This document shows, piece after piece, positions 1 through 64,000 of a DNA stretch of 64,000 nt. Under the pieces are notes generated by a model. It was not told the DNA's origin. It worked only from the letters and a program-made list of their open reading frames with translations, and searched no databases. Origin of the DNA: Citrifermentans bremense (GTDB lineage: Bacteria > Desulfobacterota > Desulfuromonadia > Geobacterales > Geobacteraceae); NCBI RefSeq assembly GCF_014218275.1, contig NZ_AP023213.1, forward strand, positions 1,962,001 through 2,026,000, read 5' to 3'. Each line of letters opens with the position of its first letter. Within the stretch, counting starts at the first letter, position 1. The translations under genes were made by a program, and so were the position numbers.

Positions 1-689
1 CCCATGTTCCCGACGGAATAATCCTCGACCTGATGATGCCGGAAGTAGACGGCTTCGACGTGTTGCAGGCTGTGCGCACCTCGCGGCTGACCGAAAGGGT
101 GCCGGTCATGGTGATGACGGCGAAGACGCTTTCCCCGGGTGAACACGATCGGCTGCGCGCCCTCGAGGTGAACCACCTGGTCCAGAAAGGGGACGTGGAG
201 CAGCACGAATTGCTGCGAAGAATCTACGAGATGCTGGGGGCCTTCTCCCTGTTCAAGCCGGACGTGGAGCCCGCGGCACCTCCCCTTGCGGACGCAAGTT
301 GGCAGGGTGACGGATCGGTGCTGGTGATCGAGGACAACCCCGACAACCTGGTTACGCTTCGAGCGGTATTGGGGGAAAGCTTCCGACTGGTGGAGGCGAC
401 CGACGGCGAGTCGGGCCTTGTTCTGGCGCAGAAAGGGTCACCTTCGCTGGTACTTTTGGACATGCACCTCCCCGGCATGGACGGGCTTACCGTGTTGAGG
501 CACCTGAAAGAGAACCGTGCCACGGCCGCCATCCCTGTGGCGGCCCTTACCGCAAGCGCCATGGCTGGCGACCGGGATAAGCTTATGCAGGCTGGCTGCG
601 TGGCCTATCTCTCGAAGCCTTACCAGCCTGAAGAGCTGCAGGAACTGGTCTCAAAATTCGTGGCAGCGGGGGCTGCGCAGAGCGCCTGA
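1..689 (+). CDS. tandem receiver-domain protein, C-terminal part (5' end outside window)
   Basis: The frame is open to the left edge, so the true start lies outside the window. The visible part holds the end of one CheY-like receiver (DLMMPEVDG phosphoacceptor loop, then T/A and K positions in VMVMTAK and VQKG) and a complete second receiver (EDN acidic pocket, LLDMHLPGMDG phosphorylation loop, LSKPY lysine). No output domain follows. It is probably the tail of a hybrid kinase or a stand-alone double receiver. It lies 32 bases upstream of a hybrid kinase on the same strand, so the two probably work in one phosphorelay. The domain calls are firm; the full architecture is unknown. Confidence 0.85.
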   Translation, partial: HVPDGIILDLMMPEVDGFDVLQAVRTSRLTERVPVMVMTAKTLSPGEHDRLRALEVNHLVQKGDVEQHELLRRIYEMLGAFSLFKPDVEPAAPPLADASWQGDGSVLVIEDNPDNLVTLRAVLGESFRLVEATDGESGLVLAQKGSPSLVLLDMHLPGMDGLTVLRHLKENRATAAIPVAALTASAMAGDRDKLMQAGCVAYLSKPYQPEELQELVSKFVAAGAAQSA

Positions 690-721
690 GCGCGGTTTTT
701 TGCAGTCGAGGAACTTCCGAT

Positions 722-2716
722 ATGAAAATTCTCGCCATAGACGACAACCACGACAATCTCCTCACGCTCAAGGCGTTGCTGGATATTTTCATGCCCGAGG
801 CGAGGCTCATCACCTCCCAGTCTGCCCAGGACGGCATGCGCAGGGCCTTGCTCGAGGCGCCCGACGCCATCTTGCTGGACATCCAGATGCCGGGCATGGA
901 CGGGTACGAGGCGACCCGCAGGCTCAAGGGAAACAGCTCAACCCAGCACATCCCGATCATCCTGGTCACCGCGCATCGCACCGACCCCTCGGGCAAGGTG
1001 CGTGGGCTTGAGTGCGGCGCCGACGCCTTCCTGTCCAAACCGATCGACGAGGCGGAACTCGTGGCCCAGATCCGGGCCATGGTGAGGATTAAGCGCTCGG
1101 AGGACGCGCTGCGCCAGGAGCGTGACAACCTCGAGGCACTGGTGCAGAAGCGGACCTCGGAACTGCTGTTGATGAACCAGGTGCTGACGGAGAACCTGGC
1201 CCGGCTGGCCGAAAACGAGGAGCGTTATTCCCGGGCGGTGCGGGGGACCACGGACGGGCTCTGGGATTGGAACATGGTGACCAGTGAGTGCTATTTCTCC
1301 CCGCGCTGGAAGGAGCTTCTGGGCTTTGCCGACGACGAGCTGGAAAATCAGGTCGACACCTTCTACTCCCGCCTGCACGCTGACGACGTTGCCCTGGCGC
1401 AGGAGGCGCTTGAGGCGCACCTGGCAGGCAAGGCGCCGCTGGACGTGGAACTTAGGCTGAAACACCGCGAGGGACAATACCTGCGGTTTCGCATCCGGGG
1501 GCAGGCGGAATGGGACAGCCTGGGGGCGCCGGTCCGCCTTTCAGGTGCGCTTTCCGACGTAACCGAGCGCCAGCTCATGGAAGAGCAGCTCAGGCAGTCG
1601 CAGAAGATGGAGGCGGTAGGGCAGCTGGCCGGCGGGGTCGCCCACGACTTCAACAACATCCTCACCGTGATCGCCGGCTATGCCAACATGCTCAGGATGG
1701 ACCTCCCCCCCCACGGGAACGAGGTGAGGCTCGCGGAACAGATCGCCCTCGCCACCGAAAAGGCCGCCGAATTGACCAAGGGGCTTCTTGCCTTCAGCCG
1801 GAAGCAGCCGATGGCACCTCAGAAGCTCGACCTGGGAGAGGTCGTGCAGCGCGTGGAGAACTTCCTTGTCCGCGTCATCGGCGAGGACATCCAGCTGAAG
1901 ACGCGTCTGCTCCCGGACTCGCTCCCGGTGTGGATCGACCCCGGGCAGATAGAACAGGTGCTCATCAACCTGGCCGCGAACGCGCGGGACGCCATGGGAA
2001 ACGGAGGGACCTTTACCATCGCGACCGGGCTTTTAGAGGCGGACGGCTCGCTCCCCTCCTTCTGCGGCCCCAATGGGCGCTATGCCGTCATCATCGTGTC
2101 CGATAACGGCAAGGGGATGGACGCCGAGACCAGTAAGAGGATCTTCGAGCCTTTCTACACCACCAAGGAGGTGGGGAAGGGGACCGGCCTCGGCATGGCC
2201 ATCGTCTACGGGATAGTGCAGCAGCACAAGGGATACATCGCCGTCAACAGCAAGCCCGGAGAAGGCACCTCCTTCAGCATCTATTTTCCGCTCGCCGAAG
2301 ACGAGGTCGAAATGTACCGGGAGCCTGCTGCCGACCTCGAGCCGGAACAGGGGACCGAGACCATCCTGGTTGCCGAAGACGACCCGAGCGTGCGCAACCT
2401 GGTGGACATGGTGCTCACCAAGTACGGCTACCGGGTGATCCTGGCAGAGAACGGGCAGGAGGTGGTGGATCGCTTCACCGCCCACTCAAGCGACATCGGG
2501 CTCATCCTGATGGACATCATCATGCCGCGCAAAAACGGCATCGAGGCGTTCGCCGAGATCAAGAAGCTGCAGCCAGAGGCGAAGGTCCTCTTCACCAGCG
2601 GCTACACCTCCGACTTCATCGAGAGCCGCGGCATGGAAGAGGGGGTCGAACTGATCATGAAGCCGGTGCAGCCGGTACAACTGCTGCGCAAGGTGAGGGA
2701 AGTGCTGGAGAGATAA
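722..2716 (+). CDS. hybrid sensor histidine kinase, REC-PAS-HisKA-HATPase-REC
   Basis: This 664-residue protein has no membrane segment, so it is cytoplasmic. An N-terminal receiver (DDN, LLDIQMPGMDG, LSKPID; about residues 1-120) is followed by a short coiled coil, a PAS domain of the PAS_3 type (about 165-285), a HisKA box HDFNN with the phospho-histidine at about H311, and a HATPase domain (NLAANARDAM N-box, DNGKGMD, GTGLGMAIVYG). A C-terminal receiver follows (EDDPS, phosphoacceptor about D598, MKPV). The HDFNN box is typical of deltaproteobacterial NtrB-like hybrid kinases. The signal and target are unknown. The 3' end is followed by a clear terminator. Confidence 0.93.
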   Translation: MKILAIDDNHDNLLTLKALLDIFMPEARLITSQSAQDGMRRALLEAPDAILLDIQMPGMDGYEATRRLKGNSSTQHIPIILVTAHRTDPSGKVRGLECGADAFLSKPIDEAELVAQIRAMVRIKRSEDALRQERDNLEALVQKRTSELLLMNQVLTENLARLAENEERYSRAVRGTTDGLWDWNMVTSECYFSPRWKELLGFADDELENQVDTFYSRLHADDVALAQEALEAHLAGKAPLDVELRLKHREGQYLRFRIRGQAEWDSLGAPVRLSGALSDVTERQLMEEQLRQSQKMEAVGQLAGGVAHDFNNILTVIAGYANMLRMDLPPHGNEVRLAEQIALATEKAAELTKGLLAFSRKQPMAPQKLDLGEVVQRVENFLVRVIGEDIQLKTRLLPDSLPVWIDPGQIEQVLINLAANARDAMGNGGTFTIATGLLEADGSLPSFCGPNGRYAVIIVSDNGKGMDAETSKRIFEPFYTTKEVGKGTGLGMAIVYGIVQQHKGYIAVNSKPGEGTSFSIYFPLAEDEVEMYREPAADLEPEQGTETILVAEDDPSVRNLVDMVLTKYGYRVILAENGQEVVDRFTAHSSDIGLILMDIIMPRKNGIEAFAEIKKLQPEAKVLFTSGYTSDFIESRGMEEGVELIMKPVQPVQLLRKVREVLER

Positions 2717-2737
2717 GCTGGGGCTTTCGGGAACAGT

Positions 2738-2774
2738 AAAGGGCAGCGCCTGGTCATTGGGCGCTGCCCTTTTT
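2738..2774 (+). terminator. intrinsic terminator after the hybrid kinase
   Basis: A 13-bp perfect stem (2738-2750 with 2760-2772, AAAGGGCAGCGCC) with a 9-nt loop runs into a T tract. A tract of As on the left side means it may also serve the convergent dehydrogenase gene at 2799. Confidence 0.9.
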
Positions 2775-2798
2775 GTTGCCGGCGTTTACCTTCTTGCT

Positions 2799-3401
2799 TC
2801 AGGTGAAGTCCCGGGCGTTTATGACCAGGCCGCTGCGGGCGCCGTGTATGCTGGCCCAGTAAGCCTGCGCCACGTCCTGGGCGGGCATCCCCGCTGAGCT
2901 GTCCATGTCCAGCGCTTCGAGGGTCTCCTTGACCCAGGGAGGGCTTACCACGTTGATCCTGATTCCCCGCGGCAGCTCGAGCGCGGCGGCGCGGACGAAC
3001 CCTTCTAGCCCGGCGTTGATCATGCTGATGGAGGAGCTCCCGGGCATCGGTTGGTGGCTCAGGACCCCGCTGGTCAGGGTAAAGGAGCCATGATCGCGGA
3101 TGTAGTGCATCCCCACCCGCACCAGGTTGACCTGGCCCATCAGCTTTCCCGTGAGCCCCGTCTGGAAGTCATCGTCGGTCAATTCCGCCAGGGAGCCGAA
3201 CCTTGCCACCCCAGCGGCGCAGACCAGCGCGTCGAACTCTCCGGCCTCCCTGAACATCGACTCTATCGACTCCTTCTGCGACATGTCGACCCTGAAATCG
3301 CCGCTTCTGAAAGCGACCCTGACGACTTCGTGCTCGGTAGATAGAAGCCTGGCCACGGCTTTCCCTATGGTTCCGGTTGCTCCGACGACGATGATTCGCA
3401 T
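2799..3401 (-). CDS. short-chain dehydrogenase-like protein lacking the usual catalytic Tyr/Lys
   Basis: This 200-residue protein has a Rossmann N-terminus (GATGTIG nucleotide-binding turn, VCAAGV in place of the usual NAG) and resembles the short SDRs of about 200 residues. It keeps the catalytic-region serine (LTSGVL), but the expected YxxxK reads ISMIN, so neither Tyr nor Lys is present. It may bind a nucleotide without standard SDR chemistry. The start is supported by GGGAGG eight bases upstream. It is monocistronic and convergent with the upstream kinase. The substrate is unknown. Confidence 0.85.
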   Translation of the reverse strand: MRIIVVGATGTIGKAVARLLSTEHEVVRVAFRSGDFRVDMSQKESIESMFREAGEFDALVCAAGVARFGSLAELTDDDFQTGLTGKLMGQVNLVRVGMHYIRDHGSFTLTSGVLSHQPMPGSSSISMINAGLEGFVRAAALELPRGIRINVVSPPWVKETLEALDMDSSAGMPAQDVAQAYWASIHGARSGLVINARDFT

Positions 3402-3467
3402 AAGCAGACCTCCCGTATTGGCGCTTTTTATGGCTCCCGACCCAACGCAGGGGGAGCTGGCGCCGCC

Positions 3468-6380
3468 CTACAGGCCGAGGTACAGGGTGAAGTATACTTG
3501 GTTTTCGCCGCCGCGGTTGAAGCCGTGGGCGAAACCTAGGGCGGGGGTGACCTTGGCCCAGTAGCCGATGGTCATGTCGGCTCTGAGCTCGGCTCCGGCG
3601 CCGACCCTGGTTTCGTTGGCGTGAAAGCTCCTGTTGTCGTCCCAGACCTGGCCCGCGTCCGCGAAGAGCGCGCCGTGCACCTTCTCCAGGAAGGCGGGAG
3701 CCGTTCCGGGGCCGGTGAAGGGGTAGGCGAGCGGGGCGCGGTACTCGACGGTTCCGGTGGCTACGTACTTTCCGGTCATGGAGCGGGTTGGGTAGCCGCG
3801 CAGCGGGTACTGGTTGTACTCCGAGGGGGCGCCCCCGATCTGGAAGGCCTGCTGACCGTACTGCAGGTCCCCGTCGGCGAGAGCTGCGGACAAGCGCAGG
3901 TAGAGCACCGGGTGCGGCAACTGCGTCTTCGACAGGCGCAGGTACTGTTCGTAGCGTGCGCTGTATTCGGAGAGGTTTTGATCGGCTCCGATGTCGCGAC
4001 CGAAGTATCGGTACAGGAAAGTCAGGTCGCACCCCTCCTCTGGACTGATGGAGTAGGGGTACTTGAGGGCGCTGCTGTAGCTGATCCCCGCGAAGAGGTT
4101 GTTCCTGCGCCCCTGGAACACCGGGATCCCGCCGAAGGTGCCGTCGCTACTCAGGCGGCTCAAGGCCTTCTGGTCCAAAAGCTCGTATCCCCCCTTGATG
4201 CGGTAGGAAGACTCCAGGAAATTGACAGGTATGGATGCTTCCAGCTCCGCCCCGCGGTTCACCTCCCAGAAGTCATAACCTTTCTGGTACAGGTCGCTGT
4301 AGACAAAGGGCTCGTTATGCGCCCGAAGCGACAGGGTGGGGTAGAAGTAGTCGTTCAGGTAGGTAAGGTTGAAATAGCCGCGCTTTCTACCCTCGCTGTA
4401 TGCGGCACTGATGGCGTAGGAGTTGTAACCCAGGACGTCCGCGCCGGCGGTGAAGGCGCCGATCACGGACTGGTCCGAGCCGTCGCCGTAGATCTTAGGC
4501 AGCCAGAAGCGCGGCAGCAGCGTTTTGGCCGCGCTGTAGCGCGAAGGGGAGGGTGCCGCGGCCGAGTCCGCCTCTGCCTCCGTTGCCAGGGATGCGGTAC
4601 GTGCCGAGGGAAGCGAAGGGCCGCGTGTGAGGCTCCACCTGGAGCGGTCGATTTCCATGCGAGCGATCTTGAACCCCTTGGAGCTGTAACTTGCCAACAG
4701 CAGCGAAGAGCCGTCCGGGGCGGGGGCGGGCTGAATGGCACCGGCCAGAAGGTGGCTTACCTGGTAACTCGAGCCTCCCTTCAGATCGAAAGCGAAGAGG
4801 TTGAACACCCCGGTCTCGTCGGAGATGTAGTAAATGGCGGAGCCGTCCGGCGCCCAGATGGGGAAGGCGAAGGTGTGGCTGGCCCTGAAAAGGGCGCGGT
4901 CGGTTTTCTCGGCCGTATCGTAAATCCGGAGCGCGCTCATGCCGGTGTTGTCGGTAAGGATATAACAGATGCTGCGGCCGTCGGGCGAGAAGCTGGGGGA
5001 GGAGACCCGTTCCAGCGTGTAGCCGGTAACCGGGAGCGGCTGCGCCTTGTCCCCCAGGCTCAGGTCGAAAAGCGCCAGGTTCTGGCTTCCTCGCGAGCTG
5101 ACGACGGCGGCTGCTGTCCTGCCGTCCGGCGCCACCTGCGCGTTGCCCAGCCGCTCTCCCCTGGTGAGCCTTTTCGTCTCGCCGCTCTCCAGATGGTGGA
5201 CGTAGAGGTCCTGGTACACGTTGAAGCCGCGCTCGATTTCGGCCTGGGTGAAGTAGAGGCTCTTGCCGTCGGGGGACCAGCTTAGGCTTCCGTCCGAGAG
5301 CTGGCGCCGGAACTGCGCCAGCACGTTCTTCCCCGAGGCGTCGGTTACTACGACCGAGGTGTGATCGTTGGGGTCGCGCCTGGTGAAGGCGATTCTGCTC
5401 CCGTCCGGGGAATAGCGCGGGTTGGTGAGGTTCTCACCCTGGTCGTTGACGACGGTGAGCGGAGTAAAGGGGACGCGGGAAAGCTCCTTGATCCTCGCTC
5501 TTTGCTCCAGCTTCAGGGCGACGATCATGTCACGGTAGATGTCGCTGTAATCCTTGCCGTTGAAAAGATCCTCCGGCGGGCTGTTGATCAGGTAGGGGAA
5601 GCGCCCGGAGTGTGCGATGGCGAGTTTTCCCGCCGCTTCGGGGCCGTAGGTCTCGGCGATGTAGCGCTGCAGGCGATAGCCGTACATGTAGGCCAGGTGG
5701 CCGGATGGCCAGTAGGGCACGTCGCCGTTTATCTGGTCCACGGAGGGGAGGTCGTCATCCGCTACGGCGGAGCGGAACACCATGTCGTAGTAGGTTCCCT
5801 TGCCGCGGCCGACTCCCGTGTATTTCGACTCGGCCCAGGTCGCCATCCCCTCGTGCCACCAGCGCGGCAGGAAGGTATTGGGGGGCGCTGTGGCGATGAA
5901 GAAGAGAACCGACAGCGGGTCGAGGCTGGGGAAGGGCTTGCCGAAGATGGCCCGGGTCACCTTGGAATAGCCGCGGGCTGGATCGGCGGAGAGTATGTGC
6001 GCGTATTCGTGGGTGAATAGGACCCTGAGCCAGTCGTCGTATTCCCCGAGCGTGGAGGCGACTGACGGCGGGACCACCTGCAAGTACACCGCGTTGTAAG
6101 GGATGGTGACGGCAAGCCCGTTTATGAAGTCGGAGTCGTCGATGAGCACCACCTGTGTTTTTCCGGCCGGCTGCCACCCGAATTCCCGGGCCAGCAGGGG
6201 GTGCGTCTCTTCGGCGATGGCCGCTACCTTACGGGAAACCTCTTCCAGCCCCTGGTGGTAGTGGATGGAGAAGTGTTCGGTCTCGATGGTCGAGTAGGAG
6301 AAGGAGGTGTCGAATTTCGCTGCAAATGAAAGGGAAACAGTGCACAGCACCAGCGTTGCCGCCAATAGTAACGTTCTCAT
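3468..6380 (-). CDS. secreted gluzincin-like peptidase / PD40 propeller / outer-membrane barrel fusion
   Basis: This 970-residue protein has a signal peptide (cleavage near SLSFA-AK). About residues 30-290 form a peptidase-MA-like domain: HEYAH at 124-128 and a downstream HEGMATWAE (H176, E184) that could give the third zinc ligand. About 310-600 hold at least six TolB/PD40 propeller blades (SPDGSRIAFT, SWSPDGKSLYF, SFSPDGRSICY). About 640-970 resemble a BamA/surface-antigen beta barrel, with a hydrophobic C-terminus. It is probably anchored in the outer membrane with the peptidase in the periplasm or at the surface; the orientation is inferred. It lies 27 bases downstream of the DUF4139 gene on the same strand, so co-transcription is likely. 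Confidence 0.88.
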   Translation of the reverse strand: MRTLLLAATLVLCTVSLSFAAKFDTSFSYSTIETEHFSIHYHQGLEEVSRKVAAIAEETHPLLAREFGWQPAGKTQVVLIDDSDFINGLAVTIPYNAVYLQVVPPSVASTLGEYDDWLRVLFTHEYAHILSADPARGYSKVTRAIFGKPFPSLDPLSVLFFIATAPPNTFLPRWWHEGMATWAESKYTGVGRGKGTYYDMVFRSAVADDDLPSVDQINGDVPYWPSGHLAYMYGYRLQRYIAETYGPEAAGKLAIAHSGRFPYLINSPPEDLFNGKDYSDIYRDMIVALKLEQRARIKELSRVPFTPLTVVNDQGENLTNPRYSPDGSRIAFTRRDPNDHTSVVVTDASGKNVLAQFRRQLSDGSLSWSPDGKSLYFTQAEIERGFNVYQDLYVHHLESGETKRLTRGERLGNAQVAPDGRTAAAVVSSRGSQNLALFDLSLGDKAQPLPVTGYTLERVSSPSFSPDGRSICYILTDNTGMSALRIYDTAEKTDRALFRASHTFAFPIWAPDGSAIYYISDETGVFNLFAFDLKGGSSYQVSHLLAGAIQPAPAPDGSSLLLASYSSKGFKIARMEIDRSRWSLTRGPSLPSARTASLATEAEADSAAAPSPSRYSAAKTLLPRFWLPKIYGDGSDQSVIGAFTAGADVLGYNSYAISAAYSEGRKRGYFNLTYLNDYFYPTLSLRAHNEPFVYSDLYQKGYDFWEVNRGAELEASIPVNFLESSYRIKGGYELLDQKALSRLSSDGTFGGIPVFQGRRNNLFAGISYSSALKYPYSISPEEGCDLTFLYRYFGRDIGADQNLSEYSARYEQYLRLSKTQLPHPVLYLRLSAALADGDLQYGQQAFQIGGAPSEYNQYPLRGYPTRSMTGKYVATGTVEYRAPLAYPFTGPGTAPAFLEKVHGALFADAGQVWDDNRSFHANETRVGAGAELRADMTIGYWAKVTPALGFAHGFNRGGENQVYFTLYLGL

Positions 6381-6407
6381 AGCATCCTTTCTTTCAAGTT
6401 GGTGACG

Positions 6408-8063
6408 CTATTCTACTCCCACCAGTTCGCGCCCCTTGGGGTACTCGATGACGATATCGTAGGAGACCTTCTTCTTCTCACCCGGTGCCAGGTTCAGCTT
6501 CCATTCCAGCGTCCCGTCTTCCTTGGCCTCGGAGGGAAGAGGGTCTGCGTCTTCCAGCTTCACCTTGATCTCCGCGTTGGAGGGAAGCGGCTGCTGGTCG
6601 AGCAGGGTAAGCGCGACCTCTTTTTTCTTGAAGTTTTCCAGTTCGATCGTTACATGGTAGGTCACGTTGTTGCCGCTGATGAGCCCCGCCTTTTTCGCCA
6701 CCCGGGCCGCTTCCCGCTTCACCTTCACCTGATCGTCGGACCCGAAGTAAAGGTCGAACTCTTCGCCGGAGCTGACGGTTTTTACACGGCTTTTGCCGAC
6801 GAAGGTTGCGTCGTTGAAGATGTTCACCTCCCCGGCCAGAAGAGGATAGGGGGTGTTGTTCAGGACCTTGGACTTGAGGTAGACGCGCGGCGAGAGCTTC
6901 GGGACGGTCAGGTACTCGGCGTTTACCGGGACCTTCTCGCTCGCTATGACGCTGCCGGCGCGGGTGCCGTCGGCCGGGACGTCGACCGGCCGCGCCACCT
7001 GGAAGAGCACCGAGGTCTGCCCCTGCGCCACGTCCGAGGTGAGAGGCTGCGCTTCCTCGACCCGGTCGGCCGCAGACCCCACCGGGTAGGCGCCAAAGGC
7101 CGGTTCAGGAGCAGGGGCTGCCATTTCCTTCATGGCGCGCGGAGCGTAGGCTATGGGGCGGGGAGGCTCGTAGAAGGAGACGTGCCAGGGGGAGAGCTCA
7201 GGCGCGCCGCCACCGACCTCGGGAGCCGCGGTCGACAGTGAGAGCTTCACGCCAGGCCACGCCTCACCTGTTTTCTGCGCCACCTGGGCGCGGTACACGA
7301 GTTCGGCCTCCTTGCCGTCGGCGCCCAGGCGCACGTCGTACAAGGGCTCCCAGGTAGCCTGGCTCACCAGGTAGGAGAGGTCGAGGTCGAATTTCAGGTC
7401 CCGATCCGCCTCGATCGCAACCTGCGCCGATTTCACTTCTCTGTGCGTCTCGGCGAGGTGTTGCTCCAGCTCCTTCCTGAGTGCCGCTATCTTGTCGTTG
7501 AGCGGTTTCTTCGCTGCCTCCGCTTCGTTGAGCTGCTGCTCCACTTTGCCGACGTTGTCGCCTACGAAGCGTACAGCTTCCCCTAACTCGGCGGTGGTCG
7601 GCTTGCCTGCGGAAAGCTCCTTGGAGATCCGCTCCGACCAGCCTACCCGGATGGAATCGATGAAGGCCCTCTGGGAGGCGAGCGCCTTGCGCTTGGCCTC
7701 TATGCTTTCCACTTGGCGGGTGAGGGAGGCGATCTCGTCCTCTATCTCGCGCACCCTTTGGTCCCGCGAGCGGTCCAGGAAGACCCTTTTCAGCGTGATT
7801 CCCGCGATGCGTGCCGGGGCCGTCCCCTTGCCCACCGCGCGAAGCGAGTCCTCGTCCAGCACCTGGGGGAGGTCCTCGAAGTTGACCAGGTTGGTCCCGG
7901 CCTTGAGCGAAAGCGTCGCCCTGCGTGTCACTTGGGCCCGGTCCGAAAAGACGGTGACGGATTGAATTGACGACCGGGCTTCCATCCTGGTGGTCTGCGC
8001 CGCGAGTGCCAAAGGCGAGCAAAGGACGAGGATGACGCAATAGAGCATTGTTCGAGTATTCAT
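6408..8063 (-). CDS. DUF4139 (mucoidy inhibitor MuiA-like) exported protein
   Basis: This is a 551-residue protein with a signal peptide (hydrophobic run ending LALAAQ). The N-terminal beta domain (VTVFSDRAQVTRRA) is followed by a coiled coil (about 85-210) and a C-terminal DUF4139 beta domain with the typical TWEPLYDVRL motif near its start. I chose the ATG at 8063 because GAGG sits 6 bases upstream; an in-frame ATG at 8081 exists but has no such site. DUF4139 proteins are extracytoplasmic and of poorly known function; the MuiA name comes from mucoidy suppression. The downstream neighbour is the peptidase/propeller protein. Confidence 0.88.
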   Translation of the reverse strand: MNTRTMLYCVILVLCSPLALAAQTTRMEARSSIQSVTVFSDRAQVTRRATLSLKAGTNLVNFEDLPQVLDEDSLRAVGKGTAPARIAGITLKRVFLDRSRDQRVREIEDEIASLTRQVESIEAKRKALASQRAFIDSIRVGWSERISKELSAGKPTTAELGEAVRFVGDNVGKVEQQLNEAEAAKKPLNDKIAALRKELEQHLAETHREVKSAQVAIEADRDLKFDLDLSYLVSQATWEPLYDVRLGADGKEAELVYRAQVAQKTGEAWPGVKLSLSTAAPEVGGGAPELSPWHVSFYEPPRPIAYAPRAMKEMAAPAPEPAFGAYPVGSAADRVEEAQPLTSDVAQGQTSVLFQVARPVDVPADGTRAGSVIASEKVPVNAEYLTVPKLSPRVYLKSKVLNNTPYPLLAGEVNIFNDATFVGKSRVKTVSSGEEFDLYFGSDDQVKVKREAARVAKKAGLISGNNVTYHVTIELENFKKKEVALTLLDQQPLPSNAEIKVKLEDADPLPSEAKEDGTLEWKLNLAPGEKKKVSYDIVIEYPKGRELVGVE

Positions 8064-8120
8064 TGAGGACCTCGATGGCAATAAGCCGTTGTGATTTTGT
8101 TTTTCATGACTGGTAGTCGG

Positions 8121-9446
8121 TCAAGGGGTCTTTTTCTTCGCCGCGTAGCTGTAGTACTTGAGCCTGATGTTTTCCCACATGACAAGCCGCTGCTCCATCA
8201 TGGTCATCACCCGCACCTCCCCGTCCTGTGACACCACGAACCCGATGCTGCCGGGGTTCTGGGAACAGTACCTCATCATGGAGCGGTGCCTTGTGCCGAA
8301 GTGGTTGTAGGCGGCCGGGCGCAGCTTTGCAGGGGTGGCCAGACGGTCGGTGGCGATGAAGAGGTTGTCCGGCTCCTGCCAGTTCTTGATCTCGACGCCG
8401 TACCCCTTGACCGCCAGGTCCGGGTCCATCACCACCAGCCCGTCAACCCGGGTCAGAAGGGCGACGAACCAGATCACGCCGTCGATCTCGTTCTTGTTCG
8501 CCCTCAGGTCCTTCTCCAGGCGCCTGAGCTGGAAATACTGGCTGGAAAGGATCTCCTTGGGCTTGGATTCCGAGAGCCCCAGAAGGTGTTCCTCCAGGTA
8601 ATCGGACTTGATCTTGGTGACGGCGTTGGTTTGCAGCGAAGTGGGGAGGCGGTCGTAGTCGATGCCGTATTTCACGTTGAGATGGGCCGGATCGATCTCC
8701 TGCGTGATGAGGATGGCACCGCCATTTCTTATCTTCTGGATCCTGAGCAGAATCCGGCATAGCGCGGAAATCCACTGCTGGGTGTGGAATTCGTCCATGC
8801 CGGCATCGGTCATGTAGACGTCGTCGGGGAGGTGGCTGCGCACTTCACGCAGGTAGCGCTTGATCCCTGGGTCCAAGAGGTCGCGGACCGGCCCTTCGCG
8901 GAAGATGTCGAGCGAGAAGCGGATCAGCTCGTTCACCCTGAGCTCGGCCACCTTCTCGTAACGCATGTAGACTACGATGTTGCCGATACCCTCCACGCTG
9001 GCCTGGAAGATGCCGGGGCGCTCCGGCTCTATCTCGGCGCTTCGGTTGAGGAACTTGTGGAAGCGGTTCTGCTGGTCCACCAGCCCCCAGATGAAGAGCT
9101 TGTGCTCCTTGTCGGGCCAGATGACGAAGGAGGAGGTGCGCAGGTCGGTCGACTTGGCGATCTTCACCACGTTGGAGACTGAAAATGGGATCGGCTCGGC
9201 GAAGGGGATATAGCTCCAGCGGTCCCGTACCGGGTTGCGCGGCGGCTTGGGGTCGGGCTGCTCGGGGTCAAGGTAGACCATGTGGAAGATCACCGGCTCC
9301 GATTCCTCGGTCCTGAGGCTGGAGTAGTACATGGTCTCCATGAGGTCGACTATGATCTTCTCGTCCGGCACTGCAGTGCGACGCCTCCTGAGTTCCGAGC
9401 AGACGGTTTCGGCAAGGTTGCGCGGGGTCTTGTTCCTGCCGCTCAT
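8121..9446 (-). CDS. diadenylate cyclase (DAC/DisA_N)-like protein with N-terminal sensor region
   Basis: This is a 441-residue protein. The C-terminal third carries the two marks of DAC domains: an Asp-Gly motif (RVDGLVV, about D335; DGA in canonical enzymes) and GTRHRSM with the RHR triad at about 385-387, followed by a VVSQDGEV strand. The first 300 residues resemble the DACNV-type sensor region named for such proteins. If active it would make c-di-AMP. The second DisA motif is weaker (VSQD rather than VSEE), so activity is inferred. The start is the ATG at 9446, overlapping the upstream TGA by 4 bases (ATGA), which implies translational coupling; the longer frame to 9767 only shadows the upstream gene. 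Confidence 0.78.
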   Translation of the reverse strand: MSGRNKTPRNLAETVCSELRRRRTAVPDEKIIVDLMETMYYSSLRTEESEPVIFHMVYLDPEQPDPKPPRNPVRDRWSYIPFAEPIPFSVSNVVKIAKSTDLRTSSFVIWPDKEHKLFIWGLVDQQNRFHKFLNRSAEIEPERPGIFQASVEGIGNIVVYMRYEKVAELRVNELIRFSLDIFREGPVRDLLDPGIKRYLREVRSHLPDDVYMTDAGMDEFHTQQWISALCRILLRIQKIRNGGAILITQEIDPAHLNVKYGIDYDRLPTSLQTNAVTKIKSDYLEEHLLGLSESKPKEILSSQYFQLRRLEKDLRANKNEIDGVIWFVALLTRVDGLVVMDPDLAVKGYGVEIKNWQEPDNLFIATDRLATPAKLRPAAYNHFGTRHRSMMRYCSQNPGSIGFVVSQDGEVRVMTMMEQRLVMWENIRLKYYSYAAKKKTP

Positions 9447-9937
9447 GGCCGGTACCCCCCGAGGTAAGGCCCGAGGATGGGCTCCAGGTGGCGTTTTACG
9501 CCGTCGAAGAGCTGCAGCGTGAGGTCCGTGGGGTTTTGGCAGTAGTAGCTCGAGGGGGCGAAGTTGTAAAAGATCCGGCATGCGAAGGGACGGACGCCGT
9601 AGATGCCGCAGTTTCGCTTTTTCAGGTTGAAGAAGGGGCAAAAGCCGCTGTCGTCGGAGCGCTTGGGCAGGAGGTCTAGAAGCTCCTTTTCGTGGGCGAA
9701 GACGTCGGGGCTGCACTTGCAGCACTGGCCGGTTTTGCAGCCGGCGCCTTCGCTTTCGCTGCGGCATAGGGAGAGGCCGAAAACCCGCCGGCTGAAGCTC
9801 TCAGCCGCGCGGTAAACGAAGGAGACCTGGCGAGCGCGGTCGGCGCCGGCGCGGTCCGCGTTTATCAGGTGCTTCTTCAGCCGCTCCAGTTCCCGCGCGA
9901 CCTGCTCATTAATGGTGAGGGGGTGGGCTGCAGGCAT
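9443..9937 (-). CDS. YkgJ-family cysteine-cluster protein
   Basis: This is a 164-residue protein with a cluster of cysteines typical of the YkgJ / zinc- or iron-chelating CxxCxxCC family (GQCCKCSPD, then FCPF, NCGIYG, FACRIFY). The family is thought to bind Zn or an Fe-S centre; the biochemical role is unknown. I prefer the ATG at 9937, with GGAG five bases upstream, over a GTG at 9943. The stop codon overlaps the start of the diadenylate-cyclase-like gene, so the two are probably co-translated. Confidence 0.85.
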   Translation of the reverse strand: MPAAHPLTINEQVARELERLKKHLINADRAGADRARQVSFVYRAAESFSRRVFGLSLCRSESEGAGCKTGQCCKCSPDVFAHEKELLDLLPKRSDDSGFCPFFNLKKRNCGIYGVRPFACRIFYNFAPSSYYCQNPTDLTLQLFDGVKRHLEPILGPYLGGYRP

Positions 9938-9949
9938 TGCCACTCCGTT

Positions 9950-10384
9950 TCATGCTGGATACTGGGCAAACTCAAGGAGAATGCCGTCAGGACCGTGAAA
10001 ATATATCAGCTTTTTGCCGGTCTTCTGCCAGGTCTGGATCTCGCCTATGAACTGCACCCCGAGGCCGCGCAGCCTCCCGACCTCGGCCTCGATGTCGCTT
10101 ACCGCGAAAGCCAGGTGCCGGAACCCGATCCTGTTTGCCTCGCCGTTCTCATCGCCGCCGGAGGCGGCGGAGTCAAACTGCAGCAGTTCGATGGAAACGT
10201 TCGATCCCGGGTGCTGCAGCGCCACGAAACGGCCCCCGGCGCAGCGGATACCGGTCAGCTTCTCCAGGAATTCCAGATCCAGTTCGGAACTGATCCCCTC
10301 GGTGCAGCCGAGCAGTAGGAAAAACTCCTTTGCCTTCTGCAGGTCGCTCACCACGATATTGATGTGGTCCATCTTCATGATCAT
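9950..10384 (-). CDS. VOC (glyoxalase/bleomycin-resistance) family protein
   Basis: This 144-residue protein has two betaalphabetabetabeta halves. All four expected metal-ligand positions are present: H in MDHINIVV, E in IELLQF, H in FRHLAF and E in ILLEFAQ. This suggests a metal-dependent lyase, isomerase or dioxygenase of the methylmalonyl-CoA epimerase/glyoxalase type, but the substrate is not evident. Three Met codons occur in the first five residues, so the start may move by a few codons. It lies 4 bases after the retropepsin-like gene and just before the YkgJ gene, suggesting a four-gene minus-strand operon. Confidence 0.85.
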   Translation of the reverse strand: MIMKMDHINIVVSDLQKAKEFFLLLGCTEGISSELDLEFLEKLTGIRCAGGRFVALQHPGSNVSIELLQFDSAASGGDENGEANRIGFRHLAFAVSDIEAEVGRLRGLGVQFIGEIQTWQKTGKKLIYFHGPDGILLEFAQYPA

Positions 10385-10388
10385 CTGG

Positions 10389-10958
10389 TCAATCCCCCCA
10401 CTTTATCTCGCTCCTGTCGAAACTGATGTGGTAGCGGAGTTCCCTGAGGAAGTTCATGCCGAGAAGGCCGTCAGCACCGCCGCCCTGGATGATGAGAAAG
10501 TCGATGCCGTATTTCCGGTTAGGCCCTACCAGGACGTAGTCCATCTCGGCGCGGCTGGTCACATGGTAACCGGTGCCTATTCCCTGGGCGACGGCCCTTT
10601 TTGTGTCGTTCGGGTTTATGTTGAGCTTTTCGGCAAGCTGCGGAGTCATGGTGGAAACCTCCGCGCCGGTATCGAGGACGAAGCGTGCGGTGACTTCATG
10701 CCCCCGGTAGCTTAGGGTTACCGGAAGCAGCACGCGGTTTCCCTTTATGGCCACCGGCATGACAGAATTGTCGGAACTCTCTTGTTCCCGTTTTGCTTTT
10801 TTCTTGTTCTTCTTGGGGATCTTCGCGGGGTTGTCGGTGAAGGTGATGGTGCCGTGTTCATCTTCGTACTGGTACATTTCGCTGTGTACCGGCACTGCGA
10901 CCAGCAGGGTGGCCAGGCTGAGCAGGGTCACACAGATTATGGCTCTGTTAATGATCAA
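10389..10958 (-). CDS. periplasmic retropepsin-like aspartic protease with DUF4124 N-terminus
   Basis: This is a 189-residue protein. A signal peptide is followed by a DUF4124-like segment (MYQYEDEHGTITFTDNPA), a lysine-rich linker, and a TIGR02281-type retropepsin fold with the active-site FVLDTGAEVST (D96) and the C-terminal GLLGMNFL flap/psi-loop motif. Such proteins work as dimers because each carries one Asp. Translation starts at TTG, with GGGAGG just upstream. It is the first gene of the minus-strand set running down to 8121. Confidence 0.85.
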   Translation of the reverse strand: MIINRAIICVTLLSLATLLVAVPVHSEMYQYEDEHGTITFTDNPAKIPKKNKKKAKREQESSDNSVMPVAIKGNRVLLPVTLSYRGHEVTARFVLDTGAEVSTMTPQLAEKLNINPNDTKRAVAQGIGTGYHVTSRAEMDYVLVGPNRKYGIDFLIIQGGGADGLLGMNFLRELRYHISFDRSEIKWGD

Positions 10959-11248
10959 ATACTCCTCCCTCAGAACCCGTTATCGCTGCCGCAGCCTTGA
11001 TGCCGCTTGCTCCGCCTCCTGAATGGCGTCTTGCGCAAAGAGAACTTATATTAATACGCACATGTTGTAAATTGAAATGCGCAGTGGAGAGAAACGGGTC
11101 AGTATGATTAACCTACTTTTGTGGTAGACAATATATATTCTTTTCTTGACTGATTTAATTTTATTTTGTACCTTACCTAAAACTCCCATGGGAGTGGGGT
11201 ATTTGCCCCCTGCATCACGTGTTGCGGTATCTGGAGAGGGAGGCAGCT
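10959..11248. other. divergent intergenic region with nested palindromes
   Basis: This is an AT-rich spacer between the retropepsin-like gene (minus) and the gene at 11249 (plus). It contains TTGACT at 11146-11151 with a weak -10 candidate 17 bases on, a perfect 14-bp palindrome ACTCCCATGGGAGT at 11182-11195, and directly after it GGGGTATTTGCCCC at 11196-11209. The last two would form adjacent hairpins in the plus-strand leader. No coding signal was seen. Confidence 0.5.
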
Positions 11249-12040
11249 TTGAAGATCGATCAGAAGAAATTACGGGAACTCCTCTTAGCTCCGGCTTTTT
11301 CCCTGTCTCCGGACCAACTCAGACGTGAAGGCAACGTTTTCCTGGTTGGCGGCAATCTTCCTGAACGCCAGACCCTGGAAACGCTTTACGACAGTCACTA
11401 TCAAAGCAACGCAGCCCTGTTTCACCTCACCTTCGGCAAGGTAGACCAGTTTGGGAGCGGCGAGGCACTGGCCCGGGTCATCAAGAAAAACTTCAACGTG
11501 CACCTGGCGGCGACGCTCGATTTTCCTGCACCTTCCCACCTCATCGAGCGAGCTTACGCAGCCGGCGTCGACATACTGGATATACCTTTGCCCGCCCCGG
11601 GCATCGCAGCGGAGCATGCAAAGGAGCGGTTCAAGGCCCTCAATATCGCCCGTTCCGTATTCCCGCGCTGGTCGGTGGTTTCGACACTGGTTGCCGGGGA
11701 GGAGCCTCCTGCCGTGACCATTGCCGGCATCGACGCCCTCCTGGCCTCGGAGGTAATACCGCTGGTGGTCCTGTCGCAACGGGCGGCCAGGCACCCAGAC
11801 GACGAGATCGCTCGCATCTTCACCCATCTGCAGGCCGGCTGGCGCAGGCACAGGTGCGTTCTCAAGCCTTTGCTGCCGCTGATCCGGTTGACCACCCCGC
11901 TGGTCCCGGCGGCGCCGCGCAACATGTTGCGAGGGTTCATCGACAGCATCGAGGACCGGCGCTTGCTTGCCGCCTCCGACCTGAGGCGGATACTCAGGGT
12001 GAAAGAAGTTGCGGAATCATTCGATTCCGCAGGCCTATAG
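11249..12040 (+). CDS. unrecognised cytoplasmic protein next to an SLC13 permease
   Basis: This is a 263-residue soluble protein that I cannot assign. Its alternating hydrophobic strands and helices (HLAATLDFPAP, GVDILDIPLPAPG, SVVSTLVAGEEPP, VIPLVVLSQRAARHP) suggest a TIM-barrel-like fold, perhaps related to radical-SAM C-terminal halves, but there is no CxxxCxxC. The proposed start is the TTG at 11249, preceded by GGGAGG; an in-frame GTG at 11219 would add ten residues. It lies 39 bases upstream of the permease gene, so it is probably in the same transcript. Confidence 0.65.
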   Translation: MKIDQKKLRELLLAPAFSLSPDQLRREGNVFLVGGNLPERQTLETLYDSHYQSNAALFHLTFGKVDQFGSGEALARVIKKNFNVHLAATLDFPAPSHLIERAYAAGVDILDIPLPAPGIAAEHAKERFKALNIARSVFPRWSVVSTLVAGEEPPAVTIAGIDALLASEVIPLVVLSQRAARHPDDEIARIFTHLQAGWRRHRCVLKPLLPLIRLTTPLVPAAPRNMLRGFIDSIEDRRLLAASDLRRILRVKEVAESFDSAGL

Positions 12041-12079
12041 CGAATTGCTTCAATAGGATCAAAAGGGGCAGCCGACCGA

Positions 12080-13531
12080 ATGAACCACGACGATTTCCTA
12101 CAAAAACCACTGAAGATCGACAACCGCCCCATGTGGCTGATTCTGCTGGATCGCACCGCCCGCTACCAGGTGATGGCTGCGGTGGTACTGGTGGTCGGCT
12201 TTCTTATCCGCCTTTCACCGCCCGACGGTCTTTCGGTCGAGGGGTACCGCTCCCTGGTGCTCTTTGGCGGGACCATCTTCTTCTGGGTTTCAGGGCTGCT
12301 CCCCATCGCGGTGACCGCGCTCCTCTCCATGGTGATGTTGCCGCTTCTGGGGATCATGGATGCCAAGAAGACCTACTCGATGTTCGGCAACGAAGCGGTA
12401 TTCTTCATCCTTGGCGCCTTCATACTGGCGGCGGCGATGACAGGAACCGGGATCTCCACCCGTCTTGCTCGCGCCATGCTCGCGAAGTTCGGCAGGACCC
12501 CCAAGAGCCTTGCGCTCACCGTATTCCTGCTTTCAGCGTTTCTCTCCTTCATCATGAGTGAACATGCCGTCGCCGCCATGCTCTTCCCGGTGATCACCGA
12601 GATCACCGTGGCGCTGAACCTGGAGAAGGGCAAAAGCAAGTTCGGGCAGCTCCTCTTCATGTCCATGGCCTGGGGCTGCATCATAGGCGGCATCGCCACC
12701 TTCCTTGGAGGCGCGCGCGCCCCGCTTGCCGCCGGGCTTTTGAAGGAGTCGACCGGCCTTCATTTCAGCTTCATCGAGTGGAGCTCGGCCGCCTGCCTCA
12801 TCGTTTTCCCGCTCTTGTTCATAGGCTATCTCGTGCTGGTGAAGTTCTTTCCCCCGGACCTCGTGGACGTGGAGGTGGGAAGGAAGTTCCTGAACGGCAA
12901 GCGGCTGGAGACCGGTAAGATGGGGTACGACGAGATGCTGACCGCACTGGTCATGGTGGCGACCGTGGTCGGCTGGATGTGGCTGGGAGAGAAAACCGGG
13001 CTCGCCGCCATCGCGATACTGGGAGCGGCGGCTTTGTTCACCTTCAAGGTCGTCAGCTGGCAGAAGATCGAGGAGTACGTGAACTGGGGGATCATCCTCA
13101 TGTACGGGGGGACCATAGCGCTTGCCTCCGCCATGGAGAAGACCGGTGCTGCGGTGTGGCTCGTTGACAAGGGGCTCGGGAACGCGCAGCACTCGCCTTT
13201 GGCCATCGTCGCCGTAGTCTCCCTGGTCGCCATCGTACTGACCGAGTGCATCAGCCACGCGGCCGTGGTCGCCATACTGATGCCGGTCGGCATGGGGCTT
13301 TGCCAGAGCACGGGGATGGACCCGAAGGTGATGACGCTTTCCATCGCGCTCCCCGCGGGTCTTGCCTACTGCCTGCCGATGGGAACGCCGGCAACGGCCA
13401 TCGCCTATGCCTCGGGTTATCTCAAGAGCCGCGACATCATTGTCTCAGGCTGCGTGATCATGTCTATCTCGTGGCTGCTGTTCATGGCGTCGGTGCTTTT
13501 CGTCTGGCCCCTGATAGGTCTGAAAATTTAG
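12080..13531 (+). CDS. SLC13/DASS-family permease with altered SNT motifs
   Basis: This is a 483-residue integral membrane protein with about 11-12 hydrophobic segments and the paired re-entrant organisation of DASS transporters. At the positions where DASS members usually have Ser-Asn-Thr, the first repeat reads SEHAVAAMLFP (S160) and the second ISHAAVVAILMP (S392). The sodium/carboxylate site is therefore non-standard and the substrate cannot be predicted. The family normally moves di/tricarboxylates or sulfate. It follows an unknown gene and precedes an Rrf2 regulator. Confidence 0.85.
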   Translation: MNHDDFLQKPLKIDNRPMWLILLDRTARYQVMAAVVLVVGFLIRLSPPDGLSVEGYRSLVLFGGTIFFWVSGLLPIAVTALLSMVMLPLLGIMDAKKTYSMFGNEAVFFILGAFILAAAMTGTGISTRLARAMLAKFGRTPKSLALTVFLLSAFLSFIMSEHAVAAMLFPVITEITVALNLEKGKSKFGQLLFMSMAWGCIIGGIATFLGGARAPLAAGLLKESTGLHFSFIEWSSAACLIVFPLLFIGYLVLVKFFPPDLVDVEVGRKFLNGKRLETGKMGYDEMLTALVMVATVVGWMWLGEKTGLAAIAILGAAALFTFKVVSWQKIEEYVNWGIILMYGGTIALASAMEKTGAAVWLVDKGLGNAQHSPLAIVAVVSLVAIVLTECISHAAVVAILMPVGMGLCQSTGMDPKVMTLSIALPAGLAYCLPMGTPATAIAYASGYLKSRDIIVSGCVIMSISWLLFMASVLFVWPLIGLKI

Positions 13532-13601
13532 CGTGGCAGATGCCACCGAAAAACTGTATAAGCAGGAGGTGCGTTAGGATAATCCGTTTCAAGGTGAAGC
13601 C

Positions 13602-14063
13602 ATGATTTCAAAGAAGACCAAGTACGGGCTGAAGGCACTTATCTACCTGGCCCGCCAATATGACAAAGGCCCGATCCTTATCGCCGATTTGGCGCGTGAT
13701 GAAAATCTCCCCAAGAAGTTCCTCGAGAACATACTGCTTTCCCTCAAGAACAATGGCATCCTGCAAAGCCGGAAAGGGAAGGGTGGGGGGTACTACCTGG
13801 GGCGGCATCCCAGCAAGATCACCTTCGGGCAGGCGATCCGGGTGATGGAAGGGCCGCTGGCGCCGGTTCCCTGCGTCAGCGAGACCGCCTACGCGAAGTG
13901 CACCGAATGCGAAAACGAGGTCACCTGCGGCATCAGGCTGGTGATGAAAGACGTGCGGGAGGCGATGGCTGCGATCCTGGACGGGACTACGCTCGCCGAC
14001 GTTTTGGAGAAAATCGACACCGCGGAGCAGGGGCAGCGCGGCGTGTTGGACTTCTGCATCTGA
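13602..14063 (+). CDS. Rrf2-family transcriptional regulator with four-cysteine motif
   Basis: This is a 153-residue protein. An N-terminal winged helix-turn-helix (KYGLKALIYLAR, DENLPKKFLENILLSL, GKGGGYYLGR) is typical of Rrf2/IscR/CymR regulators. Cysteines at 91, 100, 103 and 109 match the region that binds an Fe-S cluster in IscR and NsrR, so it could sense iron-sulfur status, redox or NO. The start is preceded by AAGGTGAA. It sits 70 bases after the permease and 24 bases before a PfkB kinase; it may regulate these neighbours, which is inferred from position only. Confidence 0.9.
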   Translation: MISKKTKYGLKALIYLARQYDKGPILIADLARDENLPKKFLENILLSLKNNGILQSRKGKGGGYYLGRHPSKITFGQAIRVMEGPLAPVPCVSETAYAKCTECENEVTCGIRLVMKDVREAMAAILDGTTLADVLEKIDTAEQGQRGVLDFCI

Positions 14064-14087
14064 TTTCCCGGCCCAGGAAGGTAGAAC

Positions 14088-15002
14088 ATGCGTTTTGACG
14101 TCGTCGGTCTCGGGGTTTCCACTGTCGATCTCATCTTTACCGTGGATGAGCTTCCCGGCAGGGAAGTGGTGCAAAGGGCAGGGGAGAGCGTCATCGCTGG
14201 AGGCGGGCCGGTGGCGACCGCCCTGGTGACCCTGGCAAGGCTCGGTGCTGCGACTTCCATGCTGGACAGCATCGGGAGCGACTTCTTTGGCAGCTTCATC
14301 CAGCGTGAATTCACCGCGGAGGGCGTAGATACCGGCGGACTCGTTGTCGCACAGGGACGGACCACTTCCAAGGCGTCTATTCTGGTGCGAAAAAGCGATG
14401 GTGCCCGGGCCATAACCTTCTCCCCCGGCGACGCACCCGAGCTCACCCCGGACGAGGTCCGGGTCGACATCATCCGCGCCTCGAAGATATTGCATTTAAA
14501 CGGCCGTCATTGGGACGCCTGCCTCCATGCCGCAAGGCTTGCCAAGGAAGCGGGCGTTCTAGTTTCCTTCGACGGCGGAGCCCACCGCTACACCAATCAA
14601 CACCTCAGCATCCTTCCCCAGGTAGATATCTGCATCGCGGCCCATGACTATGCGGCCGCCTTCGCCGGAACCGAGGACGTGGCACAGGCGGCTAAAGCCC
14701 TTTTGGAGGCCGGCCCGTGCGTGGTCGTAGTAACGCAGGGAGCAGCGGGAAGCCGTGTATTCTCGAAAGATGGGCTCGACTTCCAGCAGCAGGCGCACCG
14801 TGTCGATCGCGTGGTGGACACCACCGGGGCTGGAGACGCCTATCATGGCGCCTTTCTCTATGGCCTTGCCAGAGGCTTCTCGCTGGAGGCATCGGCCAGC
14901 TTTGCCAGCGCCGTCGCCGCCCTCAACACCCGCGCCCTCGGCGGACGCGCCGCGCTCCCCAGCCTTGCCGAAACTGAGATGTTCCTGCAGCATCCCCTCT
15001 GA
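14088..15002 (+). CDS. PfkB-family carbohydrate/nucleoside kinase
   Basis: This is a 304-residue ribokinase-fold protein. The N-terminal GGGPVATALVTLARLG matches PfkB signature 1, and DTTGAGDAYHGAF near residue 245 matches signature 2, with the catalytic Asp and anion-hole glycines. The sugar or nucleoside substrate cannot be inferred. An ADP/ATP-dependent phosphorylation role is known for the family. It is the last gene of the 11.2-15.0 kb cluster. Confidence 0.9.
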   Translation: MRFDVVGLGVSTVDLIFTVDELPGREVVQRAGESVIAGGGPVATALVTLARLGAATSMLDSIGSDFFGSFIQREFTAEGVDTGGLVVAQGRTTSKASILVRKSDGARAITFSPGDAPELTPDEVRVDIIRASKILHLNGRHWDACLHAARLAKEAGVLVSFDGGAHRYTNQHLSILPQVDICIAAHDYAAAFAGTEDVAQAAKALLEAGPCVVVVTQGAAGSRVFSKDGLDFQQQAHRVDRVVDTTGAGDAYHGAFLYGLARGFSLEASASFASAVAALNTRALGGRAALPSLAETEMFLQHPL

Positions 15003-15569
15003 ATCAACTCCCCACGCAGTTCGCTACGAATTCCACTCCTCCGCTCCCCCTTGAACCTCTCCCTCCGGGGGCGGGAACTTTCACTACACGCACACCCTGA
15101 GCGTTAGTTTGTTCAGGGAAAGGGGGCGTTGGTAAATGACCGCGGCGCTGAGCCGGTGCCCTGATCTTGGAGTAGTACAGATTTCGGGGGAGGCCACGCC
15201 ACAGTAGTATGCCCTTCATAAGTCAGCCAGAAGTTTTCAGGCGCGGTCAAACTAACAAGTCAGGTTTGGTTACTCATTCATCACTTGACCTTTGACACGG
15301 ATGAAAGATGTCTATATATTGCGTTGTCTAAGTTGCGTCAAATGAATATACATATAGGTGGCTGGTATGGCAGACTGTGATGGCGGGGTTTTGTGCCCAT
15401 CGGGGGATGAACAGAAAACTGTCCATTCCTCCTCCCGTCAAATGACGGTCCCCGCTGCGCTCAGCCGCTGACGCCTAGACTAAATCAGCCGATGTATGGA
15501 ATCGGTCCTCCCCATTCCCATCAACAATGAGCATGAACAAGCCGATTTCTACCCCGCAACGGAGGTCTT
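15003..15569. other. 567-bp intergenic region with promoter and long untranslated leader
   Basis: I find no credible ORF here. The left part carries C/G-rich repeat-like sequence (15040-15075). A strong sigma-70 promoter lies at 15292-15320. The roughly 240 bases from there to the TTG start at 15570 form an untranslated leader containing short inverted repeats. It does not match the riboswitch cores I know (GEMM, cobalamin, TPP, SAM). Confidence 0.6.
15292..15320 (+). promoter_or_regulatory. sigma-70-type promoter for the TPR protein gene
   Basis: TTGACA at 15292-15297 and TATATT at 15315-15320 are separated by 17 bases. This is near-consensus and points toward the gene at 15570. Confidence 0.7.
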
Positions 15570-17495
15570 TTGAAACTGCTGCATCTCATCCCCTCATTCC
15601 TTTTGCTTTCTTGCCTCACCCTTATGGCTTCACCCGCCTTTGCCGCAGACCATCTCACCGCCCTGGACCAACGCCTCAGTGAAGGGGATCGCTTACTGGC
15701 GGCGGGGAAGCCGGTCGAAGCAATTCGCACCTGGCGCAGCATCTGGGATCTCGATGCCGTGGATGTGGCGGGCTTGGGAAAACAGCTCAGCACCGTCGGC
15801 AAGTACGTGGATGCCTATGAATCCATGGGTCAGGAAGGGCTTGAAGTTGCAGCCGATTACCTCGAAGTTATCGCCGGCACGTCCGTTGAGGAGCGCAAAC
15901 CCGCGCAGTATGTGCGGCTCGGTGATGTCCTGTGGAAGGGTGGACGAAAGGCCGAGGCGGCAGAAGCTTACCAGCGGGCGCTCGATCTACAGCCGGCCCG
16001 TGCTGATGCCGCGCAGCTGAAGGAGCGGATTGTTTCTGCCCCGGCTGTCGCTTCGAAGAAAAGGGACCTTATCGGGACACAGGTTTCCGCACCGCGTGCG
16101 GTCCCGGCCGAATGCATCAACCCTCCCCCCTCCCGGCTCTATCCCCTGAACGGCGGCCGCTCCCTCTGTGTGACCTTCAACGAGTTTGGCAATGAGCCGG
16201 GATACTGGACTCCGCGGCAGTCCCTCGGGGGGGCGCCGAATCTGACCATACAGGTTGAGGGGACGACCGCTGAACCCCGGGGGAAGGATAGTTTGCCCAT
16301 CACTGTCTATCTCAACGACGGGAAAACCTGGCGCAGGGTGCTCGACGTCCGCGGTTACGGCTTCAGGTTTGTCCGGTCAGGGGGAAGAGATCTCCCCGAC
16401 CTGGAGATCCATTGGGACCCCTTGGAAAAAGCCGCCGACGACGTGGCTCGGGTCCTTGGCGAGAAGCGCCGGCAGCAGCGAACCGTGTTCGCCTGGAACG
16501 GGAAGCGCTACGGTAATGTGGTGCTCGCCTTGGCCCAGCGCCTGAACGCAAAGGCCCTGGCACTGCAGGGGAAAAAGGACTACAAGGGAGCGCTGGCTGT
16601 GTGGCAGGAGGCGCTGAGACAGGCCATGTCCCCCGGTTCCGCGCTGCCGGTGGATGCCGAGATTCTTAATAACTACGGGTTTGCCCTGCTTCGGCATTCT
16701 CAAGGGGAAGCGGAGATATTCCTCGGGCTCGCCCTGCAGGTGGATCCCGCCCGCTGGCAGGCCCATCTCAACCTCGGGGACCTCTTGTGGGATCAAGGGC
16801 ATTATGACCGGGCGATCGAGTCATACCGGGCGGTGCTCCGGCTCTACCCCTCCTACCGCCGCGCCAGGACTATCCAAGAGAGGATCACCCTGAAGGAACA
16901 GGCGATTGCCGAACTTAGGGAGGATGCTGCGCCCGTGATAGAGGCCAGGGAACAGAACTACCTGCCGTGTGAAGGTGCGTTTTTCGTCTCTGCGGCGGAA
17001 TACGCCCGCAAGTCGGGGCTCGACACCGCCCGGATCGCTGCGGCACTGAACCTCGAGGCGCGCGATCTTGATGATGGCGACGCCTTCGAGACTTCGGGAT
17101 TCTCCAGCGACCGTTACCGGAGCCACTGCACGTCGTTCACCCTACGGGTGGTGGAAATCGTGGGATTTTCCACCACCAGGGGGCGGTTCATTGCCGTCCT
17201 CTACTGGGGGGCAGCCCCGGGGGGGACAGATTCGCAGTGGCGGCTGGCACTGCTGCGGCGGGGGAACTACGAGATCGAGAAGGTCATCCCTCTCTACGAA
17301 TCGGCTGCAAATCCGGTCGAGGAAACGAGCTTCGTCTCCACCGATCTGAGTATCGACAGCGGACGTCTGATAGCCACGGTCACAGGAAGCGAGCGGGGCG
17401 TCCCGCCGCAGGTACGCCGCCTCATCGTGCAACCCGCTGCGGACGGCAGCTTCGAGACTGTCTCTTCCAAGTCTTGGGAAGAGGGGGAGGAGTGA
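15570..17495 (+). CDS. secreted TPR-repeat protein of unknown function
   Basis: This is a 641-residue protein with a signal peptide ending ASPAFA-AD. TPR-like helices appear near residues 20-60, 105-160 (RLGDVLWKGGRKAEAAEAYQ) and 330-440 (LNLGDLLWDQGHYDRAIESY). The central (about 175-300) and C-terminal regions are beta-rich and I do not recognise them. The start is a TTG four bases after GGAGG. It is probably a periplasmic scaffold or sensor. It stands alone behind its own promoter, at the left border of the AT-rich accessory stretch. Confidence 0.75.
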   Translation: MKLLHLIPSFLLLSCLTLMASPAFAADHLTALDQRLSEGDRLLAAGKPVEAIRTWRSIWDLDAVDVAGLGKQLSTVGKYVDAYESMGQEGLEVAADYLEVIAGTSVEERKPAQYVRLGDVLWKGGRKAEAAEAYQRALDLQPARADAAQLKERIVSAPAVASKKRDLIGTQVSAPRAVPAECINPPPSRLYPLNGGRSLCVTFNEFGNEPGYWTPRQSLGGAPNLTIQVEGTTAEPRGKDSLPITVYLNDGKTWRRVLDVRGYGFRFVRSGGRDLPDLEIHWDPLEKAADDVARVLGEKRRQQRTVFAWNGKRYGNVVLALAQRLNAKALALQGKKDYKGALAVWQEALRQAMSPGSALPVDAEILNNYGFALLRHSQGEAEIFLGLALQVDPARWQAHLNLGDLLWDQGHYDRAIESYRAVLRLYPSYRRARTIQERITLKEQAIAELREDAAPVIEAREQNYLPCEGAFFVSAAEYARKSGLDTARIAAALNLEARDLDDGDAFETSGFSSDRYRSHCTSFTLRVVEIVGFSTTRGRFIAVLYWGAAPGGTDSQWRLALLRRGNYEIEKVIPLYESAANPVEETSFVSTDLSIDSGRLIATVTGSERGVPPQVRRLIVQPAADGSFETVSSKSWEEGEE

Positions 17496-17701
17496 AAGGT
17501 TTTTGAGGACCTTTTGGGGGAGGGTAGGAAAGGATGTTCCGGGACACAATACCTATAAGTTTCTGACACATGTGGTATAAATAGCGCGCGATCCCAATCA
17601 GAACGGGTGGAGACGGACAGCGCGAGTCAATAGGAGCGAAGAGGAGCCTGTGTGAGCCAGGTCCCCGCCGCTCACCAGCACCCTTTTGGACGAGGGATTA
17701 T

Positions 17702-18226
17702 ATGATACATTTTTTTTTACTCTTTCTTCTTGGAATAGCTTCCTATGTTCAAGCTGGACAGCTACCGAAGTTGTTGATCGAACGTGATCAGTCTTTTAAA
17801 GCCATAAGTGGTCTGAATATCCCAAATCTTGATGAAATATGCGAAGATTTTGAGTATCCAAATGGAGTAACGCCTCAAGCGTTCCGTCACGATTTAAACG
17901 GTGACAAAGCCTACGAAATCCTGATCCAGTCCTATAGAACTTTATGTGGCACTGGAGGATGTGAATACATCCTTATTGATGGGAAATCGAAGAGGAAAAT
18001 AGGCAATTTCATGGGCAGTTCACTAGCAGTACAACAAAAAAAGGAAGGGCAACAATTTCCTGACATCAAGACATATGCTTATATGGGCTCAGGTGAAGGA
18101 ATTTTGGAGACGTTTACCTACAGCAACGGGAAATACAGATCAGAGTCTTTAGTTAATTTATCGGCGAGAGAGTCGGTAAACTATTTAAAAAAACAAGAAA
18201 TAGTTCCGACTGCAACGAGTAAATAG
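17702..18226 (+). CDS. small exported protein, AT-rich, function unknown
   Basis: This is a 174-residue protein with a signal peptide (FFLLFLLGIASYVQA-GQ). It contains a DLNGDKAYEILI segment like calcium-binding/FG-GAP-type loops and a CGTGGCEY cysteine pair. Its base composition is clearly lower in G+C than its upstream neighbours, which suggests recent acquisition. A TGGTATAAA extended -10-like sequence lies at 17573-17581. I do not recognise a family. Confidence 0.7.
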   Translation: MIHFFLLFLLGIASYVQAGQLPKLLIERDQSFKAISGLNIPNLDEICEDFEYPNGVTPQAFRHDLNGDKAYEILIQSYRTLCGTGGCEYILIDGKSKRKIGNFMGSSLAVQQKKEGQQFPDIKTYAYMGSGEGILETFTYSNGKYRSESLVNLSARESVNYLKKQEIVPTATSK

Positions 18227-18244
18227 TGTTATTAGTTGCACTGA

Positions 18245-18271
18245 GGTAAAAGGGGATAGGCCACTTTTACC
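18245..18271. terminator. hairpin after the 174-residue protein gene
   Basis: An 8-bp perfect stem (GGTAAAAG at 18245-18252 with CTTTTACC at 18264-18271) has an 11-nt loop. It lacks a T run, so function as a terminator is only likely. A second folded segment follows at 18294-18353. Confidence 0.4.
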
Positions 18272-18373
18272 ACTACAGATGGCGGAGGGGAGACCCCAAC
18301 AACGTCCTTAGACTCGGACGGCTAGCGCCGCCGGTCAAGGGCGGCCCCGTTGGTGAAATAAAACGGAGAAAAT

Positions 18374-18691
18374 GTGAAGAAAAGGCTACTTCAAATCTCA
18401 CTCCTGATTTGCACCGGAGTAAGCATAACCGGCTGTGCCACTATCCTTAGCCTTTCAACGGCTGATGAGCAAACAAAATGCGGCAGCGACTGCAATGTGC
18501 CGAGAATTTTTAGCGGCACGGCAGTGGATATTTGTGGACTGGCAGCTGATAACCTTGGGATCTTTGCGCTTGTTGATTTACCGCTGAGTCTAGTGGGCGA
18601 CACATTGATGTTTCCGTACACATACTACACACAATCAAAATATGGAGACATTTCAGTTAAGACACCCTGTGCATCAAAGAGTGGCACCTAA
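18374..18691 (+). CDS. YceK/YidQ-like lipoprotein
   Basis: This is a 105-residue protein with a lipobox (VSITGC-AT). The body matches the YceK/YidQ (DUF1375) pattern: PRIFSGTAVDICGL, then LVDLPLSLVGDTLMFPYT. Such lipoproteins are small envelope proteins of unknown function. It starts with GTG, preceded by ACGGAG. AT-rich like its neighbours. Cysteines in KCGSDC and at the C-terminus could form disulfides. Confidence 0.75.
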   Translation: MKKRLLQISLLICTGVSITGCATILSLSTADEQTKCGSDCNVPRIFSGTAVDICGLAADNLGIFALVDLPLSLVGDTLMFPYTYYTQSKYGDISVKTPCASKSGT

Positions 18692-18836
18692 GTCAAGGGG
18701 ACTGCCCCAGCAGGAAGCCTCCGCTACGGCTCCCGTGTCCGAGAGAAACAGAATAAAATCTAAAAGATAGACTACCGAAGAGAACTGGACGTATACGGAA
18801 AATCATTCATGCCGTAATTGTCTCATTTTATGATTA

Positions 18837-18856
18837 GCTGCCCAAGGCTGGGCAGC
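18837..18856. repeat. 8-bp perfect hairpin upstream of signal peptidase gene
   Basis: GCTGCCCA at 18837-18844 pairs with TGGGCAGC at 18849-18856 around a 4-nt loop. It has no T run and lies in the leader of the signal peptidase gene; its role is unknown. Confidence 0.5.
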
Positions 18857-18932
18857 AAGGGGCATCTGAATGGCCACCGCTTCGCCAGACGCGCGGCTCA
18901 GTGACGACGACGTGAACCGAAAGGGATCTACA

Positions 18933-19781
18933 ATGGAAAATAAACCTAGAAAACCTTGGGTTGCAGGATTACTGAGCCTGATTCAGCCAGGACTTGGACA
19001 AGTTTATAACGGTGAGGTTCGAAAAGCATTGCCTATTTACATTATTCCAGCTTTGCTTATCCCAGCAATGATATTATGCCTGCACAGTGGGTTTATCCGT
19101 ATATTCCTTGCAACCTACGCCATTTTAGGCTTCGCTTATTATACATTTGTGTTTGTGGATGCAGTCAGAACAGCAAGGCAATTCAAAACTCAATATGCTC
19201 CCAAAAAATACAATAAGCTGATCACATACATTGGCATCTACTTCCTAATCGCAATTTTCAGCATGTCCATATCAACAGCAGTTAAAACAAATGTGATTCA
19301 AGCTTACAAGTTTCCATCCGGAAGCATGGAACCAACGTTGCTTATTGGGGACCATATTCTGGTAGATCGAACTCAGTCTGCAAAAAATCCCAAACGAGGC
19401 GACTTAATCGTATTCGAGTATCCTGAAGATTCATCTAAAGACTTTATCAAAAGGGTTGTAGCTGTTGGCGGAGATACGGTTGAAATCAAGGATAAGGAAC
19501 TGTTTGTAAATGGGAAAACAGTTAAAGAACCCTATGCCGTCCACAAAGAAACGGACCTGATTCCAGCAACCATAAATCCACGCGATAATTATGGCCCTCA
19601 GGTGGTTCCGAAGGACTCTTATTTCGTACTGGGTGATAATCGCGACAGGAGTTATGACAGTCGATTTTGGGGTGCTGTCACAAAAAATAAAGTCAAAGGT
19701 ACTGTAAAAAATCTGTATTGGTCATGGGATAAGAAAAACCTTTTGGTGCGGTGGGACAGGATAGGAATGAGAATCCTGTAG
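18933..19781 (+). CDS. lepB: signal peptidase I with N-terminal multi-helix membrane domain
   Basis: This is a 282-residue protein. Residues 1-80 form a TM2-like membrane module (KPWVAGLLSLIQPGLGQVYNG plus two helices). Another transmembrane helix (about 97-118) leads into the S26 catalytic domain: SGSMEPTLL with nucleophile S131, KRVVAVGGD with general base K173, and the conserved GDNRDRSYDSRFWG box. It cleaves Sec/Tat signal peptides at the periplasmic face. I chose the ATG at 18933 because AAAGGG precedes it; an in-frame ATG at 18870 would add 21 uncharacteristic residues. The gene is AT-rich and isolated, so it is probably an accessory rather than the housekeeping copy. Confidence 0.88.
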   Translation: MENKPRKPWVAGLLSLIQPGLGQVYNGEVRKALPIYIIPALLIPAMILCLHSGFIRIFLATYAILGFAYYTFVFVDAVRTARQFKTQYAPKKYNKLITYIGIYFLIAIFSMSISTAVKTNVIQAYKFPSGSMEPTLLIGDHILVDRTQSAKNPKRGDLIVFEYPEDSSKDFIKRVVAVGGDTVEIKDKELFVNGKTVKEPYAVHKETDLIPATINPRDNYGPQVVPKDSYFVLGDNRDRSYDSRFWGAVTKNKVKGTVKNLYWSWDKKNLLVRWDRIGMRIL

Positions 19782-20100
19782 TCCAACTATTAGCTGTAGA
19801 TTGTTTTATGCTCTTTCTTCCGGAGTACAGAGAGGTTCACAACATAATATCGACTGATAATTTTTTCATGCGCGACTCAAGGGGGACGTCGTTCACTTTG
19901 TTAAGTATCCCCCATTGCCCAATGACCTCCGCCCCAATTATGCCCTCAGTGATCTCACTCCCACTGGTTACATGAACCGCTGCACCAGAAACTCTACCTA
20001 TGAAATGTCTGCCTGACCGGGGAGCTTACACCCAATAACTGGTGCCCCCCCAGGACTAGCATCAACCGCAGTGCAATGTTGCTCTCGTCAGGGAGGTTCG
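19782..20100. other. 319-bp intergenic region, possible minus-strand gene remnant
   Basis: No plus-strand gene is seen. On the minus strand a frame without a start codon stays open from 20025 to the TGA at 19837. The rest includes the ribosome-binding site of the ATL gene (GGGAGG just before 20101). Confidence 0.4.
19837..20025 (-). pseudogene. possible protein fragment without start codon
   Basis: The frame encodes 62 residues ending in a stop. It has a protein-like composition (HFIGRVSGAAVHVTSG, GIIGAEVIGQWGILNKVND) but is cut at its 5' end by a stop and has no initiator there. It could be the decayed 3' end of an acquired gene. I do not recognise the family, and chance is possible. Confidence 0.25.
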
Positions 20101-20424
20101 ATGACCACTTCCACCTATCGTGACATATACGCCGTTGTTTCACGGATCCCGAGGGGGAAGGTGGCAACTTACGGGCAGGTAGCGCTGTTGGCGAACCTCC
20201 CCGGCAGGGCGCATCTTGTCGGCTACGCCTTGAGCGCACTTACCGATCCATCCGTCCCTTGGCATCGCGTCATAAATGCCAAAGGAGAGATCAGTCGCCG
20301 TAATGGCGACAGTGACGCGGACGAAGTGCAGCGGCACCGACTTGAGGCGGAAGGGGTCTTTTTCGACCCCCATTGGCGCATTCCGCTCGAGCTTTTCCGA
20401 TGGTGCCCCTATGAGGACGAATAA
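20101..20424 (+). CDS. alkyltransferase-like (ATL) DNA-lesion-binding protein
   Basis: This is a 107-residue protein matching the DNA-binding domain of O6-methylguanine-DNA methyltransferases. The helix-turn-helix and PxHRV motif are present, but the acceptor cysteine is replaced by Trp (PWHRV, W54), the mark of ATL proteins. These flip and bind alkylated guanines and hand them to nucleotide excision repair instead of removing the alkyl group. The start at 20101 has GGGAGG upstream; a longer in-frame start at 20071 is less likely. Confidence 0.9.
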   Translation: MTTSTYRDIYAVVSRIPRGKVATYGQVALLANLPGRAHLVGYALSALTDPSVPWHRVINAKGEISRRNGDSDADEVQRHRLEAEGVFFDPHWRIPLELFRWCPYEDE

Positions 20425-20664
20425 GGCAAAAAAGGGGACCGGTACGAGATAGTGTCCGGACACTGCGCAAAAAACACGAGAGTGCAGGAATGTCTTTGAC
20501 GGAAAGTTATAATTTATATGTTCCCGTGTTCCCAAAGACAGTGATATGGGGCGGTGGGAACTCTGGCCACTGTCGCCTTTGTTAACGGCCAGATTCCAAC
20601 AAGGAATTTTGGCCAGCCGCGCAGGTCACGCCGCGGCCGGTTATCGGGTCGAAGGAGAATGGAC
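20425..20664. other. intergenic region with a 14-bp perfect palindrome
   Basis: The region starts with an AAAAAAGGGGACC motif like one arm of the dispersed GGGGACAG repeats. A perfect palindrome AGTGTCCGGACACT follows at 20451-20464, then an AT-rich segment with TATAAT near 20509. No coding signal. Confidence 0.45.
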
Positions 20665-21261
20665 ATGCGAAAACTCATAGTTGTTTCATTTCTTACCCTC
20701 GACGGGGTCATGCAGGCGCCGGGGGGGACGCAGGAGGACACCGACGGCAGCTTCAAGTATGGCGGCTGGGTTGTGCCATATTTCGACGAGCGAGGTGGAA
20801 CCATCATGCACGAACAGATGACCAAGCCGCTCGATCTTTTGCTGGGAAGAAAGACCTACGAAATATTCGCCTCCTACTGGCCGGAGCACGAGAACGATTG
20901 GCCGGGCATCAATTCGGCGACGAAGTACGTTGTTTCGGCCTCGCGTACAGAGTCGCTTTGGGTTAACACGGTCTTTATCAAAAATAACGTCGTGGATGAA
21001 ATATCGAGGCTGAAGCAGCAAGACGCCCCCGATCTTCAGGTGTACGGCAGTAGCCGGCTTATCCAGACGCTTTTCAAGTACGACTTGGTTGATGAACTGT
21101 GGCTCAAATATTTTCCAATTACCCTCGGCGTGGGCAAACGCCTTTTCGCCGAAGGCACAATGCCGGCAGCGTTCAAGCTCACCTACTCGGAGGCAACGCC
21201 CAGCGGTGTCATTTTTGCCAGTTATGAGCGTTCTGGTGAGGTGAAGACGGGATCGTTTTGA
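20665..21261 (+). CDS. dihydrofolate reductase-like (RibD C-terminal domain) protein
   Basis: This is a 198-residue protein of the RibD_C/DHFR-like fold: KLIVVSFLTLDGVMQAPGG at the N-terminus, LLLGRKTYEIFASYWP, LQVYGSSRLIQTLFKYDLVDEL, and the PITLGVGKRLF segment. These stand-alone proteins are NADPH-dependent reductases of unknown substrate. The ATG at 20665 has GGAG eight bases upstream; longer in-frame starts are unlikely. It belongs to a run of small single-domain genes. Confidence 0.88.
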   Translation: MRKLIVVSFLTLDGVMQAPGGTQEDTDGSFKYGGWVVPYFDERGGTIMHEQMTKPLDLLLGRKTYEIFASYWPEHENDWPGINSATKYVVSASRTESLWVNTVFIKNNVVDEISRLKQQDAPDLQVYGSSRLIQTLFKYDLVDELWLKYFPITLGVGKRLFAEGTMPAAFKLTYSEATPSGVIFASYERSGEVKTGSF

Positions 21262-21318
21262 GAATTGACCTTGCAACACAAGAGATACCGCAATGATATC
21301 ATGTCAAAGGCAGCTAAA

Positions 21319-21912
21319 ATGAATCCAAAAGAACTCGGCAAAAAATACGACAAGATCGCCCAGTGGTGGAACGAGAAGCATCAGGATTCTCAATACGGGT
21401 TGAAACAACTTGAGCTATCTCTCAGGTTCGTATCAGGCGGCAGGTCAGCACTTGACGTTGGTTGCGGGGCAGGCGGGAGAATCATCCGAAAACTGGAAGA
21501 TCAGGGATTTGCCGTATCAGGCGTAGATGTTTCTGAAGAGATGATTACTTTGGCGACTCAAAATCATCCGAACGGTACTTTCTATCTGGACGATATTTGC
21601 AGTTGGGAAACCGAGGAAAAATTCAACCTTATCATTGCCTGGGATAGCATCTTTCACCTGCCGTTGCAAATGCACCGGCCGGTCATTGACAAGCTGTGCT
21701 ATCTACTGAAAACTGGTGGTGTCCTCATATACACGTTTGGCAATGCGATCGGTGAGCATACAGATAGGTGGCTGGAGGATGAATTCTACTACAGTTCAAT
21801 TGGTATAAATGAGAATCTGACAGCACTGATAAACAATGGACTGACCATAATGCACCTGGAGTTAGATCAGTTCCCGGAAAAGCATGTTTATGTCGTTGCG
21901 AAAAAGCCTTAA
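21319..21912 (+). CDS. class I SAM-dependent methyltransferase
   Basis: This is a 197-residue Rossmann methyltransferase: motif I LDVGCGAGGRIIRKLE, motif II acidic GVDVS, and a post-motif stretch FNLIIAWDSIFHLP. The substrate is unknown. The ATG at 21319 has AAAGG upstream; ATG at 21301 is an alternative. Lower G+C than the flanking core genes. Confidence 0.85.
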   Translation: MNPKELGKKYDKIAQWWNEKHQDSQYGLKQLELSLRFVSGGRSALDVGCGAGGRIIRKLEDQGFAVSGVDVSEEMITLATQNHPNGTFYLDDICSWETEEKFNLIIAWDSIFHLPLQMHRPVIDKLCYLLKTGGVLIYTFGNAIGEHTDRWLEDEFYYSSIGINENLTALINNGLTIMHLELDQFPEKHVYVVAKKP

Positions 21913-21991
21913 CCAGGTGGTGGAGTAGTTACCCCTACCCACCATCTGAGCCGGATTACACCATTTAACAGGCCGGCAGAAAGGTCGGTTC

Positions 21992-22444
21992 ATGAAAGTA
22001 CACAGCATCAAAGAAGTGCAGTTGCTACCTCTTCCAGTCCAGAAGGCGTGGGAGTTTTTCGTAAGCCCGGCCAATCTTGCCCTCATCACCCCGCCTGACC
22101 TTGGCTTCACTATTACATCAGAAGTACCAGCAGAGATGTACGAGGGGTTGATCATCACCTACACCGTCACGCCATTTATCGGCATTAAGGCAAATTGGGT
22201 GACCGAGATCAGCCACATTCAAGAACCGAGATTTTTCGTGGACGAGCAGCGCCTGGGTCCCTACCGCCTCTGGCACCACCAGCATTTTTTTAAAGAGCAC
22301 CCAACTGGCACGGAGATGACCGACTTGGTGCATTACGCTCTTCCCTTCGGTGCCGCTGGAAACCTCTTTGCGCCCATTGTCAAACGCAGGCTCGCTCAAA
22401 TCTTTTCCTACAGGAGAAAAGTTTTGAACGACCTTTTTCGGTAA
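21992..22444 (+). CDS. SRPBCC-family ligand-binding protein
   Basis: This is a 150-residue START/Bet v 1-like protein (VQLLPLPVQKAWEFFVSPANLA at the start, and DLVHYALPFGAAGNLFAPIVKRRL at the end), resembling the CoxG/YfiT-like SRPBCC proteins often fused to or found near oxidoreductases. The ligand is unknown. AGAAAGG lies upstream of the start. Confidence 0.85.
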   Translation: MKVHSIKEVQLLPLPVQKAWEFFVSPANLALITPPDLGFTITSEVPAEMYEGLIITYTVTPFIGIKANWVTEISHIQEPRFFVDEQRLGPYRLWHHQHFFKEHPTGTEMTDLVHYALPFGAAGNLFAPIVKRRLAQIFSYRRKVLNDLFR

Positions 22445-22501
22445 GGATACCTCTGAAGTAGGTGATGATTCGGCTGACCGGTCCGTAGAGAGGAGAGCAC
22501 G

Positions 22502-22846
22502 ATGAACAACGAACAACTGGCTCTTGAGACGAAAGGTGTTACGGTGAAGTTACTTTCAACGGTTGACCTTGGCGCTGAGATCGAGGGAATGGCAGGGCGC
22601 CAACTTCGAATGCGCATGGTGACCATCGAGCCTGGAGGCGTCTTTGGCCCTATTCACGATCATAAGGACAGACCAGGCGTAGTCTACATACTGAAAGGCA
22701 CGATCACTGACCATCGCAATGGAGTGGCTACCGACTATGGGCCGGGTGTTGGCTGGCCCGAGGATAGGAATACCACGCACTGGCTTGAGAACAGGGGGAC
22801 GATTCCCGCTGTGGAGATCTCGGTCGATATAGTTAGGCAAGAGTAA
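22502..22846 (+). CDS. cupin-domain protein
   Basis: This is a 114-residue single cupin: motif 1 GPIHDHKDRPGVVYILKG, then motif 2 GVGWPEDRNTTHWLEN. The His/Glu set is incomplete (the usual G(X)5HXH(X)3,4E(X)6G is only partly met), so metal binding is uncertain. Strong GAGGAG upstream. Often a small oxidoreductase or isomerase, or a binding protein; the substrate is not evident. Confidence 0.85.
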   Translation: MNNEQLALETKGVTVKLLSTVDLGAEIEGMAGRQLRMRMVTIEPGGVFGPIHDHKDRPGVVYILKGTITDHRNGVATDYGPGVGWPEDRNTTHWLENRGTIPAVEISVDIVRQE

Positions 22847-22946
22847 GCTCTACTGGATCTCAGAGGGCAATTTGGCCTAGAAATCCCAGAAGCCGGGAGA
22901 GGCATGATGGCGAGAGGAAGGTTTTTCGGTTTAAAGGAGAGATGAC

Positions 22947-23444
22947 ATGACCAAGCCAGCAAAGAACACAATTTGCCTTTGGTACGATGGCGACGCGGAG
23001 GAGGCGGCGCGCTTTTATGCTGAGACTTTTCCGGATTCCTCGGTCGACGCGGTGCACCTCGCACCGGGCGACTACCCGTCGGGCAAGAAGGGGGATGTGT
23101 TGACGGTCGAGTTTACCGTCATGGGAATTCCTTGCCTGGGACTCAATGGCGGGCCGGAGGTTAAGCACAACTGGGCCTTCTCCTTTCAGGTCGCAACGGT
23201 TGACCAGGATGAAACGGACCGCTACTGGAATGCCATCGTCGGCAACGGCGGGGAAGAGAATGTGTGCGGATGGTGCCAGGACAAGTGGGGGGTGTCTTGG
23301 CAGATTACGCCGATTGCGCTGACCAAGGCGATAACAGATACTGATACCGCTGCGGCCAAGCGCGCATTCGATGCGATGATGCAGATGAAGAAGATAGACA
23401 TCGCTGCAATCGAGGCAGCGCTTAAAGAATCAATTGACAATTGA
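22947..23444 (+). CDS. PhnB-like VOC-fold protein (3-demethylubiquinone methyltransferase-like domain)
   Basis: This is a 165-residue protein of the PF06983/PhnB type: ICLWYDGDAEEAARFYAETF, CLGLNGGPEVKHNWAFSFQV, WGVSWQITP. The name 3-demethylubiquinone methyltransferase is historical; the fold is VOC and the function unknown. The stop codon lies inside a tandem AATTGAC heptamer, so the last residues may differ between strains. Confidence 0.85.
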   Translation: MTKPAKNTICLWYDGDAEEAARFYAETFPDSSVDAVHLAPGDYPSGKKGDVLTVEFTVMGIPCLGLNGGPEVKHNWAFSFQVATVDQDETDRYWNAIVGNGGEENVCGWCQDKWGVSWQITPIALTKAITDTDTAAAKRAFDAMMQMKKIDIAAIEAALKESIDN

Positions 23445-23452
23445 CAATTGAC
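23432..23452. repeat. AATTGAC heptamer tandem repeat across a stop codon
   Basis: Three exact copies of AATTGAC lie at 23432-23452 and include the TGA stop of the PhnB-like gene. A change of one unit would shift the reading frame at the C-terminus. Confidence 0.8.
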
Positions 23453-23509
23453 AACTAGAACCATAGGCAACAGGCGTAATCTGGAGGTCGCTGAGTCCAG
23501 GTAGCAAAG

Positions 23510-23688
23510 GCACTTACCACAGAGGGGCACAGAGAAAAACCGAAAAAGGGACAGGCACTTTACTAGCGGAAGTGCTTGTCCCTTTTTTCAACCTTTATCG
23601 GTTGTGACTGTTGTATCCCAAAAACGATTTGTGATATTCCTGCTTTTGTTTTTCCTCTGTGCCCCTCTGTGTCCTATGTGGTGAGTGC
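23510..23688. repeat. dispersed repeat element, copy 1 (upstream of fetAB)
   Basis: The outer inverted arms are 23510-23540 (CACTTACCACAGAGGGGCAC core) and 23649-23688. Inside is a second hairpin: GGGACAGGCACTT pairs with AAGTGCTTGTCCC and is followed by a T run (about 23548-23588). A near-identical left arm and the same two-level structure recur at 25352-25588. The inner hairpin could also terminate transcription. Confidence 0.75.
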
Positions 23689-23715
23689 ATTTGGTTCTAC
23701 TGATCTGGAGTTCTT

Positions 23716-24486
23716 ATGGCAGATGTTGCGGAAGAAACGACTGTTGCCGCTGTCCGTGTTGACGACGTATGCTTTTCGCGCCGAAACGCCGAAGGGACGA
23801 CGGTTAATCTTCTGAGTCATGTCTCGATTTCGGCCCGAAGCGGGAAGATCACGGCGGTCATCGGGCCGTCTGGTGGAGGCAAGAGCACCTTGATCCGCCT
23901 GATCAATCGCCTGGCGGACCCCGATTCGGGCTCTCTCTACCTCGACGGGAGCGATATCAAAGAGATCGACCCACTGGAACTGCGGCGATTGGTCGCGCTG
24001 GTGCCACAAAAACCCTTCATGTTCGAGGGGAGTGTGCTCGAGAACCTGCTGCGTCCTTTCGTCTACCGTCAAGAGAAGCTGCCGCCGGCCGATGGCGAGG
24101 CGGTGGTCCGGGCGCTCGCCCTGGCGAAACTGGACCAGGGGATGTTGCCCAGGGACGCTCGCTCCCTTTCCGTTGGCGAGCAACAGCGCGTTGGGCTCGC
24201 CCGGGCGCTGCTGACGCATCCAAGGGTGCTGCTTCTAGACGAGCCGACCAGCGCCCTCGATCGCAGGACCGCGGACAGCCTGGCGGCGACGCTACAGGAG
24301 GTATGCCACGCGCAGAATCTCACCCTTATCATGGTGACCCACGATCTGCGGCTGACGGAGCGGGTTGCCGACTACTGTTACTACCTTGAGGCTGGGCGGA
24401 TCATGGAGGAGGGGAGGGCGGATGAAATGCTTGCTCGCCCCCGGACCGACGCGTTGAAGCGTTTTTTATCCGAGCCCACTGAATAG
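23716..24486 (+). CDS. fetA: FetA/YbbL-like ABC transporter ATP-binding protein
   Basis: This is a 256-residue ATPase: Walker A GPSGGGKST, Q-loop VPQKPFMFEG, signature LSVGEQQRVGLARAL, Walker [12 protein letters not shown], switch His in MVTHD. With the permease 37 bases downstream it forms a FetAB-like pair; in E. coli FetAB exports iron and lowers oxidative stress. The export role here is inferred. CTGGAG lies before the start. The pair is bracketed by two copies of a dispersed repeat. Confidence 0.85.
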   Translation: MADVAEETTVAAVRVDDVCFSRRNAEGTTVNLLSHVSISARSGKITAVIGPSGGGKSTLIRLINRLADPDSGSLYLDGSDIKEIDPLELRRLVALVPQKPFMFEGSVLENLLRPFVYRQEKLPPADGEAVVRALALAKLDQGMLPRDARSLSVGEQQRVGLARALLTHPRVLLLDEPTSALDRRTADSLAATLQEVCHAQNLTLIMVTHDLRLTERVADYCYYLEAGRIMEEGRADEMLARPRTDALKRFLSEPTE

Positions 24487-24523
24487 TAGCGTTGCAGAAG
24501 TTTCATAACCGGGAGGAAATGAC

Positions 24524-25315
24524 GTGGCGAACCAGGAACTAGTGACGCTGGGAGTGTTGGATCTGGCGCTTGCTTTCGGGCTGGTGCTTGTTGCCATCGC
24601 TTTAGCGCGGCTGCAACGGATAGGTCAGGAGGGGCAGATGCTCTGGGCGTCGGTGCGGATGGTCTTGCAACTGCTCGCCGTCGGGTATCTGCTGCATTTC
24701 CTGTTCGCGGTGCAGAGCCCGTTGCCGGTGCTTCTCATTCTGCTAGTGATGGGTGCGTTCTCGCTCCAGGTGATGGGGGGGCGGATCAAGCGCAAGGTGC
24801 CGCGCTTTTACCAGGTGGTGGGGACCTCGCTTCTGGTTGGCTGCGGTGGGGTTACCCTCTTTTTCTGCGCCTTGGTAGTTCACTACTCCCCCTGGTACGA
24901 CCCGCGCTACCTGATACCGTTGGCGGGGATGATCATCGGCAACTCCATGAACGCGGCAAGCCTCGCTGCGGAGCGGCTTGCGGCGGAGATGCGGGAACGC
25001 AGGGACGAGATGGAGACTGCCTTGTGTCTTGGGGCCAGCGGGCGGCAGGCATGCCAACCGGCGCTCAAGAATGCTTTCAGAGCTGCTGTGATGCCGACCA
25101 TGAACACCATGGCTGCCATGGGGATCGTTTCCCTGCCGGGGATGATGACGGGCCAGATCCTCTCCGGGACCGAGCCGATGGTTGCGGTCAGGTACCAGAT
25201 CGCCATAATGTGCGCCATAACCGGCGCGGTTGCCATAACCTCTTACCTGATACTTATGCAGGGGGCCCGTCACTACTTCACAAAAGCCCACCAACTGGAA
25301 CCACAGGCGGAATAA
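24524..25315 (+). CDS. fetB: FetB/YbbM-like ABC transporter permease
   Basis: This is a 263-residue membrane protein of the UPF0014/FetB family with about six to seven helices. The family-typical PLAGMIIGNSMNAASLAAERL, ETALCLGASGRQAC and LPGMMTGQILSG segments are present. Translation starts at GTG, preceded by GGGAGGAAA. Works with the upstream ATPase as a putative iron exporter at the inner membrane. Confidence 0.88.
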   Translation: MANQELVTLGVLDLALAFGLVLVAIALARLQRIGQEGQMLWASVRMVLQLLAVGYLLHFLFAVQSPLPVLLILLVMGAFSLQVMGGRIKRKVPRFYQVVGTSLLVGCGGVTLFFCALVVHYSPWYDPRYLIPLAGMIIGNSMNAASLAAERLAAEMRERRDEMETALCLGASGRQACQPALKNAFRAAVMPTMNTMAAMGIVSLPGMMTGQILSGTEPMVAVRYQIAIMCAITGAVAITSYLILMQGARHYFTKAHQLEPQAE

Positions 25316-25351
25316 ACGAGAAGGCGGATCGCGGAGGTCCACGGAGCAAAG

Positions 25352-25588
25352 GCACTCACCACAGAGGGGCACAGAGGAACCACAGAGGAAAAAACAAAAA
25401 GGGGACAGACACCGCATGAAGCGAGGTGACTGTCCCCTTTGTTTTTTCAAAAAATCGGAACACAGAGGTCACGGATGTGGACGCAGGTCACAGAGAGAAG
25501 CAAAAGACTTGGGGGGAACCAGAAACCTTTCATTTTTCCGTTCCTCAGATTTTCCTCTGTGCCCCTCTGTGTCCTCTGTGGTGAGTGC
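25352..25588. repeat. dispersed repeat element, copy 2 (downstream of fetAB)
   Basis: The left arm is 25352-25377 (CACTCACCACAGAGGGGCAC core) and the inverted right arm 25554-25588. The internal hairpin GGGGACAGACACC (25401-25413) / GGTGACTGTCCCC (25425-25437) pairs at 12 of 13 positions and is followed by TTTGTTTTTT. It is in the same orientation as copy 1 and ends 9 bases from the 3' end of the threonine aldolase gene. Confidence 0.75.
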
Positions 25589-25597
25589 CTTTTGGGT

Positions 25598-26656
25598 TTA
25601 TACCGAGGCCTTGATGTCGGCTACCAGGTTCGCCACTTCTGAAATGTCGGTATCCCAGGAACACATGAACCTGGCGCCGCCGGATCCTATGAAGGTGTAG
25701 AAGTGCCAGCCGCGACCGCGCAGCGCCTCAAGCGCCTCGGGCGCCATCTCCAGGAAGACCGAGTTGGCCTGGCTCGGGAACATGACCCGCACCTGCGGTA
25801 TCTTCTTGATCTCGCTTTCCAATAGCCTCGCGCAGTTGTTGGCGTGCGCGGCGTTTTTAAGCCAGGCGCCGCTTTCCAGCATGCCGATCCAGGGCGCGGT
25901 GAGAAACCGCATCTTGGAGGCGAGCTGTCCCGCCTGCTTGCAGCGGTAGTCGAACTCGAAGGCAAGTTCCTTGTTGAAGAAGACCACCGCCTCCCCCACG
26001 GCAAAACCGTTCTTGGTCCCACCGAAGGTCAGGACGTCGACGCCGGCCTGCCAGCTGATCTCTTTCGGGGTGACGTTCAGTGCCGCTACTGCGTTCGAGA
26101 AACGAGCGCCGTCCATGTGCACCCGCAGCGAGTGCTTCCTGGCAAGTTCCCCGATCGCCTGCAGTTCGTTCACGCTGTAAAGCGTCCCCAGTTCCGTGGC
26201 CTGCGTGATGCTGAGCGCCCTGGGCTTCGGGTAGTGGATATCGCTGCGCTTGTGTATGGTGTGCTCCACCGCGTCGAGGTTTATCTTGCCATTTTCTCCT
26301 GGGACCAGGAGCACCTTGGTGCCATTGGAGAAGAACTCGGAGGCGCCGCACTCGTCGGTCTCTATGTGCGCCATCTCGTGGCAGACGATGGAGTGGTAGG
26401 ACTGGCACAAGGAGGCGAGGGCGAGAGAGTTGGCGGCGGTGCCGTTGAAGACGAAGAAGACCTCGCAGTCGGTCTCGAACAGTTCGCGGATCTTCTCGCA
26501 GGCCTCGGCAGTCCAGTAATCGTCGCCATAGGAGCTTGCCATGCCCCGGTTGGCCTCAGCCATGGCCGCCCAGGCTTCCTTGCAGATCCCCGCATAATTG
26601 TCGCTTGCGAAATGGTGCTTCAGCTCGCTGTATCCGCTTTCCTTTTTCTGGTTCAT
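25598..26656 (-). CDS. threonine aldolase / beta-eliminating lyase family protein
   Basis: This is a 352-residue PLP enzyme of fold type I. It has FNGTAANSLAL, the His stacking on PLP within CHEMAHIETDE, HMDGARFSNA (Asp binding the pyridine N), and the Schiff-base lysine in FGGTKNGFA. It probably cleaves L-threonine or allo-threonine to glycine and acetaldehyde, or a related beta-hydroxy amino acid. The start has GAGGGA upstream. Lies among amino-acid transport genes. Confidence 0.9.
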   Translation of the reverse strand: MNQKKESGYSELKHHFASDNYAGICKEAWAAMAEANRGMASSYGDDYWTAEACEKIRELFETDCEVFFVFNGTAANSLALASLCQSYHSIVCHEMAHIETDECGASEFFSNGTKVLLVPGENGKINLDAVEHTIHKRSDIHYPKPRALSITQATELGTLYSVNELQAIGELARKHSLRVHMDGARFSNAVAALNVTPKEISWQAGVDVLTFGGTKNGFAVGEAVVFFNKELAFEFDYRCKQAGQLASKMRFLTAPWIGMLESGAWLKNAAHANNCARLLESEIKKIPQVRVMFPSQANSVFLEMAPEALEALRGRGWHFYTFIGSGGARFMCSWDTDISEVANLVADIKASV

Positions 26657-26807
26657 CTATCCCTCGCCTGTCACTTTGTGTGCTCAAGTCGTGCTTCGAC
26701 CTGACGTTATCTCTATACAGGGATGAAAGCGATGGAAGCAGTTATCCCCTTCATCCCTTGCGCCAGTTTTCTATTACACGCTATGAATTATGTCAACGCG
26801 TAGCTGT

Positions 26808-27716
26808 CTACCCTTCCGCTGTAACGGCGGCTACTTCCTCTCCTTCTTTTCCCTCATCCGGCAGCAGCTCGGAGACGATCATCCCTGCGAGGATCAACGC
26901 TGCCCCTGTGACACCGAAGAAGCCGAGCCGCTCGCCTGCGGCGTAATAGGCGTAGGCTGCGGCGAATACCGGTTCGGTGCAGAAGATGAGGGCGGTGTGA
27001 GCGGGGCTGATGAACTTCTGCATGGTCGTCTGCACCAGGAAGGCGAAGATGGTGGCGATCAGCACGCAGACCACCAGGGTCCATAGAAGTTCCGGGTGCC
27101 AGACGAAAACCTCCTTGCCGCGCACCGTAGCAGTCGCCAGGCTCAGGAGCCCGACCACGGTGAGCTGCAGGGTGGTCAAAAGGTAGACGTCGCTTGTGGC
27201 CTGACGGGAAAAGTGGCTCGTGTATAGGAGGTGCAGCGCGACGCAGCCGCCGCAGACAGCGGCCAGGATGTCGCCGTAGTTGAAGCTCAGGCTGCCGTTG
27301 CCGCAGAGCAGGAAGAGCCCGGGAGCCGCGAGCCCCACGCCCCAGCGTATGCCGGGTCCTGCAGGAAGCCGGAAAAGGAGAGCGCCGAACAGAGGGACCA
27401 GGACGACGTTCAAGCCGGTCAGAAAACCGGTGTTGGACGCGCTCGTGTACTGCAGCGCCATGGTCTGGAATGCATAGGACGCAAAAAGAAGGACGCCGAG
27501 CACACAACCGTTGACGAGAAGCCGAGGGTTTAATCTACTAGCGCGGGCCAGAGCCAGGGGAAGCATGATGGCGGATGCAATTAAAAATCTTTGAGAAAGA
27601 AATACAAAGACATCAACCTGATTGACCGCATCTTTTACTATGGTAAAAGTTACACCCCAGAAGAACGTCGTTATCAGAAGCAGTATACCCGCCTGAATTT
27701 TTTTAACAGATCTCAA
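26808..27716 (-). CDS. DMT-superfamily (EamA) transporter
   Basis: This is a 302-residue protein with ten predicted membrane helices in two EamA repeats (FFWGVTFTIVKDAV in the first helix, FCTEPVFAAAYAYYAAGERL in the second half). Such proteins usually export amino acids or other metabolites. It is divergent from the amino-acid ABC binding-protein gene; the intervening 186 bases hold promoters for both. Confidence 0.88.
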   Translation of the reverse strand: MRSVKKIQAGILLLITTFFWGVTFTIVKDAVNQVDVFVFLSQRFLIASAIMLPLALARASRLNPRLLVNGCVLGVLLFASYAFQTMALQYTSASNTGFLTGLNVVLVPLFGALLFRLPAGPGIRWGVGLAAPGLFLLCGNGSLSFNYGDILAAVCGGCVALHLLYTSHFSRQATSDVYLLTTLQLTVVGLLSLATATVRGKEVFVWHPELLWTLVVCVLIATIFAFLVQTTMQKFISPAHTALIFCTEPVFAAAYAYYAAGERLGFFGVTGAALILAGMIVSELLPDEGKEGEEVAAVTAEG

Positions 27717-27812
27717 CGTTGTTTGACCTCATAAAACCTTGATTTCACTTAGTTGTGGTATGACAACTTAACATGAGCTTACTGGTCGTGCAACTGCTTA
27801 TTTATTAAGTGG

Positions 27813-27841
27813 TTGACAAGAGTCGATTTTATCTTTAAAAG
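27813..27841 (+). promoter_or_regulatory. candidate promoter of the amino-acid ABC operon
   Basis: TTGACA at 27813-27818, a 17-base spacer, then TAAAAG at 27836-27841 (four of six -10 matches). It lies about 60 bases upstream of the start at 27903, in an AT-rich divergent region. Confidence 0.5.
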
Positions 27842-27902
27842 TATGCGCGAAAATGTTAAAAGGTGTGTTCTGTTTAATATTAACTAGAACTAAGGAGGAA
27901 GT

Positions 27903-28646
27903 ATGAAAGCTATTCGTATCATGGCAGCCGTTGTGGCATTCGCAGGTCTTTTTGCCACCGCAGCCCTGGCCGCACCGAAAACCGTAACCGTCGCCACCGA
28001 CGCGACCTGGCCTCCGATGGAGTTCGTGGATGCCAACAAGAAAATCGTCGGCTTCGATATCGACTTCATGAACGCAGTCGCCAAGGAGGCCGGTTTCCAG
28101 GCCGCCTTCAAGAACACCGCCTGGGACGGCATCTTCGCGGGCATCGCCGCCGGCCAGTACGACGCCATCATCTCCTCGGTCACCATCACCGACGAGCGCA
28201 AGGCCAAGTTCGACTTCACCGTTCCCTACATCAGCATCGGACAGATCCTGGTGGTGCCCAAAGCTGAAAGGGGGACCAAGATCGGCGACCTGAAGGGCAA
28301 GAAGCTCGGCGCCCAGATCGGCACCACCGGCGCCATGGAGATAAAGAAGGTTGCCGGCGTTGAGCTTAAGACCTACGACGAAGTCGGCCTCGCTTTCGAG
28401 GACATGGCTGCCGGCCGCATCTCCGGCGTGGTTTGCGACCAGCCCACCGCCGTCACCTACGCACTGGACAAGAAGGAATACAGCAACAAGTTCAAGATCG
28501 TGGGCCAGCCCTTCACCAAAGAGGCTTACGGCATCGTGGTCAAGAAGGGTAACAAGGACCTGGTCGCCCTCTTGAACAAGGGGATCGCAGGCGTCCAGAA
28601 GAAAAAGATCGACCAGCAGCTCAAGAAGAAGTGGCACCTTAAGTAG
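27903..28646 (+). CDS. polar amino-acid ABC transporter, periplasmic binding protein
   Basis: This is a 247-residue family-3 solute-binding protein. A signal peptide (LFATAALA-AP) is followed by VTVATDATWPPMEFVD, the family signature GFDIDFMNAVAKEAGF, and the DERKAKFDFTVPY box. A basic or neutral amino acid such as glutamine, lysine or arginine is the likely ligand. AAGGAGG precedes the start. Separated from the permease gene by a strong terminator, which would give more binding protein than membrane components. Confidence 0.92.
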   Translation: MKAIRIMAAVVAFAGLFATAALAAPKTVTVATDATWPPMEFVDANKKIVGFDIDFMNAVAKEAGFQAAFKNTAWDGIFAGIAAGQYDAIISSVTITDERKAKFDFTVPYISIGQILVVPKAERGTKIGDLKGKKLGAQIGTTGAMEIKKVAGVELKTYDEVGLAFEDMAAGRISGVVCDQPTAVTYALDKKEYSNKFKIVGQPFTKEAYGIVVKKGNKDLVALLNKGIAGVQKKKIDQQLKKKWHLK

Positions 28647-28656
28647 GTGCTGAATT

Positions 28657-28722
28657 GGCTCCTGCAGGAGCGGCAAGCAAGGGCGCTGACACCGCCGAGG
28701 CCACCTGCAGGAGCCGTTTTTT
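28657..28722 (+). terminator. partial terminator between binding protein and permease genes
   Basis: A 12-bp perfect stem (GGCTCCTGCAGG at 28657-28668 with CCTGCAGGAGCC at 28704-28715) closes a 35-nt loop and is followed by GTTTTTT. Its position inside the operon suggests that only part of the transcripts continue into the permease gene. Confidence 0.8.
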
Positions 28723-28803
28723 GGCCAGAGAGCGTATACGTAAAAAGGTGAAAAATCAAAGCGAGCCGGCAGGTTAGGTCGGACAGGACGGTATGAATAA
28801 CTG

Positions 28804-29589
28804 ATGAGCATTGAAGCAAAGAAGCAGATCATCGACGTCGGGGACGGCGCAGCCATCCCCCGCAAAAGCGACCGCGGACTCTTCACCGCGTGGCGCATAG
28901 CCTTCTTCGGGGCCATCGGCACCCTGGTCTACCTGGTACAGACCAAACCCGACCCGTACCTCAACATTATCAAGTTCGTTCCCGACGGCATCCTGGTCAC
29001 CTTCCAGGTGACCCTCGGGGCGATACTCCTTGCCATCGTCTTCGGTCTCTTCACCGGCCTGGGGCGCATCTCCAAGAACCGGTTCTTCAACGGCGCAGCA
29101 TCGCTCTACGTCGAGATCATCCGCGGCATCCCGCTTCTGGTGCAGATCTTCTACATCTATTACGCCCTGGGGCGTTTCGTGCAGGTCCCCCCGATCCTTT
29201 CCGCCATAATCGCCATGGCTGTCTGCTACGGCGCCTACATGGGCGAGGTTGTGCGCGCGGGGATCGAGTCGATCCACAAGGGACAGAGGGAAGCGGCGCT
29301 GTCGCTCGGCATGAACGGGCGCCAGACCATGATCCACGTCATCCTGCCGCAGGCGGTGAAGGTGATCCTTCCCCCGGTAGGCAACGAGTTCATCGCCCTT
29401 TTGAAGGATTCCTCGCTGGTCTCCATCATCGCAGTTGCCGACCTATTGCGCCGCGGCCGCGAGTTCGCCTCGGAGTCTTTCACCTATTTCGAGACCTACA
29501 CGGTCATAGCGCTGATCTACCTGATCATCACCTTGTTCTTCTCGAAGGTCATCGGCGTCATGGAGGAGCGTGTCAGTGTCAACAAGTAA
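28804..29589 (+). CDS. polar amino-acid ABC transporter permease
   Basis: This is a 261-residue HisMQ-type permease: the first domain starts [20 protein letters not shown], and the EAA loop is [19 protein letters not shown] with [15 protein letters not shown]. About 5-6 helices. It has an unusually long cytoplasmic N-terminus of about 35 residues before the first helix. The end overlaps the ATPase gene by about 20 bases. Confidence 0.92.
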
Positions 29590-30322
29590 GCGCAGAAAGA
29601 TGGTAGAGGCGACCGAGATCGTGAAGATCTACGGCTCATTCCGGGCCCTGGACCGGGTTTCACTGGACATCTATGACGGCGAGAAGCTGGTCATCATCGG
29701 CCCCTCCGGTTCCGGCAAATCGACGCTCCTCAGATCCATCAACAGGCTCGAGGAGATCGACCGTGGCAAGATGATCGTCGACGGCATGGATATCATGGAC
29801 CCGAAGACCGACATCACCAAGGTGCGCGAGGAGGTGGGTATGGTTTTCCAGTCCTTCAACCTCTTCCCGCACAAGACCGTGCTGGAGAACCTCACCCTGG
29901 CGCAGATCGTGGTCCGGAAGCGCTCGAAGTTCGAGGCGGAAGAAAAGGCGATGATGCTCCTGGAGAAAGTGGGGCTGGTCGCCAAGGCAAAGGCCTACCC
30001 GGGGAACCTCTCCGGAGGGCAGCAGCAGCGCGTGGCCATCGCCCGCTCGCTCGCCATGGACCCGAAGATGCTCCTTTTCGACGAGCCCACCTCGGCACTC
30101 GACCCCGAGATGATCGGCGAGGTGCTGGACGTGATGAAGGATCTCGCCAAGGACGGCATGACCATGGCGGTGGTAACGCACGAGATGGGGTTTGCCCGCG
30201 AGGTGGCGGACCGGGTGATCTTCATGGACGCCGGAAGGATCGTGGAGGAGGGTACGCCGGAGCATTTCTTCACCGCGCCCTCCCATGAGCGCGCGAAGCT
30301 GTTCCTGAGCCAGATACTGTAA
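29570..30322 (+). CDS. polar amino-acid ABC transporter ATP-binding protein
   Basis: This is a 250-residue GlnQ/HisP-type ATPase: Walker [27 protein letters not shown], signature [15 protein letters not shown], Walker [27 protein letters not shown]. The start is uncertain: GTG at 29570 or 29576 fits GGAGG at 29562; ATG at 29600 would avoid the overlap with the permease. Works with the two preceding genes. Confidence 0.92.
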
Positions 30323-30486
30323 CTGCTGCCGTGGCGCCTTGTGGGTGTGCCACGTTGAGCACCAAATCGGCTTTTGCATCGTTTTTATCTTCAGTTGGAA
30401 AGGTGGTGGTCGCTTTCCCCGGCGTTATCAGTGTTCAGTTGTACCAGCAGGACCTGCAATAAAATAACCAAACCGAGGAGGATGTA

Positions 30487-31770
30487 ATGAAGAAGAAGAA
30501 CAAAAAGCTTTTGGTAGCAGCAATCGCAACAGCGCTGTCCGCAGCGTCCGCAGTACCCGCCCTGGCACTGGAAAACCAGTTCAACGGCGCCTTCACCGCT
30601 TTCTACGACATGTCCAACTTCAGCGGCAGCGGCGTTACCCAGAAGGACGCACCGAGCGAAAACTACTTCGTGCAGCGCGTGCGCCTGGGCTACACCGCCA
30701 AGGCTGACGACCATGTGAAACTGGTCACCAAGTTCGAATTCGACTACAACTACTGGGGCAACAGCTCCTATACCTCGGGACCGGGCACCGGCGGCGCTAT
30801 CGGTGCTGACTCCGTGAACATGGAGACCAAGCACCTCTACCTCGACCTGGCCTACCCGCAGCTCAACACCAAGATCGGTATGATGCCCTACAACGACTCC
30901 TTCAAGGGCATGGTATTCGACACCGACGTCGCCGGTATCCTCCTCTCCCACGACTACGCCAATGCCAGCGTCTCCGCAGGCTTCTTCCGCCTGATGGATT
31001 CCAACAACGTCGGCCCGCAGGATACCACCCGCCTGGGCAGAAACACCAACGACATGTTCACCCTCGACGGCAAGTACAGCGTATCCAAGGACCTGACCGT
31101 CGGCGCTGCTTACTACTACATCAGTGACGACAGCAACGACTTCACCTCCACCATCCAGAGCGCGAAGGTCCATAACCTCGGCATCAACGCTGCCGGCAAC
31201 GTCGGCCCGGTTGCCCTGAACGGCTTCTTCCTGAAGCAGTTCGGCGACCTCTCCAAGGACACCGACGCCAAAGGCTACACCTTCAACGTCGGCGCCAAGA
31301 TGCCCCTGGCCGGCGGCACCCTGCGCTCCGAGTTCCTCTACGTAAGCGGCGGCAGCGATCAGTTCTACATCGCTCACAGCAAGCCCGGCTGGACCGAGGG
31401 CGGCCAGTTCTACGACGCCGAGATGACCATGCTGAACCGCGACAAGTACCAGACCACCATCGACAACGCCATCATGTATGACGTCGCCAACAACGGTCAG
31501 GGTGTCATCGAGGGTACCGTAGGCTACGACTACACCTTCAACGACAAGGTCTCCGCAAGCGCCAACGCAGGCTTTGCCGCAGTTGCCAAGAACACCTCCG
31601 GCGCAGGGAGCAGCGACTACCTCGGCACCGAGGTCAACGCAGAAGCTTACTACAAGCTGACCGCCAACGTGACTCTCGGTGCACGCGCGGGCTACCTCTT
31701 CCTTGGCGACTATTTCACCAACGAAGACAACCCGTACGACGTGAAGCTCATTGCCAAGTACAACTTCTAA
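30487..31770 (+). CDS. outer-membrane porin-like beta-barrel protein
   Basis: This is a 427-residue protein. A lysine-rich signal peptide (AASAVPALA-LE) is followed by amphipathic beta strands throughout, with aromatic and glycine spacing (FNGAFTAFYDMSNF, VRLGYTAKADDHVKLVTKFE) and C-terminal YNF, the usual terminal-Phe signal for barrel insertion. GGAGGAT precedes the start. It lies between amino-acid ABC genes, so it may let the substrate through the outer membrane; this is inferred from position. Confidence 0.88.
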   Translation: MKKKNKKLLVAAIATALSAASAVPALALENQFNGAFTAFYDMSNFSGSGVTQKDAPSENYFVQRVRLGYTAKADDHVKLVTKFEFDYNYWGNSSYTSGPGTGGAIGADSVNMETKHLYLDLAYPQLNTKIGMMPYNDSFKGMVFDTDVAGILLSHDYANASVSAGFFRLMDSNNVGPQDTTRLGRNTNDMFTLDGKYSVSKDLTVGAAYYYISDDSNDFTSTIQSAKVHNLGINAAGNVGPVALNGFFLKQFGDLSKDTDAKGYTFNVGAKMPLAGGTLRSEFLYVSGGSDQFYIAHSKPGWTEGGQFYDAEMTMLNRDKYQTTIDNAIMYDVANNGQGVIEGTVGYDYTFNDKVSASANAGFAAVAKNTSGAGSSDYLGTEVNAEAYYKLTANVTLGARAGYLFLGDYFTNEDNPYDVKLIAKYNF

Positions 31771-31780
31771 TCTCCAAACG

Positions 31781-31813
31781 ATCTTCCCCGGTACTGTCTG
31801 TACCGGGGAAGAT
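31781..31813. terminator. 14-bp hairpin after the porin gene
   Basis: ATCTTCCCCGGTAC (31781-31794) pairs perfectly with 31800-31813 around a 5-nt loop. No T run follows, so it may act as an RNA-stabilising 3' end or as a weak terminator. Confidence 0.6.
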
Positions 31814-31833
31814 AAATTACGTTGGTGGCTGTC

Positions 31834-31861
31834 TTGACATTAAATGTCTGACAATTAAAAT
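31834..31861 (+). promoter_or_regulatory. promoter with palindrome, branched-chain binding-protein gene
   Basis: TTGACA at 31834-31839, a 16-base spacer, TAAAAT at 31856-31861. The palindrome GACATTAAATGTC (31836-31848) overlaps the -35 box and could be a repressor operator. Confidence 0.6.
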
Positions 31862-31921
31862 CTGCTGACGTGGTGATTCTTGACTTTACAATGTGACCAA
31901 CATCCTAAGGAGGTAGTCTGC

Positions 31922-33112
31922 ATGAGCTTTAAGAAGATCAGTGCATTGCTCTTGGTAGCGATGCTCGCAACCGGCGCTTTCGGCTGCAAGAAGAAGGAAG
32001 AGGCCCCGGCCCCGGGTGAGGCTGCCAAACCGGCCGGCAACACCGTCAAGATCGGCTTCCTCGGCGCTCTTACCGGCGACGTGGCGATGTTCGGCAAGCC
32101 GACTCTCGAAGGCATGAAGATGGCCGCTGCTGAAATCAACGCAGCCGGCGGCATTCTCGGCAAGCAGATCGAGATCGTCGAGGCCGACAACCGCGGCGAC
32201 AAGCAGGAAGGCGCCTCGGTGACCCAGAAGTTCATCTCCCGTGACAGCGTGACCGCCATCGTCGGCGACCCGACCACCGGCATCACCAAGGTCGCAGCTC
32301 CCATCGCGCAGAAGGCAGGCGTGGTGCTCCTCTCCGCAGGCGCCACCGGCCCGGGCGTTGTCGAAGTGGGCGATTACATCTTCCGCGACACCCTGCTTGA
32401 CTCCATCGCAATTCCCGCCGTCATCCAGTACTTCGCGAAGGACCTCGGCTTCAAGAAGGTGGCGATCATTACCTCCGACAACAACGACTACTCGGTAGGC
32501 CTTTCCCAGACCTTCCGCGACGCGGCCGCCAAAGTTCCTTCCATCAAGATCGTAGCCGACGAGAAGGTGAAGGACGGCGACAAGGACTTCTCCGCACAGA
32601 TCACCAACATCAAGGGACAGAAGCCGGACGTAATCCTCTTCTCCGGTTACTACACCGAGGGCGCTCTCATCATGAAAGAGGCGCGCAAGCAGGGGCTCAA
32701 GGCTCCGATGTTCGGCGGCGACGGACTCTTCTCGCCCAAATTCATCGAGCTGGGCGGCCCCGCCGTCGAGGGCTCCATGTCCGCTCTGGGCTTCTCCACC
32801 GAGCAGGCAACTCCTGCGACCGCGAAATTCATCGAGGCGTTCAAGGCCAAGCACAACGGCGAACTCCCGGGTCTCTTCGACGCCCAGGGCTATGACGCAG
32901 TGATGCTCTTGGTCGACTCCATGAAGCGCGCCAACAGCGTAGATCCCAAGGTCTTCAAGGACGCCCTTGCCAAGACCAAAGGGTTCGAAGGCGTTTCCGG
33001 CACCATCAGCATGCAGGCCAACCGCGAGCCGATCAAGAGCCCGCTCTCCCTTCTCTACGTGAAGGACGGCAAGTTCGTGCTCAAGGCAAAAGTCCCCGTC
33101 AAGATGGACTAA
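31922..33112 (+). CDS. branched-chain amino-acid ABC transporter binding lipoprotein (LivK-like)
   Basis: This is a 396-residue type I periplasmic binding protein with a lipoprotein signal (ATGAFGC-KK). The mature part has the Leu/Ile/Val-family start VKIGFLGALTGDVAMFGKP and the VTAIVGDPTTGITKVAAPIAQKAGVV segment. AAGGAGG lies 8 bases before the ATG at 31922; the longer in-frame start lacks support. No permease or ATPase gene adjoins it; livHMGF lies 13 kb downstream. Own promoter and terminator make it monocistronic. Confidence 0.92.
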   Translation: MSFKKISALLLVAMLATGAFGCKKKEEAPAPGEAAKPAGNTVKIGFLGALTGDVAMFGKPTLEGMKMAAAEINAAGGILGKQIEIVEADNRGDKQEGASVTQKFISRDSVTAIVGDPTTGITKVAAPIAQKAGVVLLSAGATGPGVVEVGDYIFRDTLLDSIAIPAVIQYFAKDLGFKKVAIITSDNNDYSVGLSQTFRDAAAKVPSIKIVADEKVKDGDKDFSAQITNIKGQKPDVILFSGYYTEGALIMKEARKQGLKAPMFGGDGLFSPKFIELGGPAVEGSMSALGFSTEQATPATAKFIEAFKAKHNGELPGLFDAQGYDAVMLLVDSMKRANSVDPKVFKDALAKTKGFEGVSGTISMQANREPIKSPLSLLYVKDGKFVLKAKVPVKMD

Positions 33113-33134
33113 AGCCTGAATCCCGCAGTATCAG

Positions 33135-33163
33135 CGGCCCCTGTTTAGGCAGGGGCCGTTTTT
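33135..33163 (+). terminator. intrinsic terminator of the binding-protein gene
   Basis: CGGCCCCTG (33135-33143) pairs with CAGGGGCCG (33150-33158) around a 6-nt loop, followed by TTTTT. Confidence 0.9.
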
Positions 33164-33248
33164 ATTTGTGTGGCAGGCCTGACAGGACTGACAGGTCGAT
33201 GTTCGCCCGGTCTGTCTCACATTTTCACAGTTGCCAGTTGTTTCCCCC

Positions 33249-33277
33249 TTGACAAGAGCAAGGGGAAAAACTATATT
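33249..33277 (+). promoter_or_regulatory. strong promoter of the riboswitch-htpX transcript
   Basis: TTGACA at 33249-33254 and TATATT at 33272-33277 with a 17-base spacer. Transcription would start near 33284, directly in front of the riboswitch core. Confidence 0.8.
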
Positions 33278-33282
33278 ACAAC

Positions 33283-33426
33283 TCGTTAAAGGGGAGTAGT
33301 TATCGGCCGGAGAAATGGCCGACCCGGTTTCCGTCAATACGGTCTTTGGACCCGGAGCCGGGGCAGATATCCTGTCAACAAGACCTTTATCCATGCAAAC
33401 GTCGTGGGTAGAGGTCTTTTTATTTA
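33283..33426 (+). ncRNA. yybP-ykoY (Mn2+) riboswitch candidate with terminator switch
   Basis: The leader carries the family's hallmark loop TTAAAGGGGAGTAG (GGGGAGTAG at 33291-33299) and the downstream conserved GTCAACAAGACCTTT (about 33374-33388), separated by paired segments. AAGACCT (33380-33386) can instead pair with AGGTCTT (33412-33418), followed by TTTATTT, forming a terminator; ligand binding would hold AAGACC in the aptamer and allow read-through. Known members of this class sense Mn2+ and often control TerC/YkoY exporters; a TerC-family gene lies two genes down. Assignment is by motif only. Confidence 0.75.
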
Positions 33427-33486
33427 CCCACGGTGACAAAAAGAGGTCCAGAAACGGACTTAACTACAATCGTCGAGGTAAATACT

Positions 33487-34344
33487 ATGCAAAGACTAAA
33501 GACAACCTTCCTACTGGCTCTTCTCACCGTTCTCATGGTTACCATGGGAAGCGCCCTGGGCGGCAGGACCGGCATGGTGACCGCCTTTGTCATGGCGCTC
33601 GGCATGAACTTCTTCTCCTACTGGTTCTCCGACAAGATCGTCCTCAAGATGTACGGCGCCCAGGAGATCGGAGAGCAGGACCACCCCATGTTCTACAACA
33701 TGGTGCGCCACCTGGCCTCCCGCGCCGGGCTCCCGATGCCCAAGGTCTACATCATCCCCTCCGACAGCCCCAACGCCTTCGCCACGGGGCGAAACCCTGA
33801 GCACGCCGCGGTCGCGGCCACGGAAGGGATCCTGCGCATCCTCTCTCCCGAGGAGCTTGAAGGGGTGATGGCGCACGAGCTCGCGCACGTCCAAAACCGC
33901 GACATCCTGGTCGGCACCATCGCGGCCACCTTCGCCGGCGCCATCTCCATGATCGGCAACATGCTCCAGTGGGGCGCCATGTTCGGGGCAGGGCGGGGCG
34001 ACGACGAAGAGGGGGGCGGCATCGGCGGACTCGTCGGTTCGCTCGCCATGGCCATCATCGCTCCCATCGCAGCCATGCTGATCCAGATGGCGGTCTCCCG
34101 CTCCCGCGAATACCTGGCGGATGCCTCCGGGGCCGAGATCTGCGGGCGCCCCTTGGCGCTCGCCTCGGCGCTCAGGAAGCTCCACATGGCGTCGCAGGCG
34201 CTTCCGATGCAGGAGGCGCGGCCGGCAACAGCCCACATGTTCATCGTGAACCCGCTGACCGGCGGCGGCATCGCCTCGCTCTTTTCGACTCATCCCCCCA
34301 TGGAGGAGCGGATCGCGCGGCTGGAGCAGATGGCGAGGTACTAA
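33487..34344 (+). CDS. htpX: HtpX-type membrane zinc metalloprotease
   Basis: This is a 285-residue M48B protease with two N-terminal and two central membrane helices. The zinc site HELAH (H130) is followed by the third ligand within [12 protein letters not shown]. HtpX degrades damaged inner-membrane proteins. The ATG at 33487 has GAGGT upstream; the in-frame ATG at 33433 lies close after the predicted terminator and is less likely. First gene under the Mn2+ riboswitch candidate, which is an unusual partner for that control. Confidence 0.92.
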
Positions 34345-34633
34345 TTTCATTCCGCTGCTAACCCCCCCTCCCAACCTCCCCCCGCTGGGGGGAGGGGACG
34401 GAAGGCTCCCCACCCCCCGCTCCTTGGCGAAAGACGAAAGGCTCCCTAAAACCCTCTCTTGGTGGGCGACGGAAGGCTCCCGAAGCCCCCTCTTTTTAGG
34501 AGGGACGGACGGCTTGTCCCTCCCCTGGAGGTGGAGGGTCAGGGAGGGGGGATTCACCTTGTCTGGGGAGAAGACGCGACGTCAGGCTCTGTTGGAACAG
34601 GGCCATCTACTTAATTTTCAGGAGAACCGCTAA
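34345..34633. other. spacer with C/G-rich palindromic repeats between htpX and terC-like gene
   Basis: The spacer contains CCTCCCCCC-GCTG-GGGGGAGG-type palindromes (about 34376-34398) and three imperfect copies of a GACGGAAGGCTCCC motif between 34398 and 34480. Similar elements occur at 60530. No gene seen; AGGAG at the right end serves the next gene. Confidence 0.55.
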
Positions 34634-35386
34634 ATGGAATGGTTTACCGACCCGCAGGTCTGGCTGGCACTGGTCACCTTGAGCGCACTTGAGATAGTGC
34701 TTGGGATAGACAACATCATCTTCATCTCGATACAGGCAAGCAAGCTCCCAGCGGACCAGCAGGAAAAGGCGAGGCTCACCGGCCTCGGGCTGGCGATGTT
34801 CATCCGGGTGGCGCTTCTTTTCTCGCTCAGCTGGCTCATGGGGCTTACCGATCCGCTCTTCTCGGTCTTCGGCAACGAGATCTCCGGGCGCGACCTGATC
34901 CTGATCTCGGGCGGCTTGTTCCTGCTCTGGAAGAGCACCATGGAGATCCACGAGAAACTGGAGGGTGAGGAGGTGATCGCCTCAGCCAAAGTGGGGGCTA
35001 CCTTCGGCGCGGTGCTGGTGCAGATCCTGCTCCTGGACATCGTCTTTTCCCTCGACTCCATCATCACCGCCATAGGGATGGCAAGCCAGCTCTTCATCAT
35101 GATTGCCGCGGTGGTCATCGCGGTGGGCTTCATGATGCTCTTCTCGGGCAAGATCAGTGCCTTCGTGGAAAAGCACCCGACCATCAAGATGCTTGCGCTT
35201 AGCTTCCTGCTCATGATCGGCGTGGCCCTGATCGGCGACGGCCTGGACATGCACATCCCCAAAGGGTACATCTACTTCGCCATGGCCTTCTCTGTGATGG
35301 TCGAGATGCTCAACCTGAGGATGCGGAGAGGGACGCCGGTCAAGCTGCACGAGCCGCGTCTCGACACCGCAGCCGAAAACAAGTAA
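34634..35386 (+). CDS. TerC-family membrane protein (putative metal exporter)
   Basis: This is a 250-residue protein with seven to eight helices. The two TerC acidic motifs are present: LEIVLGIDNIIF in helix 1-2 and LDIVFSLDSIITAIG in the second half. Bacterial members (YkoY, Alx/MeeY) export Mn2+ and are commonly under yybP-ykoY riboswitches, which fits the element upstream of htpX. The 289-base repeat-rich spacer means read-through from htpX is not certain. Confidence 0.9.
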   Translation: MEWFTDPQVWLALVTLSALEIVLGIDNIIFISIQASKLPADQQEKARLTGLGLAMFIRVALLFSLSWLMGLTDPLFSVFGNEISGRDLILISGGLFLLWKSTMEIHEKLEGEEVIASAKVGATFGAVLVQILLLDIVFSLDSIITAIGMASQLFIMIAAVVIAVGFMMLFSGKISAFVEKHPTIKMLALSFLLMIGVALIGDGLDMHIPKGYIYFAMAFSVMVEMLNLRMRRGTPVKLHEPRLDTAAENK

Positions 35387-35444
35387 ACACTACTTGCCGT
35401 CAAGCTGCCCCGAACAGAAACTTCACCCGTGAAAGGGGACGCCG

Positions 35445-38147
35445 ATGCTCAAACAAAAATCGATGCTGGTTCTTCTGGCGCTGCTGTTTCTTCTCCCCTT
35501 CGCCGGTTACCTGCTGAACTTTTACAGCGACTGGTTGTTCTTCAATGAGACGGGGTACGCCTCAGTCTTCATTACGACCATGTACGCGCAAAGCATAGCC
35601 GGCCTTCTCTTCGGGCTGCTGCTGTTCGCCTTCCTGCAGCTGAACCTCAGATACGCCAACAGGGGCGAGTTTCCGGCGCCTGGCGTCCACATCGTCGGCG
35701 GGCGCGACCTGCGCTTCAACGGCAGAACGCTGGGGCAGGTGCTGCGGCCGCTGGGGGTCCTGGTCTCGCTGGTCCTTGCCTTTTTGGGCGGCACCTGGGG
35801 CTCGTACCGCTGGGAAAAGCTCCTTTTGTTCGTGAACCGCTCCGATGTAGGGATGGCAGACCCGGTTCTTGGCAAGGACGTCGGCTTCTACCTCTTCACC
35901 CTTCCTTTCCTGGAGCTGCTGCAGCTCTTTTGCGGGTTCATGGTGCTGGCGGCCCTGATTCTCACGGCGGCCGTCTACGTGGTCAAGGGGGGAATCCTTC
36001 TCCGTGACAGCGGGGCCGGCATCGACCCTATGGCCCGCCGTCATCTGGCCGTACTGATCGGCTGCTTTTCGCTCGTAGTCGCGGGTGGGCTCTATCTGGA
36101 GAGCTTCCGGCTCTTTTTCGCCAACAATGGCATCTTAACCGGCGCCGGATACGTCGACGTCCACGCCAGGCTGCCGATGTACCGCATAGTCACCTTCCTC
36201 ACCCCAGTTGCCGGCGTGCTATTGGCTGCGGGGATCTGGAAGGGGAACTGGCGCCTCGCTCTCATACCTGCCCTCGTGGTGGCGGCGCTTTACCTCGCTG
36301 GGGTGCGGGTATATCCCGGTCTTTTGCAGAAGTTCAAGGTAGCCCCCAACGAGCTGACGCTGGAGACCCCGTACCTGGAGAACCACCTGAAGTTCACCCG
36401 CTACGGCTACGACCTCGACAAGATCGAGACCATCCCCTTCGACGTGGACGCGAAGCTCACCGCCGCAGATATCGCCAACAACGAAGCGACCATGAAGAAC
36501 ATCCGGCTCTGGGACCACGCGCCGCTTCTGAAGACCTACAGCCAGCTGCAGCAGATCCGGACCTACTACAAGTTCTTCGACGTGGACAACGACCGCTACA
36601 TGGTGAACGGCAGCTATGCGCAGGTGATGCTATCGCCGCGCGAGCTTTCCTACAGCGACCTCCCCAGCAAGAACTGGATCAACGAACGGCTCATCTTCAC
36701 CCACGGAAACGGCATCACCTTCGGGCCGGTGAGCCGCATCAGCAAGGAAGGGCTGCCGGAGTTCTTCGTCAAGGACATCCCGGCGGTGAGCCTGGCCGAC
36801 ATAAAGGTGACGAGGCCCGAGATCTACTACGGTGAGCTCTCCAACGACTACGTGGTCGTGAAGACCAAGGTCCCGGAGTTCAGCTATCCCACCGCCGCCG
36901 GCAACGTCAACACCACCTACGCCGGCAAGGGGGGGGTGCCTCTCGACTCCTTGCTCAGAAAGGCGCTCTTCGCCGGGAGGTTCAAGACCGAGAAGATCCT
37001 CCTTTCCTCGGACATCACCCCGCAGAGCCGGATCCTCTACAACCGGAACATAAGAGAGCGAGTGAGCGCTATCGCCCCGTTCCTCAGTTTCGACAGCGAC
37101 CCCTACCTGGTGGTGGACGAGCAGGGAAAGCTCAAGTGGATCATCGACGCCTACACCTTCTCTGACCGTCTACCTTACTCCAGGCCGATCAAGGGAGGTG
37201 GCAACTACCTGCGCAATTCGGTCAAGGCTGTGGTGGACGCCTATGACGGCACGGTCGCTTACTATGTGAGCGATCCCGGCGACGTTATGGTCAAGGTCTA
37301 CTCCCGTGTCTTCCCCGGGCTGTTCCAGCCGATCGACGCCATGCCCGCTGACCTCAGGAAGCACGTCAGGTACTCGCACCAGTTCCTCCAGGTGCAGGCG
37401 GCCCTCTACGCTGCCTACCACATGACCGACCCGAAGGTGTTCTACAACAAGGAGAACCTCTGGCAGGTCCCGGCCCTTGGGGAAAAGCCGATGGAACCGT
37501 ACTACACCATCATGAAGCTCCCGGGCGAGAAGAGTGAGGAGTACATCCTGCTGCTTCCCTTCACCCCGTCCAACCGCGACAACCTGGCCGCCTGGCTCAC
37601 GGCGCGCTGCGACGGTGAAAACTACGGGAAGGTCAGGGCGTACACCTTCCCACGCGACCGGTTGATCTACGGTCCCAAGCAGATCGACGCGCGCATCAAC
37701 CAGGACTCCTTCATCTCGCAGCAGCTCACCCTCTGGAGCCAGCGCGGCTCAGAGGTGATCCGGGGAAGCCTGCTGGTGATCCCCATCGAAAAGTCGCTCC
37801 TCTACGTGCAGCCGCTCTTTCTGGCAGCCGACAAGGCAGGGCTTCCCGAGCTGAAGCGGGTGATCGTGGCCTTCGGCGACCAGGTGGTGATGGAGGAGAA
37901 CCTGGAAATGGCGCTGCAGCGTCTTTTCGGGACGGGAAAGGGAGCGCCGACTCTCCCCGCAGCTTCCTCTTCCGCGCCGTCCGGTGCGCCCGGCCCGGCT
38001 GCGGGAACCCCCGCTGGTGGGCTGGCCAAGGAGGCGATGGCGATCTACGAAAGGGCTATGAACCTGCAGCGCCAGGGAGACTGGGCCGGTTACGGCGAAC
38101 AGTTGCGCAAGCTGGAGCAGGTGCTGAGGCGGATGGCGGCACAGTAA
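35445..38147 (+). CDS. UPF0182 family membrane protein
   Basis: This is a 900-residue protein. Seven N-terminal helices (about residues 8-285) are followed by a long extracytoplasmic domain with the family-typical ELTLETPYLENHLKFTRYGY, RYMVNGSYAQVMLSPREL and DPYLVVDEQGKLKWIIDAY segments. The Ala/Pro/Gly-rich linker near residue 845 precedes a short helical tail. Function of the family is unknown. Follows the terC-like gene by 58 bases. Confidence 0.92.
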   Translation: MLKQKSMLVLLALLFLLPFAGYLLNFYSDWLFFNETGYASVFITTMYAQSIAGLLFGLLLFAFLQLNLRYANRGEFPAPGVHIVGGRDLRFNGRTLGQVLRPLGVLVSLVLAFLGGTWGSYRWEKLLLFVNRSDVGMADPVLGKDVGFYLFTLPFLELLQLFCGFMVLAALILTAAVYVVKGGILLRDSGAGIDPMARRHLAVLIGCFSLVVAGGLYLESFRLFFANNGILTGAGYVDVHARLPMYRIVTFLTPVAGVLLAAGIWKGNWRLALIPALVVAALYLAGVRVYPGLLQKFKVAPNELTLETPYLENHLKFTRYGYDLDKIETIPFDVDAKLTAADIANNEATMKNIRLWDHAPLLKTYSQLQQIRTYYKFFDVDNDRYMVNGSYAQVMLSPRELSYSDLPSKNWINERLIFTHGNGITFGPVSRISKEGLPEFFVKDIPAVSLADIKVTRPEIYYGELSNDYVVVKTKVPEFSYPTAAGNVNTTYAGKGGVPLDSLLRKALFAGRFKTEKILLSSDITPQSRILYNRNIRERVSAIAPFLSFDSDPYLVVDEQGKLKWIIDAYTFSDRLPYSRPIKGGGNYLRNSVKAVVDAYDGTVAYYVSDPGDVMVKVYSRVFPGLFQPIDAMPADLRKHVRYSHQFLQVQAALYAAYHMTDPKVFYNKENLWQVPALGEKPMEPYYTIMKLPGEKSEEYILLLPFTPSNRDNLAAWLTARCDGENYGKVRAYTFPRDRLIYGPKQIDARINQDSFISQQLTLWSQRGSEVIRGSLLVIPIEKSLLYVQPLFLAADKAGLPELKRVIVAFGDQVVMEENLEMALQRLFGTGKGAPTLPAASSSAPSGAPGPAAGTPAGGLAKEAMAIYERAMNLQRQGDWAGYGEQLRKLEQVLRRMAAQ

Positions 38148-38197
38148 CAGGGAAAACCGTTGGCAAAAGGGGAACAAAACCAAAAGGAGGACTTATC

Positions 38198-38494
38198 ATG
38201 AAGTGTCCGGTATGCAACACGGTGAACCTGGTGATGGCTGAGCGTCAGGGAGTCGAGATCGATTACTGTCCGGAGTGCCGCGGCGTCTGGCTTGACCGTG
38301 GCGAACTCGACAAGATCATCGAGCGCTCCTCGATAGGTGCTGCGACTCCTCAGCCGCCGCAACCGCAGTACCAGGGGCAGCAACCGTACGAGGGGGAGCC
38401 CCAGCATCATGGCTACAGGCATGACGACCACGGACACGGCCACGGTCACAAGCCTTACCGGAAGAAGTCGTTCCTGGAAGAACTCTTCGACTGA
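38198..38494 (+). CDS. zinc-ribbon (zf-TFIIB) protein with His-rich tail
   Basis: This is a 98-residue protein. CPVCN and CPECRGVWLDRGELDKII make one zf-TFIIB-type ribbon (four Cys). A Gln/Pro-rich linker and a tail with many His (HHGYRHDDHGHGHGHKPY) follow, which may bind metal. AAAAGGAGG lies before the start. Such proteins are common in Geobacteraceae; no function is established. Confidence 0.88.
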   Translation: MKCPVCNTVNLVMAERQGVEIDYCPECRGVWLDRGELDKIIERSSIGAATPQPPQPQYQGQQPYEGEPQHHGYRHDDHGHGHGHKPYRKKSFLEELFD

Positions 38495-38523
38495 AAACGG
38501 TGATTAGTATAAGGTGGTTTCTC

Positions 38524-38553
38524 TTGACACGATCGGCATTCCTTCGCTATATT
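38524..38553 (+). promoter_or_regulatory. promoter at the head of the metal-efflux cluster
   Basis: TTGACA at 38524-38529, an 18-base spacer and TATATT at 38548-38553. The expected start near 38560 is only about 5 bases from the ATG at 38565. Confidence 0.65.
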
Positions 38554-38564
38554 CGCGCCAGCTT

Positions 38565-38930
38565 ATGAGAGAGAAACCACTTTTTAAATACGTCTCCTGG
38601 TTCATACTCGCCTCCGTATTCCTGGTGCTTTGCAACGGGGTATGCAGTACGGCGCACGCCCTGGAGTCGCAGATCTCGAGCTTGCAGGATTACGCAGGCA
38701 CGGACGTCGCCGCGAGCGTCGGCGCGCCCTGCTGCCCTGACGATCACCACGACTCCGACAGCCCTGCATGCGACGACTGCGTCAACTGTCTGTGCCACGT
38801 CACCGTTGCGCCCCAGCTGTTCCGACTGAACTACTTACCTGTCTTTTCAGATCTCTCTAGCTTTACCTCTTTCAGGCTTATACCCGAAGTCTATCTGCCC
38901 AAGTTCATCCCACCTCAGAATCTCGCTTAA
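38565..38930 (+). CDS. small Cys/His-rich exported protein (DUF2946-like)
   Basis: This is a 121-residue protein with one N-terminal membrane segment or signal peptide (FILASVFLVLCNGVCSTAHA) and a metal-ligand-rich centre (CCPDDHHDSDSPACDDC followed by NCLCH). It resembles DUF2946-like periplasmic proteins found next to Cu/Zn/Cd efflux genes. The start at 38565 is chosen because the promoter -10 box ends at 38553; a longer frame would begin inside the promoter. Confidence 0.7.
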   Translation: MREKPLFKYVSWFILASVFLVLCNGVCSTAHALESQISSLQDYAGTDVAASVGAPCCPDDHHDSDSPACDDCVNCLCHVTVAPQLFRLNYLPVFSDLSSFTSFRLIPEVYLPKFIPPQNLA

Positions 38931-39185
38931 TCCTCAGAACCTTTTTCACTGACCCGTTGGCGCGGCTTGGCCTCGCCAGCACCTTGTCGGCCGGATTGCA
39001 GACGCCTTAGGCACCGGTGCCGCTGCGCGTCGAGCTATGCACGCGTTTGTGCATCCAGGCACAGGTCCATTCCCTGCGGTTTCTGCACCCTCCAAGCATG
39101 AAGGAGCGGCGCCAGGGGATCTCTGCCAGCGGCATCCGGCCTGACTTTCAAGGAACAACTGATAACTACTATAGGAGGTTGGTAC
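38931..39185. other. 255-bp spacer before the outer-membrane efflux gene
   Basis: GC-rich with several short inverted repeats. It contains no ORF I believe and no recognised riboswitch. AGGAGG at its end serves the GTG start at 39186. Confidence 0.4.
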
Positions 39186-40484
39186 GTGTTCGATGTGCCG
39201 CTGATGAAGAAAAACGGCTCGCTGTTCGCCGGAATCGCCCTGCTGCTGGGTGCGTTCGCAGGGAACGCCCGGGCCGAGGAGATGTCGCTGCAGCAGGCAG
39301 TGGAGATAGCACTACAAAACAACGCAGAGTTGCAGGCTTTCCGGGATGAGAAGGGGCTTCGCGAAGCTGGAAGGATCAGGGCTGGGCTGCTCCCCAACCC
39401 GTCCCTGGAGGTAAGCCTCGAATCGGGCGCGCTTACAGGCAACAGCGGCGAGAACGCCTTCTCCGTCGGGGTGTCGCAGGAATTCCTACTGGCGGGAAAG
39501 AGGGAGAAAAGGGTCGCCCTGGCGCAGAAGGAGCTGGAGGTCTACCGCTGGCAACTGACTGACCGGGAGAGGCTGCTTAGGCTCGACGCCAAGTCGCGCT
39601 TTTACCAGGTGCTTTTGGCGGTCAGGAAGCTGAAGTTGACCGAGGGGGCTATCGAGCTGAACCGCCACCTTTACCAGGTGGCGAAGGAACGGTTGGCCGC
39701 AGGTGACATACCTGAACTGGAACTGAACCTGGTGCAGGTCGAGCTGGCGAGAAGCGAGGGGGCAAGAAGCGCGGCGCTTGAGGGTCTTCTGGCCAGCCGG
39801 GCCGAGCTCTCCTTGCTCTTGGGGGGAAAGGAGGTCGAACCGGCGCTCCCCACCGGGTCGCTGGAAGCAGGCGGCGCGGTAAAGCAGGCGCAGGCGGAAC
39901 TTCTCAGGCTCGCCCAGGAGCGGCGCCCTGACCTCATGGCGCTTCGGGCTGAGGCGGAGAAGGGGAGCGCGGAGCTTTCCCTGGCAAAGGCCGAGGGTAT
40001 CCCCAACCTGACTGCGGGCCTTGGGCTAAAGCGCGACACCACCGCCGTCGAGGTGGCCGGGCTGGAAGGGAAGGACACATCCTATACCGTAGGCCTTACC
40101 CTCTCTATGCCGATACCGCTCTTCGACAAGAACCAGCCGGGGCTCCGCGAGTCAAGCGCCAGACGGGACAGCGCCGGCAACAGGCTGGCAGCGGCGGCAA
40201 GCCGGGTGGAGCGCGAGGTGGCTGCGGCGTATGCCAGCCTCTCGAACGCGGAACAGGTCCTCTCCCTGTACTTCAGGAACATCATGCCCCAGATGGAGGA
40301 GAACCTGAAACTGACCCGCGAGGCCTACCAGTTGGGCGAAGTCCCAGTCCTGACGGTCTTCGAAGAGCAGAAGAAGTACCTCGAGGTGAACCAGGGGTAC
40401 CTGGATGCCTTGTACCAGCGCCAGCTTGCGCTTTTTAAACTGGAAGCTGCGGCGGCTGTCGAACTTACCGGAGGTGTGCAGTGA
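39186..40484 (+). CDS. TolC-family outer-membrane component of metal efflux (CzcC-like)
   Basis: This is a 432-residue protein with a signal peptide (GAFAGNARA-EE) and two outer-membrane-efflux repeats of long helices (EMSLQQAVEIALQNNAELQAF at the start; LYFRNIMPQMEENLKLTREAY near the end). It forms the outer-membrane channel of the RND system. Translation starts at GTG with AGGAGG seven bases upstream. The stop overlaps the CzcB-like start by four bases. Confidence 0.92.
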   Translation: MFDVPLMKKNGSLFAGIALLLGAFAGNARAEEMSLQQAVEIALQNNAELQAFRDEKGLREAGRIRAGLLPNPSLEVSLESGALTGNSGENAFSVGVSQEFLLAGKREKRVALAQKELEVYRWQLTDRERLLRLDAKSRFYQVLLAVRKLKLTEGAIELNRHLYQVAKERLAAGDIPELELNLVQVELARSEGARSAALEGLLASRAELSLLLGGKEVEPALPTGSLEAGGAVKQAQAELLRLAQERRPDLMALRAEAEKGSAELSLAKAEGIPNLTAGLGLKRDTTAVEVAGLEGKDTSYTVGLTLSMPIPLFDKNQPGLRESSARRDSAGNRLAAAASRVEREVAAAYASLSNAEQVLSLYFRNIMPQMEENLKLTREAYQLGEVPVLTVFEEQKKYLEVNQGYLDALYQRQLALFKLEAAAAVELTGGVQ

Positions 40485-41764
40485 GCAAGAAAGCAAAGAT
40501 CGTTGGAATAATCCTGGCCCTCGCCCTGGCGGGAGCCTTTACCTATCGCCTGGTCCAGATGAACGGCGCCGGTTCGGAACAAGGCGAGCATGCCGGCGAA
40601 GCCGGGCATGCGGAAGAAAAGCATGAGGGAGAGGGGCACGCCGGGGAAAAAGGGCACGAGGGGGAGCATGCCGGGGAATCCGGTCATGACGAACACGGCG
40701 CCGCCGGCAGTGTTACCATGGCTCCCGAGGTCCAGAAGCAAAACGGCGTGGTGCTGGCGGCGGCGAAGCCGCAGCAGCTGGCGGGAGTGATACGGGCCAC
40801 CGGCAAGGTGGAGGTGAATGCGGACCGGATCGCCCATGTGGCGCCCCGCATCCCCGGGAAGGTGGTTTCGGTGCGCGCCTCCCTTGGCGACAGCGTTTCG
40901 GCCGGGCAGTCACTGGCCACCCTCGACAGTGTCGAGATCGGCGAAGCGATCAGCCGCTACCGCCAGTCGAAGACTAGGCTCGCCCTGGTCCAGGGGAACA
41001 TGGACCGAGTGAAGGCGCTGGTGGACAGGAAAATCGCGGCGCGTAAGGACATCCTGCAGGCTGAGACCGACTACAAGACAGCCCAGACTGAGCTTGCCAC
41101 CGACGAGGAGCGCCTCTCCCTGTACGGGGTTTCCCTCGCCGAAGTAAGGGCGGGAGCCAGGAAGCCGCTGTTGCCGGTCCGCTCGCCTATAAGCGGGATC
41201 GTAACCGAGAAGCACGCCATCGTGGGCGAGCTTGCCGATCCGTCGAAAAGCCTCTACACGGTCGCGGACCTCTCCTCGGTTTGGGTGCTCGTGGACATAA
41301 ACGAAAAGGACCTGGCGAAGGTGCATAAGGGGCAGGGGGCTGTGGTCACCGTCGGCGCCTTCCCCGACCTGAAGCTCAAGGGGCGCATCACTTACATAGC
41401 CGACCTGGTGGACGAGTCGACCCGCACCGTGAAGGCGAGGGTCGAGGTGAAAAACCCCGCAAGGAAGCTGAAGCCCGAGATGTTCGCTACCGCCGAACTC
41501 GCCCTCGCGGCCGACGCTCCCCCGGTGCTCGCGGTCCCCGAAGACGCGGTCCAGGACCTGGACGGGAAGAAGGTCGTCTTCGTCGCCGAAGAGGGGAACC
41601 GGTTCGAGGCGCGCCAGGTGCAACTGGGAAGAAGCGCGGCTGGCCTGGTGGAGATCGCCTCCGGTCTGAAGGCGGGGGAGACTTACGCCGAGAAGGGGGC
41701 TTTCATCCTCAAGTCCGAGGTGAAAAAAGGGGAAGTGGTCGACGAACACGGCCACGGGAAATGA
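40481..41764 (+). CDS. RND periplasmic adaptor (CzcB-like) with His/Glu-rich segment
   Basis: This is a 427-residue membrane-fusion protein: N-terminal membrane anchor, a His/Glu/Gly-rich stretch (about residues 33-70, repeated GHxGE), then barrel-sandwich (GKVEVNADRIAHVAPRIPGK), hairpin and beta-barrel domains. The rich segment probably binds the metal substrate, as in CzcB/CusB-type adaptors. GTG start overlapping the upstream TGA (GTGA). Confidence 0.92.
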   Translation: MSKKAKIVGIILALALAGAFTYRLVQMNGAGSEQGEHAGEAGHAEEKHEGEGHAGEKGHEGEHAGESGHDEHGAAGSVTMAPEVQKQNGVVLAAAKPQQLAGVIRATGKVEVNADRIAHVAPRIPGKVVSVRASLGDSVSAGQSLATLDSVEIGEAISRYRQSKTRLALVQGNMDRVKALVDRKIAARKDILQAETDYKTAQTELATDEERLSLYGVSLAEVRAGARKPLLPVRSPISGIVTEKHAIVGELADPSKSLYTVADLSSVWVLVDINEKDLAKVHKGQGAVVTVGAFPDLKLKGRITYIADLVDESTRTVKARVEVKNPARKLKPEMFATAELALAADAPPVLAVPEDAVQDLDGKKVVFVAEEGNRFEARQVQLGRSAAGLVEIASGLKAGETYAEKGAFILKSEVKKGEVVDEHGHGK

Positions 41765-41779
41765 CCTGCTGCTCTTAAC

Positions 41780-41844
41780 GGGGGATTTCCAGCTGGTGTA
41801 CCAGAGCTAAATCCCCCCTGTCCCCCCTTCGCAAAGGGGGGGAC
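41780..41844. repeat. dispersed stem-loop repeat between czcB- and czcA-like genes
   Basis: GGGGGATTT (41780-41788) pairs with AAATCCCCC (41809-41817), with an inner CTGG/CCAG stem. It is followed by CTGTCCCCCCTTCGCAAAGG running into a G tract. The same arrangement recurs at 50998-51050. Confidence 0.7.
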
Positions 41845-41942
41845 GCGAATTGTCGTGCAATGCTTGGTGCGCGACCTCCCTGAGACTTCCTTGATGGGGG
41901 GGAGATGCCAGCCAATCTGTTAACGATTTATAGCGAGGGACC

Positions 41943-44900
41943 ATGCTTGAGAAAATAGTTTCCTACACATTGCGGCACAGGGCGATGATCCTGTTCCTGT
42001 CGCTCTTAATCATCGCGTTCGGGCTCTACTCGTATTACCGACTTCCCATCGACGCGTTCCCCGACGTAACCAACATCCAGGTCGAGGTGGTGAGCCACGC
42101 GGACGGACTCTCCGCCATCGAGATCGAGAGAAACGTCACCTACCCGATAGAGATGGCGATGCGCGGCCTCCCCGACATCGAGCAGATGCGCTCGGTCACG
42201 AAGTTCGGCCTCTCAATCGTCACCATCGTCTTCAAGGACAACGTGGACATCTACTTCGCGCGGCAGCTCGTCTTCGAGCGGCTGGCGGAGGCGCGGGAGA
42301 AGGTCCCCAAGGGGGTCGAGGTCGCCATGGGGCCCATCGGCACCGCCATGGGGGAGATCTACCAGTACACCCTCGAAGGGAAGATGCCGCAGGACCCGCA
42401 GCAGAAGATCGCCTATCTCACCAACCTGCGCACGGTCCAGGAGTGGATCGTCACACCGCAGCTTAAAAACGTGGCCGGCGTGAACGAGATCAACTCCTTC
42501 GGCGGCTACTTCAAGCAGTACCAGGTGCTGGTCTCGCCGGAAAAACTGCTGAAGCACGCAGTGACGGTCGAGGACGTCTACGAGGCCATCGGGAGCAACA
42601 ACGAGAACGTCGGGGGGAACCTTCTTGAGCGGGGGACGGACCAGTACATCGTCCGGGGCGTTGGGCTGATCCGGGACACCGCGGACATCGAGAACATAGT
42701 CCTCAAGTCGGCAGGCGGAACCCCCACCTACCTGCGGGACGTGGCCCAGGTCAAGGTAGGGGAGGCGGTCCGGATGGGGGCCGCCATGAAAAACGGCAAG
42801 GACGAATGCGTGGGCGGCATCGTCATGATGCTGCGCGGCGAGAACAGCCGCGACGTGGTGCGGCGGGTGGCGGCCAAGGTGAAGGAGATCAACGAGAACA
42901 ACGTCCTTCCCGACGGCATGAAGATCGTCCCCTTCTACGATCGCAGCGACATCGTCAAGGCGAGCGTGGGCACGGTGAACAAGGCGCTCGTCGAGGGTGC
43001 CATCCTTGTCCTCATCGTGCTCTACCTGCTCCTGAACAGCTTCAGGGGGAGCCTCGTGGTCCTGATCGCCCTGCCGCTGTCGCTTCTGGCCACCTTCATC
43101 GTCATGAAGCTCGCCGGCATCAGCGCGAACCTGATGTCGCTCGGCGGGCTCGCCATCTCCATCGGCATGATCATCGACACCACCATCATCCAGGTGGAGA
43201 ACGTGCAGAGGCACCTAAGCGAGGAGGGGGGGAAGCATCCCAAACTGACTACCGTGCTGAAAGCTGTGATGGAGGTGCGAAAGCCCAGCATCTTCGGAGA
43301 GCTGATCATCGCGCTTACCTTCATCCCCATCATCTCGCTGGAGGGGATCGAGGGGAAGATGTTCAGCCCGCTCGCCATCACGGTCGCCATCGCGCTTTTG
43401 GCTTCGCTGTTCCTCTCCATCTTCGTGATCCCGGTGCTCTGCATCCTGTTTCTTAAGCCGCAGCCGGAGAAGGAGAGCTACCTGATGCATCAGGCCAATC
43501 TCCTCTATCTGCCGCTTCTCGACTGGGCCATGAGCAGGCGCAAGGCGGTCTTGGCCGGCGCGGGGGGACTCTTGTTGGTCTCGCTGCTTTTGGTCACAAA
43601 GCTCGGCACCGAGTTCATACCGACCATGGATGAAGGCTCTTTCGACATGGACGTGGCCCTGCTTCCGGGTGTGTCGCTGGCGAAGGCGATGGAGGTGAAC
43701 CAGCGGGCCGCGGAGAAGCTGATGCAGTTCCAGGAACTGGAAACGGTGGTCTCAAGGACCGGGCAGACCGGCGTGGCTCTGGACACCCGCGGCTCCGACA
43801 AGACCGGGTACGTCGGGATCTACAAGCCGAAGAGCGAGTGGAAGCGCGACATCAGCAAGGAAGAGCTCACCAACGAGATGCGCGAGTCGCTTGAGTCCAT
43901 CGCCGGGATCAACTTCGGCTTCAGCCAACCGATCCAGTGCCGCATCGACGAACTGGTGGCCGGAACCCGTGCCCAGCTGATCGTGAAGCTCTTCGGCGAG
44001 GACATAAACGTTTTGAGCGAGAAGTCGGCGGAGATAGCCAAGGTGCTCTCCACCGTCAGGGGGGGGACGGACCTGAACGCGGAGAAGGTCTCCGGCCAGC
44101 CCTACCTCACAGTAGACATAGACCGGGCCAAGATCGCGCGCTTCGGGCTCAACATAAGCGACGTGCAGAAGGTGATCGAGATCGCCGTCGCCGGCAAGGC
44201 CGCCTCCCAGCTCTACGAGGAAAACCGCAGCTTCGACATCACGGTGCGGCTCCCCGAGGAGCAGAGGAACTCTCTTGACGCCATCAAAAACCTCCTGGTC
44301 ACCACCAAGACCGGGGTCAACGTTCCCCTGGAGCAGCTGGCCGAGGTGAAGATGGTCGAGGGGCCGGCGCAGATCAGCCGCCAGGACGGGGTCAGGCGGA
44401 TCGGGGTCGAGATGAACGTCACCGGCCGGGACATAGGCGGCTTCGTCGCCGAGGCAAAGCAGAAGATAAAGGAAAAGGTGCAGCTTCCGCCGGGTTATTA
44501 CCTGACCTGGGGTGGGCAGTTCGAGAACCAGCAGCGGGCGATGAACAAGCTGATGATCATAGGTCCCGTGGCCGTGGCCCTGATCCTTCTCCTTTTGTAC
44601 GTGACCTTCAGGTCGATCAGGCTCGCCCTTTTGGTCATCTCGAACCTCCCCTTCGCCCTGATCGGCGGGGTCTTCGCGCTCTTTCTTTCCGGCCAGTACC
44701 TCTCCGTCCCCGCCTCGGTCGGGTTCGTGGTCCTCTTCGGCGTTGCGGTCCTGAACGGACTTGTGCTGGTATCGCGCATCTCGCAGCTGCGCGAGGAGGG
44801 GATGGAGCTGCAGGAGGCGATCAGGAAGGGGAGCCTAGACCGGCTCCGCCCGGTGCTGATGACCGCCGCCATCGCCATCTTCAGCCTGATACCGATGCTT

Positions 44901-45047
44901 TTGGCCAGCGGGACCGGTTCGGAGATCCAGAAACCGCTGGCGACGGTCGTGGTTGGGGGGCTCGTCACCTCGACCCTTTTGACCCTGCTCATCATCCCGT
45001 CGGTTTATAGCTGGTTCGAAAAGAGGGATTCTCAAGAGGAAGCTTAG
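41943..45047 (+). CDS. CzcA-family heavy-metal RND efflux pump
   Basis: This is a 1034-residue RND transporter of the HME type: YYRLPIDAFPDVTNIQVEV at the N-terminus, twelve helices, and helix 4 motif GGLAISIGMIIDTTIIQVEN. Two large periplasmic loops. It exports divalent or monovalent heavy metals by proton exchange as a CzcCBA complex; Cu/Ag versus Zn/Cd/Co preference cannot be settled here. Separated from the adaptor gene by a 178-base repeat-bearing spacer. Confidence 0.93.
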   Translation: MLEKIVSYTLRHRAMILFLSLLIIAFGLYSYYRLPIDAFPDVTNIQVEVVSHADGLSAIEIERNVTYPIEMAMRGLPDIEQMRSVTKFGLSIVTIVFKDNVDIYFARQLVFERLAEAREKVPKGVEVAMGPIGTAMGEIYQYTLEGKMPQDPQQKIAYLTNLRTVQEWIVTPQLKNVAGVNEINSFGGYFKQYQVLVSPEKLLKHAVTVEDVYEAIGSNNENVGGNLLERGTDQYIVRGVGLIRDTADIENIVLKSAGGTPTYLRDVAQVKVGEAVRMGAAMKNGKDECVGGIVMMLRGENSRDVVRRVAAKVKEINENNVLPDGMKIVPFYDRSDIVKASVGTVNKALVEGAILVLIVLYLLLNSFRGSLVVLIALPLSLLATFIVMKLAGISANLMSLGGLAISIGMIIDTTIIQVENVQRHLSEEGGKHPKLTTVLKAVMEVRKPSIFGELIIALTFIPIISLEGIEGKMFSPLAITVAIALLASLFLSIFVIPVLCILFLKPQPEKESYLMHQANLLYLPLLDWAMSRRKAVLAGAGGLLLVSLLLVTKLGTEFIPTMDEGSFDMDVALLPGVSLAKAMEVNQRAAEKLMQFQELETVVSRTGQTGVALDTRGSDKTGYVGIYKPKSEWKRDISKEELTNEMRESLESIAGINFGFSQPIQCRIDELVAGTRAQLIVKLFGEDINVLSEKSAEIAKVLSTVRGGTDLNAEKVSGQPYLTVDIDRAKIARFGLNISDVQKVIEIAVAGKAASQLYEENRSFDITVRLPEEQRNSLDAIKNLLVTTKTGVNVPLEQLAEVKMVEGPAQISRQDGVRRIGVEMNVTGRDIGGFVAEAKQKIKEKVQLPPGYYLTWGGQFENQQRAMNKLMIIGPVAVALILLLLYVTFRSIRLALLVISNLPFALIGGVFALFLSGQYLSVPASVGFVVLFGVAVLNGLVLVSRISQLREEGMELQEAIRKGSLDRLRPVLMTAAIAIFSLIPMLLASGTGSEIQKPLATVVVGGLVTSTLLTLLIIPSVYSWFEKRDSQEEA

Positions 45048-45095
45048 CCGCAGGCTGCTGCGGCCGGCATTGTTGTTATCAAAAAGGAGTAAAGC

Positions 45096-45686
45096 ATGAA
45101 AACACTACGCTTATTGGCACTGGGTACCATGTTGGTGGTTGCTGGTGGGTGCGCAGGGAGCTCCCGCTCGGCGCTGAAGCAGGAAGGGGACAAAGGGGGT
45201 GCACTCTACAGCGAAACCGCAAGGGGTGGGATCACGCCGGAAGGGTTTGCCGATCTCACCGTCACAGCTTCCATCAAGACCCACAGACTGCGCCCGTCTT
45301 TGGTGCCGGACAGTCACGGCAGCGCCAACTACACCTTGCTCGTATCGATTGACGGTCAGCCTGTAGCGGTGCCTGGAGAGGCCCGGCTGGAGAAAAGGGA
45401 CGCCGCCCCTTTCGCCGACCCGGAGGCCGGTAAAGGTGTCAGGTACCTATTCGCCAAAACGCTGAGGCTGCAGGCAGGTACCCATAACGTGAAGGTTTCC
45501 TTGCCGCAGGACTCAGTCGGCATCGCGCACGACATCACACTCGCCAGCGGAAGCGCGAACCTCCTGGTGCTGGAGCCTGTGTACGCGCCGGTCGCGGGCA
45601 AGCAAAGACCGGGCTTCTATGGGGCTACCTCCTATAAAGAGGGGATCTCGCGCATCCGGACCGCCTTGAACGGGGAGCGGCTTTGA
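45096..45686 (+). CDS. lipoprotein of unknown function at the end of the efflux cluster
   Basis: This is a 196-residue protein with a lipobox (VVAGGC-AG). The rest is beta-rich (TLLVSIDGQPVAVPGEARL, THNVKVSLPQDSVGIAHD) with no motif I recognise; it may be an immunoglobulin-like sandwich. It lies 48 bases after the RND pump with AAAGGAG upstream and is followed by a terminator, so it is probably the last gene of the operon. Confidence 0.75.
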   Translation: MKTLRLLALGTMLVVAGGCAGSSRSALKQEGDKGGALYSETARGGITPEGFADLTVTASIKTHRLRPSLVPDSHGSANYTLLVSIDGQPVAVPGEARLEKRDAAPFADPEAGKGVRYLFAKTLRLQAGTHNVKVSLPQDSVGIAHDITLASGSANLLVLEPVYAPVAGKQRPGFYGATSYKEGISRIRTALNGERL

Positions 45687-46228
45687 TCTTCTTCCCGCGG
45701 CTCACACCGGGGTGACAAGTCTCCCCGCAAAGGGGTGCCAAAGCAGGAGCTTGAAATAAAGGTAGAAGGGGCAGGCAACTTTTTCGTGGAAAAGCAGCCT
45801 GCCCCTTTTTTTATGCGGGAAGTCAGGCAGTTTCCGTGAAGGTAAAGTTGGAGGCGGTCTGGTAGATGCCTATACAACTTTTTTGGTAGGCAATCAAAAG
45901 TTTAAGATTGCGAAACAGTAACAGCTGTTGTACAGTGTCGCGCTGTCAACTCCAGCTAGCTCATTAAAACTCACGCCGCAGGCGATCATCCTTGAATGTG
46001 GACTGACAAGTGACGTTGAAACCCTGCGTTTTATTTTTGCGCTGGCGGCTTTCACTAGCGGACCCTCATGACAGCAAAGACTTGCTTGGGTTAAGGAGTT
46101 TATGGTATACGTGACTGGCATCTGTTGTTCTATTTTGGTGAATTAGTGATCATTTAAGCTGGCTCACCGATTTTGGTAATACCGCAGCACGCATCTCTCT
46201 CCGGTAATCCCGGTCGAAGGAAGTCGAC
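45687..46228. other. 542-bp intergenic region upstream of livHMGF
   Basis: After the terminator at 45766 the region is AT-richer. It holds a perfect 10-bp palindrome AACAGCTGTT (45920-45929) and a weak promoter candidate (TTGCTT at 46082, TATACG at 46106, 18-base spacer). I see no credible gene; the 75-codon minus-strand frame there has no support. Confidence 0.5.
45766..45812 (+). terminator. intrinsic terminator of the efflux cluster
   Basis: An 11-bp perfect stem (AAGGGGCAGGC at 45766-45776 with 45797-45807), a 20-nt loop, and a run of seven T. Confidence 0.9.
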
Positions 46229-47104
<876 letters not shown>

Positions 47105-47109
47105 ATTCG

Positions 47110-48003
47110 ATGGCAGATTTTCTTAATAGCTTGGTCGGCGCCGTCGACCCGTACATGATGCAGATCCTGGTCAACGTCGGCGTGGCTATCGTGCTGGCGC
47201 TGGGGCTCAACGTGATCGTCGGTCTCACCGGCCAGCTGTCGCTGGGGCACGCCGCCTTCATGAGCATAGGGGCCTTCACCAGCGCCATGGTCACCATCAA
47301 GACCGGGCTCCCCTTCAGCCTGAACCTGGTTGTCACCGGCGTGGTCACCGCCATCGTCGCAGCAGCCATCGGCTTCCCGATCCTGAGGCTTACCGGCGAC
47401 TACCTGGCCATCTGCACCCTGGGATTCGCCGAGATCGTCAAGGTGTTCTTCCTGAACTTCGAGCCGACCAACAAGGCGCTCGGCCTCACCGTCCCCCCGG
47501 CAAAGACCCTGATCCCCATGCCGATCTACGTCTGGGTGGTGGCGATCCTCTCCATCGTGCTGGTCACCTTCGTGCAGTCCTCCCGGTTCGGGCGGGCGCT
47601 GAAGGCGATCCGCGAGGACGAGATCGCTGCCGAGGCGATGGGGATCAACACGGCGCGCTACAAGATCCAGGCCTTCGCGCTCGGCTCCTTCTTGGCCGGG
47701 GTCGGCGGCGGCCTCTACGCCCACTTCCTGAGCTACATAAACCCCTCGGACTTCGGCTTCCTGAAGTCGGTCGACATCCTCGCCATGGTGGTCTTGGGCG
47801 GCCTGGGGAGCGTCCCGGGCACGGTGATCGGCTCGTCCGTGCTTGCCTCGGCGCCCGAGTTCCTGCGCTTCATGTCCCAGTACCGCATGCTGGTTTACGG
47901 CGCGCTGCTGGTCTTCTTGATGGTGTTCCGCCCCAACGGGCTTCTCGGGGGCGTCAACTTCACCGAACTGCTGCTGCGGGCCGTCGGCAAGAAACGTAAA
48001 TAA
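47110..48003 (+). CDS. livM: branched-chain amino-acid ABC permease LivM
   Basis: This is a 297-residue LivM-type permease: LNVIVGLTGQLSLGHAAFMS, FGRALKAIREDEIAAEAMGI, and DILAMVVLGGLGSVPGTVIG. Partner of LivH. Shorter than E. coli LivM, which has an extra N-terminal part; the length is normal for the wider family. Confidence 0.94.
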   Translation: MADFLNSLVGAVDPYMMQILVNVGVAIVLALGLNVIVGLTGQLSLGHAAFMSIGAFTSAMVTIKTGLPFSLNLVVTGVVTAIVAAAIGFPILRLTGDYLAICTLGFAEIVKVFFLNFEPTNKALGLTVPPAKTLIPMPIYVWVVAILSIVLVTFVQSSRFGRALKAIREDEIAAEAMGINTARYKIQAFALGSFLAGVGGGLYAHFLSYINPSDFGFLKSVDILAMVVLGGLGSVPGTVIGSSVLASAPEFLRFMSQYRMLVYGALLVFLMVFRPNGLLGGVNFTELLLRAVGKKRK

Positions 48004-48023
48004 CTTCATCAGCGAGAGATAGC

Positions 48024-48797
48024 ATGTCGATACTTAAACTCGAAGACGTCACCATCCGCTTCGGCGGCCTGGTCGCGGTGGACAAGGTAAACCTCACCGT
48101 CGAGAAGGGGAACATCATGGCCCTGATCGGGCCCAACGGCGCCGGCAAGAGCACCATGTTCAACCTGATCACCGGGATCTACACCCCGACCGAGGGGCGG
48201 ATCTCCTTCATGGACGAAAGCATCTCGGGGAAGACCCCGTTCCACATCGCAGCCGCAGGTATCGGCCGCACCTTCCAGAACATCAGGCTATTCACCCAGT
48301 TAACCGTGCTGGAAAACGTGCTGATCGGCGCCCACACCAGGGGTAAATGGGACCTCACCGGCGCGGTGCTGAAGTTCCTCCCGTTCGTGCGGCGCGAGGA
48401 GGCCCAGTTGAAGGAGCTGGCCCTTGCCTGCCTGAAGCAGGTCGATCTGCTGCACAAGGCGGACGAGCTGGCGGGGAACCTCCCCTACGGCGAGCAGCGC
48501 CGCCTGGAGATCGCCCGGGCGCTTGCCATCAAGCCGCAGATCATCCTCCTGGACGAGCCCGCCGCGGGGATGAACCCGCAGGAAAAGCAGGTCCTGGCTG
48601 AGATGGTCAAGGCGATCAGCAAGACCGGCGTGACCGTGTTCCTGGTCGAGCATGACATGAAGTTCGTCATGGGGATTTCCGATCGCATCGCCGTCCTCGA
48701 TTACGGGGTGAAGATCGCCGAGGGGACTCCGGAGGAGATCCGGTCCAATCCCAAGGTGATCGAAGCGTACCTCGGCAAAGGAGCAGCGCATGCTTAA
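48024..48797 (+). CDS. livG: branched-chain amino-acid ABC ATPase LivG
   Basis: This is a 257-residue ATPase: Walker A GPNGAGKST, GIGRTFQNIRLF Q-loop region, signature LPYGEQRRLEIARAL, Walker B ILLDEPAAGMNP, switch VEHDMKFVM. The end overlaps livF by eight bases. Confidence 0.95.
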   Translation: MSILKLEDVTIRFGGLVAVDKVNLTVEKGNIMALIGPNGAGKSTMFNLITGIYTPTEGRISFMDESISGKTPFHIAAAGIGRTFQNIRLFTQLTVLENVLIGAHTRGKWDLTGAVLKFLPFVRREEAQLKELALACLKQVDLLHKADELAGNLPYGEQRRLEIARALAIKPQIILLDEPAAGMNPQEKQVLAEMVKAISKTGVTVFLVEHDMKFVMGISDRIAVLDYGVKIAEGTPEEIRSNPKVIEAYLGKGAAHA

Positions 48798-49491
48798 GGT
48801 AGAGAACATCAGCGTGAACTACGGCGCCATCAAGGCGCTGCAAAACGTTTCCTTCCAGATCAACCAGGGTGAGATCGTGGCTCTCATCGGCGCCAACGGC
48901 GCCGGCAAGACCACCATCCTCAACACCATCTCCAACATCGTTCCCTCCGTCGCCGGGAAGATCACCTATCTGGACCGCGAGATCACCAAGCTCCCGCCGC
49001 ACGAGATCGTGAAGCTCGGCATCTCCCAGGTTCCCGAGGGGCGCCGGGTCTTCGCCAAGATGAGCGTCCTGGAGAACCTGGAGATGGGGGCCTATACCCG
49101 CAGCGACAACGAAATCGGCTCCGACATGGAGAAGATCTTCCAGCGCTTCCCGCGCCTCAACGAGCGCAAGAAGCAGGCGGCCAAGACCCTTTCCGGCGGG
49201 GAGCAGCAGATGCTGGCGATGGGGCGCGCCTTGATGTGCCGTCCGAAGCTGCTGCTGCTCGACGAGCCCTCCATGGGACTTGCCCCGATGCTGGTGGAGC
49301 AGATCTTCCAGATCATCCAGGAGATCAACGCCAGCGGCACCACGATCCTGCTGGTGGAGCAAAACGCGAACATGGCGCTTTCCATCGCACACCGCGCCTA
49401 CGTCCTGGAGACTGGCGAGGTGGTGCTGCAGGGGGATGCCAAGGAGCTTGCCTCCAATCCCGAGGTGAGGAAGGCGTACCTGGGAGAGTAG
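48790..49491 (+). CDS. livF: branched-chain amino-acid ABC ATPase LivF
   Basis: This is a 233-residue ATPase: Walker A GANGAGKTT, QVPEGRRVFAKMSVLENLEM, signature LSGGEQQMLAMGRAL, Walker B LLLLDEPSMGLAP, switch VEQNANMAL. The stop is one base from the GTG of the following EamA gene, so that gene may be co-transcribed. Confidence 0.95.
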   Translation: MLKVENISVNYGAIKALQNVSFQINQGEIVALIGANGAGKTTILNTISNIVPSVAGKITYLDREITKLPPHEIVKLGISQVPEGRRVFAKMSVLENLEMGAYTRSDNEIGSDMEKIFQRFPRLNERKKQAAKTLSGGEQQMLAMGRALMCRPKLLLLDEPSMGLAPMLVEQIFQIIQEINASGTTILLVEQNANMALSIAHRAYVLETGEVVLQGDAKELASNPEVRKAYLGE

Positions 49492-49492
49492 G

Positions 49493-50416
49493 GTGTCCGA
49501 ATCCGCCACAACCAAGCCCTGGATCAACCCCTACCTGGCCATCCTGGTAGGGGTTTTTGCTGTCTCCTTCTCGGCAATCCTGGTGCGGGTCTGCTCCGCG
49601 CCGCCTTTGGTGATCGCCGCCTACCGGCTCCTCTTCACCTTTTTTTTCCTGGCGCCGGTAACACTTTGGGGCGGCGCCCCGACGCTCAGGGGGATGACGG
49701 CAAGGCAGGTACTTCTTTCCGCCGCGAGCGGTATCTTCCTTGCCTTTCATTTCGTCACCTGGTTCATCTCTCTCAAGTACACCTCCATCGCCAGTTCCGT
49801 GGTGCTGGTCACCACCCAGCCGCTCTTCGTTGTGCTCGGGTCGTGGATCTTTTTCAAGGAGCGGGTGCCGCGCCTGGCGCTTTACGGCGGGGCGCTCGCC
49901 TTCGCCGGGAGCGTCGTCATCGGCGCTACCGACTTCCAGCTGGGAGGGAGCGCCTTCATCGGCGACCTTTTGGCCCTTTTCGCCGCCGTGATGGTCTCGG
50001 GGTACCTTCTGATCGGGAGAAAGCTCAGGGGGGACGTTCCCCTTACCGGATATACCTTCGTCACCTACGGGTCGAGCGCCGCGGTGCTGACCGCGACCGC
50101 CCTGGCTGCGAAATACCCCATGTATCCCCATCCCGCCCGGGACTGGCTCATCTTCCTGGCGCTGGCGCTGGTCTGCACCATCCTGGGTCACACCGTCTTC
50201 AACTGGGTACTCCGCTACGTGCAGGCCTCCGTCGTTTCGGTGAGCGTTCTCGGCGAGCCTTTGGGGGCGATACTTTGGGCCGCGGTTTTCCTCGGCGAGA
50301 ATCCGACGCCGCGCCAGGCGCTGGGGGGAGCCGTCATCTTCTCCGGGCTCTTCCTCTTCACCAGGGTGACGGCTAAGGCAGGGGCTAAGAGGCAGGGGCT
50401 AGGGGCTAGGGGCTAG
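49493..50416 (+). CDS. EamA-family (DMT) transporter
   Basis: This is a 307-residue, ten-helix protein with two EamA repeats (AVSFSAILVRVCSAPPLVIAAYRLL; SVLGEPLGAILWAAVFLGE). GTG start one base after livF, with GGGAGAG upstream. The tight link to liv genes suggests an amino-acid-related exporter, by position only. The C-terminal residues lie in a repeated GGGGCTA stretch (50390-50417). Confidence 0.88.
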   Translation: MSESATTKPWINPYLAILVGVFAVSFSAILVRVCSAPPLVIAAYRLLFTFFFLAPVTLWGGAPTLRGMTARQVLLSAASGIFLAFHFVTWFISLKYTSIASSVVLVTTQPLFVVLGSWIFFKERVPRLALYGGALAFAGSVVIGATDFQLGGSAFIGDLLALFAAVMVSGYLLIGRKLRGDVPLTGYTFVTYGSSAAVLTATALAAKYPMYPHPARDWLIFLALALVCTILGHTVFNWVLRYVQASVVSVSVLGEPLGAILWAAVFLGENPTPRQALGGAVIFSGLFLFTRVTAKAGAKRQGLGARG

Positions 50417-50487
50417 GGGCTGAAACCCCTCGCTGTAGGGCCTTCGGGGCAGGGGTGAGGGATGAAACTATGCGACAGGAGGCGGGT

Positions 50488-50982
50488 ATGGATTCCAATT
50501 TGAGCGCAAGCGCCAAAAGGGTGCAGGACGCGCTGCATGGCTTCGGCCTGGATTGCAAGGTGAAGGAACTGGCGGAAAGCACGCGGACCGCAGTCGATGC
50601 GGCCAACGCGGTCGGGTGCGACGTGGGGCAGATCGTCAAGTCGCTGGTGTTCAGGGGCAAGGCGAGCGGCAAAGCGATTTTCGTGGTCGCAAGCGGCGCC
50701 AACCAGGTTAACGAAAAGAGCCTCGCCTCCCTCGTGGGCGAAAAGATTGGGAAGGCCGACGCCGACTTCGTCCGGGAGCAGACCGGGTTCGCCATCGGCG
50801 GCGTATCTCCGGTTGGGCACCCGGCCCCCCTGCACACCTACGTGGATGAAGATCTCCTTGGCTACGACGAGTTGTGGGCTGCGGCGGGGACGCCTCACGC
50901 GCTCTTCTCGTTGACCCCGGAGCAGCTCTGCCTGATCACTTCCGGGGAAGTGGTGAATATCAAGAAAGTCGCGGCGCCGTAG
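50488..50982 (+). CDS. YbaK/EbsC-type aminoacyl-tRNA editing domain protein
   Basis: This is a 164-residue protein of the YbaK/ProX fold: VGQIVKSLVFRG, the lysine KAIFVVASGANQV, and GFAIGGVSPVGHP. Such trans-editing factors deacylate mischarged tRNAs (for example Cys- or Ala-tRNAPro). ATG at 50488 has GGAGG five bases upstream; earlier in-frame starts are less likely. Confidence 0.9.
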   Translation: MDSNLSASAKRVQDALHGFGLDCKVKELAESTRTAVDAANAVGCDVGQIVKSLVFRGKASGKAIFVVASGANQVNEKSLASLVGEKIGKADADFVREQTGFAIGGVSPVGHPAPLHTYVDEDLLGYDELWAAAGTPHALFSLTPEQLCLITSGEVVNIKKVAAP

Positions 50983-51314
50983 TAAGGCTTGGCTAAGGGG
51001 ATCTGCCAACAAGAGCAAATCCCCCCTGTCCCCCCTTCGCAAAAGGGGGAACGTTAGGTCACGTTCAGCGCTTCGTGGGCGGGCTGACTCCCCAGTATTG
51101 CGTGATGAACCTCCGCAGGGGGGGGACGTGATAGCCTCGCCTGATCTTCGGGAGGAACAGAAACGCTGGCTCCACGGCTTTCTAAGATGAATCTCCGCTA
51201 GGGGGCGTTAGGTCTCCCGTAGCGCTTGATGGCAAATTTTTTCCAACCCCCGATTAACCTTTTTTAAACGGGGAGAGTGCAACACGAACGGCAGATAAAG
51301 GATAAATAGAAAGA
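50983..51314. repeat. repeat-filled spacer before the NSS symporter gene
   Basis: 50998-51050 repeats the stem-loop arrangement seen at 41780-41844 (AAATCCCCCCTGTCCCCCCT core). Two degenerate tandem units follow: 51052-51079 (CGTTAGGTCACGTTCAGCGC start) and 51206-51232 (CGTTAGGTCTCCCGTAGCGC start), with related AACCTCCGCAGGGG and AATCTCCGCTAGGGG pieces between and before them. No gene. Confidence 0.65.
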
Positions 51315-52682
51315 ATGGAAACACCCAAGGCAGTAAAGGCACGCGACAGTTTCACCACGGGTTTGGGCGTCATCGCCGCTACTCTCGGCTCCGCCGTAGG
51401 GCTCGGCAACATCTGGAAGTTCCCGGCACTGACCGGGCTGAACGGCGGGGCGGCGTTCATCGTCGTCTACCTCCTCTCCACGCTCATGGCCGGGCTCCCG
51501 GTGATGATCGCCGAACTGATGCTCGGACGTCGCTCCAAGTCCGACGCGCTGACCACGTTCCGGGTGCTGCACCCCGAGCGCGAGAGCTGGTCTCTGATCG
51601 GCGCAGCCGGGGTCCTTTCCGCCTTCCTCATCCTCGCCTTTTACACCGAGGTGGCGGGGTGGGTCTTCGCCTACATCTTCAAGGCGGCCTCGGGGAGCAT
51701 CCTCTCGGCCGATCCCAAGGTCACCTCGGCTGCCTTCGCTAAGCTGATCGCCGACCCGGTGCAGTCGGTGTTCTGGCAGTGCGTGGTCATCGCGTTCGTC
51801 GGCGCCATCATCGTCATGGGGGTCTCCAAGGGGATCGAGAAGACCACCAAAAGGCTTATGCCGGTGCTGTTCCTGATCCTGGTCATGATCGGGGTGCGCA
51901 GCCTGATGCTTCCCGGCGCGGCCCAGGGGCTCGATTTCCTCTTCCGCCCCGACTTCTCGAAGGTTACCGGCGCCGTGGTGCTCACCGCCATGGGGCTAGC
52001 CTTCTTCAAGCTTTCCGTCGGGATGGGGACCATGATCACCTACGGGAGCTACTTCAGAAACGACCAGAACGTCCCCATGACCGCCCTGCGCGTGATGCTG
52101 GCGGACCTCACCGTATCCATCCTGGCTGGGGTCGCCATCTTCCCGGCGGTCTTCACCTTCGGCTTCAAGCCCGAGGCTGGGCCGTCTCTCTTATTCATCA
52201 CCATTCCGGCCGTCTTCTCCCAGATGCCATTCGGCAACGTCTTCGTGGTCCTCTTCTTCGTCCTCGGGGCCATTGCCTCGACAGGCGCCATGCTCTCCAT
52301 CATGGAAGTGCCGGTGGCCTACCTGCACCAGCGCTTCGGCGTGAGCCGCTTCAACGCCACGGCAGCAACTGGGATCCTGCTGGCCTTGATCGGTTCGACC
52401 GCCGCGCTTTCCAACAGCGTCCTCGCGGAGTTCAAGCTGTTCGGCATGACCATGTTCGACCTGTACGACTTCCTAACCTCCAACCTGCTCATGCCGGTCG
52501 GGGGGCTCTTCATCTGCATCTTCGTCGGATGGGTTTGGGGTGAAAAACAGGTGAGGGCGGCATTGTCCAACGATGGACAGCTGCAAAACGGCGCAGTCAT
52601 CCGCATCTTCTTCTTTATCGTGAGGTACGTCGCGCCCGTCACCATCGGCGTCATCCTGCTGCGCGGATTGAAGATCATCTAG
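51315..52682 (+). CDS. sodium-dependent NSS-family amino-acid symporter
   Basis: This is a 455-residue, LeuT-fold protein with about 11 helices. Helix 1 carries LGSAVGLGNIWKFP, the unwound sodium/substrate site. The short form (about 450 residues) is like bacterial TnaT/MhsT-type transporters for aromatic or hydrophobic amino acids. The substrate is not determinable. No good ribosome-binding site; AGAAAGA precedes the ATG. Confidence 0.92.
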   Translation: METPKAVKARDSFTTGLGVIAATLGSAVGLGNIWKFPALTGLNGGAAFIVVYLLSTLMAGLPVMIAELMLGRRSKSDALTTFRVLHPERESWSLIGAAGVLSAFLILAFYTEVAGWVFAYIFKAASGSILSADPKVTSAAFAKLIADPVQSVFWQCVVIAFVGAIIVMGVSKGIEKTTKRLMPVLFLILVMIGVRSLMLPGAAQGLDFLFRPDFSKVTGAVVLTAMGLAFFKLSVGMGTMITYGSYFRNDQNVPMTALRVMLADLTVSILAGVAIFPAVFTFGFKPEAGPSLLFITIPAVFSQMPFGNVFVVLFFVLGAIASTGAMLSIMEVPVAYLHQRFGVSRFNATAATGILLALIGSTAALSNSVLAEFKLFGMTMFDLYDFLTSNLLMPVGGLFICIFVGWVWGEKQVRAALSNDGQLQNGAVIRIFFFIVRYVAPVTIGVILLRGLKII

Positions 52683-52725
52683 ATATTCGCACCCCTCCCG
52701 CCGGGGTGATTTACCGGAACCTGAT

Positions 52726-53649
52726 ATGACCAAACCTATCGACAGCTCGGAGCACGCAGCGCTCGAGGCCCGGCGCCTCGGCGTCATCTACGGCCTCGCC
52801 GCCTACCTGTGCTGGGGATTTTTCCCCGTTTACTTCAAGTCGGTCAAGATCGTGCCGCCGCTGGAGATGGTTTCGCACCGGATCGTCTGGTCGCTGGCAT
52901 TCCTGCTTTTGCTCATCACCTGGAAAAGGGCGTGGCGGAGCATGCTGGAACTCCTCGTCCTTCCCAAATCCTTGGCGGTGCTCTTCGCCACCACCTTGCT
53001 CATCGCCACCAACTGGCTGGTCTTCATCTACGCCATAAGCGTAGGAGAGGTGCTGCAGTCGAGTCTGGGCTATTTCATCAACCCGCTGGTGAGCGTGCTG
53101 CTCGGATTCGTCTTTTTGCGCGAGAGGCTGGAGCGGGCGCAGTGGATCAGCCTGGCCCTGGCGGTCGCCGGCGTCCTGTACCTCGCCATTGAGTACGGCA
53201 GCGTCCCATGGATCGCCCTGGCGCTGGCTCTCTCCTTCGGGCTTTACGGCCTGATCCGCAAGGCGCTCCATGTCGAGCCTTTGGTCGGCCTCACTGTCGA
53301 GACGCTCCTGCTCGCCCCTATCGCGCTTTATTACCTGTTCCACCTGAACCAGACCGGCGCCGGAATCTTCCTGACCCACTCGACGCGCCTCGACCTGCTC
53401 ATCCCCATGTCCGGCATCGTCACCGCGATACCGCTGCTTCTCTTTGCCGCCGCGGCCAAGAAACTGAGGCTCGCCACCATAGGCTTTCTGCAGTACATAA
53501 CTCCGACCATGCACTTCCTGCTCGCCATCACCATCTTCGGCGAGACCTTCACCCATACCCACCTGGTGAGCTTCCTCTTCATCTGGAGCGGCCTGGCCCT
53601 TTACTCCTGGCACGCCTATCGTTCGGTCAGGCGGCCGCAGATACAGTAA
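52726..53649 (+). CDS. rarD: RarD-type EamA transporter
   Basis: This is a 307-residue, ten-helix protein. GLAAYLCWGFFPVYFKSV, MVSHRIVWSLAFLLLL and SLGYFINPLVSVLLGFVFL are characteristic of RarD proteins (annotated from chloramphenicol sensitivity; physiological substrate unknown). It follows the NSS symporter by 43 bases, probably in the same transcript. Confidence 0.88.
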   Translation: MTKPIDSSEHAALEARRLGVIYGLAAYLCWGFFPVYFKSVKIVPPLEMVSHRIVWSLAFLLLLITWKRAWRSMLELLVLPKSLAVLFATTLLIATNWLVFIYAISVGEVLQSSLGYFINPLVSVLLGFVFLRERLERAQWISLALAVAGVLYLAIEYGSVPWIALALALSFGLYGLIRKALHVEPLVGLTVETLLLAPIALYYLFHLNQTGAGIFLTHSTRLDLLIPMSGIVTAIPLLLFAAAAKKLRLATIGFLQYITPTMHFLLAITIFGETFTHTHLVSFLFIWSGLALYSWHAYRSVRRPQIQ

Positions 53650-54054
53650 ATAGTTGGAGCTGAATCCCTTTACCTGGTAGCCGCTCGTGCCTCAATGCGC
53701 CGCCTGTTATTCTCCTTTCTACGGCGTCCCCCTCCCTGGGCCCTCCCCCTGCAGGGGCGCGGACTGTAGCGGCACCGTGGACGCTGCTGTCCCGCCTTTT
53801 CAAGAAGATGAACTAGAACTTCACGCTCATAGCCCTAAGTTTTCTATTTCAAGCACCGCTTTTCCTGACATAAGTTCCGACAGTCCCTCTTTACTTCTCT
53901 CAAAGCATCTTTCTCTTATCTCATTCACACCCTCGCTGTAGACAAATTTCATATAAAAACCTAAATTTCTCTGCAAACAATCCGAAAAGACTATGGAATC
54001 GCTGCCTGTATAGATTTTGAGCATGTGGAGGTAAGCACAGCAGGAGTTGATGTC
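53650..54054. other. 405-bp intergenic region before the signalling module
   Basis: C-rich repeat-like sequence at 53730-53765 is followed by an AT-rich stretch (53815-54010) likely to carry the promoter. A 65-codon minus-strand frame (53827-54024) has no ribosome-binding site and I do not call it. Confidence 0.5.
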
Positions 54055-56133
54055 ATGGACCCTTCATCCCAAGTCAAGAAGATCCTCATAGTGGAAGACG
54101 ACGATTCCCACGCGGAACTGATCAGGAGAGGTTTCTGCGAGAATTCCGAGCTGTATCAGCTGACGGTAGCCACCAGTTTGCAGGAGGCGCTCGCCTCAGT
54201 GCAGAGCCAGAATTTCGACATCGTGCTCACCGACTACCTCCTTCCCGATGGCAGCGGCGTGGACCTGGTGCAGAAGTCGGCGCGGATCACGCCAGTGGTG
54301 ATCATGACCTCCCACGGCAACGAGCAGCTTGCCGTGGATGCCATGAAGGCGGGTGCGCTGGACTACGTGGTCAAGATGCCGGAGGTCTTCGGCGCCATGC
54401 CGCGCATCGTGGAGCGCGCCCTGCGTGAATGGGAGCTGATGCTCGAACACAAGCAGGCCGAGGAGGCGCTTTTGTTGCAGACGCGCCGCCTGGAACACGA
54501 GGTGGCCGAGCGGCAGTTGGCCCAGGAAGCGCTGCAAGCCCAGGCCTTGCTGCTGCAAAACGAGATCGCGGAGCGCCGCCAGGCCCAGGAGACCCTGCGG
54601 CTCTCCGAGGAGAAGTTCTCCAAGGCCTTCGACAACGCTCCCATGATCATGACCATCACGACACGGGAAAGCGGCACCTTCCTCGACGTCAACAACCGGT
54701 TCCTGGAAGTCTCCGGTTGGGACAGGTCGGAGGTCATCGGCAAGAGCACCACCGAGGTCGGCTGGATCAGCAGCGCCGACCGCGCCCTCCTGTTCGAGAG
54801 CCTGAACCGGGACGGGCATATTTCCGGCATGGCGCTCAACCTGCACCCGCGCGGGGGACGCACCATCAAGGCCGAGCTCTACATCGAGACCATAACGGTG
54901 GACGGCCGCGAGCGCCTCTTGGGGATCGCCATCGACGTCACCGAGCGGCATAAGCTCGAAGAGCAGTTGCGCCATTCCCAGAAGCTGGAGGCGGTAGGCC
55001 TGCTGGCGGGAGGGGTGGCGCACGACTTCAACAACATCCTCACCGTGATCGGCGGGTACTGCGAGATGCTGAAGCTGGACCTTGCTCCGGACACCCCACT
55101 GCGCGAAAAGTTGATGCAGATATCCGCCGCCGCCGAGCGCGCCTCGAACCTTACCCGGAGCCTGCTCGCTTTCAGCCGCAAGGGGGAGGTAAAGGCGGCC
55201 CCGGCCGACCTGAACCTGCTGGTGCGCGGGGTGGAGAGGTTCCTGCAACGCATCATCGGCGAAGATATCACCCTCTCCACCTCTGTACCCGAGCGCTCCA
55301 TCTGGGCTGTGGTGGATTCGGGACAGATAGACCAGGTGTTGATGAACCTGGCGGCCAATGCCAGGGACGCCATGCCCAAGGGGGGGCGCCTGTTCGTGGA
55401 GCTGCAGCACCAGGAGATCGATGCGGCCTTCGTGCACGCGCACGGTTTCGGCACCCCAGGCGAATATGCGCTGCTAACCGTATCCGACACCGGGGAGGGG
55501 ATGGACGAGGAGACCAGGAACCGGATCTTCGATCCCTTTTTCACCACAAAGGTGGCGGGGAAGGGGACCGGCCTGGGGCTCGCCATCGTCTACGGCATCG
55601 TTATCCAGCACAAGGGGTTCGTCAACGTCTACAGCGAGCCCGGGGTGGGCACGACCTTCCGCATCTACCTCCCCCTGGTGCAGCCGGAAAAGGACTGCCG
55701 CAGCGAGGCCGTCGCCGTCGAGCCTTGTGTGCGGGGGAGCGAAACCATCCTCGTGGCCGAGGACGACCCGCACGTTCTGGACCTCGTGACGAGCGTCCTC
55801 GGGCAGTACGGCTACAGCATCATCCATGCGGCCAACGGGGCGGAAGCGGTGGAGAAGTTCCGGGAAAACGACCGGATAAAGCTGGTGCTGATGGACATCA
55901 TCATGCCGGTTATGAACGGCAAGGAAGCCGCGGACCAGATCAGGCGCCTGCGGCCGGAGGCGCGGATCCTGTTCACCAGCGGCTACACGGCTGAGATCAT
56001 CATGAGCAGATGCGATTTGGAAGAGGGCGCGGAACTGATCATGAAGCCGGTGAAACCTGCCCTGCTGCTCAAAAAAGTGCGGGAGATGCTGGACCTGACG
56101 GCTCAGGAATCAAGCAGGGGAGGGGGAACATGA
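54055..56133 (+). CDS. hybrid histidine kinase, REC-coiled coil-PAS-HisKA-HATPase-REC
   Basis: This is a 692-residue cytoplasmic protein. N-terminal receiver (VEDDDSHAEL, phosphoacceptor about D60), a Glu/Gln/Ala-rich coiled coil (about 140-185), PAS (about 190-305), HisKA HDFNN with H323, HATPase (NLAANARDAM, DTGEGMD, GTGLGLAIVYG) and a C-terminal receiver (EDDPHV, about D614, MKPVKP). Kinase-to-end parts closely resemble the kinase at 722-2716. I chose the ATG at 54055 with CAGGAG upstream over a GTG at 54025. The stop overlaps the next kinase gene (ATGA). Confidence 0.92.
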   Translation: MDPSSQVKKILIVEDDDSHAELIRRGFCENSELYQLTVATSLQEALASVQSQNFDIVLTDYLLPDGSGVDLVQKSARITPVVIMTSHGNEQLAVDAMKAGALDYVVKMPEVFGAMPRIVERALREWELMLEHKQAEEALLLQTRRLEHEVAERQLAQEALQAQALLLQNEIAERRQAQETLRLSEEKFSKAFDNAPMIMTITTRESGTFLDVNNRFLEVSGWDRSEVIGKSTTEVGWISSADRALLFESLNRDGHISGMALNLHPRGGRTIKAELYIETITVDGRERLLGIAIDVTERHKLEEQLRHSQKLEAVGLLAGGVAHDFNNILTVIGGYCEMLKLDLAPDTPLREKLMQISAAAERASNLTRSLLAFSRKGEVKAAPADLNLLVRGVERFLQRIIGEDITLSTSVPERSIWAVVDSGQIDQVLMNLAANARDAMPKGGRLFVELQHQEIDAAFVHAHGFGTPGEYALLTVSDTGEGMDEETRNRIFDPFFTTKVAGKGTGLGLAIVYGIVIQHKGFVNVYSEPGVGTTFRIYLPLVQPEKDCRSEAVAVEPCVRGSETILVAEDDPHVLDLVTSVLGQYGYSIIHAANGAEAVEKFRENDRIKLVLMDIIMPVMNGKEAADQIRRLRPEARILFTSGYTAEIIMSRCDLEEGAELIMKPVKPALLLKKVREMLDLTAQESSRGGGT

Positions 56134-58028
56134 TCAAGGAGAAAAACCGGATCCGCAGCTTCGCGCTGTTATTGGCCGGTTTTTGGACCATAGCCATCGC
56201 GGTCTCGTTTGCCTGGCTTTACCATCACGAATCTGAAAAAGTGGTGGAAGTGGCACGGGCCGAGGCGCGGGCCGCCTTCGATAAGGACGCGCTATTCCGC
56301 AGCTGGGGCAACAGGCACGGCGGCGTCTACGTGGAGGTGACCGAGGCCACGCCCCCGAACCCGTACCTCGCCCACGTCCCCGACCGTGAAATCACCACCC
56401 CCTCCGGAAAGCGGCTCACCCTCATGAACCCCGCCTACATGTTGCGGCAGGTTTTCGAGCTTGCGGATGGGCAAAAGGATCTGATCCGCGGTCACATAAC
56501 CAGTCTCAAGCCGCTGCGCCCGGCAAACGCCCCGGACCCATGGGAGGCGAAGGCGCTGCGCCAATTCGAGAACGGGGCAAAGGAGGTGAGCGAGGTCCAG
56601 CAGATGTGGGGGCAGGACCATCTGAGGCTCATGCGGCCCTTCCTGATGGAGCAGGGCTGCCTCAAGTGCCACGGGGGCCAGGGATACAAGGTCGGGGACG
56701 TGCGCGGAGGTGTCAGCGTCTCTGTCCCGCTCAACGTCAAAAAGGGCCTTGCCAACAGCGCCGTCGCCGTCGGGTTGATCAGCTACGGCCTGCTCTGGAC
56801 CTTCGGCATAGGGATAATCGTGATTGGGAGCATGGTCCTGTCCAGGAATCTGAAGACCCTGGAGGATAGCGAGGAGCGCTACCGCACCGTGGCGAACTAC
56901 ACAGCGGACTGGGAATACTGGCAGTGGCTCGACGGCTCCTTCAGGTACATCTCCCCCTCCTGCAAGGAGGTTTCCGATTACAGCCACGAGGAGTTCCATA
57001 GCGACCCTGGGCTCATGCAGCGGATCATCCACCCTGACGACCTCGCTGCTTTCGTCGACCATAGCCATGCGGCCAAGAAAGGGAAGGCCGTGGCCATCGA
57101 TTTCCGCATCGTCAGGCGAGACGGCGAAGTGAGGTGGATCTCCCACGTCTGCCAGATGGTTTACACCAGCGAAGGTGCCGAAAACGGCATCCGCGCCAGC
57201 AACCGGGACATCACCGACCGCAAGAAGGCGGAAGCGGCGCTTAAGGAGCAGGCGCTTCTTTTGGAAAACGAGGTGCGCGAGAGGATGGTGCGCGAGGTGG
57301 AGTTGGAGGCGAAAAACGCAGAGCTTGAGCGCTTCACCTACACGGTGTCCCACGACTTGAAGAGCCCGCTCATCACCATCAAGGGTTTCGCGGGGGCCGT
57401 GCTGAAGGACATCGAGGCGGGCAACCTATCGCGTCTGGATTCCGACGTGAAAAGGATCATGGGGGCGGCGGACAAGATGGCTGCGCTTTTAAGCGACCTC
57501 CTGGAGCTCTCCAGGATCGGCAGGATCATGAACCCTCCCAGCCGCATCGAGATGAACCTCCTGGCAGAGGAGGTTCTGGCGCAGCTTTCCGGCCCGATCT
57601 CGCAGGGTGGGGTGAAGGTGGTACTGCAGCCGGGGCTCCCCGCCGTGTGGGGCGACGCCCCGCGTATCGCAGAGGTGCTGCAAAACCTGGTCGAAAACGC
57701 GGTGAAGTACATGGGGAACCAGCTGCAGCCACTGGTGGAGATCGGCATGCGGGAAGTGGAGCAGGAACAGGTGTTCTGGGTGCGGGACAACGGCATGGGC
57801 ATCCCGCAGCAGTATCACGAAACCGTGTTCGGACTCTTCAACAAGCTCGACTCCCACTCCGAGGGAACCGGGATAGGGCTCGCGCTCGCGCGCCGCATCG
57901 TCGAATTCCACGGCGGAAGGCTCTGGGTGGAATCGGAGGGGAGGGGGCTTGGCAGCACCTTCTGCTTCACCGTGGGGAGCAAGCCCCCCGATGCCGATGA
58001 CACTGAGATAAAAGGAGGGACATCATGA
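56130..58028 (+). CDS. membrane sensor kinase with heme-c DUF3365 (Tll0287-like) domain
   Basis: This is a 632-residue protein. Membrane helix (about 8-28), a periplasmic DUF3365 domain with CLKCH (C177, C180, H181) that should carry covalent heme, a second helix (about 210-235), PAS (about 250-370), a coiled coil, HisKA box HDLKSPLITIKGF with H408, and a phytochrome-type HATPase (GTGIGLALARRIVEFHGG). It should sense a redox, gas or small-molecule signal in the periplasm. It overlaps both neighbours by 4 bases. Confidence 0.92.
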   Translation: MIKEKNRIRSFALLLAGFWTIAIAVSFAWLYHHESEKVVEVARAEARAAFDKDALFRSWGNRHGGVYVEVTEATPPNPYLAHVPDREITTPSGKRLTLMNPAYMLRQVFELADGQKDLIRGHITSLKPLRPANAPDPWEAKALRQFENGAKEVSEVQQMWGQDHLRLMRPFLMEQGCLKCHGGQGYKVGDVRGGVSVSVPLNVKKGLANSAVAVGLISYGLLWTFGIGIIVIGSMVLSRNLKTLEDSEERYRTVANYTADWEYWQWLDGSFRYISPSCKEVSDYSHEEFHSDPGLMQRIIHPDDLAAFVDHSHAAKKGKAVAIDFRIVRRDGEVRWISHVCQMVYTSEGAENGIRASNRDITDRKKAEAALKEQALLLENEVRERMVREVELEAKNAELERFTYTVSHDLKSPLITIKGFAGAVLKDIEAGNLSRLDSDVKRIMGAADKMAALLSDLLELSRIGRIMNPPSRIEMNLLAEEVLAQLSGPISQGGVKVVLQPGLPAVWGDAPRIAEVLQNLVENAVKYMGNQLQPLVEIGMREVEQEQVFWVRDNGMGIPQQYHETVFGLFNKLDSHSEGTGIGLALARRIVEFHGGRLWVESEGRGLGSTFCFTVGSKPPDADDTEIKGGTS

Positions 58029-58465
58029 ACGGCGAACCGCTTTGCATCCTGCTGGTCGAGGACAACCCCGATCACGCCGAACTGGCTATGCGCAACCTGA
58101 ACGACGGCAAACTCGCCAACAAGATCTTCCATGTCGAGGACGGCGAGGCCGCGCTGGATTTTCTGAACCACAGGGGGATCTATGACGACCCGCGGCAGTT
58201 TCCGCGCCCTCACCTGATCCTTCTGGACCTGCGCCTGCCCAAGGTGGACGGCATAGAAGTGCTCAAGGCTGTGAAGGGCTCGGAGGAGTTGAAGGCCATT
58301 CCCGTGGTGATACTCACCACCTCGGCTGCCGAGCGCGACCTTGCCCAGGCCTATCAGAATTACGCCAACAGCTACCTGACCAAGCCGGTGGATTTCGATT
58401 CCTTCAGCGAGCTTTTGCGCGACATGGGGTTCTACTGGCTGGCCTGGAACAAGCGCCCCTGGTAA
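58025..58465 (+). CDS. single-domain response regulator (Rcp1-like)
   Basis: This is a 146-residue receiver without output domain: VEDNPDHAELA, LLDLRLPKVDGIEVL (phosphoacceptor D68), VILTTSAAERD, YLTKPVDF. The form fits regulators paired with phytochrome-like kinases. Start overlaps the heme kinase stop (ATGA), so it is the likely phosphoacceptor of that kinase. Confidence 0.93.
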   Translation: MNGEPLCILLVEDNPDHAELAMRNLNDGKLANKIFHVEDGEAALDFLNHRGIYDDPRQFPRPHLILLDLRLPKVDGIEVLKAVKGSEELKAIPVVILTTSAAERDLAQAYQNYANSYLTKPVDFDSFSELLRDMGFYWLAWNKRPW

Positions 58466-58563
58466 CTGAAAAGCTCCCCTCCAACCACGACCGGTAACGG
58501 CTGCCGCGCACCCGCCGGCAGCCCTCCCGCCGCACCCCCCTCTCTATTTCCTGTCGGAATAAC

Positions 58564-58592
58564 TTGAGTTTTCTCGCCAAAACCTATATATT
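58564..58592 (+). promoter_or_regulatory. candidate trp-operon promoter
   Basis: TTGAGT at 58564-58569, 17-base spacer, TATATT at 58587-58592, about 100 bases before trpG. The leader shows no Trp-rich leader peptide or T-box core that I can see. Confidence 0.6.
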
Positions 58593-58696
58593 TCTGCGAT
58601 TCCGATTAAACACCAAACCAGTGGGGATCGGGGCCTTCCGCGTCGACTTCCCATGTTGCTTTCGTAAAAACTCTCCAATTTCGGCAGGTTAACCAC

Positions 58697-59266
58697 ATGC
58701 TCCTGATGATAGACAACTACGACTCCTTCACCTACAACATCGTCCAGTACCTGGGCGAACTGGGCGAAGAGGTCCGGGTGTACCGAAACGACAAGATCAC
58801 CCTGGCCGAAATCGAGGCTATGGCGCCCGATCGCATCGTGATCTCGCCGGGGCCGTGCTCGCCGGAGGAGGCAGGTATCTCGGTAGAGGTGGTGCGTCAC
58901 TTCGCCGGGCGCATCCCGATCCTAGGCGTCTGCCTCGGGCACCAGTCCATCGGCTACGCCTTCGGCGGCAGGATCGTCAAGAGCGCGACGCTCATGCACG
59001 GCAAGACCTCGCCGATACTGCACGACGGCAAGGGGCTCTTCGCCGGCCTTCCCAACCCGTTTGCGGCCACGCGCTACCACTCGCTGATCGTCGAGCGCGA
59101 GTCCCTTCCCGCTGAACTCGAGGTGACCGCGTGGGTGGCCGAGGGGGAGATCATGGGGATGCGGCACCGCACCCTCCCGATCTGGGGAGTACAGTTCCAC
59201 CCAGAGTCCATCCTTACCGAGGGTGGTATGGAGCTTTTGCAAAACTTTCTGCAGATGACGAAGTAA
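58697..59266 (+). CDS. trpG: anthranilate synthase glutamine amidotransferase subunit
   Basis: This is a 189-residue class I glutamine amidotransferase: [18 protein letters not shown] at the start, nucleophile in [10 protein letters not shown], catalytic His/Glu in FHPESILT. It supplies ammonia to TrpE for anthranilate synthesis and often doubles as PabA. No trpE/pabB gene is next to it in this window. Confidence 0.94.
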
Positions 59267-59451
59267 TTTCACGCCCCCAGGGACCCGCAGGCCTTGTGCC
59301 CGGGCCCGGTTCCCTGGCTGGCGGCGCAAATGCATGGCCAGGCAAGGAGAACGTCCCGCACCGGATCACCCCGTCTTTCGCTGTTTTCCCCAGTGCTGCC
59401 TTTCTTTTTTATTTGGTGATGCTTTTGATCTTTGGTTGAAAAGGAGCGGCT

Positions 59452-60510
59452 ATGATTCGCAAGGCAATCGCACGCGTGGTGGAGAGGCAGGATCTTTCTG
59501 AAGCCGAGATGATCGAGGTGATGGACCAGGTGATGTCCGGCGGTGCCACACCTGCCCAGATCGCGTCTTTCATCACCGCCCTCAGGATGAAGGGGGAGAC
59601 GGTCGACGAGATCACCGGCGCCGCGCGCGTGATGCGCGACCGGGCGCTTCCCATCCGGGTCGGCAAGAGCGTGCTCGGCATCGACCGCGACGACATCAAC
59701 CTCGACCGAGAGACCATCCTCGACACCTGCGGCACCGGCGGCAGCGGCACCAACAGCTTCAATATCTCCACCACCGTGGCCTTCATCGTATCCGCCTGCG
59801 GCGTCAAGGTCGCCAAGCACGGCAACCGCGCGGTCTCCTCTTCCTGCGGCTCGGCCGACGTCCTGGAGGCCCTGGGGGTCAACCTCGACGTCACCCCCGA
59901 GGTGGTCGAGCGGAGCATCGCCCAGATCGGCATCGGCTTTCTCTTTGCCCCCGCCCTGCACGGCGCCATGAAGCACGCCATCGGCCCCAGGCGCGAGATC
60001 GGCATCCGCACCATCTTCAACATCCTTGGCCCCCTTACCAACCCCGCCGGCGCGGACTGCCAGGTGCTCGGCGTCTACCGGGAGGACCTGGTGGAGAAAC
60101 TGGCGCTGGTCCTGAAAAAGCTCGGCTGCAGCCGCGGCTTCGTGGTGCACGGCTGTGACGGCATGGACGAGGTTACCCTGACCGGGGAGAGCACCGTCGC
60201 CGAGATCTCCGCTGACGGCGTCAAGCTCTACAAGGTCGCCCCGGAGCAGTTCGGACTGGAGCGCGCCCCGCTCACCGAGCTCCACGGCGGCGACGCGCAG
60301 GGAAACGCGGTGATCGTGAGGGACATCCTCTCCGGCAAGGACGGCGCCAAGAGGCGCATCGTCCTCTTGAACGCTGGGTACGCCCTGGTCGCCACAGGGA
60401 AAGCGAAGGACGTCGCCGAGGGGATCCGTCTCGCCGCCGAGACCATCGACTCCGGTGCCGCCATGAAGCAGCTGGAGCGGCTGGTCGCGCTCACCAACGA
60501 GGCGGAATAA
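59452..60510 (+). CDS. trpD: anthranilate phosphoribosyltransferase
   Basis: This is a 352-residue protein: N-terminal helical domain, PRPP-binding [31 protein letters not shown], and [16 protein letters not shown]. It catalyses anthranilate + PRPP to phosphoribosyl-anthranilate. The 185-base gap after trpG holds no gene. AAAAGGAG precedes the start. Confidence 0.95.
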
Positions 60511-60529
60511 AGCTTCCCCCACCCCGACC

Positions 60530-60550
60530 CTCCCCCGCTGGGGGAGGGAG
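60530..60550. repeat. C/G-rich palindromic repeat after trpD
   Basis: CCCTCCCCCGCTGGGGGAGGG-type palindrome (8-bp arms around GCTG), like the one at 34376-34398; an intercistronic element with possible mRNA 3'-end function. Confidence 0.6.
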
Positions 60551-60598
60551 AACTGAGGGAATAGAAGAGGGTCGCAGGATCAGGAAGGATTTATCTCT

Positions 60599-61399
60599 AT
60601 GACGCAGCTCCCCGATGTGCTGAAGAAGATAGTCGATTACAAGCAGGGCGAAGTCGCCGCCATGAAGGCGGAGGTGCCGCTCATCGAGATCATGGACCGG
60701 CTCGCCGAGCTGGAGGACCATCCGCGCGGGTTCCAGGCGGCTCTCATCAACTCGCTTTCTTCCGGCTGGACCCCCATTATCGCCGAGGTAAAGAAGGGGT
60801 CCCCCTCCAAGGGGCTGATCCGGCCGGATTTCGACCCGCTGCAGATCGCCCGCACCTACCAGGAAAACGGCGCCACCTGCCTCTCCGTCCTCACCGACGA
60901 ACACTTCTTCATGGGGCACCTGAGCTACCTCGCCACGATCCGGGAGGAGGTCTCGCTCCCGCTTTTGCGCAAGGACTTCATCTTTGACCCTTACCAGATC
61001 TACCAGGCCCGCGCCGCCGGGGCCGACGCCATCCTCTTGATCGCCGCGATGCTGGATCTCCACCAGCTGCGTGACTTCTCCGCGCTGGCCCAGGAGCTCT
61101 CCATGGACGTGCTCCTCGAGGTGCACGACGAGAAGGAGCTGGAGACCGCCCTGCAGACCGACTGCACCCTGATCGGCGTCAACAACCGGGATCTCAGGAG
61201 CTTCGTGGTGGACATTGCCACCTCCGAGCGGCTGGCCGCGCTGGTGCCACAGGGACGTCTGGTGGTTGCGGAAAGCGGCATCAACAGGCGCGAGGAGATC
61301 GTGCACCTCATGTCGAAGGGGCTGCACGCCTTCCTGATCGGCGAGTCGCTGATGCGCGAGGAAGATTTCGGCGCTAAGCTGCGCGAACTGCTGGGTTAA
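60599..61399 (+). CDS. trpC: indole-3-glycerol phosphate synthase
   Basis: This is a 266-residue TIM barrel: [15 protein letters not shown] with the catalytic lysine, [17 protein letters not shown] with the second lysine, [22 protein letters not shown]. Stand-alone TrpC, not fused to TrpF. Confidence 0.95.
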
Positions 61400-61427
61400 T
61401 TACGACAATCCGTCCAAAGGAGTGGCT

Positions 61428-62783
61428 ATGAATACCAAGTTTATGCTCGATGAATCCCGCATCCCTAAACAGTGGTACAACATCATCCCCGACATGCCCG
61501 GGCCGCTGCATCCTGTCGTCAACCCGCAGACGCTTAAGCCCGTTACTCCCGAGGACATGAGCGCGATCTTCCCCATGTCGCTGATTGAACAGGAGATGTC
61601 TACCGAACGCTGGATCGATATCCCCGAAGATGTGCGCGAGAAGTACCGGCTCTGGAGACCGGCCCCGCTGTTCAGGGCCAGAAGGCTCGAGCAGGCGCTG
61701 CAGACACCGGCGAAGATCTACTACAAGTACGAGGGGGTCTCGCCCGCAGGCTCCCACAAGCCCAACTCCGCCATCCCGCAGGCCTACTACAACAAGCAGG
61801 CGGGGATCCGCAGGCTCGCCACCGAGACCGGTGCCGGGCAGTGGGGGAGCTCGCTCTCTCTGGCCTGTTCCATGTTCGGCCTGGAGTGCACCATCTACAT
61901 GGTGAAGGTCTCCTGCACCCAAAAGCCTTACCGGAAGAGCATGATGCAGCTTTGGGGCGCGACGGTGATCCCGTCCCCCTCCGAGTTCACCAATGCCGGG
62001 CGCTCGATACTGGCGCACGACCCGAACAACCTGGGGAGCCTCGGCATCGCCATCTCCGAGGCGGTGGAGGACGCCGCCACCCATGACGATACGAACTACG
62101 CTCTGGGGAGCGTGTTGAACCACGTCTGCCTGCACCAGACCGTGATCGGGCTGGAGGCGAAGGAGCAGATGGAACTCGCCGGGGACTACCCGGACGTGGT
62201 CATCGCCTGCTGCGGCGGCGGCTCGAACTTCGCCGGGCTCGCCTTCCCCTTCCTCTCCGACCGCGCCAACGGGAAAAAGGTGCGCTGCCTTGCCGTGGAG
62301 CCCGCTTCCTGCCCGACCCTGACCAAGGGTGTCTACGCCTTCGATTACGGCGACACGGCGAAGCTCGCCCCGATCACCATGATGTACACCCTGGGGCACG
62401 ACTTCATGCCGCCGGGAATCCATGCGGGAGGTCTGCGCTACCACGGCGAGTCCGCCCTCATCTCGCAGCTCTACCACGCCGGCGAGATCGAGGCGAAGTC
62501 GTACAAGCAGAACGCCTGCTTCGAGGGGGCGCTCCTCTTCGCCAGGAGCGAGGGGATCGTGCCGGCGCCGGAATCCTCGCACGCCGTGCGCGCCGCCATC
62601 GACGAGGCGGTGCTGGCCAAGGAGGAAGGGAAGGAGAAGACAATCCTGTTCGGGCTCTCCGGTCACGGCCAGCTCGACATGATGGCCTACGACGCTTACC
62701 TCTCTGGGGCGCTGGAGGACTTCGAGTACCCTGAGGAGATGATCCGGCAGTCGCTGGAGCGGCTTCCGAAGGTGTCGTTCTAG
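61428..62783 (+). CDS. trpB2: TrpB2-type tryptophan synthase beta chain
   Basis: This is a 451-residue PLP enzyme of the longer TrpB2 class: extended N-terminus ([19 protein letters not shown]), PLP lysine in [11 protein letters not shown], phosphate loop [10 protein letters not shown]. Class members make Trp from indole and serine but lack the usual contact surface for TrpA. ATG at 61428 with AAAGGAG upstream is preferred over GTG at 61422. It sits between trpC and trpF, where a TrpA-coupled TrpB would often be expected. Confidence 0.93.
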
Positions 62784-62981
62784 GTAAACCGGGCTCCCCG
62801 GAAGGATCGCGTCCATCCCTTCTCCTTCTGAGAGAAAGACCCCGAAGGGGCGGATGAGGGAGCCCTTGCCAAAGATCGGCCTGCTGGAATGGATGTTTCT
62901 TCAGCCTGAAAAGATGGCCCGCTTCGAAGCGGTTTTCCCCGTTGCGAATGGGAAATTGAGTAATTTTAAGGGTATACGCCG

Positions 62982-63602
62982 ATGACAAAGGTCAAGATAT
63001 GTGGCATAACATCGCTTGATGATGCTCTCATGGCGGTTGAGGCCGGTGCCGACGCCCTCGGTTTCGTCTTCTTCGAGAAGTCCCCGCGCTGCTTGGGTCC
63101 GGATGCCGCCGCGAGGATCATCCGGGAGCTCCCCCCTTTCATCCAGGTAGTGGGGCTCTTTGTCAACGCCGAGCTCGATTTCGTCAACCGCACCGCCGAC
63201 ACCTGCGGGCTCGACCTGGTCCAGTTGCACGGCGAAGAAAGCCCGGCGTACTGCGGCCTCGTGCGCAGGAGGGTGATGAAGGCGTTCCGAGTGCGCGGCC
63301 CCGAGACTCTCGCCGCACTTCCCGATTACAAGGTCTCGGCCTACCTCCTCGACGCCTACTCCCCGGTTTCCCACGGCGGGACCGGCGAGCGCTTCGACTG
63401 GGAACACGCCGTGGCCGCCAAGGAACAGGGGAGGATCGTCCTGGCCGGCGGGCTCAACCCGGAAAACGTGGCCCAGGCTGTAGCCCAGGTCGCCCCCTAC
63501 GCGGTGGACGTCTCCAGCGGGGTGGAGCTTTCGCCCGGCCGCAAGGACCACGACAAGGTCAGGCGCTTCATCGCCGAGGCCAAGAAAGTTGCCATACCGT
63601 GA
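62982..63602 (+). CDS. trpF: phosphoribosylanthranilate isomerase
   Basis: This is a 206-residue TIM barrel: VKICGITSLDDALMAVEAGAD (catalytic Cys), GLFVNAELDFV, QLHGEESPAYC, and DVSSGVELSPGRKDHDKVR. It catalyses the Amadori step before TrpC. The 198-base gap after trpB2 holds no gene I can support. Confidence 0.95.
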   Translation: MTKVKICGITSLDDALMAVEAGADALGFVFFEKSPRCLGPDAAARIIRELPPFIQVVGLFVNAELDFVNRTADTCGLDLVQLHGEESPAYCGLVRRRVMKAFRVRGPETLAALPDYKVSAYLLDAYSPVSHGGTGERFDWEHAVAAKEQGRIVLAGGLNPENVAQAVAQVAPYAVDVSSGVELSPGRKDHDKVRRFIAEAKKVAIP

Positions 63603-63704
63603 GTCAATTCCTCTCCCGCCTCTCCCACGGGGCAGGGGAGTATGCATATGAGATCGTAGAACCTTTAAGCAAGAGCGGTTTTAACCCAAACCAAAGGAGT
63701 GGCA

Positions 63705-64000
63705 ATGAAGATTATCGTAACCGATGAAGTGGCTCAGGAAGGACTGGCACTTTTGCAGCGCGACCCGCGCGTGCAGATGGACATCAAGCTGGGACTGAAG
63801 AAGGAAGAGCTTTACGCGATCATTGGTGATTACGACGTTATCATCACCAGAAGCGGCACCACCGTGGACAAGCCCCTGCTTGACGCAGCGACCAAGCTGA
63901 AAATGGTCGCGCGCGCCGGCGTCGGCGTCGACAACGTGGATGTCGACTATGCCTCCGCCAAGGGCGTCATCGTCGTCAATGCACCTTTCGGCAACACCAA
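63705..64000 (+). CDS. serA: D-3-phosphoglycerate dehydrogenase, N-terminal part (cut by window end)
   Basis: About 98 residues are visible: MKIIVTDEVAQEGLALLQ, ITRSGTTVDKPLL, and KMVARAGVGVDNVDV, matching the N-terminal substrate-binding domain of D-isomer 2-hydroxyacid dehydrogenases, most like SerA. First step of serine synthesis, which supplies the co-substrate for tryptophan synthase. AAAGGAG precedes the ATG. The remainder lies outside the window. Confidence 0.88.
   Translation, partial: MKIIVTDEVAQEGLALLQRDPRVQMDIKLGLKKEELYAIIGDYDVIITRSGTTVDKPLLDAATKLKMVARAGVGVDNVDVDYASAKGVIVVNAPFGNT

Follow-up and report, generated by a model that had tools for sequence, protein, structure and literature searches.

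The window, a stretch of 64,000 nucleotides of the Citrifermentans bremense genome (contig NZ_AP023213.1, positions 1,962,001 to 2,026,000), contains the htpX gene encoding a membrane zinc metalloprotease, followed by terC and by a gene of the UPF0182 family. The upstream region of htpX contains a promoter, a candidate aptamer and an intrinsic terminator. In window positions, the elements are as follows.

33249..33277, + strand: promoter TTGACA-17-TATATT, 11 of 12 consensus positions
33285..33391, + strand: candidate Mn2+ (yybP-ykoY-type) aptamer; 56.8 bits, E 6e-12 with the Bacillota-built covariance model R1; 18.3 bits with RF00080 over 33279-33428
33287..33292, + strand: 5' strand (UAAAGG) of the predicted switch helix P1.1, partner 33384-33389; pairing in 99.0% of cells across 80 leaders, 0 double changes
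33293..33300, + strand: loop L1 (GGAGUA) and 5' strand of P1.2 (33299-33300); GGGGAGTAG in 88 of 90 leaders
33303..33322, + strand: helix P2, 33303-33308 with 33317-33322; changes on both sides in 5 of 6 pairs
33323..33362, + strand: helix P3, formed by 33323-33332 and 33354-33362 and, in its upper part, by 33341-33344 and 33349-33352; 11 of 13 pairs changed on both sides
33333..33340, + strand: loop L3 (GUCAAUAC); its adenosine 33336, the predicted Mn sensor, is A in 80 of 80 aligned leaders
33363..33375, + strand: short helix P4, 33363-33366 with 33372-33375; from the single-sequence fold only, length variable among leaders
33378..33389, + strand: 3' strand of P1.2 (33378-33379), 3' side of L1 and 3' strand of P1.1 (33384-33389), from alignment A2
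33380..33426, + strand: intrinsic terminator, 16 pairs and then TTTATTTA; the P1.1 3' strand is part of its 5' arm
33487..34344, + strand: htpX, membrane zinc metalloprotease, 285 aa; PF01435; NF002826 417 bits, cut-off 369; HELAH at residue 130
34634..35386, + strand: terC, TerC-family membrane protein, 250 aa; PF03741 158 bits, cut-off 27.8
35445..38147, + strand: membrane protein of the UPF0182 family (900 aa), separated from terC by 58 bases; PF03699

The promoter is the sole promoter-like site in 33100-34700 (mean of shuffles 0.2), and transcription presumably starts near 33284. A terminator-like site at 33133-33160 sets the htpX leader apart from the preceding gene. The original prediction described a near-consensus promoter followed at once by one leader sequence and later by another, and all these pieces are found in the sequence: TTAAAGGGGAGTAG occupies 33286-33299, a few bases 3' of the promoter, and GTCAACAAGACCTTT occupies 33374-33388. 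The fold of 33282-33432 is 5.2 s.d. above shuffles in stability. The leader ends in CAAGACCTTTATCC, most of which doubles as the 5' arm of the terminator. In the latter, AAGACCTTTATCC (33380-33392) and GGGTAGAGGTCTT (ending at 33418) pair in a 16-pair stem with TTTATTTA next to it; the terminator originally proposed from AAGACCT, AGGTCTT and a T run is indeed present. The first gene had been named htpX and the second a member of the TerC family, and both assignments hold, the former by PF01435 and an NCBIfam HtpX score above the cut-off, the latter by PF03741. Of the TerC subfamily models, those for YkoY, YjbE and Alx all score the window TerC under their cut-offs. The HEXXH motif is present in 111 of 111 aligned HtpX rows.

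Candidate manganese riboswitch upstream of htpX

The htpX leader and the RF00080 class have in common L1 (GGGGAGUAG), an L3 of the form UCA-A-U with an invariant A, the P1.1/P1.2/P2/P3/P4 junction, a terminator as the expression platform, and TerC, P-type ATPase and GDT1 genes. The class L1 lies at 33291-33299 and the 3' AAGACCUUU strand at 33380-33388. Unlike the class, the htpX leader scores 18.3 bits against a cut-off of 45, the P1.2 helix has U-A for C-G in 38 of 80 leaders, and the RNA drives htpX. The Mn2+ contact in the solved structures is the L3 adenosine, A41 in L. lactis and A48 in X. oryzae (PMC6754395); A33336 is the motif-based equivalent of both. The L. lactis loop reads UCA41AU43UC in that source, whereas the htpX leader has UCAAUAC.

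In this class, Mn2+ is reported to stabilise P1.1 and to block the terminator (PMC6754395). In the htpX leader, the terminator hairpin would take the P1.1 3' strand at low Mn2+, and transcription would end near 33420. Mn2+ bound between L1 and L3 would hold P1.1, no terminator would form, and htpX would be transcribed; terC and the UPF0182 gene would very probably be transcribed along with it, with presumed read-through to terC in the source genome. It is highly probable that the htpX leader belongs to the yybP-ykoY (Mn2+) riboswitches and acts as an ON switch of transcription, where we infer Mn2+ binding and the direction of switching. The RNA class is known, and the gene set is apparently new. 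The original assignment to the Mn2+ riboswitches is supported by the architecture, the letters of the metal site, covariation, the terminator overlap and the gene neighbourhood.

The overlap was scored in 86 of 90 Geobacterales leaders (the other four have no script-readable aptamer end), and a terminator using the P1.1 3' strand was found in 85 of the 86. As controls, the same test was positive for 9 of 1720 tails that had been shuffled while the strand was kept, and for 67 of 5000 positions drawn at random in the window. The Nitrospirota set contains 46 leaders, 41 of which were scored and 40 were positive. In the pattern-gathered contig set, 107 of 121 leaders were positive and 14 of 121 negative, among the matches listed; some leaders of this set may act on translation instead.

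Similarity to the window yielded 104 leaders, of which 90 were used and 14 left out. Alignment A2 contains 80 of the 90; the leaders unmatched by the cutting script (L055, L079, L082, L085, L089, L092), three duplicates and L091, with an insertion, were excluded. The script demanded AG[G/A]GGAGTA and AAGAC[C/T]TTT, and invariance there is partly imposed. Among the leaders found by similarity to the window, without the script, 88 of 90 contain GGGGAGTAG. CGTCA comes directly after it in 86, and 84 contain AAGACCTTT.

When applied unaided to the 80 distinct leaders, RNAalifold recovered P1, P1.2, P2 and P3 but not P4; compensation is seen in 18 of the 27 pairs. In the structure as named above, 96.0% of the cells of the 80 leaders are paired, and both sides change in 17 of the 27 pairs. 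The number of double-change cells is 241 versus a shuffle mean of 77, and the covariation score is 0.341, falling to at most 0.101 once the partners are slid. Further pair types show no clear excess, as 72 of 500 shuffles equal the count. The second pair of P1.2 is C-G in 42 and U-A in 38 of the 80 leaders, with no exceptions. Every counted helix but P1.1 shows double changes, and P1.1, being nearly invariant, yields no covariation in these leaders. In the four-way junction P1/P2/P3/P4, P1.2, P2 and P3 are defined by covariation, P1.1 by constant pairing and P4 by the single-sequence fold only. The comparison of orthologous leaders proposed in the original prediction shows that the fold is conserved in related genomes: 80 leaders, taken from the source genome and its relatives, fold into the expected junction. 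L089 and L091 have extra sequence inside P3; L091 scores 41.5 bits, and L089 is short of significance.

Covariance models and distribution of the RNA

The Rfam scan of the window gave no family at the gathering score (RF00080, 18.3 bits versus the cut-off of 45). On the 171-base leader RF00080 gives a full-length match (18.3 bits, E 0.0017); on a 2.7-kb stretch, with E up to 10, the leader site was not returned. In the genome-wide scan the htpX leader is the best site, with E 0.011, below the cut-off. Two weaker sites of that scan (14.2 and 10.1 bits) were taken as chance and have no R1 match. The cut-off is reached by none of 12 Geobacterales loci tried (one with a broken leader), by none of three Nitrospirota sites tried, and by only three (L101, L116, L207) of the 12 Bacillota loci that share the motif. 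RF00080 was rejected as the sole judge, since its cut-off misses nine of 12 motif-bearing Bacillota loci, and thus a weak score does not exclude class membership. The original prediction proposed an RF00080 search and named the absence of a significant hit as one refutation. There is indeed no gathering-level match; on the other hand, the sub-threshold match is full-length and is the genome's best site, and the hit is absent at the Rfam cut-off only, the same that loses most Bacillota motif loci.

A pattern derived from the window leader was run over the contig set and gave at least 120 stretches, with 123 motifs among the matches listed. The covariance model R1 was built from 34 Bacillota leaders, three of them from loci passing RF00080. 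The gathering pattern was taken from the window leader, so R1 holds 26 letters by selection; the independent support comes from covariation and gene context. R1 has a single match in the window, 33285-33391 (56.8 bits, E 6e-12), and three sites at E < 1e-9 in the whole genome, the next best having E 0.88. R1 finds 106 sites in 50 of 58 genomes, a set made up of the source genome and 57 relatives.

The terC leaders of Bacillota (A1 rows, e.g. L101, L116, L207) have the same motif and terminator logic as the htpX leader. They differ in that many have only a short P2 or lack it, and in that htpX was recognised behind none of the 82 sites among the matches listed. The first recognised gene at these 82 sites, all with at least 600 bases downstream, is TerC in 49 and a P-type ATPase in six, and is matched by no seed in 27. 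Sites with less than 600 bases downstream were left out; the assignment to Bacillota followed record titles, with L167 (Pseudomonas) and L192 (Chryseobacterium) counted in.

Of 198 genomes drawn from Nitrospirota, the phylum of L124, 30 have the RNA, at 41 sites. The first genes at 46 sites (these 41 and five further) are htpX in 15, P-type ATPase in 14, UPF0182 in four, GDT1 in three, TerC in one and none in nine. By comparison of positions, 13 of 119 HtpX matches in the 198 genomes lie behind the RNA. A draw of 297 genomes from the window's phylum has the RNA in 36; gene context in this draw covers 29 loci of 46 sites. Outside Geobacterales in the same phylum, htpX is behind the RNA in two of 23 examined loci (L355, L365). 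As the RF00080 cut-off can hide likely members, the Mn2+ regulons of Geobacterales and Nitrospirota are probably under-annotated.

There are two minor observations on these lineages. In L124 (3434-4658) and L267, Mn-Nitrospirae-1, two RNAs spaced by about 1.1 kb precede htpX and a P-type ATPase, respectively; the title Mn-Nitrospirae-1 may belong to a manganese-oxidising culture. The Desulfobacterota leaders L342 and L366, with AAAAGGGAGTAG and GAGACTTTT, represent a variant with an altered P1.1, and their downstream genes are matched by no seed.

Genes behind the RNA

Among the HtpX genes of the 58 genomes, 65 share 74% identity or more with that of the window; the RNA lies 60-268 bases upstream of 60 of these. 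A second HtpX group, 65-73% identical, has the RNA upstream in none of 28 cases; for 20 of the 28, a repeat search of 300 upstream bases produced no match up to E 1. The search gave 118 HtpX matches, of which 93 were counted and 25 omitted (less than 65% identity or fragments, including the broken RNA-linked htpX of L019). The 74% line was picked after inspection of the table, and the split is backed by a tree of 111 HtpX (quick search, SH-aLRT only), where the linked clade has 98 and the other group 87. Two unlinked rows (L340, L341) lie inside the linked Geobacterales clade, as does L355 from another lineage. The idea that linked HtpX form one clade throughout was dropped, as it holds in Geobacterales, whereas linked and unlinked genes intermingle in Nitrospirota. 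A distinctive residue set of the linked HtpX was also discarded: seven columns are specific to the clade, and an obvious metal site is not among them. The original suggestion that htpX is tied to Mn load is supported by this genomic linkage (60 of 65 versus 0 of 28, and 15 of 46 Nitrospirota sites).

There are five exceptions. In L029 the RNA is intact (52.6 bits) and was missed by the strict filters; in L089 the leader is interrupted; L092 and L340 retain the 3' part of the RNA only. L341 has no trace of the RNA ahead of an htpX of the linked clade whose frame is open (286 codons). The decayed riboswitch of L340 (200-345) has kept promoter-like sequence and the terminator with GAGACCTTTATCC, has lost GGGGAGTAG and gives no R1 match.

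The first recognised gene behind the 90 Geobacterales leaders is htpX in 54, Tim44-like in 14, TerC in 14, UPF0182 in two, a VTT-domain (DedA-type) gene in one and a P-type ATPase in one; none was recognised in four. Small ribbon-helix-helix matches were set aside in this count when another gene was present. Among the 54 htpX-first loci, htpX is short or broken in L019, L020 and L022. A TerC gene follows htpX in 44 loci, with a gap of -10 to 1432 bases from the stop codon (6 to 21 in 11 of them), and the arrangement of the window recurs in Geomonas (L150), Pelotalea (L197) and Geobacter (L140) records. Two riboswitch-htpX copies are present in 20 of the 58 genomes. The source genome itself has two htpX genes, both behind the RNA, one ahead of each of two TerC types; the third TerC gene has no such RNA in the R1 genome scan.

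In the window, the gap between htpX and terC is 289 bases, and thus co-transcription of terC with htpX in the source genome is likely but unproven. It is rather unlikely, though the most serious of the alternatives, that the riboswitch is real and acts on htpX only, while terC and the UPF0182 gene use their own promoter in this gap, which is long, contains repeated GC-rich sequence and varies from 6 to 1432 bases from the stop codon among relatives. However, no promoter-like or terminator-like site was found in the gap on the + strand, it is 6 bases in L021 and L024 and 15-21 in nine others, and TerC is itself the first recognised gene behind 14 of the 90 leaders. The GC-rich sequence of the gap (34345-34600) has 13 other matches in the genome, 12 of them in query positions 166-215, among the best 40 of 60 candidates.

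Genes of the manganese-export type downstream of the RNA are TerC, UPF0016/GDT1 and P-type ATPase, and the gene set also has protease, Tim44-like, LemA and VTT-domain genes. The presence of the latter beside metal exporters, together with the low RF00080 score, would suit a riboswitch of the same fold with a drifted ligand, such as Ni2+/Co2+, Mg2+ or another stress signal. This seems improbable: the letters of L3 are kept with the sensing A invariant in 80 of 80 leaders, TerC, GDT1 and P-type ATPase genes lie behind the same RNA, and no NiCo family match is among the Rfam results for the window. A ligand-free attenuator or a heat- or envelope-stress terminator, resembling the Mn2+ class by convergence, is scarcely credible, although htpX is a classical stress gene and the leader has a strong terminator, as a model from another phylum matches at E 6e-12, all counted helices save P1.1 show double changes, and TerC or P-type ATPase comes first, with no htpX, at 55 of 82 Bacillota sites among the matches listed. 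A sigma-32 or CIRCE consensus was found in none of 20 stretches upstream of the second, unlinked HtpX group.

Several loci show other arrangements. A second riboswitch of the source genome (L034, genome 1446000-1450700) precedes small ribbon-helix-helix and Tim44-like proteins. In L019, L020 and L190 the riboswitch is followed by a short or broken remnant of htpX and then by terC or a Tim44-like gene, which would suit the loss of htpX from an older operon. In L032, L033 and L064 the riboswitch looks intact, and no gene was recognised in the downstream part examined. A c-di-GMP-I riboswitch (L023, 239-315) and a cobalamin riboswitch (L142, 3468-3668) lie near examined loci.

A possible role of HtpX in the manganese response

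Assuming the Mn2+ riboswitch reading, Mn load might damage or jam proteins of the membrane or the translocon, and HtpX would remove these, beside TerC acting as an exporter or a metalation factor. In B. subtilis, HtpX is among the membrane proteins copurifying with MeeF, the TerC proteins are proposed to act in metalation of exported enzymes at the translocon, and FtsH is essential when both of them are absent (PMC10550928). There, the link between TerC, Mn and HtpX was made by pull-down, with MeeF/MeeY and the secretosome (PMC10550928), whereas here it is made by a shared riboswitch and gene order. As a working hypothesis, a shared Mn2+ switch of htpX and terC would fit this TerC-translocon picture.

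On a more tentative reading, Mn2+ riboswitches command a dedicated HtpX that serves, together with TerC (and UPF0182), as a module for quality control of the membrane or translocon. The module would be kept and often duplicated in Geobacterales, and with the pairing of the RNA and htpX recurring in Nitrospirota, membrane proteolysis would be a direct arm of the manganese response. We consider this reading possible, with the balance slightly against it. Gene order and shared control support TerC working together with membrane quality control.

No report of htpX behind an Mn2+ riboswitch was found among the papers listed in searches of the open literature; where PMC6337395, PMC5816637 and PMC3146418 name htpX, they deal with other matters. 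Membership of htpX in an Mn2+ riboswitch regulon appears to be new, and a membrane protease would join this regulon in two phyla. The UPF0182 and Tim44-like proteins gain a testable context. The UPF0182 gene is found behind the RNA in both Geobacterales and Nitrospirota (window 35445-38147; L061, L077, L265, L298, L301), sometimes as the first recognised gene.
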